From the NCBI GenBank assembly GCA_003697085.1, contig RFFU01000033.1:1-43383 (forward strand): 43,383 nt of DNA, written 5' to 3'. The notes below the pieces were generated by a model, which saw nothing but the letters and a program-made list of their open reading frames with translations, was not told the origin of the DNA and did no database searches. Of the stretch, positions 1 to 43,383 are shown in pieces (within the stretch, counting starts at the first letter, position 1; the number at the start of each line of letters is the position of its first letter). Both the position numbers and the translations under genes were made by a program. The DNA comes from Candidatus Hydrogenedentota bacterium (GTDB lineage Bacteria > UBA8481 > J006).

Positions 1-23
1 CCCCCCCTGCGCCTTTCGCTTGC

Positions 24-49
24 TGAACCGATTTAGTAAACCGGTTTAG
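24..49. promoter_or_regulatory. Tandem LacI-family-type operators
   Basis: Two 13-bp units lie exactly end to end: TGAACCGATTTAG (24-36) and TAAACCGGTTTAG (37-49). The second holds the perfect 12-bp palindrome TAAACCGGTTTA (37-48) centred on CG, the usual form of LacI/GalR-family operators. It covers the expected start point of the leftward promoter at 54-82, so repression by steric block is the natural reading. The regulator and the regulated gene are not in the window; the family assignment is by operator style only. Confidence 0.55.
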
Positions 50-53
50 CAAA

Positions 54-82
54 TTTATACATTTCTCATCAAGATTTGTCAA
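54..82 (-). promoter_or_regulatory. Strong sigma70-type promoter firing leftward off the window
   Basis: On the minus strand there is a perfect -35 (TTGACA, 77-82), a 17-nt spacer and a -10 TATAAA (54-59). The predicted start falls near position 47, inside the tandem operator at 24-49. The transcript leaves the window after about 45 nt, so the target gene lies to the left. It is the best consensus promoter in the window. Confidence 0.7.
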
Positions 83-631
83 GTCCCCAAAGAAAAAAAT
101 TTGTGATTTTCATTAAGGGACTTATAGACGCCTCTAAAAAACGAAGTTCCGAAAAACATTTTTTGATTCCGCGGAAGAAATAGGCGAGCATTTTCCAGAC
201 GGATCCTCCAACGTCCTCCGCCGGTGCAAAGGAGGCCAGGAAAGAGGCTGGGAAAGATAGAATGATTCCTGGGAGGGAAGCACGCCGCCCCAAACCCGCA
301 GATTGACGCGTCTCCCATCTTCCTCGTTCCAAGATTTCCATTTAGGAGCATCCCCCCCTTCTTGCGGCTCTGCCGGAAAGTCTTCTCCTCTTCGCGTGGC
401 CGTATGCGTGGTAGTTCGGTGGACCAGGAATAAAAACAGAGGTTGCTCAGCTAAATTTGTGGGGGAGTTCGGTGCTTTGCTTCGGCAACAAGGAGATACA
501 AGAGAAATCAAAGCCCGGAAACCGAAACCCGAAATTCGAAACGAATCCGAAATTCCAATCTCGAAACCGCGCGGGGCACGTCTCTCGACAAGCCTCAAAT
601 TCCGCCGAAAAGTAAACCCTTAGGGCTGATC
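83..631. other. Intergenic, no convincing gene
   Basis: Several short open frames exist on both strands but none has a recognisable product, a Shine-Dalgarno site or a plausible composition. Positions 515-567 are a low-complexity tract built from degenerate CGAAA/CCGAAA units. Such tracts are common in intergenic DNA of some GC-rich bacteria and translate into spurious Arg/Phe-rich peptides. No terminator with a U-tract is visible after the gene that ends at 632. Confidence 0.5.
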
Positions 632-2788
632 CTATCTCTTCAAAATCAACAGTCGGCTGAACCGCCCGACGATCTCGTGGGTCTTTTCGTATCCATAATG
701 ATCCTGCTGGAAATTGGCGGCGTAGAGGTGAAGTCGCGGGTGGAATTTCAATAACGTCTGCTCTCCGATCTTGATCCATTCCCACTTCCCGCTCTTTTCG
801 TTCTTGAAATAGCCGAAGGCCGTGTATTTCCGCCCTCGCTTCTCGATCTTCAGAAGCACATCCTGCCAGTCCGGAGAGCCTCCGAAACGGTACGCCGGGT
901 CCTCGAGAACCGTCCATTCCGTTCCGATGAGTTTCCCGAAGCGGAGTCTTCGTTTTTGGTTGTACCCGTGTTCGAGGCTGGCGTATTCCACCGTCAGCAT
1001 CGTCTGGGTATCCTGGATCAAAGCAAAACCAGCGGAGTTCCCGGCCGTCGTCAACCGCGTCGTCAGCTGCGCGATTACATCCCAGTCGCCGTCCGGCAGT
1101 TGTCCCTTGTACTCGACGAGATTCGGTACCGCGGGCTTCCGGTTGTTGCCGAGGAGACCGTATCGCGAAACAAGGTTCAAACCGCAGGCAAAGCCCATCC
1201 GCCGGGGATCGGGATTGTGTACTATGAATTCCCGCTCGAAGGCCCGCCGGTCCAGAAAGTTCGTCTGATACACGGCGTTTGGATCTTTCCCGCGATCGAT
1301 GAAATTCCGCGCGATATCGAGCCGGGTCAAAGTGACGTTGTCGAACTCCGCGTCGATCTCCGAGACCTTCCCGCTGCCGTAATGATCGGAGGCACCGTTG
1401 GCCGCTTTGAGAACCAACCGCGGGGAGGTGATCGTCGGCGCCGTCTGAACCCCGATCAACCGCTCGCTCACCTTGCCAGACTCCGGATCAGGATAAGTGG
1501 CGTATCCATAAAAGTTGATGCCCTTCTTTACGATCTTGAGAACGATATCCAAGGGAGTTTTCGCGGCGCCGATCGCTCCGCTGACGCTGACCTGCGTCCA
1601 TTCCCCGTCGAGAACCTTGACGATCCGGAAGCGGCGCCAGAGGTTGTAGCCGTGGGGGTCGGCGTAATACTGCAGTTCGATGTAGTTCGAGTCGTTCTGT
1701 TGAAGCTGAATCGCGACACCGTGGTGCTGCATCTGCGGTTGAAAACGGATCTCCGAGGAGAATTCGTAATCGGGCAGCGAGACCGGCTTGGTACTCCGAA
1801 CCAGATTGGCGATCTTGTCGTTTTCCGCCCATGGCGCCCGGTATTGCGTTACGATCAAAAGTTTCCCACCATCGACCGCAATGCGGTTGTCGTCGCGGTT
1901 CAGAACCTGCCATCCGGTGGGAATCGCGTCTCCGTCGAACGTTTCCCGCAGGACGACCTTCCGGCCGGTCACCTCTTCCAAGCATTGGTTGAGCATTCCC
2001 TCGGCCACGCCGGCGGCTTCCTGCAACACACTTCCGAGCTCCGCGCCGGACCGCGCGTCGAAATACTTGCCGCCCCCCGCCTCCGCGATCGCCTCGAGTT
2101 GCTTCTTCGTCTCTTCGTCCACGCCGAATCCGATCGTGTGAACGATCACATCGATACCGGAGTCCCGAAGTTTGCGGATCACGGCGGCGGGATCCGCGCC
2201 GCAGGATTCCTTCCCGTCGGAGAGAAGAACAAGGGTCTTGCGGGCATCGGAGGAGAAGAGAGAGGCGGCCTGCTCGAGCGACGAACCGATCGGGGTTTCG
2301 CCCCTCGCCTTTACCGCTTCGATCGCCGTTTTCAGCGCCGCTCGATCAGGTTCCCCGACCGGCGCGAGTACCTCGATGTCCTCGCACGATTTTGGATCGG
2401 TGTGAGGGAGCCGGTGTCCGAAGACGACGATGCCCAGCCGCGCCGAGGCGGGGATCTTCTCGAGCAAATCGGCGAAGGCCTTTTGCGCCAACGCGATCTT
2501 CGACTCCTCCCCCATCTTCTCGTTCATACTGCCCGATGCGTCCAGAACAATGACGTATTCGTCGGCGGCCGTCTTGACCGGTGTCGTCGTCGCCGCGGCA
2601 TCCGCTTCCGATGCCTCCGCGCTTTTCTCCAGGGAGGCCTTCGCGATCTGTTGCTTCGCTGGGGAAGGCTCTGGCTTTCCCGGCTCCGTCCCCGTCGAGG
2701 GAACCGGCGAGGCCGAAGAGCCGCAACCGATGGAGAGAACCAAAAGCATCGAAACCAAGAAACCAAACGACCGAACCGTTTTTGACAT
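632..2788 (-). CDS. Von Willebrand A lipoprotein with two C-terminal jelly-roll-like modules
   Basis: 718 aa. The start is ATG 2788, because GGGAGG sits 8 nt upstream; an earlier in-frame start lacks this. Residues 1-21 form a signal peptide and Cys22 follows in an imperfect lipobox (SIGC), so outer-membrane or periplasmic anchoring is likely. After a Pro/Ala/Glu-rich linker comes a VWA domain (about 77-265) with an intact MIDAS: DASGS (83-87), Thr in GETPIGSS and Asp in LLSDGKES. The rest, about 300-718, is two similar beta-rich modules, each beginning with a Phe-rich strand and carrying a HYGYN or HGYNLW-like segment. They look like concanavalin-type sheets. VWA lipoproteins usually bind protein partners through a metal ion; ligand and function here are unknown. 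The gene is monocistronic, with its own promoter at 2872-2899. Confidence 0.85.
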   Translation of the reverse strand: MSKTVRSFGFLVSMLLVLSIGCGSSASPVPSTGTEPGKPEPSPAKQQIAKASLEKSAEASEADAAATTTPVKTAADEYVIVLDASGSMNEKMGEESKIALAQKAFADLLEKIPASARLGIVVFGHRLPHTDPKSCEDIEVLAPVGEPDRAALKTAIEAVKARGETPIGSSLEQAASLFSSDARKTLVLLSDGKESCGADPAAVIRKLRDSGIDVIVHTIGFGVDEETKKQLEAIAEAGGGKYFDARSGAELGSVLQEAAGVAEGMLNQCLEEVTGRKVVLRETFDGDAIPTGWQVLNRDDNRIAVDGGKLLIVTQYRAPWAENDKIANLVRSTKPVSLPDYEFSSEIRFQPQMQHHGVAIQLQQNDSNYIELQYYADPHGYNLWRRFRIVKVLDGEWTQVSVSGAIGAAKTPLDIVLKIVKKGINFYGYATYPDPESGKVSERLIGVQTAPTITSPRLVLKAANGASDHYGSGKVSEIDAEFDNVTLTRLDIARNFIDRGKDPNAVYQTNFLDRRAFEREFIVHNPDPRRMGFACGLNLVSRYGLLGNNRKPAVPNLVEYKGQLPDGDWDVIAQLTTRLTTAGNSAGFALIQDTQTMLTVEYASLEHGYNQKRRLRFGKLIGTEWTVLEDPAYRFGGSPDWQDVLLKIEKRGRKYTAFGYFKNEKSGKWEWIKIGEQTLLKFHPRLHLYAANFQQDHYGYEKTHEIVGRFSRLLILKR

Positions 2789-2871
2789 CAAGAATTCCTC
2801 CCGTAGAAGTTTCCTTCCCACGCGACGAGTTTTTCACCCGGTGAAATCACTGCGAGCGTACGAAGCGGTTT

Positions 2872-2899
2872 ATTATCCGGTTAATCCGGCGAAGGACAA
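2872..2899 (-). promoter_or_regulatory. Likely promoter of the VWA lipoprotein gene
   Basis: On the minus strand: -35 TTGTCC (2894-2899), 16-nt spacer and -10 GATAAT (2872-2877). It predicts a leader of about 77 nt ending in the GGGAGG ribosome site before ATG 2788. The spacer region contains a CCGGATTAACCGG near-repeat that could be a regulator site, but this is a guess. Confidence 0.5.
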
Positions 2900-3246
2900 C
2901 CAGAATCCGCTCCCCTGTGGACGGACCCGAAAGGGCAGACAGGAACCGACAGGTTGGCTTTTCCGTCACGAAGCTCTGAATGCCGGCCGGGCGTCTTTTC
3001 TTGGGGGATTAACTGGAAGGAATCAAATGCCGATAAAAGGATCGAATTCTAACTCGGAAGGCTCGTCTTCCGGGGTTACTGCCGGGAATTTTCGCGGGAT
3101 GCCGAGAACGAACTCAAGCGAAGGAAGTCGAGGAAGAAAGCGGGTTGGAGAAGAAATCCGATAAAGTTTTTGATTGGGAACCGCGGGACTCCGTTACGCC
3201 GGGCCGGAAGAGGTTTGTAAAGCCGGCCCGTTCTTGTACTCGAAAA
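2900..3246. other. Intergenic between divergent genes, nothing clear
   Basis: This stretch separates the leftward VWA gene from the rightward EnvC-like gene. It must hold the promoter of the latter, but I see no good -35/-10 pair. A TTG codon at 3145 is in frame with the downstream gene. It would put 34 charged residues before the signal peptide, so I do not accept it. Confidence 0.4.
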
Positions 3247-4380
3247 ATGTCGTTTTCCTCCGTTCGGGTTGCAGCTTGGTGTCTGGTGATTCTCCTGGGA
3301 GCGCTTTATCTCTCCGCTCCGGTCCGGGGAGCCGGTGAATGGGATCGGCTGCGCGCCGAGCAAAAACGGCGAAGCGCGGCGGCGGTCGAGGCCGAGAAGA
3401 CACTGAAGAAGATTGAGGCGGAATTGAGAGTGCTTTCCGGAAAAAGAAGGACGACCGAACGCCGCCTCCGTCTTGCCCGCCTCAAACTCCAACGCGACAC
3501 CGAGCGCCTCAAACTTCAACAGAATCTTGTTCACGAGGCCGAGTTGCGGATCGAAGAATGGAAGAATCACGTGAAAGAAATGGAGACCGAAGAGGCCTTT
3601 TATCGGAAACGCCTTCGTTTTCAGGCGGACTTTCTTATGCGAACTGCGTTGCGTTTTCGAATGAAACACTCGGATTCTTCGGAGGAGTTCCAGGCACAGA
3701 CGCGAGTCGTGTTTTCGCGCCATCTTATCCGTTCAACTCTTCGGCTTTACGAAACCGCTTCTGATTCCCATTCCTTTTTTGAGAGGAAGCGGCGGGAGGA
3801 AGAAGCGCTTCGTGACGACTTGCGGAAGGAGGAGGAGAAGGCGGCGGCGGCTCGAGAAGAGGTCCGGCGTCGGCAGAAGTCCCTCGAACGTCTTATGAAA
3901 GGACTGGAACGGGAGACGCGGAAGAAAAAGGCGGTCCGGGAAAAGACGAAAAGGATGCTTCGAAAAATCCGTGCTGAGTTGGCGAAGATTCAGAAGCGTC
4001 TGAAGGAACTCGAAAAACTCTTCCGCAAACCCGGCCATTTCGCCAAGCCGGTTCCCGGAACCTTCTTCCGTCCGGAGGACGTGTCGGTTCCCGGAGTCTT
4101 TATTCGTTGCCCTTACGGGTCGCCGGTGAAAGCAGGAGCACCGGGTGAGGTTTTGGCTATCGAGGAGATGCGCGGCTTGGGGCGGACGGTGATCCTGGGC
4201 CACGGGGGGGGATTTTCCAGCGTCTATTCAAACCTTTCCAAGGTAACGGTAAAGAAGGGGCAGAAGGTACGTTTGGGCACGGTGCTGGGGAAAAGCGGGA
4301 AGGGGGCTTATGGAGAGATGCTCTACTTTGCCGTTTACGAGAAGGGCAAGGTCCGCGATCCGATGACGATGGTGCGCTGA
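3247..4380 (+). CDS. EnvC-like coiled-coil protein with a degenerate LytM domain
   Basis: 377 aa from ATG 3247, chosen because it places a clean signal peptide (about 7-27, ending in APVRGAG) at the N-terminus; no Shine-Dalgarno is visible. Residues 30-275 are a long Lys/Arg/Glu-rich coiled coil. The C-terminal 90 residues are a LytM/M23 fold (GSPVKAGAPGEVL ... GHGGGFSSVYSNLSKV ... KSGKGAYGEMLYFAVYE). The zinc ligands expected in an active M23 peptidase are missing: the HxxxD position reads GVFIRC and the HxH position reads MLYFAV. That pattern is known from EnvC and NlpD, which activate N-acetylmuramyl amidases rather than cutting peptidoglycan themselves. A periplasmic role in septal wall splitting is inferred. 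No FtsEX or amidase gene is nearby. Confidence 0.8.
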   Translation: MSFSSVRVAAWCLVILLGALYLSAPVRGAGEWDRLRAEQKRRSAAAVEAEKTLKKIEAELRVLSGKRRTTERRLRLARLKLQRDTERLKLQQNLVHEAELRIEEWKNHVKEMETEEAFYRKRLRFQADFLMRTALRFRMKHSDSSEEFQAQTRVVFSRHLIRSTLRLYETASDSHSFFERKRREEEALRDDLRKEEEKAAAAREEVRRRQKSLERLMKGLERETRKKKAVREKTKRMLRKIRAELAKIQKRLKELEKLFRKPGHFAKPVPGTFFRPEDVSVPGVFIRCPYGSPVKAGAPGEVLAIEEMRGLGRTVILGHGGGFSSVYSNLSKVTVKKGQKVRLGTVLGKSGKGAYGEMLYFAVYEKGKVRDPMTMVR

Positions 4381-4443
4381 CGTCGCGATCTTTTCCGAAT
4401 TTTTCTTGCGGAGATTTTTTTCCGGAAAAGAAGACGGGGAACA

Positions 4444-4452
4444 TGCTAGAAT
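4444..4452 (+). promoter_or_regulatory. Extended -10 directly before a start codon (leaderless type)
   Basis: TGC-TAGAAT (4444-4452) ends only 7 nt before ATG 4460, so transcription should start at or within a base or two of the start codon. No good -35 is seen, which fits an extended -10 promoter. No Shine-Dalgarno is present before the ATG. Confidence 0.5.
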
Positions 4453-4459
4453 GTGCGTC

Positions 4460-5575
4460 ATGCGGAAGAAAGGCTTCATTCCCCTTGCGGCGGTTTTTTT
4501 CCTTTTCGACTCTCTTCTCGGGTCGTGCGCGTCCGTTCCGGGCACGGCAGGGGGAGAGACCCCGTGGCGCCGGCTCGTTTACTCCGAAGCCTCCACCCGC
4601 GACCTCGCTTTTCTGGAAAGGGCTACGCTCTGGGCGACCGATCGCGGAATTTTTCGATCGGATTATCGCAAACGGAATCGTTTTCAGCGCGTAAAGATGA
4701 ATGTGCCCGGCGACCGGGATGTTCTCGCGCTCGGCGCTCGGCGCAACCAAGCCCGCGTCTTTGCCGTTACGGACCTGGGAAATCTCCTTCTCTCCGAGAA
4801 TCTCGGGCGTTCCTTTCAGGTCATAGGCCGGTTTCCGAACATCCGAGTGTACGATATGGCGCTTTCCGAGGAGGGGCGACTTTACGTGGCGACATCGGCG
4901 GGGCTGTTGGAGGCGCACTTTCTCGATACGCATCCGGTATCCACGCGGACGGTCTTCATGCCGTGGGAAACTCTGGCGTTGGCGTTGCCGATTTGGCGGC
5001 GGGTGTCGGAAGGGAGTGATACGGATTTCTGGAAGGACTGGTCCGTCATTCTTCCCGGAACCTGCATTCGCTTGACACTTGATCCCGATGACAATCGTCG
5101 GATGATCGCCGACGTTTTTCGGAAGGGAAGTTATCTTTCGACCGACGGGGGGGAGACGTGGGAGAAAATGGAGTGGGACGGAGTGCCCTTGAGTGGGCCG
5201 GCGGCGTTTGGGTCGAACGGCTGGGTGGTCGTGGGCAGGTACTTCAGTCGTGATGACGGAAGGACGTGGAGGCGTTTCCCTCCCATACCGCCGTCACCCG
5301 AGGCGGCGTGGACGGGCGAGGAACCGCCGTTTCCGGATCAGGGAGTGGTGATCAACGCCGACGGCGTATGGTGTCTGGATTACCTTTCCTCGAGCGTTTA
5401 TCGCACCAGGGACGGGAAACACTGGGAACACGTGGGACGGCGTTCGCATTTCCATTCCCGGGGGCGGGAAGCGGGGGCGTCCTTGATCGCGAAGGATCTG
5501 CGGGGGCGCATCTGGGTGGGGACGGACGGCCACGGCCTTTTCGTGTACGAGAAGCCGGGTGTGGAAAAATTTTAA
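4460..5575 (+). CDS. Lipoprotein with Asp-box (BNR) beta-propeller
   Basis: 371 aa from ATG 4460, the codon that starts a lipoprotein signal peptide ending in the lipobox LGSC (Cys23). The mature part holds repeated beta-propeller blades. Asp-box motifs of the SxDxGxTW type are visible as STDGGETW, SRDDGRTW and RTRDGKHW, and a final blade reads GRIWVGTDGHGLFVYE. Such propellers occur in sialidases, in Ycf48-type assembly factors and in many uncharacterised secreted proteins. No sialidase catalytic residues are evident, so a binding or scaffold role on the envelope is more likely. It appears to be transcribed from a leaderless promoter at 4444. The gene is separate from the EnvC-like gene by 79 nt. 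Confidence 0.75.
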   Translation: MRKKGFIPLAAVFFLFDSLLGSCASVPGTAGGETPWRRLVYSEASTRDLAFLERATLWATDRGIFRSDYRKRNRFQRVKMNVPGDRDVLALGARRNQARVFAVTDLGNLLLSENLGRSFQVIGRFPNIRVYDMALSEEGRLYVATSAGLLEAHFLDTHPVSTRTVFMPWETLALALPIWRRVSEGSDTDFWKDWSVILPGTCIRLTLDPDDNRRMIADVFRKGSYLSTDGGETWEKMEWDGVPLSGPAAFGSNGWVVVGRYFSRDDGRTWRRFPPIPPSPEAAWTGEEPPFPDQGVVINADGVWCLDYLSSSVYRTRDGKHWEHVGRRSHFHSRGREAGASLIAKDLRGRIWVGTDGHGLFVYEKPGVEKF

Positions 5576-5701
5576 AAAAACTATTGCCACACTTCGGCGG
5601 GTTCCTGTAATTTCAATTCTGGTCATGGGGGTTGGTTTCCCAGACGTGGAGTTTCCGCCGTTGTGCGGAGGAAATTGAGAGGAAACGGGAGAATTGAAAT
5701 C

Positions 5702-5902
5702 ATGAATATCAAGGTTGTGCTAGAAAAATCCGAAGATGGAAAATATTTCGTTTATGTTCCCTCGTTGCCGGGAGTTGTCGCGGACGGAAACACGCGGGAC
5801 GAGGCCCTGTCCGGGTTGAAACGGGAACTGGCGGCGTATCTTGAGCCGAGCGAGGAAGATCTTCCCAGCAACCGGAACCTCTTGAGCGAAATCGAGGTTT
5901 GA
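5702..5902 (+). CDS. HicB-like small protein, no HicA partner
   Basis: 66 aa from ATG 5702, preceded by a purine-rich GAGAGGAAACGGGAG. The sequence has the HicB/UPF0150 partial RNase H-like pattern: a beta strand (VVLEKSEDGKYFVYVPSLPG), a turn with GNTRDEALSGLKREL, and a helix ending in AYLE. In type II toxin-antitoxin pairs, HicB neutralises the HicA mRNA interferase. No HicA reading frame is found on either side, so this is an orphan antitoxin or one of the many stand-alone HicB-like proteins. It lacks an obvious C-terminal DNA-binding domain. Confidence 0.75.
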   Translation: MNIKVVLEKSEDGKYFVYVPSLPGVVADGNTRDEALSGLKRELAAYLEPSEEDLPSNRNLLSEIEV

Positions 5903-6284
5903 TTCTTCCCGCGACGGCGTCAATCCGAAGGAAAGGTTCAGCCTCAACGCTGGCGGCGGATCCTCCGCGGGGAAAATAAGTTCTTGGAAAAAATGCTATT
6001 AAATGAATATTAAAATGGTAAGGAAGGGCCTTGCCGGGGTTCCCCCTCGGAGGGGGGATAACGCGGACGGAGAATGGAAAAGAAAGAAAAGGGGCTCCTT
6101 TCTCCGCACCCTCCGTCGCGCTCGCTACCCCCGCCGGCTTCCTCCTTTCCCGACCGTTGTCCCCTGATTTCTCGCACGTGCGGCCTTCTCACGGCTTCGT
6201 TCCATCGTCTCGTTTCTTTCGGCGCGCGGAAAACGGATGGTTTTCGTTGCAGGGAAGCGGAGTTTCCATAGAATCCTTCTGATC
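5903..6284. other. Intergenic with AT-rich promoter-like patch
   Basis: No gene is supported. Positions 5984-6016 are strikingly AT-rich for this genome and contain TTGGAA followed after 18 nt by TATTAA, a weak promoter candidate for the rightward genes. A hairpin of 6-7 bp (CCCCCT-CGG-AGGGGG, about 6042-6056) follows, without a U-tract. Confidence 0.35.
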
Positions 6285-6875
6285 ATGAAGACGCGTTGGA
6301 GGAAAGTGCTGTGGGGCGGGGTGGGCGGCGTTCTTGCTTTGTGGCTGGTGCTTTTCGGAACCAACTCGATTCTTGATACGAAAGTCGGCTTCGATTACGA
6401 CGACACGGTCTGTTTCTCCACTCCCTCCTTCGAGAGCGCTGCAGCCTTGTACGGGATGGAATCGATTCGCAAGGGAAGCGAGAAGTACGAGCGATTCTGG
6501 AAGGAAGTAAACGCGGACCCGAGCCGGGATCTTCCGAAACCGGTGACGCTGGGTTTGGTCCGCTGCGCGCGGCTTTTGGGAATCGATCCCATCCTCATTA
6601 CGGCGCGGCCCGGCATCGAAAGCGAGACGTTTGTGAGGTATTGGAGGGGGCTCTTCGATGAGGTGTACTTCACGGAGAATAAGTCGGAGATTCTGGAACG
6701 GGCGCGCTTCCTGGCCTTCTTCGGTGATTCGGATTCGGATATCGCCGAGGCACGCGAGGTCGGAGTGATAGGAATTCGAATTCAAAGAAACCCGGCTTCG
6801 TCCTACAAGAGGAAATACAATCCGGGGAAATACGGAGAATGGGTCATGCCGTTTTCGGCCGGGCCTTCCGGATAG
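6285..6875 (+). CDS. AphA-type (class B) HAD acid phosphatase, membrane-anchored
   Basis: 196 aa from ATG 6285. An ATG at 6237 is possible but would bury the signal anchor. Residues 8-25 are a hydrophobic N-terminal helix. The HAD motif FDYDDT (36-41) is followed by VCFSTPSF, very close to FDIDDTVLFSSP of E. coli AphA. Motif II lies in LITARPG and motif III/IV in FGDSDSDIAEAREVG, then GIRIQRNPASSYK, again AphA-like. Family members remove phosphate from nucleotides and other organic phosphates in the periplasm. The signal sequence may not be cleaved. The gene ends 30 nt before nadB and could be co-transcribed with it. Phosphatase assignment is firm; the natural substrate is unknown. Confidence 0.85.
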   Translation: MKTRWRKVLWGGVGGVLALWLVLFGTNSILDTKVGFDYDDTVCFSTPSFESAAALYGMESIRKGSEKYERFWKEVNADPSRDLPKPVTLGLVRCARLLGIDPILITARPGIESETFVRYWRGLFDEVYFTENKSEILERARFLAFFGDSDSDIAEAREVGVIGIRIQRNPASSYKRKYNPGKYGEWVMPFSAGPSG

Positions 6876-6905
6876 TTGAACGGAAAGGTTTCGGAGGAAC
6901 CGGAG

Positions 6906-8510
6906 GTGAACGCGGAAGGGGCGTGCTCGCCGGTCGTCGTCGTCGTCGGGTCGGGAATCGCGGGGTTGCGGCATGCGTTGTATCTTGCCGAGAAACATGA
7001 CGTCGTTCTCATAACGAAGAAAGCGGCCGTGGAATCGAATACGAATTATGCTCAAGGGGGCATCGCGGTCGCGTTGGGAGCCGACGATGCCCCGGAACTG
7101 CATATCGAGGATACGCTGCGGACGGGAGCGGGATTAACCGATCCCAAGATCGCCGAGATCGTGGTACGCGAGGGCCCGGAACTTGTCCGGGAACTGGTCG
7201 AGATGGGGGCGGATTTCGCCCGCGACGAGCGCGGCGAGTTGGCTTTGGGCAGGGAAGGGGGGCACAGTCGGAACAGGGTCATTCACAGTGCCGATCAAAC
7301 AGGGCGCGAGGTTGAACGTGTCCTGCTTCATCACGCGGAGTCCCATCCTCGAATTACGCTCAGACCTTATCATTTCGTGATCGATCTTCTTGTCAACGAA
7401 GGCAAGGTCTCCGGCGTCGCCGTTCTGACACCGGACGAAGAGATCGAGGTGATCCCGACAAGCGTCGTGTCGTTGAGTACGGGGGGGTTGGGACGGATCT
7501 TTCTTTATACGACGAATCCGGAGATCGCGACCGGGGACGGCGTGGCGATGGCGTATCGAGCGGGGGCGCGGATCCGGGATATGGAGTTCATTCAGTTTCA
7601 TCCGACGGCCCTGGCCCGGCCCGGATCGGCGGCCTTTCTCATCTCCGAAGCCGTCCGGGGGGAGGGAGGGATTCTGCGGACGTTGGATGGAGAACGTTTT
7701 ATGGAACGCTATGATCCCGAACGGATGGAATTGGCTCCGCGAGACGTCGTCGCCCGCGCCATCGATACCGAATTGAAAAAACGCGGTGATCCGTATGTCC
7801 TGCTCGACGTGACCCATCTCGGGAAAGAATTCCTCCAGAAGCGTTTTCCGCATATCTACCGCACCTGCCTCGTTCACGACATTGCGATCGAGAAGGATCC
7901 GATTCCCGTCGTTCCCGCGGCCCACTATTCCTGTGGAGGAATCGTAACCGATGCGAATGGGCGAACGGACATCGTCGGACTTTACGCGATCGGAGAAACG
8001 GCGAGTCACGGTCTTCACGGAGCCAACCGTCTCGCCTCCAATTCTCTCCTCGAGGCGCTCGTCTTTGCCCGGCGCGCGGCGCGCGCGATTCACGCGGACG
8101 GACTTCTTACACCAGCCGAACAGTCTCGCCGGATCCCGAATTCCCGTTCTCAAAGGTGCGGCTTGGTTGACCTCTACGCCGGCCGCTTGCGAACCGTAAT
8201 GTCGCAAAAGGTCGGAATCTTTCGGAACCGGGCTGCATTGTCGCGGGCGGAAGCGGAGATCGAGGCGATCCGCGTCGGGCTGGAACGGCTTGTGAAAATT
8301 TTCCGCCCGACGCGGGATCTTCTGGAACTCTTCAATATGGCGGAGGTGGCGCGCTTGATCGTCCGGTCGGCCCTGGCGCGAACACGTTCCGTCGGTCTTC
8401 ACGCTCTTGAGGAAGACGGCGGCCGGCAGGATCCGGCTCCGCGGCACACGGTCTGGCAACGAAAGGAACCGACGAACCTTTTGGGAGAGTTGATTCGGGA
8501 GAAACGATGA
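6906..8510 (+). CDS. nadB: L-aspartate oxidase
   Basis: 534 aa. I start it at GTG 6906, which has GGAGG 8 nt upstream (6893-6897); a TTG at 6876 has none. NadB oxidises L-aspartate to iminoaspartate with FAD, the first step of de novo NAD synthesis. Visible are the Rossmann motif GSGIAG (15-20), the SNTNYAQGGIAVA segment, EFIQFHPTAL, the HYSCGGI loop and GANRLASNSLLEAL, all hallmarks of the NadB/succinate dehydrogenase flavoprotein family. The length matches the family (about 540). The C-terminal helical domain (from about 430) is present. nadA and nadC are not in the window. The stop overlaps the start of maf as ATGA, so translational coupling is likely. Confidence 0.95.
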   Translation: MNAEGACSPVVVVVGSGIAGLRHALYLAEKHDVVLITKKAAVESNTNYAQGGIAVALGADDAPELHIEDTLRTGAGLTDPKIAEIVVREGPELVRELVEMGADFARDERGELALGREGGHSRNRVIHSADQTGREVERVLLHHAESHPRITLRPYHFVIDLLVNEGKVSGVAVLTPDEEIEVIPTSVVSLSTGGLGRIFLYTTNPEIATGDGVAMAYRAGARIRDMEFIQFHPTALARPGSAAFLISEAVRGEGGILRTLDGERFMERYDPERMELAPRDVVARAIDTELKKRGDPYVLLDVTHLGKEFLQKRFPHIYRTCLVHDIAIEKDPIPVVPAAHYSCGGIVTDANGRTDIVGLYAIGETASHGLHGANRLASNSLLEALVFARRAARAIHADGLLTPAEQSRRIPNSRSQRCGLVDLYAGRLRTVMSQKVGIFRNRAALSRAEAEIEAIRVGLERLVKIFRPTRDLLELFNMAEVARLIVRSALARTRSVGLHALEEDGGRQDPAPRHTVWQRKEPTNLLGELIREKR

Positions 8511-9190
8511 AGCGACAAGGCGCCGCAATGTCCGCCGATTCACGTCCCAAAAGAGACGGCGTGGATCAAAGAGCAATTCTTCGTCGCGGAGCACGCCTGG
8601 TTTTGGCGTCTCGTTCACCGCGACGGATTTCGTTTCTCGCGGCGATGGGTTACCAATTCGATTGCGTGCCGACGCGATTGGACGAGAGTGCGATTCTTCG
8701 GCGCGAAGAGACGAGGATGTCGCCGGAGGAGTTATGTCTCGTCGTTGCGAGGGAAAAAGCCTGCTCGGCGCGGAAACTTTCTCCCACCCCTGTTATCTTG
8801 GCGGCCGATACGATGGTTGTTCTCGACAAAAAAATCCTTGGAATTCCCGCGACGCCGGAAGCGGCGCGCCGGATGCTGAGCGCTCTTTCGGGCCGAATCC
8901 ATTCTGTTTTGACGGGTGTCGTGGTATTGGGCGAGAATACGGAACAGACGCACCTTGGGAAAGCAGTACTGAGATTCCGTGATCTGACCGATGAAGAGAT
9001 GGAAGAATACGTCAGTGGAGGAGAGGGGATGGATAAAGCCGGCGGTTATGCGTTTCAGGGGCGAGCGCGGGCCTTCGTTGCCGAATACGCGGGTGATCCC
9101 GACGTCATCATCGGGCTTCCGCGGCGCGCGGTGCGGGAAATGCTGTCACGCGAAGGAATTCATCCCCAAGACGGCGGTGAAGACGGGTAA
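8507..9190 (+). CDS. maf: Maf-family nucleotide pyrophosphatase
   Basis: 227 aa from ATG 8507, overlapping the nadB stop by 4 nt. Maf proteins hydrolyse non-canonical nucleoside triphosphates such as dTTP/UTP or m7GTP and are linked to septum control. The signature SRSPRR (35-40) is followed by the catalytic region AADTMVVLD and by the DKAGGYAFQG motif, which varies from the more usual DKAGAYGIQG. About 25 residues precede the conserved core, longer than in typical Maf of about 190-200 aa. The true start may be ATG 8528 or slightly later, but no better ribosome site is seen. Its 3' end overlaps the next gene by 14 nt. Confidence 0.9.
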   Translation: MKRQGAAMSADSRPKRDGVDQRAILRRGARLVLASRSPRRISFLAAMGYQFDCVPTRLDESAILRREETRMSPEELCLVVAREKACSARKLSPTPVILAADTMVVLDKKILGIPATPEAARRMLSALSGRIHSVLTGVVVLGENTEQTHLGKAVLRFRDLTDEEMEEYVSGGEGMDKAGGYAFQGRARAFVAEYAGDPDVIIGLPRRAVREMLSREGIHPQDGGEDG

Positions 9191-10691
9191 CGGCGAAAAG
9201 GGATCGCCCTCGAAACTGTTTCGGCCGATAGCGGCCCTTTCGTTTCTGGCGATGTTCCTTTTCTCCGCCTTCTGTCCTGCCCGGGCCGCCGAGAATGACG
9301 CGTGGGTGGAATACCGAAATGTGGCGATCGGGGAAGACGGTTCCTTTTCCGCGAAGGTTCCCGCGGAGGCGAGATTGGTGAAGGCCGATACCGGTCTGCG
9401 GGCGGAATTGATCGAGGGAAGTCTTCGAGGAACGGTCGAAGATTCCGGGACGAAGGAGATTGAGATCGAAGTTGCAAACGGGGCCGGCCTCATCATCCTG
9501 CGTCTCATTCGTCCGGGACATTCCGAGGAAAGCGGCCGGAAGCGGAGAAGAGAAGAGACGGCCGCTTCCGAGCGAAGACCTCGGAAAGGAACGCAGCCGG
9601 CTCGAGAAGAGACTCCTTCCTCTACGACTCCGCCGATCCCTCCCGCGCCGGAACCGCTCGTTCTGCGAGGCTGGGGATCTTCTTTTTCGAAACAACCTCG
9701 CTCCGCGTCTCGTCCCGGCGGAGAGACGGCGCCTCGTGTAACGCGGTTGCTTCCCGAGAAAGAGGAGGGAGGAGCCGGAGAGAGAGGGGAATCGGGGGAG
9801 AGTGAGGAGCCGGCCGCGCTTCCGTCGGCCCCGCAGGTCGTCTTGAAACCCGTTCCACGCGGCGAGGACAAGGTCGAGGATACGGGAGTGAAAATCGATG
9901 TGACTGCGAAGCAGGGGGAAAAAGCGCTCTTCGTTTTGGGCGTGGATTTGGCGGCGCGCGGTCTCTACACCGATGCGATCCGGCAGTTCAAGAGACTTTT
10001 GAAAGAGTTTCCAAAGACACGGTTGCGTTCCGAGGTCGAACTGCGTATCGGTGAAGCCTATGAAGCCCAGGGGAAGAAGTTCGAGGAGGAGGCTCTTCGC
10101 CAGAAGGATTTGCGAAGGTCGGGGGCCGCTGCCGAAGCCCTCGACGAAGCCATCAGCAATTACACCTCCGCCGTCGAGTCCTACCGTTCGGTGATCGAGA
10201 AGACGAGGGATCTGGATCAAGCGGACGAAACTCAGTTACGGCTGGCCCGGGCGCTCCACGGGGTCGTCAGAACGCGTTTCGAAAAGACCAATACTCCGGA
10301 GGATTCCCCGACCGTGGTTGTGGAGTACCTCAAGTCCTTCGTGGGGAAGAGCGATACGCATCTTGCTTCTCAGGCCCGGATGGGAATCGCCGATTATTAC
10401 CGCGATCTCGGAGACGCCCGGCTTCTGGTCAAGATGGAATCGAAGATCGTGAAACGAGCCTATGAGCGGGCGATCGAAGAGTATGACGGGGTGGCGAAGG
10501 AATATCCGGGGAGTCCGGAGGCGGAGCGGGCGCTCTTTGAGATCGCCCGCCTTTACGACCGGAATTTGGAGATGCGCCAATTCGATGCGGCCGTGAAGTA
10601 TTACGAGCTGCTCCTGAAGCGCTTTCCCGGAAGCCGTTTCGCGGCGGAGGCGAGACAGCGGCGCGACTGGATCAGAAAAAATTACCTCTGA
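9177..10691 (+). CDS. Secreted TPR-repeat protein
   Basis: 504 aa. The best start is GTG 9177, inside the end of maf. It gives a short basic leader and a signal peptide (about 16-38, ending ARAAEND). Starts further upstream would read through Maf coding sequence. Residues 40-110 are a small beta-rich region and 115-250 are low complexity, rich in Arg, Glu, Ser and Pro. The C-terminal half (about 265-504) contains TPR units such as ALFVLGVDLAARGLYTDAIR, AERALFEIARLYD and AAVKYYELLLKRFPGSRFA. Layout resembles CpoB/YbgF or BamD-like periplasmic TPR proteins, though no specific family can be claimed. A role in envelope assembly is inferred from export and repeats. Confidence 0.75.
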   Translation: MKTGNGEKGSPSKLFRPIAALSFLAMFLFSAFCPARAAENDAWVEYRNVAIGEDGSFSAKVPAEARLVKADTGLRAELIEGSLRGTVEDSGTKEIEIEVANGAGLIILRLIRPGHSEESGRKRRREETAASERRPRKGTQPAREETPSSTTPPIPPAPEPLVLRGWGSSFSKQPRSASRPGGETAPRVTRLLPEKEEGGAGERGESGESEEPAALPSAPQVVLKPVPRGEDKVEDTGVKIDVTAKQGEKALFVLGVDLAARGLYTDAIRQFKRLLKEFPKTRLRSEVELRIGEAYEAQGKKFEEEALRQKDLRRSGAAAEALDEAISNYTSAVESYRSVIEKTRDLDQADETQLRLARALHGVVRTRFEKTNTPEDSPTVVVEYLKSFVGKSDTHLASQARMGIADYYRDLGDARLLVKMESKIVKRAYERAIEEYDGVAKEYPGSPEAERALFEIARLYDRNLEMRQFDAAVKYYELLLKRFPGSRFAAEARQRRDWIRKNYL

Positions 10692-10700
10692 GTTCGGAAT

Positions 10701-10759
10701 GAAGAATGGAAAACGGAGGACCAAGGAGGAAGAGTTCACTGGTTTGTGCACCATTCTTC
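10701..10759 (+). terminator. Possible long-loop hairpin after the nadB operon
   Basis: GAAGAATGG (10701-10709) and CCATTCTTC (10751-10759) form a perfect 9-bp stem with a 41-nt loop, followed by five T residues. The position, just after the TPR gene, fits a terminator, but the loop is long and the stem is not GC-rich. Confidence 0.3.
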
Positions 10760-10892
10760 TTTTTCCCCTTTCGTCTCCCAGAGTGAATTCGATGACGGAT
10801 TACTTCTTCGAAGAACCCCGCAGGTCGGGGGAGGGGAGGATCGTCACTTTCAAGAGTCACAGAATACAGGAATCAATCAGGTCGGTTCAGCG

Positions 10893-11849
10893 ATGCGAAT
10901 TCTGATCGTCCGTTTCAAATCGCTTGGTGATATTTTCCTCTCGTTGCCCTTGGCCTTGGAACTGGCGCAACGGATTTCCAAAGCAAGGGTGGAGGTCGTC
11001 GTCGACGAACAATATGGCGGGCTTCCCGAGAGGTATGATTTTTTGGAAAGAGTCTGGAGTCGTCCGTCCGCCTGGTTTGCCCGCGGGGCACTGGCACGCG
11101 TTCTTCGAGGGGGGTTCGATCTTGCGATCGACCTCCAGGGAACGCCGGCCTCCGCCGTCTTCGCGCGCCTGGCGGCGCGGAAGGTTTTGGGATTCCCGGG
11201 AAAACGGTTCTCTTTCCTTTACGACTGGACGAGCCCGGCGATGTCCGAGGACACGCACACCATCGAGGGAAATCTGGCCTTCCTGCGTTATTTCGGCGAG
11301 GAACCGCCGGAGGGAAGGATTCCCCCGGTTGCTTCGGACGAAAGATACGAGAAAGAACTTCGTGAGAGATTCGGCGGGGAGTTTACGCTGATTCACCCCG
11401 GAGGACGTTTCGCGCACAAGCGGTATCCGAGAGAGCGCTTTCGAAGAATTGCGGAGTGGTTGCGGGAGAAAGGCCGTAGGCCCGTCGTTCTTCTCGGCCC
11501 GGACGAGGCCGGGGACGTTTCCTGCTGGTCGCATTACGATCGTCTCGAAGATGTTTCTCCGGATCGTCTGGGCCCGTTGATGCGCGCCGCAAGCCTCTTT
11601 ATCGGAAACGATTCCGGTCCTGCGCATATCGCGGCGGCGGCGGGGATTCCGACGGTTGTGATCTTCGGGCCGACGAATCGGTTTCGTTGGAGTCCGCGCG
11701 GGAACGCGGTTCGTGTCGTCTCGGCACTTTGCCGTTGTCCTCCCGGTTGGGCGAAACCCTGCCTTCATCCCGAACAGTGGTGTCTTGGAAGATTGCCGGT
11801 GGAGGAAGTGCTGCGGGCGGTGGAAGATCTCGGCCGGAAGAAGTTATGA
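10893..11849 (+). CDS. Glycosyltransferase family 9, heptosyltransferase-like
   Basis: 318 aa from ATG 10893, which begins the conserved MRILIVRFKSLGDIF strand-loop of GT9 enzymes; an upstream open extension has no conserved sequence. GT9 members (WaaC, WaaF, WaaQ, RfaQ-type) transfer heptose from ADP-heptose to the lipopolysaccharide inner core. Diagnostic parts are FDLAIDLQGTP, LIHPGGRF, and FIGNDSGPAHIAAAAG followed by PTVVIFGPT. A C-terminal CRCPPGWAKPCLHPEQWCL stretch is typical of heptosyltransferases. It supports an LPS-making diderm host. The stop codon overlaps the stop of the opposing SpoIIE phosphatase gene. Confidence 0.88.
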   Translation: MRILIVRFKSLGDIFLSLPLALELAQRISKARVEVVVDEQYGGLPERYDFLERVWSRPSAWFARGALARVLRGGFDLAIDLQGTPASAVFARLAARKVLGFPGKRFSFLYDWTSPAMSEDTHTIEGNLAFLRYFGEEPPEGRIPPVASDERYEKELRERFGGEFTLIHPGGRFAHKRYPRERFRRIAEWLREKGRRPVVLLGPDEAGDVSCWSHYDRLEDVSPDRLGPLMRAASLFIGNDSGPAHIAAAAGIPTVVIFGPTNRFRWSPRGNAVRVVSALCRCPPGWAKPCLHPEQWCLGRLPVEEVLRAVEDLGRKKL

Positions 11850-13178
11850 ATCGGCTCGATGTTCCAGCAGGATCAGTCCTCGGTCGTCGGCCGTCTCCGC
11901 CGTTCCCGCGTAAATGTCTCCTGCCCGCAGGATAAGATTCGCCAATTCTTCGAGGGAAAGGTCCGCGCGTTTTTCGAGGAGATCGAGCAGACGTTGGTGC
12001 CCGAAGTTGATGTTGTCGGAGGAGGCGATCTCCACGACCCCGTCCGTGTAGGCGAGAAAGCGATCACCGGGTTCGAGCAGGACCTCCGAGAGGCCGAAGT
12101 CCGGCGGGTAACCGCTGCCGATCGCGTTGCCGCTGACGGGCAGCTCGCGCGCGCGTCCCCGGTGAATGTGGACGGGGGGGGGGTGACCGGCGAGGCAGAA
12201 TTCGATTTTGAGCGTGGCGGGGTTGAGCGTTCCGATCAAGGCGGTGAGAAACATATGGTCGGGGAGAACGGGGCGGATGGACGTGGCCGCGGCGGTCATC
12301 GCCGAACGAATGTTGGGATGCCGCAACATCGCCCGATGAAAAGTTTCCCGAGCGAAGGTCGCCAGCAGGCACGAGGAGATACCGAATCCGCTGACGTCGA
12401 GGATGATCATACCGAGGAAGCGCGCCCCCAAGCGGAAGACGTGAATGCAGTCTCCGGCGAGATGCCGGGAGGGACGAAACCGAGTAGCCACGTGAAAGGA
12501 GCCGAGACGCGTGATGGATTGCGAGAAGAAGAGGTGGTGAATGCGCGCGGCGAGGCGGAGGTCGTCCAGATGTTCCTTGTGTCGTCGCCTCAAGGCCGCA
12601 TGGAGTTCCTCGATCTCTTCCGTCTTCCGAAGAAGAATCTCGCGGAGATTGATTTGTGTGTCGCGCAGGTGCGAGCCGAGCCGGGCATGGTGGAGGGTTG
12701 TCTCAAGGAGAAGAGCGATCTCATCGAGTTCCTCGGCGGTTTCCATTGAAAACGAGGTTTCGTGGTCGAGCAGTGTCAGCGTGCCCGCAGCGATACCGGT
12801 GGAGGAATCGAGAGGATCGAGCATGGGAAGGACGAGAATGTTTCGTATCTTCTCGAGTGATCGGCCGCCGAAGAGAGGGTGTTGCGCAGGTGTATTGATG
12901 ATGAGCGGTTTTCGCCCTCGATTCCCGACGTTCTCGACGACCCAGCCTTCCACGCTCGAATCGAAGTCGAAAGAGCGGCGGGGGGGTTCGTGTCCCGTTT
13001 CGGAGAAACAGACGCTTCGGCAATGGAGTTTTCTCATTGGATAGTCGGTCAGGAAGACGGCGGCGCACCTCACGGGGTGCCGTTCCACGCAGAATCGTGT
13101 AACCGCGTCGAAGAATTCGGGCAATTCCGTCTCTGACCGGATTCCCGCCGCCGTGCGGTATAGTTCAAGCAGTTCCAT
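11844..13178 (-). CDS. GAF-domain SpoIIE/RsbU-type PP2C phosphatase
   Basis: 444 aa from ATG 13178. Residues about 10-160 look like a GAF sensor domain (LPEFFDAVTRFCVERHPVRC ... SVEGWVVENVG). A coiled linker (about 165-215) leads to a SpoIIE-type PP2C domain (about 220-440). Its motifs are GDCIHVFRLG (usual GGDFYD, one acidic residue lost), DVSGFGISSCL (usual DVSGHG), CLAGHPPPVHIHRG, YTDGVVE and a final DDRGLI (usual DDxT). Such proteins dephosphorylate anti-sigma antagonists in partner-switching systems. Enough acidic residues remain for metal binding, but the changes in the first motif leave activity uncertain. No anti-sigma kinase or antagonist gene is nearby. No ribosome site precedes the ATG, and a -10 lies 9 nt upstream. 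Confidence 0.85.
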   Translation of the reverse strand: MELLELYRTAAGIRSETELPEFFDAVTRFCVERHPVRCAAVFLTDYPMRKLHCRSVCFSETGHEPPRRSFDFDSSVEGWVVENVGNRGRKPLIINTPAQHPLFGGRSLEKIRNILVLPMLDPLDSSTGIAAGTLTLLDHETSFSMETAEELDEIALLLETTLHHARLGSHLRDTQINLREILLRKTEEIEELHAALRRRHKEHLDDLRLAARIHHLFFSQSITRLGSFHVATRFRPSRHLAGDCIHVFRLGARFLGMIILDVSGFGISSCLLATFARETFHRAMLRHPNIRSAMTAAATSIRPVLPDHMFLTALIGTLNPATLKIEFCLAGHPPPVHIHRGRARELPVSGNAIGSGYPPDFGLSEVLLEPGDRFLAYTDGVVEIASSDNINFGHQRLLDLLEKRADLSLEELANLILRAGDIYAGTAETADDRGLILLEHRADS

Positions 13179-13187
13179 ACGAAGGGG

Positions 13188-13195
13188 ATTCTATA
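13188..13195 (-). promoter_or_regulatory. -10 element close to the SpoIIE phosphatase start
   Basis: On the minus strand TATAGAAT (13188-13195) ends 9 nt before ATG 13178, giving a predicted leader of only 2-3 nt. No good -35 is evident. It fits the leaderless pattern seen for other genes in this window. Confidence 0.4.
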
Positions 13196-13393
13196 CCGGG
13201 AAACTCGGTGATGCGAATCCGGTTCGCGAAAAGGCGCAGTTTTGATTTGTAGGTAGGTTTGGACAGTCGCAAACGCCTTGGAATGGGTTCACGAGCCGTT
13301 GGAGATGCCCAGGGATGGACCTTAAGGCGTATGCCTCGGTGGGGTAGGGCGGACGAGCGCATCCGCCGCTCCATTGCTGGTCCACCGATGGAG

Positions 13394-13415
13394 GTCCCGG
13401 CGTCCTCGCCGGGAC
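13394..13415. repeat. REP-like palindrome inside copy A
   Basis: GTCCCGGCG and CGCCGGGAC form a perfect 9-bp stem with the loop TCCT. A second stem, GGCGGA/TCCGCC, lies shortly upstream (about 13348-13367). Palindromes of this style are iterated across genomes of several GC-rich lineages. Only one copy of this exact form is seen here. Confidence 0.5.
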
Positions 13416-13551
13416 GAGCACGGACGAGAACAAGCGCGGTAGCGTCTTTTTCCGCCCCTACTCCTGCCTTCAACCCCGTCCTTGATCCTTCTCCTTTTTG
13501 CCCTTGTGCCTGCCCTTGCCCTCCCTGTTACGCTGGCCGGGTGACTAAAAA

Positions 13552-13622
13552 CGGTTTCATAAGGTTCCCGCCCTCCCTGAATCTGCAGGACTTCCGAGGT
13601 CGTAACGGAACTTATGAAACCG
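13552..13622. repeat. Nested 71-bp inverted-repeat element
   Basis: CGGTTTCATAAGGTTCC (13552-13568) pairs with GGAACTTATGAAACCG (13607-13622), a stem of 16 bp with a single bulge and a 38-nt loop. It lies within the right part of the MITE-like copy A but its sequence is unrelated to that element's termini, so it may be a separate small insertion. Confidence 0.5.
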
Positions 13623-13906
13623 CTTCTACCTACAAAATAAAATCGCGCCCCGCGAAGGAATGGAGCGCGGAGGATCCTGGCTTCTGAGATAATGTCCGGA
13701 AGGCGAAACGTGGGATTTCCCTTCTCATTCCGAAGATCGCCGAAGGGGGATTGAGGAATCCCCTCCCTGTGGTATTGCACCCGGCGGGCGGAGTGGTCCT
13801 CGAGGAGGATTCCTCGTCGTTGCTCAAAACTGTCTCGTCAAAAAAAGTTCCTGTATTTTTTGCTTGCCGTGGGCCGTGGGGATCGGCCAGACTAGAGAGG
13901 ATGAAT

Positions 13907-14113
13907 ATGGGCTGGCAAGAACTACTCGTGATTCTCGTGATCGTCCTTTTGATCTTCGGAGCGAAACGCGTTCCGGAAATCTTCCGTTCGCTCGGGGCCG
14001 GCGTCGGAGAATTCAAGAAAGGCTTGAGAGAAGGGGCGGAGGAACCGGTGGAGGCACCGAAACCGAAAGCCGAAGCGACCGATTCCGCAAAGCCGCAGAC
14101 TCCGGGGGAGTGA
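13907..14113 (+). CDS. tatA: Twin-arginine translocase subunit TatA/E
   Basis: 68 aa. ATG 13907 is preferred over ATG 13901 because AGAGAGG sits 6 nt before it and directly abuts the other. TatA forms the pore of the Tat system for folded proteins. The protein has an N-terminal membrane helix (ELLVILVIVLLIFGAKRVPEI), the FG hinge, the amphipathic helix (FRSLGAGVGEFKKGL) and a short Pro/Lys/Glu-rich tail. No tatC or tatB lies nearby, unusual for a core Tat operon but common for tatA. Its stop overlaps the next gene as GTGA, so it is coupled to two cNMP-binding genes, a partnership I do not recognise. The three genes are bracketed by inverted repeats. Confidence 0.9.
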   Translation: MGWQELLVILVIVLLIFGAKRVPEIFRSLGAGVGEFKKGLREGAEEPVEAPKPKAEATDSAKPQTPGE

Positions 14114-15150
14114 AGTCGGGCGGAAATATCCGGCGTTTCCAACCGGGGGAGCGAGTCATCGCGGAGGGCGAGAAGGCGGGAGAACTCTACATCCTTCTTT
14201 CGGGAGAATTGACGGTTTGGCGCGGCCGAACCGAGCTGGGAAACGTTGCGGGTTACGGGGCTGTGGTCGGGGAACTGGCGGCGCTGACCCGGCGCCCGCG
14301 CTCGGCCACCGTCGTGGCCGCGACGGAGTGCGAACTGCTCGAGATTTCCCTCGGGAACCGCAAAGTATTGGAGAAAAACAAGGATGTATTGAAAAAAATC
14401 CAAGAGACGATTCAGGTCCGGTATGAGATCGCGCGGAACAAAGCGCGTATGTACCTCGAAGCCTCCGCCCTCGTTCGCCGGGCTTCGGTTCAGAAGGCGA
14501 TCGTTTCCGCGGAAAAGGCCCGCCATCCCAACGCTCCGAACGATCTCTTGACCGTGCGTCGAGCGAGGCGCCAGGTGGATGAAATGATTGAACTCTACGG
14601 CGACGATATGATCGAGCCGGAACTGTTACGAAAAATTGCCGATCAGAACGGCGCTCTCGAACGCTATGTAGCGATCCTCGAGGAGAACCCCTGGTTGGAC
14701 GAGCGGTTGCCGCGGGAGTTTCGAGAGTTGGAGGACCGTTGGACTTTGGCCGAGAACTTTTCCGGGCTCAAGCGCCTCGAGGAAACCGCGGACGTGACGG
14801 CGGGGATGATCGACCTTTTGGGGGAATACGAGTCGATCCCGGGAGTGGTTACGGAGATGGACGTTCTGAAGATGGAAAAGATCGTTCCCCTGCCGACGAG
14901 AATCGACGTCTTGATTTCCCAGTATCACAAGGTTCACAGCGAAGGTCTTTCGGATAGAGAGCGGAGGTACAAGGAACGACAGGTGCGGGAGATGATCGAG
15001 GAAGAGCGGGTGAACGCGGGGAAGGACGTTGTTCTCCTGCATGGTATCGCCCGCGAATTGCACTTCGAATCGGAGTATGAGAAGGAACTGAAACGTACGC
15101 TGGCGCTTTCCGACACGACTTCGACCTTCGTCGATATCTCCGTGATTTGA
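14110..15150 (+). CDS. Cyclic-nucleotide-binding-domain protein, paralogue 1
   Basis: 346 aa from GTG 14110, overlapping the tatA stop by 4 nt. Residues 5-95 form a cNMP-binding fold with the phosphate-binding cassette GELAALTRRPRSATV (54-68). It retains the Glu (55) and the Arg (64) that bind cAMP or cGMP in CRP-type proteins. There is no C-terminal helix-turn-helix. Instead about 240 helical residues follow, including PELLRKIADQNGALERY and ENPWLDERLPREFREL, then an IPGVVTEMDVLKMEKIVPL core, which I cannot assign to a family. The same region occurs in the next gene, so this is a tandem duplication. A cytoplasmic second-messenger-responsive regulator or adaptor is inferred; the output is unknown. 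Confidence 0.75.
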   Translation: MKSGGNIRRFQPGERVIAEGEKAGELYILLSGELTVWRGRTELGNVAGYGAVVGELAALTRRPRSATVVAATECELLEISLGNRKVLEKNKDVLKKIQETIQVRYEIARNKARMYLEASALVRRASVQKAIVSAEKARHPNAPNDLLTVRRARRQVDEMIELYGDDMIEPELLRKIADQNGALERYVAILEENPWLDERLPREFRELEDRWTLAENFSGLKRLEETADVTAGMIDLLGEYESIPGVVTEMDVLKMEKIVPLPTRIDVLISQYHKVHSEGLSDRERRYKERQVREMIEEERVNAGKDVVLLHGIARELHFESEYEKELKRTLALSDTTSTFVDISVI

Positions 15151-15163
15151 GGGAAAACCGGAA

Positions 15164-16249
15164 GTGGCGCGGAAGAAAGCGAAAGGAGTCGATACCCGCT
15201 GGCTTCCCGCCGGGACGGAACTGATTCGGGAGGGGCGGGTGGAGGGAACGCTCTATGTTCTGCTTTCCGGGGAACTGGCCGTTTACAAGGGGGGGGAAGA
15301 AATCAATCGCATCTCGACGCCGGGAGATGTTATCGGAGAACTGGGGGCCTTGGCGGAGTGGCCGCGAACGGCGACGGTGATGGCGGTTTCGCCGGCAGAG
15401 GTTCTCGCGATCCGAAGGGTGACACAGGAGATCCTCGTTTCCCATCCGTCGGTTGCCGATAAATTGGCGCAGGCGCTCGAAAAGCGGTTCCGCGTCTCGA
15501 CGAACAAGTGCCATATGTATCTGACGTTGATCGCTTCCCTCAAACGGGCGATTCTTCAGGACGTTCTCTGTGAACTCCTCGTCGGTGGCCATTCCGCGCG
15601 AAACACGCCCCAGGAGATGGCGGAAGCATTTCATAGGAGTCGGATACGAAAACGGATGGAGGAGCGGTTGGCGGTGGAGCCCGATCCGGACGATCCCCGC
15701 GTGTTGGAACGTCTCGCTTCCGATTACGGTGTTAGCGAGGAGTATCGGGCGCGGTTGGCTCAATATCCGTGGCTGGACGACGCGTTGAGTGAGCGGTTGC
15801 GGAAACTGAGAAACGATTGGGATCTTCTCAAGGAACGTCCTCTTCCTCACGCAATCCGGGAGATGGCGCGCACCGTGGTTCAGGTTATGGAACTTCTCAA
15901 CGAAATGGAACAGATGCCGGGAATCCGGAAAGAGATGGAGATCCTGAGGATGGAGAATCTCGTGCCGTTCATCACCAGAGCGGAGACGCTTAAGACGATT
16001 TATCGCCGCGTGAACCAGGAGCAGTTCCGAAGCGAGAAGGACCGCTTTTTCCACGAACGAAAGGTTCTGGCGGCGATCCAGAAGGCCCGCGCGGATGCCG
16101 GGAGCGACGAAGTCAATCTCTATGCCGTCGCGAAGGAATTGGGCTGTGAGACGGAATACGAATTTCATATCCGCAGTATCGTCGCAATGACAGATACCCC
16201 GACGGATTACGTCCTGCCCGAACTCCGAACCGACGTGACCATTACGTAG
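15164..16249 (+). CDS. Cyclic-nucleotide-binding-domain protein, paralogue 2
   Basis: 361 aa from GTG 15164, 13 nt after its paralogue, with GAGGG about 10 nt upstream. The cassette GELGALAEWPRTATV (58-72) again keeps Glu59 and Arg68. The C-terminal part aligns with paralogue 1 along its length: RLAQYPWLDDALSERLRKL against ILEENPWLDERLPREFREL, and MPGIRKEMEILRMENLVPF against IPGVVTEMDVLKMEKIVPL. Both end with an acidic helix and a short Thr/Val-rich tail. Divergence is considerable, so the duplication is old and both copies seem functional. Heterodimer formation is plausible but only inferred. It is the last gene before the second MITE-like copy. Confidence 0.75.
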   Translation: MARKKAKGVDTRWLPAGTELIREGRVEGTLYVLLSGELAVYKGGEEINRISTPGDVIGELGALAEWPRTATVMAVSPAEVLAIRRVTQEILVSHPSVADKLAQALEKRFRVSTNKCHMYLTLIASLKRAILQDVLCELLVGGHSARNTPQEMAEAFHRSRIRKRMEERLAVEPDPDDPRVLERLASDYGVSEEYRARLAQYPWLDDALSERLRKLRNDWDLLKERPLPHAIREMARTVVQVMELLNEMEQMPGIRKEMEILRMENLVPFITRAETLKTIYRRVNQEQFRSEKDRFFHERKVLAAIQKARADAGSDEVNLYAVAKELGCETEYEFHIRSIVAMTDTPTDYVLPELRTDVTIT

Positions 16250-16261
16250 AAAACGATGGAT

Positions 16262-16376
16262 GCGATTTTATTTTGTAGGTAGGGGAGGATGTCGGAATCG
16301 CCCTGTAGCGGATTCCGAAGCCGTTCCAAGGCAATTGCGACTGTCCAGCCATACCTACAAATCAAAACCGCGCCCC
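16262..16376. mobile_element. MITE-like element, copy B (short), inverted relative to copy A
   Basis: The left terminus GATTTTATTTTGTAGGTAG (16264-16282) is identical to the inverted right terminus of copy A. The right terminus TACCTACAAATCAAAAC (16352-16368) matches the inverted left terminus of copy A, followed by CGCGCCCC. Inside, TCGGAATC/GATTCCGA (about 16292-16318) forms a perfect 8-bp stem, and GCCTTGGAA and TGGACAGTCGCAA recur inverted. At about 115 bp with no coding capacity it is a typical MITE-like unit. Confidence 0.65.
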
Positions 16377-16428
16377 TGTTTTCACTTGAGTTATAGTTTG
16401 CAGGCAGGCTATTGAACGTTTAAGAGCC

Positions 16429-16650
16429 ATGAGGTTGACGGAGAAACAACTTGCGATTGCCCGGAAGGAGTTGGCACGAGTCGGCGGCACGGCGCGGGCC
16501 AGATCGTTATCCCGGGAGGAAAGGGTCGCTATAGCACGCAAGGCGGGCCGTGCCGGGGGGTGTGGAAGGCGCAAAGAGGATCGTCTTCCTTGCGATCTGC
16601 GTGAAAGGATATGGGCGTTGCTGGCAAGTGAAGCAGACAGTGCATTGTAG
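16429..16650 (+). CDS. Small Arg/Ala-rich helical protein
   Basis: 73 aa from ATG 16429. The segment ARKELARVGGTARARSLSRE followed by ERVAIARKAGRAGG resembles a short GG-containing helical motif found in small uncharacterised proteins of several soil and sediment phyla. Its C-terminal part (CGRRKEDRLPCDLRERIWALL) is not similar to anything I know and may be degraded. It sits just upstream of an AbiEii-type remnant, so it may belong to a decayed toxin-antitoxin locus. No ribosome site is evident. Function unknown. Confidence 0.45.
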   Translation: MRLTEKQLAIARKELARVGGTARARSLSREERVAIARKAGRAGGCGRRKEDRLPCDLRERIWALLASEADSAL

Positions 16651-16689
16651 TGGACGACGGAAGAGTTCCGGAAACCTCGGACAAGGGCG

Positions 16690-16776
16690 ATGGCGAAACG
16701 GGCTCTCCTGTCTCTTGCTCGTTATGGGAGTCTTCGTGCATACAAGTCGGCTTACGCGCTGATGAAATGTCTTTAG
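16690..16776 (+). CDS. Possible 28-aa peptide overlapping the AbiEii remnant
   Basis: ATG 16690 opens MAKRALLSLARYGSLRAY then KSAYALMKCL and ends 10 nt inside the AbiEii-like start. The frame is the same as the preceding small gene, separated by a TAG and a few codons (TTEEFRKPR). It could therefore be the rest of an older, longer antitoxin-like gene split by a nonsense codon. AGGGCG precedes the ATG. Very short; treat as tentative. Confidence 0.25.
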   Translation: MAKRALLSLARYGSLRAYKSAYALMKCL

Positions 16777-16985
16777 AGGGAATACAGCGTCGCGTCTGCG
16801 TCCTGATCGAAAGAGCACAGCGAACGAGCCCCGGCGGGTATCTGGCCGGGGGGATGGCGCTCCAAGAATCCCTCGAAGGAAATCGCGTCTCGAAGAATAT
16901 TGACTCACCTTCCGGGAGGGGCGACTGGACACCGTCGTCGGTGTTCCGAAACCGGCAATGGTCTATCCCGATCCGAACGATATAA
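16767..16985 (+). pseudogene. AbiEii/AbiGii-type nucleotidyltransferase remnant
   Basis: From ATG 16767 the translation begins MSLEGIQRRVCVLIERAQ and then reads GGYLAGGMALQESLEGNRVS followed by KNID. This matches the N-terminal signature of AbiEii-type toxins (YLAGGTAL ... R-S-D-I-D), nucleotidyltransferases that target tRNA or NTPs in abortive-infection toxin-antitoxin systems. After KNID the similarity stops and the frame ends about 30 codons later, whereas intact proteins are about 200-300 aa. The catalytic Asp pair is therefore incomplete. I read it as a truncated, decayed toxin gene next to the repeat-bounded cassette. Confidence 0.5.
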
Positions 16986-17149
16986 GCGACGTACTGGAAT
17001 GAAAGCCCTTGCCCTCGTCCCGCCCGGCCTCCGCCACCGTGACACCGCGTCGCCGGGCAAAGAGACGCCTGAAGCGAGTCCGTCCACGGTTCTCGATTTC
17101 CTTGGAAGGAAACGACGTGGAGGCAAAGGAACGGTTTTGTCGTTTCGGC

Positions 17150-17353
17150 CTATACGATCAGATCGATATTGCGGCCCAAGTAGCGGATATTGACGGGCGG
17201 AAGCGGTTTCGTCGATTCCAGCTCCGCTTCCGTTTCTTCCGCGGCAAGGACCGGTGCGGCGCCCTTCTTCTTCCGCGATTTTCCCGCTTCCTGATGCGAA
17301 AGTTCGAGGTCCCTCATCGAGCGTGGTGTTGCGTTTTGGATGCGGCCTGCCAT
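17150..17353 (-). CDS. Hypothetical small protein
   Basis: 67 aa from ATG 17353 with AGGAG just upstream (spacing short). It is charged in the middle (KSRKKKGAAPVLAAEETEAE) and ends PPVNIRYLGRNIDLIV. Third codon positions are GC-rich, like real genes of this window. That is the main support, together with its lying in an otherwise empty stretch (16986-17465). I do not recognise a family. It could be spurious. Confidence 0.3.
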   Translation of the reverse strand: MAGRIQNATPRSMRDLELSHQEAGKSRKKKGAAPVLAAEETEAELESTKPLPPVNIRYLGRNIDLIV

Positions 17354-17465
17354 CTCTCCTGTTTTCCCGCGCTCCTTTCCTCGAACGTGCCCGGAAGTGC
17401 CCCTCCAGGGCTGTCTTCCGTGCGCAGAGCCGGCGATCAACCCGCCGGTTCCCGCGCCTCCCCTG

Positions 17466-17474
17466 TGCTATAAT
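17466..17474 (+). promoter_or_regulatory. Perfect extended -10 before the zinc-finger protein gene
   Basis: TGC-TATAAT (17466-17474) is a full-consensus extended -10 ending 11 nt before ATG 17486, so the leader would be about 4-6 nt. No clear -35 is present, as expected for this promoter class. Confidence 0.6.
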
Positions 17475-17485
17475 TGTCGGAAGAA

Positions 17486-18112
17486 ATGGAGATAAAGTTG
17501 AGAGAAAGCCTTACGGCGGGTCTGGCCCTGACCGAGACGTGCCGGGATCGCGAGGAGTTCCGCCGGGCGGTGGCGAGCCGTTCCGCTTCGGCGCTTGCCC
17601 TTCACCTGGCCCACTGTCCCGCCTGTCGTACCGTCGCCCATTCCGCCGTCGCCGCCCTCGTCTCCGCCGGAGATCCCCTGCTTCCGGATAGAACCGTCCA
17701 AGAAACGGCACGAGAGATTCTGGAGCGAAAGAAAAAAGAATCCGACGAAGAGATACGCCGTCTTCTCTTCAATGTGTTCATCACTTCGACGGGATTGGAA
17801 TCTGCGGAGTCCTCTAAAGAAGAAACGGTCCAGTTCAACCGCGGGGAGGGGCTGCGCTTTCGCATCCCCTTCGCGGAAGGTATGTTGCAGATGGAGTGCG
17901 AGCGGGACGGGGAAGTCTTCCTTCTTCGCTTCCGCGCCGCACGTTCCGATGTGGCAAGAATACGCCGTCTTGTGCCGGAGAAGGAAGATTCGTTCCGCCC
18001 GCTGCGCCCCGCCGTCGTCTATGGCCCGTTGCGTCCCGGTGAATTCCAATTTCTCCTCCGAGGAGGGAATGAAACGACACGGATTCAGGTTCGCATCGCT
18101 TCCCGTCGCTGA
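17486..18112 (+). CDS. Zinc-finger (ZAS-like) protein, possible anti-sigma-type regulator
   Basis: 208 aa from ATG 17486. Residues about 40-50 hold HLAHCPACR, the Hx3Cx2C zinc motif of ZAS/zf-HC2 anti-sigma domains. A charged helical linker (VQETAREILERKKKESDEEI) follows, and the C-terminal half is beta-rich without a membrane segment. ZAS proteins bind and inhibit ECF sigma factors, but no sigma gene is adjacent. The protein is soluble, so a redox or cytoplasmic signal is more likely than an envelope one if it acts in that way. A structural zinc-finger protein of another kind cannot be excluded. Transcribed from the extended -10 at 17466. Confidence 0.55.
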   Translation: MEIKLRESLTAGLALTETCRDREEFRRAVASRSASALALHLAHCPACRTVAHSAVAALVSAGDPLLPDRTVQETAREILERKKKESDEEIRRLLFNVFITSTGLESAESSKEETVQFNRGEGLRFRIPFAEGMLQMECERDGEVFLLRFRAARSDVARIRRLVPEKEDSFRPLRPAVVYGPLRPGEFQFLLRGGNETTRIQVRIASRR

Positions 18113-18475
18113 AAAAAAAAAAGGCTCTCCCGCTTGCTCAATGATTCGTAATTCCGGAATGTGACACTGTCGACAGCGCGTGCTCGTTCCGAGGCGGGGG
18201 CGGATGTGGGGGAACGAGCAATGTTCGATGGGGAACGAGGGAAGAACGCGGGACGAAATCCGTGCTGTTCCTCGGTTGGAGGTGCATGGCAAATTATGGG
18301 CAGGGTCAAATTTAGGCAAAGAGGCCTTCCTGGGAACGCAGGCATCTTGCCTGCAAAAACCTGTTCGTAGAGGATCACCTTTCGGCCGCCCCGCGGGGTT
18401 TTGCTCAGGAGTGGACTGACACGATTCGGCAGAAGCACTCTTTTTTCGCCATGCACCCGTCGGCCGGGGGGTGCG
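18113..18475. other. Intergenic with inverted repeat and dispersed palindrome
   Basis: No gene is supported. An 11-A run follows the preceding stop codon but has no hairpin before it. TGCTCGTTCC (18181-18190) and GGAACGAGCA (18211-18220) form a perfect 10-bp inverted repeat with a 20-nt loop. A dispersed palindrome follows at 18331-18354. Confidence 0.45.
18331..18354. repeat. Dispersed palindromic repeat (GCAGGC-type)
   Basis: GCAGGC-ATCTT-GCCTGC (18338-18354), preceded by TGGGAAC. A related sequence on the other strand at 35528-35553 shares the TGGGA lead and the GCATC core, so this is an iterated repeat family of REP type. Confidence 0.5.
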
Positions 18476-18504
18476 TTTACCTCAATTCCTTTTTTTGCTA
18501 GCAT
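18476..18504 (+). promoter_or_regulatory. Promoter of the gsp operon, leaderless type
   Basis: -35 TTTACC (18476-18481), 17-nt spacer containing a T7 run, then TGC-TAGCAT (18496-18504). Only 6 nt separate the -10 from ATG 18511, so the gspC message should begin at its start codon. No Shine-Dalgarno is present. Confidence 0.6.
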
Positions 18505-18510
18505 CCGACC

Positions 18511-19359
18511 ATGCGTTATTCGACGCCATTACTCCTCGTCGCTCTCGGACTTTCCACCGCTTATTTCGTCACGGGAGGGATCGAGGCATTTCTCCCGCAG
18601 CCGCAGATTCGTACGGCATCGGACGGAAGGGGGACGATCGAAACGTCAGCCCCGATTCGGGAAACGATTCCTGTTTCGGGAAAGGTCTTCGGAATAGCAT
18701 CCAAGGGAAAGGCGGTCGTGGCCGCTCCGGCACCTGCTCCGGCGCGGATCGTTACCACGGATCTGCGAAAGATCGCCTTGATCGGGCTCTTGGGAACCTC
18801 GGACAGCGCCTCGGCGGCGGCCATTCTCCGGGACGTGAAGGCCGAGTCGGTCGCCGTCGTCTATTTGGGGGACGCGGTCTTTGGAAGCGACGAGTATCTC
18901 TCCGCGGTCGAACCGACCTCGGTCGTCCTCGCGACGATCGGAGGAGACTGGTCCCGAAGGATCGAGTTGGGAGAGATCAGCGAACCCCCGCGTGTTTCTT
19001 CACCGGCCTCCGCCGGTCCGGCCGCGGGCAACGCGGAAGGGGGCATCGTCGTTTCGCGCGCCGAGATCAACGCTTCGGTCAAGAATCCGGAGGAGATCAT
19101 CGGAGAATCGAAGATCGTCCCGGAATTTCGCGGGGGAAAGATGGTCGGATTTCGGATCAGCGAGGTTTCCAGAAGTTCGATTGTGTATAAAATGGGAATC
19201 CGTTCCGGAGACGTGATCAAATCTGTCAACGGCCAGAGGCTGGATTCGCTCGAACGGGCGCCGCAGATTTGGAAGAAGATGAAGAACGTTTCACAAATTC
19301 GGATGGCGATAGAACGCAACGGGAAGGAAACGACGATGTCCTACGTGATTCGACCATGA
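18511..19359 (+). CDS. gspC: Type II secretion protein GspC
   Basis: 282 aa from ATG 18511. GspC links the inner-membrane platform to the secretin. An N-terminal membrane helix (about 4-27) is followed by a linker and a homology region (about 90-155: ALIGLLGTSDSASAAAILRD ... VYLGDAVFGS), which in known systems contacts the N0 domain of GspD. The C-terminal third is a PDZ domain (about 190-282) with VPEFRGGKMVGFRIS, SIVYKMGIRSGDVIKSVNGQ and a closing MAIERNGKETTMSY. Domain order and length fit GspC well. The stop overlaps the gspD start as ATGA. The operon promoter lies at 18476. Confidence 0.88.
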   Translation: MRYSTPLLLVALGLSTAYFVTGGIEAFLPQPQIRTASDGRGTIETSAPIRETIPVSGKVFGIASKGKAVVAAPAPAPARIVTTDLRKIALIGLLGTSDSASAAAILRDVKAESVAVVYLGDAVFGSDEYLSAVEPTSVVLATIGGDWSRRIELGEISEPPRVSSPASAGPAAGNAEGGIVVSRAEINASVKNPEEIIGESKIVPEFRGGKMVGFRISEVSRSSIVYKMGIRSGDVIKSVNGQRLDSLERAPQIWKKMKNVSQIRMAIERNGKETTMSYVIRP

Positions 19360-22061
19360 CTATTTTACGATCCCACGGTGCAAGAGGGTTCTCAGCGCGA
19401 GGGAGGGCGATGCTCTTTTTGGGACTCGCTCTCGTCTTCTTGGGCGGGCATTCCCCGGCAAGTTCTCTTCCCGGAGACACCGGTGTGGCGGGGAGGGGGA
19501 CTTCGGAGGAGAAGACGGCGGCGGAGCGAGCGCGGATGCTGGCGGCGAACGGGCATGTGGACGAGGCGTTGCAGTTACTGGAGGAGGTAAAGCGCGGTGC
19601 CGCGGTCGGCCGGCGGGACGAGGCGCGATTTCTCACGGGTTGGATTCTCTTTCGCTACAAGCGGGCTTATGAGAAGGCGATCGAGGAATTCGAACGGCTT
19701 TTGGTCGAGGCCCCCGATTCCCCGTACGGCGATGATGCGCTCTACTATGCGGGCTTCATCAATCAGTATTATTTGAAGGATCCGGCGGCGGCGCTTCAGT
19801 ATTATCGGCGCGGGTACGCCGCATTTCCGAACGGCGATTTCCGTTTCGCCCTTGCGGACAAGATTCGGGCTCTCGGCGGCGAGGTTCCGCCATCCGAGTC
19901 GAGGAAGGGGCGCGCGGTCGGAAGCGAAAGAAGGGGGGGCGGGAACCAGCGCTCGGACGAAACCGGCCGGAAGAGTTCGAAGGAAGATCGCCGGTTTCCG
20001 GAGGAGACGGAGATCGCCGAGACCGCGCCGTTGAGGCCTTCGGGAACATCGAAGATCACGATGCAGTTCGAGAAGGCACCGTTGAAATCCTTTATCGAGT
20101 GGATCGCACGCGTCACGGGGAAAAATTTCATTATCGACGACAATGTCAAGGGAGAGATCACGATCTATTCCGGCCGTCCCATTCCTCTCTCGGAGGTTTA
20201 TCGCGTCTTTCTCTCGATTCTCGAGGTGAAGGGGTATGCGGCGATCGAGTCGAACGGGATGACGAAGATCGTGAGTCGCCGCGCAGCCGTCGCCTCGGAG
20301 ATTCCGATTGTCATCGACGACGAGGCGGAATATCCGACCGACCGAATGATCACCCGTGTTTTTCAATTTCACACGATCTCGGCGGGCTCGGTTCAGAAAC
20401 TGATCCGCCCCTTTCTTTCCGGCACGGACCAAGTGGTGATCAATCCGGAATCGAACAGCCTGATCGTGACGGGGACGGGCAAGAACCTGCGGCGTCTAGC
20501 GAAATTGATCCGCCTGATTGCTGATTCCCGCCAGCCGCTCGTTCTTCGCTCCTACAGGATCGAATACGCGCGTGCGGCGGCGATTGCGACGAAGATGACG
20601 ACGCTGATTCCCGAGTTGACCTCGGCGCCCGGTGCGACACCGCTTCCGATGAAGTTCCTCGCCGATGAACGAACGAATACGCTTCACGTTCTCGCGGCTC
20701 CGTTCGTCCAAGAAAAGGTCCGGGACCTTCTGAAGGAATTGGACAGGAATCGGACGGCGGAGCGGATCGTCCGTGTCTTCCGGCTTGAATATGCGCTGGC
20801 GGAGGAAGTGGCCAAACAACTCAAACTCTTGCTCGGGTTGGAGAACCCGGCTCAGGCGGCGGATCAGGCCTCGGCGGACCAGACGGTTTTGATGGCGGAC
20901 CCCCGTCTCAATTCCGTTTCGGTGGCCACCTACGCGCCGCGCGTGATCGAGATGGTCGATTCCTATATTCAAACGGTGGATCGCCCGCCGAATCAGAGAA
21001 CGCGCCGCACGAGAATCCTTTCTCTCAAGAACGCTCAAGCGAAGGAACTCGCCGAGTTGCTGTTGAAGATTTTTCCGGCGGAAATGACACCGGCGGACGC
21101 CTTCGCGCTCGGTCTGGCGGACAAGGTTCGGATCTCTCCCGACCAGCGCACCAACTCGCTCATCATCACGGCCACGGATTCGGACTGGAAGCGGGTGAAG
21201 AAACTTATTCAGGACCTCGATGTCCGCAAGGCGCAGGTACTCGTGGACGCCGTGATCCTCGAAACGAGTCTGAACGAGGCGCGGGCGTTGGGGGTGAATA
21301 TCACCTCGTTGGAGGAACCGGCCTCCGGAAAGACGACGGTTGTCGGCGGATCGCTTCTGGTGCCGCCGGGGGAGTTGGCCGAAGGCGGGCTTTCGGTGTC
21401 GGCCGTGCGCAGTACGGCGATCGGTCCCGCGCTCCACGCGCTCCTTTCCTCCGCGCGCACGAACGTTCTCCAGATGCCGCAGATTCTCGCGCTGGACAAC
21501 GAGAAGGCCTCGATCTCCGTCGGGAATCTGACTCCGATCGTCTCCTCCCGCACGGTTTCGGGAGACAACGTGCAGATCAGCGGCTCCACGGGAATCTTTC
21601 AAAACGTCGAGTACCGGAACATCGGCTTGAACCTCGATCTGACGCCGCATATCGGAGACAAGGGGGATATCTTGTTGGAACTGAAGTTGGAGGTTCAGAA
21701 CACAACACAGCAGTCGGAGGTCGGATTGCCGGTCTTTACGAACCGCGCCATCGAATCGAAGATTCAGATTGCCAATGGAGATTACATCGTACTTGGTGGA
21801 TTGTTGCGGACTCAGGACGATGTCACGAAGAGGGAGACGCCCTGGTTGGCGAAGCTGCCGCTTTTGGGCCTCTTCTTCCGAAACACGCGCACTTCGGAAG
21901 GAAAGACGGTGCTTTTGATCTTCCTGCGTCCGCGCATTGTGACGAACACGAGTGCGGCGAAGGACGTAACGAATGAAGAACGCGAAAAGTACGAGGTGGA
22001 GTCCCGGATGCGGTTGCGCGCGCAAGACAGCGAAGTGGAGAAATGGGTTCCGCAGGATTGA
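19356..22061 (+). CDS. gspD: Type II secretion secretin GspD with N-terminal TPR region
   Basis: 901 aa from ATG 19356 (4-nt overlap with gspC). After a signal peptide (about 15-40) comes an unusual TPR-like region (about 50-165; DEALQLLEEVKRGAA, YEKAIEEFERLLVEAPDSPY, PAAALQYYRRGYAAFPNGDF) and a low-complexity linker. The N0 domain follows (ITMQFEKAPLKSFIEWIARV). I then count four N1-type modules, each closing with a variant of T-N-S-L-I-V: about 305-370, 372-450, 455-540 and 545-630. GspD normally has three (N1-N3). The secretin core (about 630-860) contains VLQMPQILALDNEKASISVG and a final beta region. Outer-membrane multimeric channel. No pilotin lipobox is seen; the C-terminal S-domain is short. 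Confidence 0.92.
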   Translation: MTILRSHGARGFSARGRAMLFLGLALVFLGGHSPASSLPGDTGVAGRGTSEEKTAAERARMLAANGHVDEALQLLEEVKRGAAVGRRDEARFLTGWILFRYKRAYEKAIEEFERLLVEAPDSPYGDDALYYAGFINQYYLKDPAAALQYYRRGYAAFPNGDFRFALADKIRALGGEVPPSESRKGRAVGSERRGGGNQRSDETGRKSSKEDRRFPEETEIAETAPLRPSGTSKITMQFEKAPLKSFIEWIARVTGKNFIIDDNVKGEITIYSGRPIPLSEVYRVFLSILEVKGYAAIESNGMTKIVSRRAAVASEIPIVIDDEAEYPTDRMITRVFQFHTISAGSVQKLIRPFLSGTDQVVINPESNSLIVTGTGKNLRRLAKLIRLIADSRQPLVLRSYRIEYARAAAIATKMTTLIPELTSAPGATPLPMKFLADERTNTLHVLAAPFVQEKVRDLLKELDRNRTAERIVRVFRLEYALAEEVAKQLKLLLGLENPAQAADQASADQTVLMADPRLNSVSVATYAPRVIEMVDSYIQTVDRPPNQRTRRTRILSLKNAQAKELAELLLKIFPAEMTPADAFALGLADKVRISPDQRTNSLIITATDSDWKRVKKLIQDLDVRKAQVLVDAVILETSLNEARALGVNITSLEEPASGKTTVVGGSLLVPPGELAEGGLSVSAVRSTAIGPALHALLSSARTNVLQMPQILALDNEKASISVGNLTPIVSSRTVSGDNVQISGSTGIFQNVEYRNIGLNLDLTPHIGDKGDILLELKLEVQNTTQQSEVGLPVFTNRAIESKIQIANGDYIVLGGLLRTQDDVTKRETPWLAKLPLLGLFFRNTRTSEGKTVLLIFLRPRIVTNTSAAKDVTNEEREKYEVESRMRLRAQDSEVEKWVPQD

Positions 22062-23638
22062 AGGTTGAAGAAGAGGCGCTGAGGGACGGTGTCGCCGCCT
22101 CCTCCTCAGGAGCCTCCGGCTCTTCGGCGGCCGCCTCCTCGTCTTCCGCCGCCGCTTCCTCGAACGCGCCCGTCCCCTTTTCCGCCTCGGCGGTGGAGCC
22201 GTCGCTTATGGTGAAGTTCCCGAAAGAGTTCCTGATGACAGCCGCGGTCGTTCCGGCTCGCGTGGAAGAGAACGAGATCGTCGTCTTCGGCGCTCCGGAA
22301 GGTTTGGGAGCGGCTCTCGAGATCGCCGATTATCTAGGAAAGGCCCTCCGTTTCCATCCGGCCAAGGAAAGCGAGATTCGGGAATTCGTCCGGGCCCGTT
22401 ACGACAAGGATTCGAGTCTCAGCGACGCGATCGCGGAGATGGAGCAGGAGACGGCGAATGTCGAAGCGCTTCAGGAACTTGCCGCCGACGCCCCCGTCGT
22501 GCGGCTCGTTGATCATCTTCTCGAAGAGGCGGTCACGAGGAACTCTTCCGATATTCACGTCATCCCGCGCGAACGGGATACCGTGGTTCGTTTTCGAATC
22601 GACGGAGTTCTTTCGGACTTCGACGTTCTCCCTCGGGAACTGCATGCGGGAGTCGTTTCGCGGATCAAGATTCTAGCGCGGCTCGATATCGCGCAGATTC
22701 GCCTTCCGCAGGACGGAAGGATCGCCCGCCGGGTCGCGGGCAGGGAGATCGACCTCCGAGTTTCGACGATTCCGACGCCTCAGGGGGAGCGTGTCGTGAT
22801 GCGGATTCTCGATCGGGCCACGGTGAAACTGGAGATGGAGGAGTTGGGAATGGCGCCCGAGGTTCAGCGTGTCTGGGAGACGCTGATCCGCCAGCCCCAC
22901 GGAATCCTCCTCGTGACGGGTCCTACGGGAAGCGGAAAAACGACGACACTCTACACCGCGTTGGCGGCGCTCAACGACGGGCGTGTCAACATTCTCACCG
23001 TGGAGGATCCCGTGGAGTATCTGATTGAGGGAACGGGGCAGATTCAAGTGAATCCGAAGATCAATCTCACCTTCGCCTCTGGTCTCCGGTCGATTCTCCG
23101 GCAGGATCCGGACGTGATTATGGTGGGGGAGATTCGGGATGGAGAGACGGCGCGCATCGCCGTTCAGGCTTCGCTTACCGGCCATCTTGTTCTCTCCACC
23201 CTGCACACAAACGATGCTCCATCCGCTTTGCCGCGCCTTCGGGATATGGGAATCGAATCGTACCTTTTGGCCTCGACCGTTCGGGCGGTTCTGGCGCAAC
23301 GGCTCGTTCGTCGTCTCTGTTCGGCCTGCCGGCGCCCGGCGAAACTCGATCCCGTTTCGGCGGCGGCTTTGGGCGGTGAAGCGGGAGTCGATGTCTTTCA
23401 GGCCGAGGGATGTCCTCGATGCGAGGGACGCGGTTTCCGGGGACGCTCGGGAATCTTCGAACTCGTTGTCGTCGACGAGCCGGTGCGGGAATTGATTTTG
23501 GCCAACGCTCCGGCGGGGGAAATCCGTCGCGCCGCGACGAAGTCCGGAATGGTGTCGATGCGCCGAGACGGACTCCGAAAAATACTGGCGGGAGAGACGA
23601 CGGCGGAGGAAGTGCTCCGGGCCGTGGAAACAGCCTGA
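22043..23638 (+). CDS. gspE: Type II secretion ATPase GspE
   Basis: 531 aa from ATG 22043, overlapping gspD by 19 nt. GspE powers pseudopilus assembly at the inner membrane. Residues 18-52 are a Ser/Ala run that probably acts as a flexible linker. Then come an N2E-like domain (55-125) and the ATPase core: Walker A GPTGSGKT (293-300), Asp box region VEDPVEYLIEG, Walker B DVIMVGEIRD and His box LVLSTLHTNDAPSAL. The C-terminal zinc finger is complete (CSAC ... CPRC). The N1E domain that binds GspL in proteobacteria is absent or replaced by the low-complexity segment. Confidence 0.94.
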   Translation: MGSAGLKVEEEALRDGVAASSSGASGSSAAASSSSAAASSNAPVPFSASAVEPSLMVKFPKEFLMTAAVVPARVEENEIVVFGAPEGLGAALEIADYLGKALRFHPAKESEIREFVRARYDKDSSLSDAIAEMEQETANVEALQELAADAPVVRLVDHLLEEAVTRNSSDIHVIPRERDTVVRFRIDGVLSDFDVLPRELHAGVVSRIKILARLDIAQIRLPQDGRIARRVAGREIDLRVSTIPTPQGERVVMRILDRATVKLEMEELGMAPEVQRVWETLIRQPHGILLVTGPTGSGKTTTLYTALAALNDGRVNILTVEDPVEYLIEGTGQIQVNPKINLTFASGLRSILRQDPDVIMVGEIRDGETARIAVQASLTGHLVLSTLHTNDAPSALPRLRDMGIESYLLASTVRAVLAQRLVRRLCSACRRPAKLDPVSAAALGGEAGVDVFQAEGCPRCEGRGFRGRSGIFELVVVDEPVRELILANAPAGEIRRAATKSGMVSMRRDGLRKILAGETTAEEVLRAVETA

Positions 23639-23651
23639 AGCGACGGCGAGG

Positions 23652-24863
23652 ATGGCTCCGTTCTTCCGCTACGAAGCGATCGAGAAGGGGGGAGGGCATC
23701 GCCGCGTCAAGGGGACTCTGGCGGCCGAAAACCCACGTCAAGTTCGGCTCCTTCTGCGAGAGAAGGGGCTTTCCGCCGTCAAGATAAAGCCGGCCCGGCT
23801 CCAGAGCGTTCGAAGCCTTGGATTGGCATGGGTCGGCGTTCTCGTCCGTCAACTCGGAACGCTTCTTCGAGCCGGATTTCCGATGGACCGCGCGTTGGGC
23901 GTTCTGGCGAGGTCGAGTTCTGAGGGTTCGATGCGCTTGACGGCCATGGCGCTGGAGGAGTCCGTGAAGAAGGGCAAGGCCTTGTCCGAGGCCTTCCTGC
24001 GCTTGGCGGGTTCGGGGGAACCGGACGCCACTCTCCGGGAAGTCGTCTCGGTCGTCCGGGCCGGCGAAGCGACAGGGAACCTCGGCGAAGTGCTTCTCGA
24101 TTATGCGATCCTGATCGAGTCACGCCTTCAATTCCGGCGAAAAATCCGCTCGGCGCTCTTTTACCCGATGGTCGTGACGGTCCTCGCCGTTTGCGTTGTC
24201 ACCTTCCTCTTCACCTATGTTCTTCCAACGATCCGAAAACTCTTCGCGGGGACGGGAATGGATCTGCCGTTGCCGACGAAGATTCTCTTCGGGACGGCGT
24301 CGGCGGCGCGGGACATCGGTCCGTGGATTCTGATCGCCGGCGTGATCCTTTTTCTCTTGCGGCACCGAATCTTTCCCGGGAACCGTCTTCGACGTTTGGG
24401 GGAAGGAATTCTCCTGCGGTTCCCCTATCTTCGGACGATTGTGAGAAAGGCCGCGATCGTACGGTGGGCACGGACACTGGCGCGTTTGCGGCGGAGCGGA
24501 GTCGAGATCGTGCAGGCGCTGGATCTCGCCGGCGCAGCGTCCGCGATCCTGGCGATCGAGGAGGCGACGCGGAACGTACGCCGAAAGGTCACAGGCGGAA
24601 GAAGTCTCACCGCCGCGATGAGGGAAGAACCGATCTTTCCTCCGGAGATGATCGAAGCGGTGGCGGTGGGGGAGGAGTCGGACGAACTGGAGAACATCCT
24701 CGAGGAGATGGGGCGGGCGTGGGAAGAGGAGGTGAGCACGGCGGCGGACCGTCTTGCGGAGATTCTCGAACCGGCGGTACTGGTGGTAATGGGAATCGTC
24801 GTCGGCGGGATCGTTCTGGCGGTCCTTTTGCCGATCTTCGAGATGAACGCGTCGATCGGATGA
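23652..24863 (+). CDS. gspF: Type II secretion inner-membrane protein GspF
   Basis: 403 aa from ATG 23652, 13 nt after gspE; GGCGAGG directly precedes it. GspF is the polytopic platform protein that GspE engages. Two homologous cytoplasmic T2SSF domains are visible (about 65-185 with RQLGTLLRAGFPMDRALGVL, and about 270-390 with WARTLARLRRSGVEIVQALD). Three membrane helices follow the usual plan (PMVVTVLAVCVVTFLFTYVL, WILIAGVILFLL, VLVVMGIVVGGIVLAVLLPI). The N-terminal FFRYEAIEKGG strand is typical. The operon ends here: no pseudopilin (gspG-K) or gspL/M gene follows, and the next genes are on the other strand. Confidence 0.93.
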   Translation: MAPFFRYEAIEKGGGHRRVKGTLAAENPRQVRLLLREKGLSAVKIKPARLQSVRSLGLAWVGVLVRQLGTLLRAGFPMDRALGVLARSSSEGSMRLTAMALEESVKKGKALSEAFLRLAGSGEPDATLREVVSVVRAGEATGNLGEVLLDYAILIESRLQFRRKIRSALFYPMVVTVLAVCVVTFLFTYVLPTIRKLFAGTGMDLPLPTKILFGTASAARDIGPWILIAGVILFLLRHRIFPGNRLRRLGEGILLRFPYLRTIVRKAAIVRWARTLARLRRSGVEIVQALDLAGAASAILAIEEATRNVRRKVTGGRSLTAAMREEPIFPPEMIEAVAVGEESDELENILEEMGRAWEEEVSTAADRLAEILEPAVLVVMGIVVGGIVLAVLLPIFEMNASIG

Positions 24864-24900
24864 AAGAGGCTGGACTATCCGTGGCAACCTCCTTCCCGCT

Positions 24901-25629
24901 CTATTTCCTTTTCGCGGAGGACGGTTCCGTTTCGGCGGCCTCTCGTTGAGCAGGACCCGCATCTTCCCGCAGGCAGGCACCTCCGCAAAGATGGACGCCG
25001 GCGGGGTTGGCTAGGAAGAGCGGAAAGATTACGTCGCTGGTGCAGCACGGGATCAGAACCGCTGCGACGAGAATCAGAAGAACCGGTAGAAAAAATTGCG
25101 TCCAGAGGGGCAATCCGTAGGAAGTGAAATAGATCATGCTTGCCGTCGTCGAGAGGAAGACATGGAGGGAATGGGCGGTCTGTGTCACGCGGCGGCTCGT
25201 AAAAATTTCCGCCGCGCTCAGCCCGAAGAGGACTCCCACCCCCGCGCTCGACCAGATCAAAACCGGCTCCTCGAGAAGGCAGAGGTGGAAGGTCATCCGC
25301 GTTCCCAAAAGAAGACCGCCGAAGTAGGGGAAGAGAACGTCGGAGAGGCCGCAGAAAGCGATGGCGCCGAAGAGACCTGTTCCGACGGCGACGACCCACC
25401 GGCGGTCGTACCTCCAGAACATCGCCGTCGTTGCCGTGGCCGAGAGCAAAACATGCAGGGAATGAAAGACGTGGAAGAGGTTTCGGGAAGCCAGGATCGC
25501 GGTGGGCGAGGAAAGATCGTGGAGCAGAGGAAGAAAGGCGAATAGGATGGTCACGACGCCGGCGGAGACAAGCGTCAGAGGAAGGTGGTGCTTGAGTTCA
25601 TGAGAAATATTGGAGAGGGAGTGCTTCAC
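24901..25629 (-). CDS. Polytopic membrane protein with internal duplication
   Basis: 242 aa from GTG 25629, which overlaps the stop of the upstream gene as GTGA. About six membrane helices are predicted by eye. The sequence contains two copies of one unit: HSLHVLLSATATTAMF ... CGLSDVLFPYFGG (first half) and HSLHVFLSTTASMIYF ... CTSDVIFPLFLA (second half). The conserved His-x-x-His, Ser-Asp and Cys positions inside or next to helices could form a metal or proton site. The tail (LREDAGPAQREAAETEPSS) is soluble. I do not recognise the family. It is co-transcribed with the Yip1-like gene, so a joint membrane role is possible. Confidence 0.7.
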   Translation of the reverse strand: MKHSLSNISHELKHHLPLTLVSAGVVTILFAFLPLLHDLSSPTAILASRNLFHVFHSLHVLLSATATTAMFWRYDRRWVVAVGTGLFGAIAFCGLSDVLFPYFGGLLLGTRMTFHLCLLEEPVLIWSSAGVGVLFGLSAAEIFTSRRVTQTAHSLHVFLSTTASMIYFTSYGLPLWTQFFLPVLLILVAAVLIPCCTSDVIFPLFLANPAGVHLCGGACLREDAGPAQREAAETEPSSAKRK

Positions 25630-26138
25630 GTGGCGAGAATCTTTCCCAGGAAGAGTCCCGCGAGTCGGAGGAGAAGAAGGCAAACGACCGGCGGCACGGC
25701 CAATTGGATCCAGACTTGTCCCGGAGGAATCCGCCGTTGAACGGCCAGTGTTCGCGCCAGAACACAGATCCAGCCGAGAAAGAGGATCGGCAAGAGGCCG
25801 CTTCCAAGAAAAGGAATCGCGGCTGGGAGCAGAAAGACCGAGGTTCCGAAGAAGGCCGAATAAGTTCCTCGCATCTCCGCGAAGGAGAGACCGGCTACTC
25901 CCGCGAAAAGGAAACACCACAGAATGGTCAGACCGGAAAGAAAGAAGGGAAGAAAGACGAGGAGCAGAGGAACTCGGCGGGTCAAGGCGAACCCGAGCCC
26001 GATGAGGAATCCCGTGAAGAGGTTGATCAGCAATCCGAATTCGGGAGGGAATTTGCGGAAATAGGAACCGAGCCGGCCGCCGCTTCCGAGAAAGACGGTC
26101 GCGACGGTCTCGCGGAATCTGATCAGATCGAGATTCAT
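25626..26138 (-). CDS. Small polytopic membrane protein, Yip1-like
   Basis: 170 aa from ATG 26138. About four to five hydrophobic helices (FGLLINLFTGFLIGLGFALT, LLLVFLPFFLSGLTILWCFL, ILFLGWICVLARTLAV, VPPVVCLLLLRLAGLFLG) with few charges. Arrangement and the FxGT/LP features recall the Yip1 family of bacterial membrane proteins, whose function is unknown. The start is supported by an extended -10 that ends 9 nt before it. It overlaps the following duplicated-membrane-protein gene by 4 nt, so the two are an operon. Confidence 0.6.
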   Translation of the reverse strand: MNLDLIRFRETVATVFLGSGGRLGSYFRKFPPEFGLLINLFTGFLIGLGFALTRRVPLLLVFLPFFLSGLTILWCFLFAGVAGLSFAEMRGTYSAFFGTSVFLLPAAIPFLGSGLLPILFLGWICVLARTLAVQRRIPPGQVWIQLAVPPVVCLLLLRLAGLFLGKILAT

Positions 26139-26147
26139 AAGGCGTCA

Positions 26148-26156
26148 AGTATATCA
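26148..26156 (-). promoter_or_regulatory. Extended -10 for the membrane-protein pair, leaderless type
   Basis: On the minus strand TGA-TATACT (26148-26156) ends 9 nt before ATG 26138, giving a leader of about 2-3 nt. No -35 is obvious. The same AT patch lies where the rightward dehydrogenase gene should begin. Confidence 0.5.
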
Positions 26157-27539
26157 CACGGCGCAAGTTTCCGAAGGTCCAAAGCATTCGCGGCGGGGAA
26201 AGGAGCCGCGCGGGGGCTCCAGCCGGACATTCTCGTCGTCGGCGGCGGGATCGTCGGAACCTCGGTGGCGCTCGATGCCGCGGGCCGGGGATACAGCGTC
26301 GTTCTTCTGGAGAAGAAGGACATCGGCGCCGGAACGACTTCTCGAACCTCGCGGATGGCTCACGGCGGCCTTCGGTATTTGGAATACGGAGCCTTTGGGT
26401 TGGTTCGGGAGAGTTTGCGGGAACGGGACATTCTCTGCCATCGGGCGCCGGACCTGGTTCGGAAAAGAGACTTCTTTCTTCCGGATGCGGCGCACGGCCG
26501 CTTACCGATTCTCATCGGAACGGGGCTTTTTCTTTACGATCTTCTGGCCCTCTCCCGAGATTCTCATCGCGCGAAGAACGGTTTTTTCTATCGCGACGCG
26601 ATCTGCGTTCCCGAGCCGCTGGCGGCAAGAACGGCTGGAGCCGCGATCAGGCACGGGGCCGAGATTCGACTCCGCGAAGGGGTTGTTCGAATCGAAACGA
26701 ACGGCGACGTGGTATCGAGGAGCGGGGAACGCTTTCGCCCGCGGGTCATCGTGCTTGCGTTGGGGCCTTGGGTCGATCGATTCCTGGAAGGAACAGGGCT
26801 CCCCTTTCCGAAACCGCTTTTGAATCCGAGTCGGGGGGCGCATCTCTTCTTCCGAAAGAAGATCGATAGGCCCGTGTTGCTTCAAGCGAAACGGGACGGG
26901 CGCGTCTTCTTCGGAGTTCCGTGCCTCGGAGGAACGCTTGTAGGGACGACGGATATCGAGGACCGTTCCGATCCGGACAGGGTTTTTCCGACGGAGGAGG
27001 AGAAGGATTACCTCTGGACGGAATGGAGGCATCGGTTTCCGGAGTGGGAGGAACGGCCGTTCGGAGCGTGGGCCGGTCTCCGGCCGCTTGTCAACGAGGG
27101 AAAGGACGTCTCGGCGCGGACACGGGAGGAGCGCATCGTGATTCATCCGCGAGTCGAAAATCTCGTTGTGATCGTCGGGGGGAAATTGACGACGGCCCGA
27201 GCCATCGCCGAAAAAACCCTGCGCCTCCTCGAAAGAAGGTATTTTAAAAGACGGAGCGCGGATTGGACGCGGGAAGAACGGTTGACGATCGAGGATGCCA
27301 GACGTCTGCCGCATCGGGGGATCGCCGATATTCTTCTGCGGCGCACCGCCGTGGGCTTTTATGACGATCCGGAGAAGGAGAGGGAAACCCTGAGGGAATG
27401 GGGGATTTCAGTCGAAGGACAGGCGGAGTTGTTGGAAAGGGAATATCATTCTTATTTCGAGGAACGATATCGCGATTTTGGAATTCCGCCGCGTAAAAAC
27501 AGCGGTTTCTTCCCAGAAAAAATGATGCGCAATGACTGA
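26151..27539 (+). CDS. FAD-dependent glycerol-3-phosphate dehydrogenase (GlpD/GlpA type), start unclear
   Basis: About 462 aa. It oxidises glycerol-3-phosphate to dihydroxyacetone phosphate, passing electrons to quinone at the membrane. The Rossmann motif VVGGGIVGTSVALDAAGRG is followed by GAGTTSRTSRMAHGGLRYLE (GlpD-like), and later by NPSRGAHLFF, LVGTTDIEDRSDPDR and VGGKLTTARAIAEK. The 5' end is odd: between 26139 and the Rossmann motif there is no ATG, GTG or TTG in any frame. I place the left boundary at the ATA codon 26151 only as a marker; ATT 26226 is another candidate. The nearest in-frame usual start, TTG 25737, lies deep inside the opposite gene and would add a charged extension. It overlaps queG by 8 nt. 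The C-terminal domain is shorter than in GlpD. Confidence 0.8.
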   Translation: MSHGASFRRSKAFAAGKGAARGLQPDILVVGGGIVGTSVALDAAGRGYSVVLLEKKDIGAGTTSRTSRMAHGGLRYLEYGAFGLVRESLRERDILCHRAPDLVRKRDFFLPDAAHGRLPILIGTGLFLYDLLALSRDSHRAKNGFFYRDAICVPEPLAARTAGAAIRHGAEIRLREGVVRIETNGDVVSRSGERFRPRVIVLALGPWVDRFLEGTGLPFPKPLLNPSRGAHLFFRKKIDRPVLLQAKRDGRVFFGVPCLGGTLVGTTDIEDRSDPDRVFPTEEEKDYLWTEWRHRFPEWEERPFGAWAGLRPLVNEGKDVSARTREERIVIHPRVENLVVIVGGKLTTARAIAEKTLRLLERRYFKRRSADWTREERLTIEDARRLPHRGIADILLRRTAVGFYDDPEKERETLREWGISVEGQAELLEREYHSYFEERYRDFGIPPRKNSGFFPEKMMRND

Positions 27540-28392
27540 CGCGATACCCCTTCCGGGACGGGCGCGGGTCTTGGATGTGATTCCGGTGAAGAGGCGGCGG
27601 AGAAGGTGGAGCGGGAGCAGCGGAAAGGCGGCGGATATTCGGGAAAGACTCGAGGAACTCGCATTTCGGAACGGCTTCAGCGATTTGGGCGTGGTCGCCC
27701 CGGAGATTCCTCGAGAGGACCGGGAAAGATTTCGAAGATGGTTGGCGCAAGGTCGTCACGGAGAAATGGAGTATATGGCACGGAGAGTGGAACATCGTCT
27801 GGAGTTCGAGGATTGGGTCAAAAGCCTTATCGTATTGACCCGCCCCTATCCTCCTCTTCGTTTTCCAAAAGGGAAAAAACGGTACGCCGCTTACGCGGAA
27901 GGAGAGGACTATCATAAAACAATCCGGAGGGCCTTGTTGCCTCTGGCGGAGGAGATTCGAGCGGCGGGAGGCCGAGCGCGGCGGTTCGTCGATACGAGCA
28001 GCGTTTTGGAACGGAGTCTGGCCGCCCGCGCGGGGTTGGGATTTATCGGACGGAGCACGATGCTTCTCTCACGGACCCACGGCCCCTACGTCTTCCTTTG
28101 CGGCATCAAGACGGATCTCGTTCTGCCGCCTGACAGTCCGGGAACGGGGACGTGCGGAGAGTGCCGGCGTTGTATCGAAACCTGCCCCGGAAATGCGCTC
28201 GATGAGGAGGGCCTGGATTCCCGCAAGTGCGTCTCCTACCTCACGATCGAACTGAAACGTCCGCGAACGCTGGAGGAAGAGCGGCTGGTGGGTGAATGGG
28301 AATTCGGATGTGATGTCTGCATCGAGGTCTGTCCCTACGCAAAATTCGCCCTTCCACCGGTGGTTCCCCGGCGTCGCGGAGTGGAACGGTGA
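27532..28392 (+). CDS. queG: Epoxyqueuosine reductase QueG, short form
   Basis: 286 aa from ATG 27532. QueG uses cobalamin and two [4Fe-4S] clusters to reduce epoxyqueuosine to queuosine in tRNA, the last step of that modification. The core shows RFVDTSSVLERSLAARAGLG with the catalytic Asp, then FIGRSTMLLS, and both ferredoxin-like motifs: CGECRRCIETCPGNAL and CDVCIEVCPY. The protein stops about 20 residues after the second cluster, whereas many QueG continue for another 60-100 residues with HEAT-like helices for tRNA contact. About 35 basic residues precede the core (PVKRRRRRWSGSSGK), which may be a late extension or a mis-set start. Coupled to the dehydrogenase gene by overlap. Confidence 0.9.
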   Translation: MTDAIPLPGRARVLDVIPVKRRRRRWSGSSGKAADIRERLEELAFRNGFSDLGVVAPEIPREDRERFRRWLAQGRHGEMEYMARRVEHRLEFEDWVKSLIVLTRPYPPLRFPKGKKRYAAYAEGEDYHKTIRRALLPLAEEIRAAGGRARRFVDTSSVLERSLAARAGLGFIGRSTMLLSRTHGPYVFLCGIKTDLVLPPDSPGTGTCGECRRCIETCPGNALDEEGLDSRKCVSYLTIELKRPRTLEEERLVGEWEFGCDVCIEVCPYAKFALPPVVPRRRGVER

Positions 28393-28415
28393 GATGTCGA
28401 AGCGGAACATATTCT

Positions 28416-28444
28416 TTGCCTCGGGGCGGGAGACCGAATAGTAT
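28416..28444 (+). promoter_or_regulatory. Probable promoter of the histone gene
   Basis: -35 TTGCCT (28416-28421), 17-nt spacer and -10 TAGTAT (28439-28444). It predicts a leader of about 60 nt ending in GGGAGG, 9 nt before ATG 28511. The same -35 (TTGCCT) with the same spacing occurs at 35688. Confidence 0.4.
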
Positions 28445-28510
28445 CGCAGTCGAGTTTCTATCGGAACAGAAGATTCGAGGGAAACAAAAATACTTTGGGA
28501 GGTTGGAACG

Positions 28511-28765
28511 ATGGCGGATGTCAGTGCCAGTGCGGCGAAGGAACACGTGTTGAAAGGGAGCGGGGACGTGGGGAGAATCAGCAAGGATGCGGTTCAAGTG
28601 GCTCGGGAATTGGCTCAGGCGTATCTTGCGGATTTGGGGCGCGGAGCGGCGGAGGAGGCGAAGAAGGCCCGCCGGAAGACGATTATGCCCGATGATCTCC
28701 GGGCCGCGGCTCGGGCTCTGGCTCCTTCCCGTCCAGAAACTCCCGGTGGACTCGGCACCTTCTGA
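28511..28765 (+). CDS. Bacterial histone-fold DNA-binding protein
   Basis: 84 aa from ATG 28511 with GGGAGG upstream. It matches archaeal histones such as HMfB without a gap over 49 residues. These run from RISKDA (22-27; HMfB RVSDDA) through a long helix to RKTI (55-58; identical) and PDDLRAAARAL (60-70; HMfB AEDIELAVRRF). The RKT loop residues that touch DNA and the Asp (62) of the intramolecular Arg-Asp pair are kept. A short N-terminal helix (about 5-14) and a 14-residue Pro/Gly-rich tail complete it. Histone folds are rare in bacteria but known, for example from Bdellovibrio and Leptospira. A dimeric nucleoid protein is expected. It is single-gene, with its own promoter, between queG and mqnD. 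Confidence 0.85.
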   Translation: MADVSASAAKEHVLKGSGDVGRISKDAVQVARELAQAYLADLGRGAAEEAKKARRKTIMPDDLRAAARALAPSRPETPGGLGTF

Positions 28766-28835
28766 TTTCGCGCCCGCCACAACGCCCATAAGAGGCGCTT
28801 CGATTTTGCGTTCGTGAGACTTCGGCGGTGATATT

Positions 28836-29660
28836 GTGAAGACGTACACGATCGGCCATAGTCCGGATCCCGACGACGCTTTTATGTTTTACGCCTTGAC
28901 TCATGGGAAGATCGAGACGGGAAACATTCGGTTCCGCGAACACCTCGAGGGAATCGAAGCGCTCAACGAGCGAGCCGAACGGAAGGAGTTCGAGATCACC
29001 GCGGTCTCCGTCCACCAGCTCTACTACATCCACGATTCCTATCGGCTTATGAATGTCGGAGCGTCGATGGGAGACGGGTATGGGCCGCTCGTGGTCGGGC
29101 GGAACGGAACCTATCTTCCGGGAAGGCGGGTCGCCCTTCCCGGAAGACGGACGACAGCGGCACTGCTCTTCCAACTTCGGTTCGGCACCGAGGCGGAGTT
29201 CGCTGTCTATCCCTTCGACGACGTTATGCGCGCGGTGCGGGAGGAGGAATGCGATTACGGCGTGGTGATACACGAGGGACAGTTGTCGTACCGTGAGGAA
29301 GGAATGATCGCGGTGGAGGACCTGGGACGATGGTTCACGGAGGAAACGGGCCTTCCGACTCCGCTGGGAGTCAACGTGGTCCGAAGGGATCTTTCCGAAT
29401 CCGAGGAAATGGATCGTTTGCTGCGAACCTCGATCGCGTGGGCCTTCGAAAATGAAGAGGAAGCACTTGACTATGCCCTTCAATATGCACGGGGTCTCGA
29501 AAAGGATTCGGTCCGCAAGTTCGTTCGGATGTATGTCAACGATCTGACGATCGATCTAGGCGAGCGTGGCCGGAACGGCGTTCGAGAATTGATCCGTCGT
29601 GGGATTGATCGGGGGTTCTTGAGAGGAACGATCGCGACGGCCGACGAAATTTTCCTCTGA
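28836..29660 (+). CDS. mqnD: 1,4-dihydroxy-6-naphthoate synthase (futalosine menaquinone pathway)
   Basis: 274 aa from GTG 28836. MqnD converts cyclic dehypoxanthinyl futalosine to 1,4-dihydroxy-6-naphthoate, a late step in the futalosine route to menaquinone. The N-terminus IGHSPDPDDAFMFYALTHGK is diagnostic, and the fold is that of a periplasmic-binding-protein-like enzyme: EITAVSVHQLYYI, then GYGPLVVGRN, CDYGVVIHEGQL and TGLPTPLGVNVVRRDL. Length fits the family. mqnA, mqnB and mqnC are not in the window. It ends 1 nt before the stop of the opposing zinc-ribbon gene, with no room for a hairpin terminator. Confidence 0.9.
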   Translation: MKTYTIGHSPDPDDAFMFYALTHGKIETGNIRFREHLEGIEALNERAERKEFEITAVSVHQLYYIHDSYRLMNVGASMGDGYGPLVVGRNGTYLPGRRVALPGRRTTAALLFQLRFGTEAEFAVYPFDDVMRAVREEECDYGVVIHEGQLSYREEGMIAVEDLGRWFTEETGLPTPLGVNVVRRDLSESEEMDRLLRTSIAWAFENEEEALDYALQYARGLEKDSVRKFVRMYVNDLTIDLGERGRNGVRELIRRGIDRGFLRGTIATADEIFL

Positions 29661-29661
29661 T

Positions 29662-30240
29662 TCAGACCGGCAAGGCTTCGTAGAGATATTTCTTGTTCAG
29701 AATTTCATTGCACCTTTTGCAAGTGCTGTTCACCGTGAATCCTTCGGTTCGCCAATCCGGCGGCGCCGAGACGTGGACGTTGTCTGTGGTTTCCGGACGT
29801 CCCCCGACCCGCGGGAACTGCAACAGCGCCGTCTGACTCTGACCGCAGCGCGGACACCTCAATTCGATAACCGCCGAACTTCCTCCGACGATCTCGAGCC
29901 CTTCCTCGAGAACGCGGATCAGGGGCGAGGAAGAGCGGAAGAGATTGAGATCGCTTCGGCCGCAGGCTCGCGCCGCCCTCTCCACGGCCTCCTTCGCGTG
30001 GGCGACGCACCGTGCAGCCTCGATGAGTCGATCGCCTTCGAGCCAATCCGCCTCTTCCACAAGCCGCTTCAACCCGCGATGAACCTCTTCGATCGGAGAC
30101 AGTTGCGAGGAGTCCCTCTTACGAAGGCGGTCGAGAAGAAGATAGACGAGCAAGGCCAGAATCATCAAAAGACAGACGGAAAAGATCAATACGACGAGCG
30201 TTACGAGAACGTCGAGGGGGAGATTTTCGAGAACCTTCAA
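29662..30240 (-). CDS. Membrane-anchored zinc-ribbon protein
   Basis: 192 aa from TTG 30240, overlapping the preceding glycosyltransferase stop as TTGA, with AAGGA about 10 nt upstream. One N-terminal membrane helix (about 9-37, LVTLVVLIFSVCLLMILALL) is followed by a helical charged region. A C-terminal zinc ribbon comes from two distant pairs, CPRC (about 129-132) and CKRC (about 175-178). No family is recognised. Because it is translated together with a WaaE-like glycosyltransferase, it may help that enzyme at the inner face of the membrane, but this is speculation. Confidence 0.65.
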   Translation of the reverse strand: MKVLENLPLDVLVTLVVLIFSVCLLMILALLVYLLLDRLRKRDSSQLSPIEEVHRGLKRLVEEADWLEGDRLIEAARCVAHAKEAVERAARACGRSDLNLFRSSSPLIRVLEEGLEIVGGSSAVIELRCPRCGQSQTALLQFPRVGGRPETTDNVHVSAPPDWRTEGFTVNSTCKRCNEILNKKYLYEALPV

Positions 30241-31091
30241 CTTCCGATCGTCCTTTTGATTTTCCTCGCCTCTTGCAGCGGCCGGGAAACGCGTCGCAAC
30301 GGCGTGACGCCTTCAAAGGCGCTTTTGGCGTTCCATTCGATCAACCTCCTGGCTTCCGCGTACTTCGCAAGCACGCTGGCCGCCTGCCAAAAGGCCAGAA
30401 CAAAGCCCCGCCAGCCATCGAGAAACCCGGCGTGGATCACGTAATCCTTGAAGAAGGCCGCCGCCGGGCGCAGCATCAATGTCGCCGTCGAGATGTTTCC
30501 GCTTCCCTTCTTCTTCAATATCTCTTCCGCCATTGGTGTCACATATTCGGAAAGTTTTTCGGCTATGGTGCGAAAATCGTTTTGGGCGAAATGGAGGAGG
30601 GGATGCTCGAGCCGGCCTACTCGTCCGGCCACTTCGACCGTTTCATGAATCGCACGGGGAGGAACTTCGGCCTGGGAACGGCGGAAAAGACGCAACACGG
30701 TATCCCGCCCCCAAGTCCCGTGGGAGATCCACTCGCCGAGGAATTGGTTTCTCCGCGGAATGCGGAATCCGTTCCAAGGACCGGGTTGAAGTTCCCCGAT
30801 TTCCCGGGCCAGTTCTGGCGTCAACGCCTCGTCGGCATCGAGAAAGAGGATCCACTCCGATTTCACGTTGTCGATGGCCCATTGCCGTTGAGCGGCGTAG
30901 CCCGGCCATTCACGTTCCACGATCTCCGCTCCCGCTTTCCGGGCGATATCCACCGTCTCGTCGCGCGAACCGCTGTCGATGACCAGAATCCGTCCGAGTC
31001 CTCTCGCCGAGGAAACGGCCTCCCCGATCGTCTCGGCGGCGTCACGGGCCAGGATGATGACCGAAAGATCCAATGCGGTCTGCTTCCCCAT
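30237..31091 (-). CDS. WaaE/KdtX-like family 2 glycosyltransferase
   Basis: 284 aa from ATG 31091 (a TTG two codons earlier is possible). A GT-A fold with LSVIILARDAAETIGEAVSS at the start, the nucleotide-sugar DxD in LFLDADEAL, then GFRIPRRNQFLGEWISHGTW and VLRLFRRSQA. These are typical of the WaaE/KdtX glucosyltransferases of the lipopolysaccharide inner core. A central HETVEV segment agrees. It works in the cytoplasm at the inner membrane. It is transcribed leftward and coupled to the zinc-ribbon gene. On its 5' side TAACAT (-10-like) lies close to the start. Confidence 0.85.
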   Translation of the reverse strand: MGKQTALDLSVIILARDAAETIGEAVSSARGLGRILVIDSGSRDETVDIARKAGAEIVEREWPGYAAQRQWAIDNVKSEWILFLDADEALTPELAREIGELQPGPWNGFRIPRRNQFLGEWISHGTWGRDTVLRLFRRSQAEVPPRAIHETVEVAGRVGRLEHPLLHFAQNDFRTIAEKLSEYVTPMAEEILKKKGSGNISTATLMLRPAAAFFKDYVIHAGFLDGWRGFVLAFWQAASVLAKYAEARRLIEWNAKSAFEGVTPLRRVSRPLQEARKIKRTIGS

Positions 31092-31424
31092 ATCCAATGT
31101 ATGTTATCGGAATTGAAGCGCCAATGACAATAACTGTGCAAAGAATCCCTTATTATTGCGGAAGGTCTGGAAGCACCTACCGTTGTCGAAAGCGGTCTGT
31201 GTAGGGGCGATCGGCGGGGCGGTCACCGCTGTTGTCATTCTGATCTGAGCGAGCCATTCGAGGCGGCGCGCGGCGACGCCGACGAGGAATCCCCGAAGTC
31301 CGCCGGCAACCACCTTATTCTCCCTCGCCCCGTTCCTCCTTCTTCTTTCTTTCTTTCTTTTTTCTCGCCCCTCCAGGTGGCTCACCATGTACCTGTGCCT
31401 TTCGCCAGGGCTGTCGTTTCCCTG
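31092..31424. other. Intergenic with a TTTC microsatellite
   Basis: No gene is supported. A (CTTT)n tract with about five units lies near 31340-31372, unusual for this genome. It is upstream of the divergent glycosyltransferase gene on one side and the tRNA promoter on the other. Confidence 0.4.
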
Positions 31425-31453
31425 TTTACGATTTCTTTTTCCCGCCTTAAGAT
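31425..31453 (+). promoter_or_regulatory. Promoter of the CAU tRNA
   Basis: -35 TTTACG (31425-31430), 17-nt spacer and -10 TAAGAT (31448-31453). The predicted start near 31460 lies 14 nt before the mature tRNA. Confidence 0.45.
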
Positions 31454-31473
31454 TCTTTTCTCGTCGATGCGAG

Positions 31474-31546
31474 GGGCCCGTAGCTCAGTGGTTAGAGCGG
31501 CCGACTCATAATCGGTTGGTCGCAGGTTCGAATCCTGCCGGGCCCA
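31474..31546 (+). tRNA. tRNA with CAU anticodon (Ile2 or elongator Met)
   Basis: 73 nt with a complete cloverleaf. The acceptor arm is GGGCCCG/CGGGCCC with discriminator A. The anticodon stem is GCCGA/TCGGT around the loop CTCATAA (anticodon 31507-31509), and the T arm is GCAGG-TTCGAAT-CCTGC. CCA is not encoded. The anticodon CAU serves elongator Met, or Ile2 after lysidine modification. The anticodon-arm and extra-loop sequence (GACTCATAATCG, then TTGGTCGC) is closer to Ile2 of E. coli than to its elongator Met, but I cannot decide. It is not an initiator, since that type lacks a pair at the acceptor end and has GGG/CCC in the anticodon stem. Confidence 0.9.
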
Positions 31547-31763
31547 GTTGCTTCTTCGTTCTCTGGGGCCGCGTTCCATCGGCGGATAAGCAGGGAATTT
31601 GGGTTCTCCGACCCACGTGACGGTGGGATGCTCTTCCACGAAGAAGAACGTCCCTGTTCCAGCGGTAGAAAAAAGTGAAGCGTGGGTTTTCATCCTGCGC
31701 GATGGGAAGATTGGGAGATCGCGAGGTGGTGTTCCGAGTTCGGTAACTGAACTCGAGAAACTC

Positions 31764-31792
31764 TTGTCAGGAAAGTCTCATTTCCCTTAAAC
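31764..31792 (+). promoter_or_regulatory. Promoter of tRNA-Thr
   Basis: -35 TTGTCA (31764-31769), 17-nt spacer and -10 TTAAAC (31787-31792), placing the start about 15 nt before the tRNA, the same layout as for the tRNA at 31474. The -10 is weak. Confidence 0.4.
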
Positions 31793-31814
31793 TCCCTTCC
31801 ACGAAATCAATCCT

Positions 31815-31886
31815 GCCCACGTAGCTCAGCGGTAGAGCAGCTCATTCGTAATGAGCAGGTCGTTGGTTCGAATCCGACCGTGGGCT
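31815..31886 (+). tRNA. tRNA-Thr (CGT)
   Basis: 72 nt with a full cloverleaf. The acceptor arm is GCCCACG/CGTGGGC with discriminator U, and the anticodon stem is GCTCA/TGAGC around the loop TTCGTAA (anticodon CGT, 31847-31849). The T arm is GTTGG-TTCGAAT-CCGAC. CCA is not encoded. A run of six T residues begins at the discriminator, so the T arm and acceptor strand probably serve as the terminator. Confidence 0.93.
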
Positions 31887-32013
31887 TTTTTGTGCTCATC
31901 GTTCCGCCGCTCCGCTGCTGTTTCGGACCGCTGTTCGGTGATGTCGAAGAATGAGAAGAGATGAAAAAGGAAAAGAAGAGAGGCGGTGCAGAGGGGAAGG
32001 GAGTCTGTGAAAT

Positions 32014-33456
32014 GTGCGGAGCAGCCCCGACGTCCCTCTCGTGATCAAATCTTTTCGAGCCCTCGCGTTGGCGACGGCGGGGGGAGCCGTTACGGTGCTG
32101 GCGTTCCCCCCATTTTCCGTTCCTCTAGCGGCCGTCGCCGGACCGGCGTTGTTCTTCCTCTCTCTCCGAAAGACTCGGCCTCGGTTCCTCCCAGGTTATC
32201 TCTTCGGAGTGACTCTTTTTCTCGGAACTCTCTGGTGGACGGCGGAGTTCCTCTCTGTGGCGCCGTTCCTACTCGCCGCGCTTTTGGCTCTTCCGTACGG
32301 ACTTGTGAGCCTCTGGGCGCGCGGCCCTCTGGGTTTCAGTATGGGAATGCTTGCAGCCGAATTCCTCCACTCCATTGGACCGTTCGGCCTTCCCTGGAAC
32401 ACGATCGGCTCCGCCGCTCCGCGGTTTCTCCAGGCGGCCGTCGCTCCTTGGAGCGGTGTGTGGGGTGTTTCCTTCCTTCTGTATTGGGTGGCCTCCAATC
32501 TCTTCCCGCCTCGTCGTTGGCTCGCCGCCGCGCTCGTGCTCCTCGTTCCGTTCCTTCCTTCTCCGGCGCCTTCCTCCCCCTCGGCTTCGATTGCCGTCGG
32601 AATCGTTCAGGGAAATTTCTCCAACGAAAATGATTACCAATACCGTCCCACCGAGGTTCTTCGAGAATTGCTTTCCTCCGGGAAACGACTGGCCGATTCC
32701 GGAGCAGAGTTGATCGTATGGACGGAGACGGTGATTTTGGAGTACCTGGAGGAACCGCGGAATCCCGTTCGAAAAGTCTTGGAAGAGTTCGCTCAATCGA
32801 ACGGCGTACCCCTGCTGGTGGGGGCTCCTTCCTTTCCCGGTCACCGGGAAAAACGCAATTCCGTCTTTCTTTTTCGGCCGGACGGTGAGGTTCTGCGCTA
32901 CGACAAGTATCATCTTGTCCCGTTCGGCGAATATCTTCCCGGTTGGGGCCCGGATGAAGAGCACCGTTTGATTCCGGAGGGAACGGGGGATTTCAGTCCG
33001 GCGCTCGTCATCACACCGCTGGGAGATCTGGCTCCTCTCATCTGTTACGAAGGGATGTTCGGCGGATTGGTGGCGGAAGAGGTCCGGCGTGGTGCGCGGA
33101 TTTTGATCAACGTATCCAATGACGCGTGGGCGCGGCACCGGAGTGAGGCGGAGCAGCACGCCTTTTTCACGCGGATGAGGAGCCTGGAGACCGCTCGGCC
33201 GCTCGTTCGGGCCGGCAATGTGGGGCCGAGTTTTGTTACGGATTCGCGGGGCCGGATCCTAGGGGAATTGCCGTACGGCAAAGCGGGGACGCTTCTCGTC
33301 CGCGTTCCTTTGGACGGAGCCCGAACCTTTTTCGCGCGTTTTCCCGACTGGTTCGGATGGCTCTCTCTTTTTGGTACGGCTTTCTTCTTGACAATACGAG
33401 GCCTGGAAGCGGAAACTAACTCTCGAAATGTCAAGAATCCTCGCTTTCAGTACTAA
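32014..33456 (+). CDS. lnt: Apolipoprotein N-acyltransferase
   Basis: 480 aa from GTG 32014, chosen because GGGAAGGGAG lies about 10 nt upstream; GTG 32041 is an alternative. Lnt adds the third acyl chain to lipoproteins at the periplasmic face of the inner membrane. About six N-terminal membrane helices (10-180), including LAFPPFSVPLAAVAG and FLHSIGPFGLPWNTIG, precede a nitrilase-type domain. The catalytic triad is visible as Glu238 (IVWTETV), Lys298 (YDKYHLVPFGE) and Cys344 (PLICYEGMF). A last helix closes the protein. Its presence means the host makes triacylated lipoproteins as most diderms do. It overlaps the next gene by 29 nt. Confidence 0.95.
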   Translation: MRSSPDVPLVIKSFRALALATAGGAVTVLAFPPFSVPLAAVAGPALFFLSLRKTRPRFLPGYLFGVTLFLGTLWWTAEFLSVAPFLLAALLALPYGLVSLWARGPLGFSMGMLAAEFLHSIGPFGLPWNTIGSAAPRFLQAAVAPWSGVWGVSFLLYWVASNLFPPRRWLAAALVLLVPFLPSPAPSSPSASIAVGIVQGNFSNENDYQYRPTEVLRELLSSGKRLADSGAELIVWTETVILEYLEEPRNPVRKVLEEFAQSNGVPLLVGAPSFPGHREKRNSVFLFRPDGEVLRYDKYHLVPFGEYLPGWGPDEEHRLIPEGTGDFSPALVITPLGDLAPLICYEGMFGGLVAEEVRRGARILINVSNDAWARHRSEAEQHAFFTRMRSLETARPLVRAGNVGPSFVTDSRGRILGELPYGKAGTLLVRVPLDGARTFFARFPDWFGWLSLFGTAFFLTIRGLEAETNSRNVKNPRFQY

Positions 33457-34597
33457 TATCAGCGCCGGACATCGCCGCGCCGCGGAAGCCATCGCGAAGG
33501 CGATCGAGGAGAACGATCCTTGTGCGGAGATCGCCAAGCGCGATGCCCTCGATCTTGTCGGGCCTTCCCGCCGTTGGTTCTTGACCGGCGCCTATCTCGG
33601 AATGTTACGCCGCCGTCCTGATCTCTGGGACAACCTCTACCGGAATGAAAAGTCGAAGCGAGGGATTACCGCCTTCTTCCGTCTTTTGCTCGGCGGTGTC
33701 CGAACCCGATTCGAGGATGAAATCAATCGCTGCGAGCCGGACTTGATCCTTTGTACCCAGGCGATTCCCGCTCGGATCGTCGCTGATCTGAAAAGAAGAG
33801 GCCGGATCGCGAAACCCCTTTTGGCCGTCGCCACGGATTACGGCGTTCACCCCTACTGGGCGGATCCCTGGGTCGATGCCTACGCCGTCCCGTCGGAGAA
33901 GGCGCGGGAGGAATTGATCGAGGACGGAGTGGAAGCGGATCGCATCTATGTTACGGGAATTCCCGTGGACGGCTCGATTATGCGGGTCCCCGCCGAGGGA
34001 ATGATTCGCGAGGAGTTCGCCATTTCGCGATCGGCAAAAGTTGTCCTGATAATGGGAGGCGGCAACGGGTTGGGATTCGGTGCCGCCGAGGTGCGGGAAA
34101 TAGAGGAAAAGGCGGGGGCGGACGAGGTTCTCGTCGTCACGGGTGGCAATCATCTCCTGCGGAGGGAACTGACGTCGTCGGAACCGTGCAGCTCGGTACG
34201 CCGGCGTGTCTTCTCGGAAGTGGCGAATGTCGAGAAATTCTTCCGCGTGGCCGACGTGATCGTTTCGAAGCCGGGCGGGCTTACGATGGCCGAGGCGACG
34301 GCGATGGGAAAGGCGATCGTGCTTCTGGAGCCTCTTCCGGGACAGGAGATACGGAACGCCGAATTCCTCCTCTCGAACGGAGCGGCGTTGGGACCTTTTT
34401 CATCGAAAGAGGCTCTGTCGGAGGCGGTGAGAAGGGTTTTGGAGGACGATGTTCTGCGGGAGAAATTACAACAACGGGCTCGCGAAGTGGGGAAGGGGAG
34501 CGCGGCGGAGGAGATCGCTCGTCTCTGTGTCGATATGATCGAACGCTTCGGGAAAAACTCCGCCGTCCCACGGTATTTGAACGAGCGGGCCGTCTGA
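33428..34597 (+). CDS. GT28 glycosyltransferase, MGDG-synthase/UgtP-like
   Basis: 389 aa from ATG 33428, inside the 3' end of lnt. The N-terminus ILAFSTNISAGHRRAAEAIA matches the SAGHxxAA motif of MGDG-synthase-type enzymes. The C-terminal nucleotide-sugar domain has LIMGGGNGLGFGA, FRVADVIVSKPGGLTMAEATAMG (the GGLT loop) and EPLPGQEIRNAEFLLSNGAA. Family members add galactose or glucose to diacylglycerol to make membrane glycolipids. The reading is supported by its place between a lipoprotein acyltransferase and an LpxL-like acyltransferase. MurG shares the fold, but MurG-specific motifs are missing. Sugar and lipid acceptor are unknown. Confidence 0.85.
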   Translation: MSRILAFSTNISAGHRRAAEAIAKAIEENDPCAEIAKRDALDLVGPSRRWFLTGAYLGMLRRRPDLWDNLYRNEKSKRGITAFFRLLLGGVRTRFEDEINRCEPDLILCTQAIPARIVADLKRRGRIAKPLLAVATDYGVHPYWADPWVDAYAVPSEKAREELIEDGVEADRIYVTGIPVDGSIMRVPAEGMIREEFAISRSAKVVLIMGGGNGLGFGAAEVREIEEKAGADEVLVVTGGNHLLRRELTSSEPCSSVRRRVFSEVANVEKFFRVADVIVSKPGGLTMAEATAMGKAIVLLEPLPGQEIRNAEFLLSNGAALGPFSSKEALSEAVRRVLEDDVLREKLQQRAREVGKGSAAEEIARLCVDMIERFGKNSAVPRYLNERAV

Positions 34598-34622
34598 TCG
34601 TTTCGCACTCCTCGCGGTCTGA

Positions 34623-35396
34623 TTGAGCCCTTCGGAATCCCTTCTGTATTCCTCGAAAGGCCCGCCCGCCGTCCTGAATCTCGCCGCTCGAGCCGGACGG
34701 GTTCTCCATTTTTCCCCGATGAGAGTTGAGGCGGTGAGAAGGAACCTCGGTGTCATCGGTGCCGATCCGGGGAGAGTTGGCGAGGTCTTCGAATCGTTCG
34801 GGCGGTATCTGGGAGAGTTTCTTTGGGTGGGAGGGAAACTCGCGCGATTGGAGCATATCTTGGGGGAAGTCGCGATCGATCCTCCACCGCAAAGCAGCGG
34901 CATTCTCTATGTAACAGCCCATTATGGAAACTGGGAACTGGCCGGGCTTTGCCTCGAACGCATTCACGGCCCGATTCGAATCCTCTATCGTCCGGCGGGA
35001 CCGGAATGGTTGGACCGGATGGTACGCCGAGCGCGAGGCGGAAACCGGTTGCTCAACATTACGCGGGGATTGCGCTCGGTCGTGGAGGCCTTGAGACGTG
35101 GAGAAATCGTGGGAGCGGCGATCGACGAGCCGGTTCGATCAACCCGCCGGGTACGTTTTTTCGGAAGAGCCGTGAGTTATCCCGCTCCGCTGTTGGAAGC
35201 GGCGTGGCGAGCCGGGGCCGCCGTGATACCGATCGTGTGCATTCGGAATGCCGAGGGAAGGCTGAATGTCCGGACGATGGCTCCCGCTTCGGACCCGGCG
35301 GAGATTTTCTCCTGTTTCGAAGAATGGATTCGCCGGGATCCGTATCAGTGGATTCTGCTTCGAGATCGTTTTTTTGACCGGGGAACGCGGGAATAA
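34623..35396 (+). CDS. LpxL/HtrB-family lysophospholipid acyltransferase
   Basis: 257 aa from TTG 34623; there is no Shine-Dalgarno, and the next ATG (34719) would cut a conserved segment. The catalytic motif HYGNWE lies in LYVTAHYGNWELAGL, and GAAIDEP and RVRFFGRAVSYPA are the other landmarks of the LpxL/LpxM family. These enzymes transfer secondary acyl chains to lipid A. The protein is shorter than typical LpxL (about 300) and lacks the N-terminal membrane helix, so the assignment to lipid A rather than to another lipid is not certain. It follows the GT28 gene by 25 nt, so the substrate could be a glycolipid made by that enzyme. Confidence 0.8.
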   Translation: MSPSESLLYSSKGPPAVLNLAARAGRVLHFSPMRVEAVRRNLGVIGADPGRVGEVFESFGRYLGEFLWVGGKLARLEHILGEVAIDPPPQSSGILYVTAHYGNWELAGLCLERIHGPIRILYRPAGPEWLDRMVRRARGGNRLLNITRGLRSVVEALRRGEIVGAAIDEPVRSTRRVRFFGRAVSYPAPLLEAAWRAGAAVIPIVCIRNAEGRLNVRTMAPASDPAEIFSCFEEWIRRDPYQWILLRDRFFDRGTRE

Positions 35397-35491
35397 TCTA
35401 TTTCTGTCGGGGCGTAGCGGCGACCGGCGGATCGCCCGGCGGCAATTCGCAGACGAGAGAGTCCGCGCTCCATAACGCGGCGAAAATGGGG

Positions 35492-35511
35492 CGCGGGTTC
35501 TCCAACCTGCG
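35492..35511. repeat. Palindrome 1 of the cluster
   Basis: CGCGGGTT-CTCC-AACCTGCG, an 8-bp stem with one G-T pair and a 4-nt loop. It has the length and shape of the other small palindromes nearby, but a different sequence. Confidence 0.5.
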
Positions 35512-35527
35512 GAAGAGGGCAGTTACC

Positions 35528-35553
35528 AGAAGGCAGGATGCCCGCACTCCCAG
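35528..35553. repeat. Palindrome 2 of the cluster, relative of the repeat at 18331
   Basis: Read on the minus strand it gives CCTGGGAG then TGCGGGCATCCTGCC. The plus-strand repeat at 18331 reads TGGGAAC then GCAGGCATCTTGCCTGC. The two share lead, core and order, so they are copies of one dispersed family in opposite orientation. Confidence 0.5.
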
Positions 35554-35588
35554 GTTTCATCGCGTACTGAAGAGGTGGATCGGCCAGC

Positions 35589-35608
35589 CACAGACTGGAA
35601 AGTCTGTG
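35589..35608. repeat. Palindrome 3 of the cluster
   Basis: CACAGACT-GGAA-AGTCTGTG is a perfect 8-bp stem with a GGAA loop, flanked by CCAGC and CTCG. It is the cleanest of the three. Confidence 0.55.
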
Positions 35609-35687
35609 CTCGATCCGTTCATATTTGTTCTGTGCGGAGGTGGCACATGATGGGCCTGTGCATTTCCGGCATTCCCACGAGTAGGAA

Positions 35688-35716
35688 TTGCCTTCTCCTC
35701 GGAAAAAGAGGATAAT
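35688..35716 (+). promoter_or_regulatory. Promoter of the PilS-like sensor gene
   Basis: -35 TTGCCT (35688-35693), 17-nt spacer and -10 GATAAT (35711-35716). The leader would be about 88 nt, with AAAGGA about 11 nt before ATG 35812. It shares its -35 and spacing with the histone promoter. Confidence 0.55.
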
Positions 35717-35811
35717 CTGGGTGGTAGGGAGAGCGGAGTGGTCCCTCGCGGGAAAGGTCCGAATCGGAGCATTCCGGCCTCTTCGAGAGCAGAGAAAGGA
35801 AACGTCATACG

Positions 35812-36744
35812 ATGCGCGAGGAAGACAAGGTTCAACTCGACAGACTTCAGTGGGTCATTCGGCTCCGTTTTATCGTGATCGCCGTCCTCGGCGGAAACTA
35901 TTTGATTCAGATGCCTTTGAACCAGATTTGGAACCGCGGCAGTTTCATTCTCTCCCTTTGTGTCGTTGTGCTCGGAGCCAACATGATCTGGCATCTTCTC
36001 TTGAAACACCGGCGGATGCCCGCAATGAACCTTGCCTACTATCAGTGTATCTTCGACCTTTTGGCCGTCTCGATCGTTCTTTTTCGACACGGTGTCTCGG
36101 GGACGATGGGATATCTTTTCATCTTCGTGATTCTCATTTCGGGAATCCTCTTGCCCCGCCGGGGAATTCTTCTGATCGCCTTCTCGAGCGTCGTGCTTTA
36201 TTTCACCTTCCTCATCCTCGAAGTGACCGGAAGGAACGTTCCGATTCCCCCGGCCACGGGATTGACCCCGCTTCTGCCCGAGCAGGCGATGTTCGTCGTG
36301 GACGTCGCGATCAAGGGTTTCTTTTTCTTCCTCGTCGCTTTCGCGTGCGCGAATATGCAGGACCTGATCGGAAAGATGGTGCGGGAAAGTGAGTTCGAGA
36401 GGAAATTCAATCAAGCGATCGTCGAGGTTCTTCCCACCGGCGTGATCGTCTTCGATCTCGGTTCGAACATCGTTCTCTTCAACCCGATGGCGGAACAGAT
36501 CACCCTTTACAAAAGTGATGAAGTGATGGGCCGCGGTTTGGAAGAAGTTTTCTCGGGAATCGACCCGTCGTGGTCGAGAGCGTTGGAACGCGTCATCGAA
36601 TCCGAGGAGGAAGTGAGGCTTCTTGGGGCTCCTCTTCCCATCAAGAACGGAAAGACGATCCGCGTCAATGTCCGTTTGCAGCCGCTTTCCATCGATAACC
36701 AGGTTCTCGGGGTTCTTTGTACTCTCTTCTCTTCCCTTCGCTGA
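35812..36744 (+). CDS. PilS-like membrane sensor with PAS domain but no kinase
   Basis: 310 aa from ATG 35812. Residues about 15-195 contain six membrane helices in the pattern of the PilS sensor module (IRLRFIVIAVLGGNYLI, FILSLCVVVLGANMIW, LLAVSIVLFRHGVSGTMGYL, FIFVILISGILLPRRG, a hydrophobic FLILEV helix, VAIKGFFFFLVAFACA). A short linker leads to one PAS domain (about 208-305) with VEVLPTGVIVFDLGSNIVLF and NPMAEQITLY. The protein ends after the PAS core. There is no HisKA dimerisation helix with the HExxxP motif and no HATPase. It cannot autophosphorylate, so it needs a partner or is a decayed kinase. No response regulator is adjacent. Confidence 0.8.
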   Translation: MREEDKVQLDRLQWVIRLRFIVIAVLGGNYLIQMPLNQIWNRGSFILSLCVVVLGANMIWHLLLKHRRMPAMNLAYYQCIFDLLAVSIVLFRHGVSGTMGYLFIFVILISGILLPRRGILLIAFSSVVLYFTFLILEVTGRNVPIPPATGLTPLLPEQAMFVVDVAIKGFFFFLVAFACANMQDLIGKMVRESEFERKFNQAIVEVLPTGVIVFDLGSNIVLFNPMAEQITLYKSDEVMGRGLEEVFSGIDPSWSRALERVIESEEEVRLLGAPLPIKNGKTIRVNVRLQPLSIDNQVLGVLCTLFSSLR

Positions 36745-36831
36745 GCGCGTTTTCTTTGTCCCGGCGTCTCCGGTACCGAAACAGATTCGTGAATAGCCCG
36801 GTGGTCGAGGAGTAAGGAAGGGGTTTCTGCT

Positions 36832-37812
36832 TTGCCTTTGGTGATACCATCTCCCACTCAGGATTTCGCGGGCTATTTGCGCGAGGTTCCGCTCGTTGTG
36901 GCTCCTATGGCCGACGTCACGGACACCCCCTTTCGGCGTATTCTCCGAAGATTCTTTCCCGGACTTCTCTTTACCGAAATGATCTCCGCCGAGGGGATCC
37001 TTCACGGAAGCGAAAAAACCTTTCGGATGGTGGAGACGGTGCCGGAAGAAGAGGCACCGGTCGGAATTCAAATTTTGGGGGCCGATCCGACGCGCGTGGC
37101 GGAGGCGGCACGGCTCCTGATACGATATCGTCCCGCCGTCTTGGATATCAATATGGGATGCCCGGTTCGGAAGGTGTTGAAGAACGGCAGCGGTGCCGCA
37201 CTCTTGAGCGATCCGAAGCGGGCGGGTGAGGTGGTCCGAGCGGTTCGTGACACCGTGGATCTGCCCGTAACGGTCAAGATTCGCCTCGGTCTCGATCACG
37301 ACAATGCCGAGGATGTGATCGCCGCTCTCTTCTGCGCCGGCGCTGTCGCCGTGACGGTGCACGGACGTACGGCCGTTCAACTCTACCGCGGTCCCGCGGA
37401 TCGCCGGCGCGTTTTGGAGATTGCGCGCGCGGCTCCGCTGCCGATTGTCGTCTCCGGTGACGTCCGAACCGAGGAAGATGTGCGGGAAATCCTTTCCGGC
37501 GGCGCGGCGGGAGCGCTTTTGGCGCGCGGAATCCTCGGGAGGCCTTGGTTTGCCGCTCGCGCTCTGGCGGCGGCGCGCGGTTCCGCACCTCCCCCCAGAC
37601 CCAGCTGCACTGAGGTCATTGAAGATCACCTGGACGAGGTCCTGCGGTGGTCGGGAGAAGAGGGAATCCGCGCCTTCCGCCGTCATCTGGTGGAATACGT
37701 TCGTTTCCATCCCCGAGCCCGCAGGCTCCGGCACGCCCTCGTCACAGCACAAAGTTCCCGGGAAATCCGGCGGATCCTCCGGGACCTTTCTTCCTCTTTC
37801 GAAGAAGAATAA
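36832..37812 (+). CDS. dusB: tRNA-dihydrouridine synthase (Dus)
   Basis: 326 aa from TTG 36832, which has GGAAGGGG about 8 nt upstream; TTG 36838 and GTG 36841 are alternatives. Dus enzymes use FMN and NADPH to reduce uridines in the D-loop of tRNA. The FMN-barrel begins VVAPMADVTDTPFRRILRRF. The catalytic Cys110 lies in DINMGCPVRKVLKNGSGAAL, followed by VTVKIRLGLDHDN, VHGRTAVQLYRGPADRR and VSGDVRTEEDV. The RGILGRPW motif closes the barrel, and the C-terminal helical bundle includes AFRRHLVEYVR. Motif style is closest to DusB. The gene follows the sensor gene by 87 nt and could be co-transcribed with it. Confidence 0.93.
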   Translation: MPLVIPSPTQDFAGYLREVPLVVAPMADVTDTPFRRILRRFFPGLLFTEMISAEGILHGSEKTFRMVETVPEEEAPVGIQILGADPTRVAEAARLLIRYRPAVLDINMGCPVRKVLKNGSGAALLSDPKRAGEVVRAVRDTVDLPVTVKIRLGLDHDNAEDVIAALFCAGAVAVTVHGRTAVQLYRGPADRRRVLEIARAAPLPIVVSGDVRTEEDVREILSGGAAGALLARGILGRPWFAARALAAARGSAPPPRPSCTEVIEDHLDEVLRWSGEEGIRAFRRHLVEYVRFHPRARRLRHALVTAQSSREIRRILRDLSSSFEEE

Positions 37813-37956
37813 AGCGATACGAATCTCGAGAAATCTATCCTAAAGCCCTCGAAACGAGAAACCGATGGTTTGGGAGAGTGGCGAATTCTTTTGGCATAAA
37901 TCAAACGGTTCTGGACTCCGGGTCTTCCGGAAGTGGAAAAGTATGGGAGCGAATGT

Positions 37957-40215
37957 ATGAAACTTGATTGGAAGAAAGGGTGGAAGAAACTCCGCGTCGG
38001 AAGTGGAACGGGAAGAGAAGGAACGTGGCGGCGAGGAGCGGCCGTTTTCGAGCGCGGATTCGAGATCATTCCTCCCATCGGTTACAAAATTGCGGCCGCG
38101 CTTGCCCTGGGAGTCTTCTTTCTCCTCTTTGAACGCCTGACCCTGACGATCGCGATTCTCTTCGGCGGGACGCTCTTCTTTATGAAGACTCACCTGAACG
38201 AAACCCCTGGGGAGGGCCAACGGGGAGGGGCCGAAGGGGAAGAGGAAATTCGAGGGGTGGAGCCGGAGAACGAATTCGGCGCCTTGCTTCCCGAAAACGT
38301 CATTCCGCTTGCGAATGCTTTCATCCCGGCGTGGAAGAACCTCGATGATTTTCTCTATGTGATCCTCGATCTTCTGAAGGTAACGCTGGACTATCAAACC
38401 GCGACGGTCTTTCTGAAAAATCCGCGCAAGGGAACGCTTGTGCAAAGGGCGTTTTCGAGCCGGACACCCTCGGTGGCGCGCCTGGCGGCAATCCGCATCG
38501 GACATGGGTTGGTCGGCTGGGTGGCCGAGCAGAAACGGCCTCTTATCGTGGGGAATCTGCGAAAGGAAGGACGGAACCTCGGGTATTATCGTCGAGCGGG
38601 GGAAAGGGTTAACTCCTTCGCCGCCGTTCCGATCCTCGTGAATGGAGAAGTCGAGGGGGTGCTGGCGGTGGATCACGAGAAAGCCGAGGCCTTTCTCGGT
38701 GACGGAACGGAGAGCGTTCTGATGATCATCGCCGAAACGATCGCGCGGGTTTTGGGAGCGCAGGCGAGTCGGGAAGAGGCCTTGACGGAGCTCGATCGGA
38801 TTCGAGAATCTCGAAGGATCATCCATGAGGTCTTCGAGGCGCCGAACCTCGACATCGCCTCTTCCGTTTTTCTGCGCGGCATCGCTCCGTTGGGTGAGTG
38901 CCATTCCTTGGCACTCTTCCTCTTGAACGAACGGGGGGAGCTTCGCCGGCGGGCCGCGATGGGATTCCAGGGGATCGCGGCGAACGAAATCAAGGAGCCG
39001 GTGATGATCCGTGCCGTGGAACAGGCGCTCCAGCAAGGAAGCCCTTTCCGGATCGAGGGGGCGGCTCTGGCGGCACAATACCGCCTCGCCGTCCGCCGCC
39101 GTCAAACCATCCCCGAAATGCTCGTCGCGTTTCCCCTCCTCTATCGGGGAAGAAATCTTGGTGGCGTCGTCATCGAGATGCGGCATTCCAGCGACTACAC
39201 CGAACGTTTTGAGGCGATCTTGCAGGAGGTTTGCCAGGCGGTCGGTTCGGCCTTTTTACGGGTTTACAGGACGGCGCAGGCGGAGGGAACGGCACGGCAG
39301 GAGGAAGAACTGATTCGCTTTTCGGCAACGCTGCTCGCCTCCGAATCGCTGGGAGAAGTCTGGCGAAAGATATTGACTCTTGTGCTGGAAAGAACACCGG
39401 CTACCGGAGCAGCCGTCTTTACGCGAGAGGGGGAGAACTTTGTGCTTGCTGCGTCGGAGAATTGCCGCGTAACGGAGAAAGAGGTTCCCTTGAGACAGGG
39501 ATTGATCGGATGGGCGGCTCTGGCGGAAAAGGTCGTTGTCGGTCGCGGAGACGATCGAAGACCGCTTCCGATCACCGGAGGTCGCGAATATCTCGTTTCT
39601 CCCATCGGAATGCCCGGAGAAAGAAATTCCGTGGTGATTCTCGTGGGGAACGAACCGGGCGTTTTTGGGGAGAGGGAACGGGAATGGATGGGAGCGCTTG
39701 CCCAAGCGGTCTGCCCGATCGTGGCCGGAGTGGCGCGATGGGAAATGGCGGCCACCGCGGTCGAGGAAGAGGGAGTGACCGGGTTATTCAACGAGATCGG
39801 CTTCCAAAGACGCCTTCAGGCGATGGCGGCGGATGGAAGGACCGTCGTCGCCGTGTTGTTGAGGATGGATAACTACGAAGCGTTGCTGGCTGAGTTCGGA
39901 CGGGCCGAGATGAATCGTTTCCAACGCCGCTTCGGAAGCGTCCTGAAGGAGATGGTGGGAGCGAACGGCATTGTCGCCAAGATCGATGGGGGCCGTTTCG
40001 CCATTGGGCTTCGCGCGTCCGCCCGGACGACCAAAACCGAAATTCTCGATTTTCTGGAACGTTCTCGCAGCGCCTCCTTCCCCGAGCGAACGGTTGTGTA
40101 CAGCATTAGTGAAGCCGCCTCGGACTCGGTGCCCGTTTCGGAACTTCTCGAGGCAGCGGAAACACGCTTGGCGGACATCGATTCCCGAGAGACGCGAATC
40201 GCCGGTGCCGCCTGA
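37957..40215 (+). CDS. Multi-GAF membrane protein with degenerate GGDEF domain
   Basis: 752 aa from ATG 37957, with GGGAG 7 nt upstream; a GTG 24 nt earlier is less likely. Two short membrane helices (about 42-78) follow a basic N-terminus. Three GAF-like domains come next, about 120-265 (GHGLVGWVAEQKRPLIVGNL), 285-440 (IAPLGECHSLALFLLNERGE) and 450-590 (LRQGLIGWAALAEKVVVGRG). A C-terminal GGDEF fold (about 605-740) follows. It is recognisable from VTGLFNEIGFQRRLQ, but the signature loop reads IDGGRFAIG, without the acidic pair needed for metal and catalysis. It therefore cannot make c-di-GMP, and may bind GTP or act by oligomerisation. Its ligands are unknown. The gene stands alone. Confidence 0.85.
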   Translation: MKLDWKKGWKKLRVGSGTGREGTWRRGAAVFERGFEIIPPIGYKIAAALALGVFFLLFERLTLTIAILFGGTLFFMKTHLNETPGEGQRGGAEGEEEIRGVEPENEFGALLPENVIPLANAFIPAWKNLDDFLYVILDLLKVTLDYQTATVFLKNPRKGTLVQRAFSSRTPSVARLAAIRIGHGLVGWVAEQKRPLIVGNLRKEGRNLGYYRRAGERVNSFAAVPILVNGEVEGVLAVDHEKAEAFLGDGTESVLMIIAETIARVLGAQASREEALTELDRIRESRRIIHEVFEAPNLDIASSVFLRGIAPLGECHSLALFLLNERGELRRRAAMGFQGIAANEIKEPVMIRAVEQALQQGSPFRIEGAALAAQYRLAVRRRQTIPEMLVAFPLLYRGRNLGGVVIEMRHSSDYTERFEAILQEVCQAVGSAFLRVYRTAQAEGTARQEEELIRFSATLLASESLGEVWRKILTLVLERTPATGAAVFTREGENFVLAASENCRVTEKEVPLRQGLIGWAALAEKVVVGRGDDRRPLPITGGREYLVSPIGMPGERNSVVILVGNEPGVFGEREREWMGALAQAVCPIVAGVARWEMAATAVEEEGVTGLFNEIGFQRRLQAMAADGRTVVAVLLRMDNYEALLAEFGRAEMNRFQRRFGSVLKEMVGANGIVAKIDGGRFAIGLRASARTTKTEILDFLERSRSASFPERTVVYSISEAASDSVPVSELLEAAETRLADIDSRETRIAGAA

Positions 40216-40417
40216 CGAAGTCGCCGCCTAATTCGGTTCGGAAGGATTCCTGCCGCGCTCTTCCTTACAGCGAAGACGCGGAGAAGATGGAGAAAAGTAA
40301 GGCGCGCGATTGCGGAGGTCGCACGGAACGAGAGGACGGGGTGGGGAGTGCGGGGGATACGGAAAAAGAGTGGGTGTGCGGCCTGGACCGGATAGAAAAG
40401 GAGCGTCGAGGGGAAGA

Positions 40418-41980
40418 ATGAACGGCGAGGAAGAGACTCTTACCGCGGATATTCCGGTCGGAAGACGACTTCGAAAGAACACGGCTTCGATGGCCCTGGG
40501 AGTCGGGCTCTCGCGCGTCACAGGACTCGTTCGGGAACAGGCCTTCGCCATTCTCTTCGGAGCCTCTCCCGCAATGGACGCCTTCGTCGCCGCCTTTCGC
40601 GTTCCGAATCTCTTCCGGGACCTCCTCGCCGAGAATATCTCCTCGAATTGCGTTCTTCCCGTTTATACCCAGGAACAAAAGAAAAGCGCCGACGCAGCGG
40701 CGATCTTCGCGGGAGGGACACTCGTTCTGCTCGTAACCGTCTCGCTTGCGATCGTTCTGGCGGGAATTGTGGCCGCTCCGGAACTGTGTCGCATTCTGGT
40801 TTCCGGCTACGTCGGCGATCCTGTCCGCTTTCCCCTGACGGTTCTTCTGACACGTTGGCTTCTGCCTTTTCTCGCCCTGATCTCTCTCACAGCCTTCTTC
40901 CAATCGCTTCTGAACGCCCACGGGCGTTTCTTCGGACCAGCCGCGTCCGCCGCCGTCCTCAATATCCTTTTCGTTCTTCTCGGCTGGGGATTCTCCCGCT
41001 GCGTGACCCCTGCCGTTCTGGGAATGGCCTGGGGAGCGCTGCTCGGTGCCGCGGGGGCCTTGGGCTTTCTCCTTCTCCTGGCCCGTCCGGCCGGAATCCG
41101 CCTCCGCCTCGCTCCCTTCTGGAAGGTCCGCTCGGTCGGAACAATGCTTCTTCTGGCGGGACCGGTCGTGCTCGGGGTCGCGGCGACCAATATCAACCTT
41201 TTCGTCAATACCATTGTCGCGACTTATGCCGGAGGAGGAGCGCTGGCCTATCTGAACTATTCCTATCGCCTGATGCACCTCCCGCTCGGTCTGATCGGGG
41301 TCAGCCTCGGGACGGCGGTTCTGCCGGCCCTCTCGCGTGCCGCGGCTCACGGGCAAAACGAGGAATTCTCCGGCCTTCTCCGGCGCGCCGTCACCTATGC
41401 GCTCTTGCTTGCCGTCCCCGCCGCTCTCGGAATGATTCTTCTTCGACAGGATATCGTCAGCGTTCTCTACGAGCATGGCCGCTTCTCCCACAAGGACACA
41501 ATCGCGGCTTCGCTGGCCCTTTTCGGCTACGCCTCCGGAATACCGGCCTTCGCCTTGAATCGCGTTCTCGCTCCTGCATTCTATTCCCGCCTCGATTCCA
41601 AAACCCCTGTTCTGTGCGGAGCCGTGGCCGTGGCATGCAACATTCTCCTCAGCGTCGGAGCCGTCTGGTTCGGATACGGTTTTGTCGGGATTGCCGCCGC
41701 CGCCTCGGCCGCCGGTTTCCTCCAGACCCTTCTGCTTACCTTCTTCCTCCACCGCAGGGGTTGGATCGCGCGGCCGGGGGATGAGGAAACGAAAGGAACA
41801 AAACGGCGCCGAAGTTCTATCGTTGTCCTTCTCTTCGGATCCGTCGTGATGGTTGGAGTGATTCTTTTTGTTCAGCGGCTGGGAATCGAAAATCGATACC
41901 TGCGTTTGAGTGCCGAAATTTTAGCGGGGGCGGCGGGATATCTCTCGATCCTTTTTGCGAGTCGCTTCCGTGAATTTTGA
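40418..41980 (+). CDS. murJ: Lipid II flippase MurJ
   Basis: 520 aa from ATG 40418; GAGGGG ends 5 nt upstream. MurJ moves lipid-linked peptidoglycan precursor across the inner membrane. The start RRLRKNTASMALGVGLSRVT, then GLVREQAFAILFGAS, FRVPNLFRDLLAENI and VLPVYTQE, is the MviN/MurJ signature. Many membrane helices (about 13-14 by eye) include PLGLIGVSLGTAVLPALSRA with the conserved central charges. A hydrophobic last helix ends the protein. Length is normal. The 3' end overlaps the opposing glycosyltransferase gene by 60 nt. Confidence 0.94.
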   Translation: MNGEEETLTADIPVGRRLRKNTASMALGVGLSRVTGLVREQAFAILFGASPAMDAFVAAFRVPNLFRDLLAENISSNCVLPVYTQEQKKSADAAAIFAGGTLVLLVTVSLAIVLAGIVAAPELCRILVSGYVGDPVRFPLTVLLTRWLLPFLALISLTAFFQSLLNAHGRFFGPAASAAVLNILFVLLGWGFSRCVTPAVLGMAWGALLGAAGALGFLLLLARPAGIRLRLAPFWKVRSVGTMLLLAGPVVLGVAATNINLFVNTIVATYAGGGALAYLNYSYRLMHLPLGLIGVSLGTAVLPALSRAAAHGQNEEFSGLLRRAVTYALLLAVPAALGMILLRQDIVSVLYEHGRFSHKDTIAASLALFGYASGIPAFALNRVLAPAFYSRLDSKTPVLCGAVAVACNILLSVGAVWFGYGFVGIAAAASAAGFLQTLLLTFFLHRRGWIARPGDEETKGTKRRRSSIVVLLFGSVVMVGVILFVQRLGIENRYLRLSAEILAGAAGYLSILFASRFREF

Positions 41981-42790
41981 GCAGACGACGTTCGGGTTTC
42001 CACGAACGATCCCCGCTGCCGCCCGCGCGGGCCGCGGAGAACGCGCCCGAAGGAGGTTTTCCTCGGCAGCGTCGCGGTCGTGCTCTGGATGGTAGAGATG
42101 GTACACGATCATTCGCCCGCGGACCTCGCATCGGCCGACACCGGAGGCGAAAAGCCTTCGGACGAGATCTTGGTCCTCGTGGCCCCAGCCCTCGAACGAT
42201 TCATCGAAACCATTGACGGCGACGAGATCCTCCATCCGAAAGGCCATATTGCACCCGCGGACTCCCTTGAGCCGGAAATGCACCCGCGGGAAGAACGGAC
42301 GGCGGATGGCATTGAACCGATTGGAAAAATGAAAAACGTTGCGGGCGAGAAGTCCGAGGGAGGGAAGGGCGGGAGAGCCGTCGGCGGCAAGACGCTCTGA
42401 AAACGCCTTGTCGAGAATAACACGATGACCTTGAAGATAGGCCCGGCGCTTTTCGAGAGCATTGAAACAGTGCAGGATATCGGCCACATAGTTTCGGTGG
42501 GGAATACAATCGCCGTCGAGGAAAGCGACGAGTTCGGTCGAGACATTGGAAAGGGCGAGATTGCGGACGGCCGCGAGACGAAAACCGGCATCCTTCTGCC
42601 AGCAATGCAGCAAATTTAGACGGGGGAAAAAGGAATCGATCACGAACCGGGTCTCTTCCGTGGAACCGTCATCGGCCACGATGACCTTGAAATCCGAAAC
42701 GGTCTGAGAAACGAGCCCTGTCAGGACCAGTTCGAGGTAACGGGGGGAGTTATACGTGGAGACGACGACCGTAATGCGCGGTAAAGTCAC
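41921..42790 (-). CDS. Family 2 glycosyltransferase with a 7C-type C-terminus
   Basis: 289 aa from GTG 42790, which overlaps the stop of the upstream O-antigen-ligase-like gene as GTGA. The GT-A core reads ITVVVSTYNSPRYLELVLTG, then IVADDGSTEE, and the DxD-like site is FLDGDCIPH. A C-terminal RGCNMAFRMEDLVAVNGFDE followed by FEGWGHEDQDL matches the galactosyltransferase-type C-terminal domain. Such enzymes build surface polysaccharide or LPS. The last 20 residues (TEATRKKDREISRRPR end) overlap murJ and may be a read-on tail, so the natural stop could be less conserved. It forms an operon with the gene to its right. Confidence 0.85.
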   Translation of the reverse strand: MTLPRITVVVSTYNSPRYLELVLTGLVSQTVSDFKVIVADDGSTEETRFVIDSFFPRLNLLHCWQKDAGFRLAAVRNLALSNVSTELVAFLDGDCIPHRNYVADILHCFNALEKRRAYLQGHRVILDKAFSERLAADGSPALPSLGLLARNVFHFSNRFNAIRRPFFPRVHFRLKGVRGCNMAFRMEDLVAVNGFDESFEGWGHEDQDLVRRLFASGVGRCEVRGRMIVYHLYHPEHDRDAAEENLLRARSPRPARAAAGIVRGNPNVVCSKFTEATRKKDREISRRPR

Positions 42791-43383
42791 TGTTCGACCG
42801 TTGCGGAACGGCTCAGGGCGAGCCCGGCGAGAAACCATGCTTGGAGAGTGGGAAGCGTCGTGAAGAGTGTCTTGTCGAAGAACGATCCGACGAAGAGAGC
42901 CACGAGATATCCGCTGGAGACCCGCGCCAGACGTCCCGAAGATCCCGGGAGGTTTCGACGCCGGAGAAGATGCCAAAAGAGGATGCCGTAACAGAACCAT
43001 AAGGCCGCATAGAAGAAGATTCCGCCGGCGTGAAACGCCATAAGATAGGCGTTGTGAGGGTTGCGGCCTTCGACGAGGTAATTTCGATACGGGGGGGCAA
43101 CCGTCATAGGGTCGGGATGGAAATTGTTGAAACCGTGGCCGAACACGGGAGCGGCAAGGATCTCCGGAATGATGGCGCTCCAGATGACCAATCGATGGCG
43201 AATGGAACTTTGACGCGCGAAGGTCAAAACGTTCCAGTCGCGTACGGCTCCGCTGAAGAGAAGAAGCAGAAGGATCAGGAGAAACCAGACACCACGCCGG
43301 CGCAGGGAATCCTTCCAATCCTTCAAGAGGAAGATCGTCGCCGTTCCCGCGACCCAGGCCAGAACGGCTCCGCGGGACATCGC
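42787..43383 (-). CDS. O-antigen-ligase/polymerase-like membrane protein (5' end outside window)
   Basis: At least 199 aa of C-terminal sequence; the beginning lies beyond the right edge. Four to five membrane helices are visible (VWFLLILLLLLFSGAV, GGIFFYAALWFCYGILFWHL, YLVALFVGSFF and a last FLAGLAL). Between them lies a periplasmic loop with RHRLVIWSAIIPEILAAPVF and GHGFNNF, then GRNPHNAYL with the His that family members need. This is the Wzy_C/WaaL pattern, in which a ligase or polymerase handles undecaprenol-linked sugar chains. It overlaps the following glycosyltransferase by 4 nt. Ligase versus polymerase cannot be told from this part. Confidence 0.8.
   Translation of the reverse strand, partial: AMSRGAVLAWVAGTATIFLLKDWKDSLRRRGVWFLLILLLLLFSGAVRDWNVLTFARQSSIRHRLVIWSAIIPEILAAPVFGHGFNNFHPDPMTVAPPYRNYLVEGRNPHNAYLMAFHAGGIFFYAALWFCYGILFWHLLRRRNLPGSSGRLARVSSGYLVALFVGSFFDKTLFTTLPTLQAWFLAGLALSRSATVEQ

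Follow-up and report, generated by a model that had tools for sequence, protein, structure and literature searches.

A histone of full nucleosomal length encoded in the genome of a diderm bacterium

The window analysed here, a stretch of 43,383 nucleotides that makes up the entire contig G000:C63, comes from a diderm bacterium and encodes a small histone, P0001, of the full-length nucleosomal (HMf-like) kind, unlike the alpha3, short-alpha2 kind to which Bd0055 belongs. By the features tested, P0001 is not an alpha3, FtF, DUF1931 or IHF histone. In published surveys, prokaryotic histones are mainly either nucleosomal histones, which are reported from archaea alone, or alpha3 histones (PMC11390915, PMC12701072). 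P0001 is a full-length nucleosomal-type histone in a bacterium, a type published only from archaea; because the supplementary tables fall outside this comparison, a member of the P0001 family may be listed in the surveys unremarked. As to function, we lean slightly towards a full-length HMf-like, single-gene histone that bends DNA as dimers and is one among several architectural proteins.

The gene, its neighbours and the features of its product are listed in Table 1. The original prediction had described a histone-fold protein in a bacterial genome, with a normal ribosome site, an apparent promoter of its own and an LPS-bearing host. The protein and the ribosome site are as described. The promoter was not recovered: in a search that covered sigma-70-like sites, none was found upstream of the gene and the sole such site lies within it. 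The nature of the host is borne out by MurJ, a lipid A acyltransferase, a heptosyltransferase and GspD/E/F on the contig, which also carries Lnt, QueG and the menaquinone gene. The GC3 of the P0001 gene (0.647) is similar to that of neighbouring genes. Archaeal DNA contamination as the source of P0001 was rejected, since the contig is bacterial, the composition is native and the gene is present in both genomes of the phylum. Elsewhere in the window, GspD, GspE and GspF form a type II secretion or type IV pilus-like run (19269-24863, +), and two tRNA genes (31474-31546 and 31815-31886, both +) are separated by ~270 nt.

Table 1. Positions in the window of the histone gene, its neighbours and the parts of its product.
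Feature	Position	Strand	Basis or remark
Upstream neighbour, QueG-like epoxyqueuosine reductase	27532-28392	+	118 nt gap to histone gene; Pfam
Shine-Dalgarno-like GGGAGG	28497-28502	+	8 nt 5' of ATG; read from sequence
CDS of 84-aa histone P0001	28511-28765	+	ATG start; PF00808 match and orthologues in G001, G145/L016, G175/L020
alpha1, residues 6-17	28526-28561	+	AlphaFold2 model
R22, counterpart of HMfB sprocket R19	28574-28576	+	Invariant across four family members
alpha2, full length, residues 25-52 (28 residues)	28583-28666	+	AlphaFold2; L1-L2 spacing 33 vs 29 in alpha3 histones
L2 loop motif RKTIMPDD, R55-D62, RxTxxxxD	28673-28696	+	Sequence
alpha3, full length, residues 60-70 (11 residues)	28688-28720	+	AlphaFold2; alpha3 histones: 3-4
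C-terminal Pro/Gly-rich tail, predicted disordered, unconserved	28721-28762	+	pLDDT <50 for residues 75-84
Downstream neighbour, VitK2_biosynth (MqnA/MqnD-type) menaquinone biosynthesis protein	28836-29660	+	70 nt gap; Pfam

P0001 was matched by PF00808 (CBFD_NFYB_HMF; E 4.9e-9, 36.8 bits against a curated cut-off of 21.4) and by PF00125 (core histone; 2e-8), and no other match in G000 (3.2 Mb) exceeds the PF00808 cut-off. Archaeal histones came first when P0001 was searched against the PDB with phmmer. The AlphaFold2 model used throughout was built from a 17-row homologue alignment and has a pLDDT of 86.1 overall and >90 at 64 residues; an earlier run with 3 sequences gave a pLDDT of 67.9, and the fold search made with that model was uninformative. 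Searched with Foldseek, the 17-row model found archaeal HPhA first (1ku5; probability 1.00, rmsd 1.4 over 66 columns). The top VIA-align match was HMfB as crystallised in a hypernucleosome (5t5k; Z 9.6, rmsd 1.7 Å, 67/67 aligned), with which chains of HMfA, H3 and CENP-S/CENP-X, no more than 1 Z unit behind, are to be regarded as tied. The profile score above the cut-off and the resemblance of the model to HMfB and HPhA together point to a single histone fold.

The likeness to HMfB that had been proposed from the sequence is thus upheld by the single-chain structure prediction, and it extends to the identical RKTI and the Arg-Asp pair (R55-D62). The proposal of an alignment to HMfB free of gaps over the whole fold was nearly, not strictly, right: it holds from R22 onward, and phmmer adds one residue between alpha1 and R22. 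The 14-residue Pro/Gly tail, to which importance had been attached, is indeed present. It is disordered in the model, longer and acidic in the G001 orthologue and lacking in L016 and L020; as it is not conserved, the idea was dropped. Histone H3 has the same TIMPxD(I/L) motif following L2 and is ~27% identical to P0001 over the fold, a likeness that is probably convergent; P0001 differs in having no N-terminal helix or tail and in the homodimer expected of it.

The assignment to the nucleosomal kind is carried by the lengths of the helices. Nucleosomal histones have an alpha3 of ~10 residues, while in alpha3 histones this helix has 3-4 residues and alpha2 is 4-5 residues shorter, according to PMC11390915. 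HBb, HLp and other single-fold histones of bacteria are placed among the alpha3 histones in PMC11390915, PMC12701072 and PMC10627809, and the last describes the sprocket Arg as missing from the bacterial histones of its survey. The spacing between the L1 anchor residue and the L2 Arg is 33 residues in P0001, in all archaeal nucleosomal references and in eukaryotic H3/H4, compared with 29 in those FtF and bacterial-dimer references that allowed an automatic reading of the anchor. Moreover, every alpha3 histone has a 4-residue gap in alpha2 in the alignment and P0001 has none. Neither the truncated alpha3 nor the short alpha2 that mark alpha3 histones (FtF, bacterial dimer, ZZ, phage) is seen in P0001, and a DUF1931 pseudodimer, with two folds per chain, does not fit a protein with one fold that scores 15 bits against PF09123 (cut-off 21.8).

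P0001 thus resembles archaeal nucleosomal histones (HMfB, HMfA, HPhA, Asgard HHoB) in its spacing and full-length alpha3, in the sprocket Arg, the RKT, the RxTxxxxD motif (R55, T57, D62) and the loop Gly, and these give its best structural and profile matches. It differs from them in its bacterial host, in an additional residue ahead of the sprocket Arg, in its disordered tail and in the residues discussed below. With HBb/Bd0055 it has in common a single fold, a bacterial host, the absence of H49 and a probably dimeric state, whereas Bd0055 and its kind have an alpha2 four residues shorter, a one-turn alpha3 and no sprocket Arg (PMC10627809). Of the two comparisons initially suggested, that with HMfB was apt and that with Bd0055 was to the wrong kind; the alpha3 histone of this genome, of FtF type, sits elsewhere.

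We infer the homodimeric state of P0001, its binding and bending of DNA and its abundance. P0001 would form a handshake homodimer, which would bind DNA without sequence preference through two L1-L2 sites (R22 and R55-K56-T57) and the alpha1 face, each dimer covering perhaps ~30 bp along a curved DNA path. Kept in P0001 are R22, R55-K56-T57, D62, the loop G18 and hydrophobic residues at core positions. Against the favoured reading, H12 or L12 stands where HMfB has its DNA-anchoring R10. The contacts that hold HMfB tetramers are largely replaced (H49 by K52, L46 by E49 and L62 by A65), so that of the hypernucleosome contact set L46, H49, D59 and L62 (PMC6136690) only D59 is kept, as D62. The stacking-loop glycine G16 of the same source is found as G18, provided that the extra residue falls after G18. 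Because H49, L46 and L62 are replaced, HMf-style wrapping is not predicted and bending by dimers is favoured; most likely, P0001 dimers bend and decorate DNA rather than building stable hypernucleosomes.

Wrapping of DNA as tetramers or hypernucleosomes like those of HMfB, with K52-D62 and G18 replacing or keeping the archaeal contacts, is in our judgement unlikely. Judging from the residues, K52-D62 could stand in for the H49-D59 contact, which would make tetramers possible in this species. Both alpha2 and alpha3 are of full length, the G16 equivalent is invariant in 4/4 family members and the D59 equivalent is present in 3/4, the sprocket Arg is kept, and the top structural match is itself from a hypernucleosome. 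Against this stand the K, E and A at the positions of H49, L46 and L62, and the His at the D59 position in G001. Histones without H49 are described as forming no stable tetramers and not wrapping DNA (PMC10627809, PMC6136690). PMC10627809 also reports that Bd0055 wraps DNA once given three archaeal interface residues, and that lengthening its alpha2 by four residues still gives no wrapping.

Dimeric bending by P0001 would be shared work. A second histone of G000 is encoded at G000:C64:7563-7772 (-) (locus L003, 1504-1713; sequence MAKKAAKKKAAKKGVQVILASRVKEV...RAKANGRQTIRPQDI). It has a spacing of 29, no alpha3 after the motif, a Lys-rich N-terminal tail and, like HLp, the FtF interface pattern RxxxNxRxT, a strict pattern that HTkC itself fails to match. 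Its orthologue in G001 (L053) is 69% identical, and two HU/IHF-family genes are present in each of G000 and G001. Histones of two types, FtF-type and nucleosomal-length, are therefore retained in this phylum alongside HU/IHF proteins, and P0001 may share an architectural role with the FtF histone and the two HU/IHF proteins of its genome. FtF histones (HLp, HTkC) are, like P0001, single-domain DNA-binding histones (in P0001 the binding is presumed) that occur also in bacteria, but they have a short alpha2, a truncated alpha3 and a conserved tetramer Arg and Asn.

The same complement can be turned around: with two HU/IHF genes and an FtF histone already in the genome, P0001 might be a special-purpose DNA-binding regulator or protein partner, like NF-Y or TAF, and not a general architectural protein. 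The G000 and G001 orthologues of P0001 have diverged (55% identity, against 69% for the FtF histone), and in the G001 protein, which is acidic overall, the Arg-Asp clamp is gone (K55, H62). We nevertheless hold this to be quite improbable, as P0001 is a stand-alone domain with a non-specific DNA-contact motif and no conserved neighbour is tied to its gene. The loss of the clamp and the acidity in G001 do mean that not every family member need bind DNA strongly, and the combination of K52 with H62 there shows that the family is not uniform.

The placement of P0001 among histones was examined further with class profiles built from 7 archaeal nucleosomal and 7 alpha3 histones. The scores, indicative because the archaeal reference set is small, were 31.7 (nucleosomal) and 14.4 bits (alpha3) for P0001 and, among its three orthologues, 19.7 and 5.7 for L004, 44.4 and 17.0 for L016, and 43.9 and 18.4 for L020; the second histone of G000 shows the reverse preference (18.2 and 52.9). 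In the tree, the members of the P0001 family group in a clade of their own (98/96) that is separate from the alpha3 clade (94/98). At 71 alignment columns, too few for AU tests to settle the deeper position of the family, a sister relationship to alpha3 histones was not rejected (p = 0.38). This result, together with the bacterial host, is what can be said for P0001 being a bacterial alpha3 histone (bacterial-dimer/FtF) that lengthened its own alpha2 and alpha3 and has no particular nucleosomal kinship. We consider that very improbable, given an alpha2 four residues longer that matches archaeal histones without gaps, a lead of 14-27 bits for the nucleosomal profile in 4/4 family members, the absence of the FtF signature RxxxNxRxT and the presence of the sprocket Arg.

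Hardly any weight can be given to P0001 being an IHF histone (Schwab 2024): that bacterial group has the sprocket Arg, RxTxxxxD and an R24-R57 spacing of 33 and occurs in Wallbacteria (PMC11390915), and candidates for it (L010, L021-L026) are found in the phylum of G145, yet its two-helix C-terminal domain and adjoining IHF-like gene (same source) have no counterpart in the helix-free tail of P0001 or in the loci scanned, where the P0001 gene lies between QueG and a menaquinone gene, and the candidates form a separate branch. Since IHF histones share the 33-residue spacing, a full-length alpha2 in bacteria has precedent. Six of the candidate loci (L010, L021, L022, L023, L025 and L026) encode ~108-aa histones that resemble published IHF histones, with an alpha2 of full length and a C-terminal extension that is conserved. 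Up to three such paralogues occur in G184, and an HU/IHF gene directly follows one in G172.

Orthologues of P0001, for which the original prediction had pointed to related genomes, were found in G001 and as L016 and L020. G001 belongs to the same order and another family, so that the gene is present in 2/2 genomes searched from this barely sampled phylum. L016 (G145; 43% identity) comes from a MAG deposited as Candidatus Wallbacteria and was found in the scan of named-genome contigs, in which P0001 as a single query returned 0 relatives and a two-row alignment query returned 1. A search of that MAG's phylum yielded L020 (G175; 41% identity), the family being present in 2/40 genomes there. L016 and L020 are a close pair under purifying selection (dN 0.067, dS 0.73). 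Among 386 bacterial genomes, most of them from other phyla, the family profile gave no strong match beyond G000 and G001 except contaminant eukaryotic H3, and searches of viral contigs, phages and plasmids yielded no relatives. The neighbours of the gene differ among G000, G001 and G145, with no conserved synteny. By RpoB similarity (a single gene, in a BLAST-like ranking without a tree), the phyla nearest to G000 are those of G007, G135 and G086, not G119, and a close relationship between the two phyla that carry the histone is thus unsupported. As the two are not adjacent by RpoB, the distribution is likely to reflect transfer between phyla or patchy loss.

Taken more broadly, the case is about evenly balanced for a bacterial lineage of nucleosomal-length histones that was kept across the phylum beside an FtF histone and HU, and that has the archaeal DNA-contact geometry and has lost the tetramer weld. 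If so, a single bacterial cell works with architectural proteins of three kinds, and alpha2 length and the sprocket Arg are naturally separated from His49-dependent wrapping. The P0001 family would then be a natural test of the features needed to bend or wrap DNA. Two histone classes and HU in one bacterium raise the question of a division of labour, and a small bacterial clade with full-length histones bears on histone origin, whether by transfer from archaea or through an older bacterial presence.

Several other histone genes were encountered. An archaeal-like histone in a bacterial bin (L030, G253:C165) was left out as evidence for bacterial histones, its archaeal look and 4-kb contig making archaeal contamination probable. 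A cluster of eukaryotic-type core histones on a 5.6-kb contig (L005, L013, L014 and L015, G135:C69) is almost certainly eukaryotic contamination. Short-alpha2 histones of the bacterial-dimer/FtF kind were found in representatives of four other bacterial phyla (L006, L008, L009 and L012), L009 having the FtF pattern. A bacterium from another phylum encodes a more canonical HMf-like histone (L035 1438-1704 (-), equivalent to G321:C77:15698-15964), a type present in 1/14 genomes of that phylum. It keeps the equivalents of R10, K13, R19, H49, D59 and L62 and scores 59.0 bits with the nucleosomal profile against 10.4, and its contig, with a sigma-54 response regulator and HerA-like and replication-relaxation genes, is possibly a mobile element.
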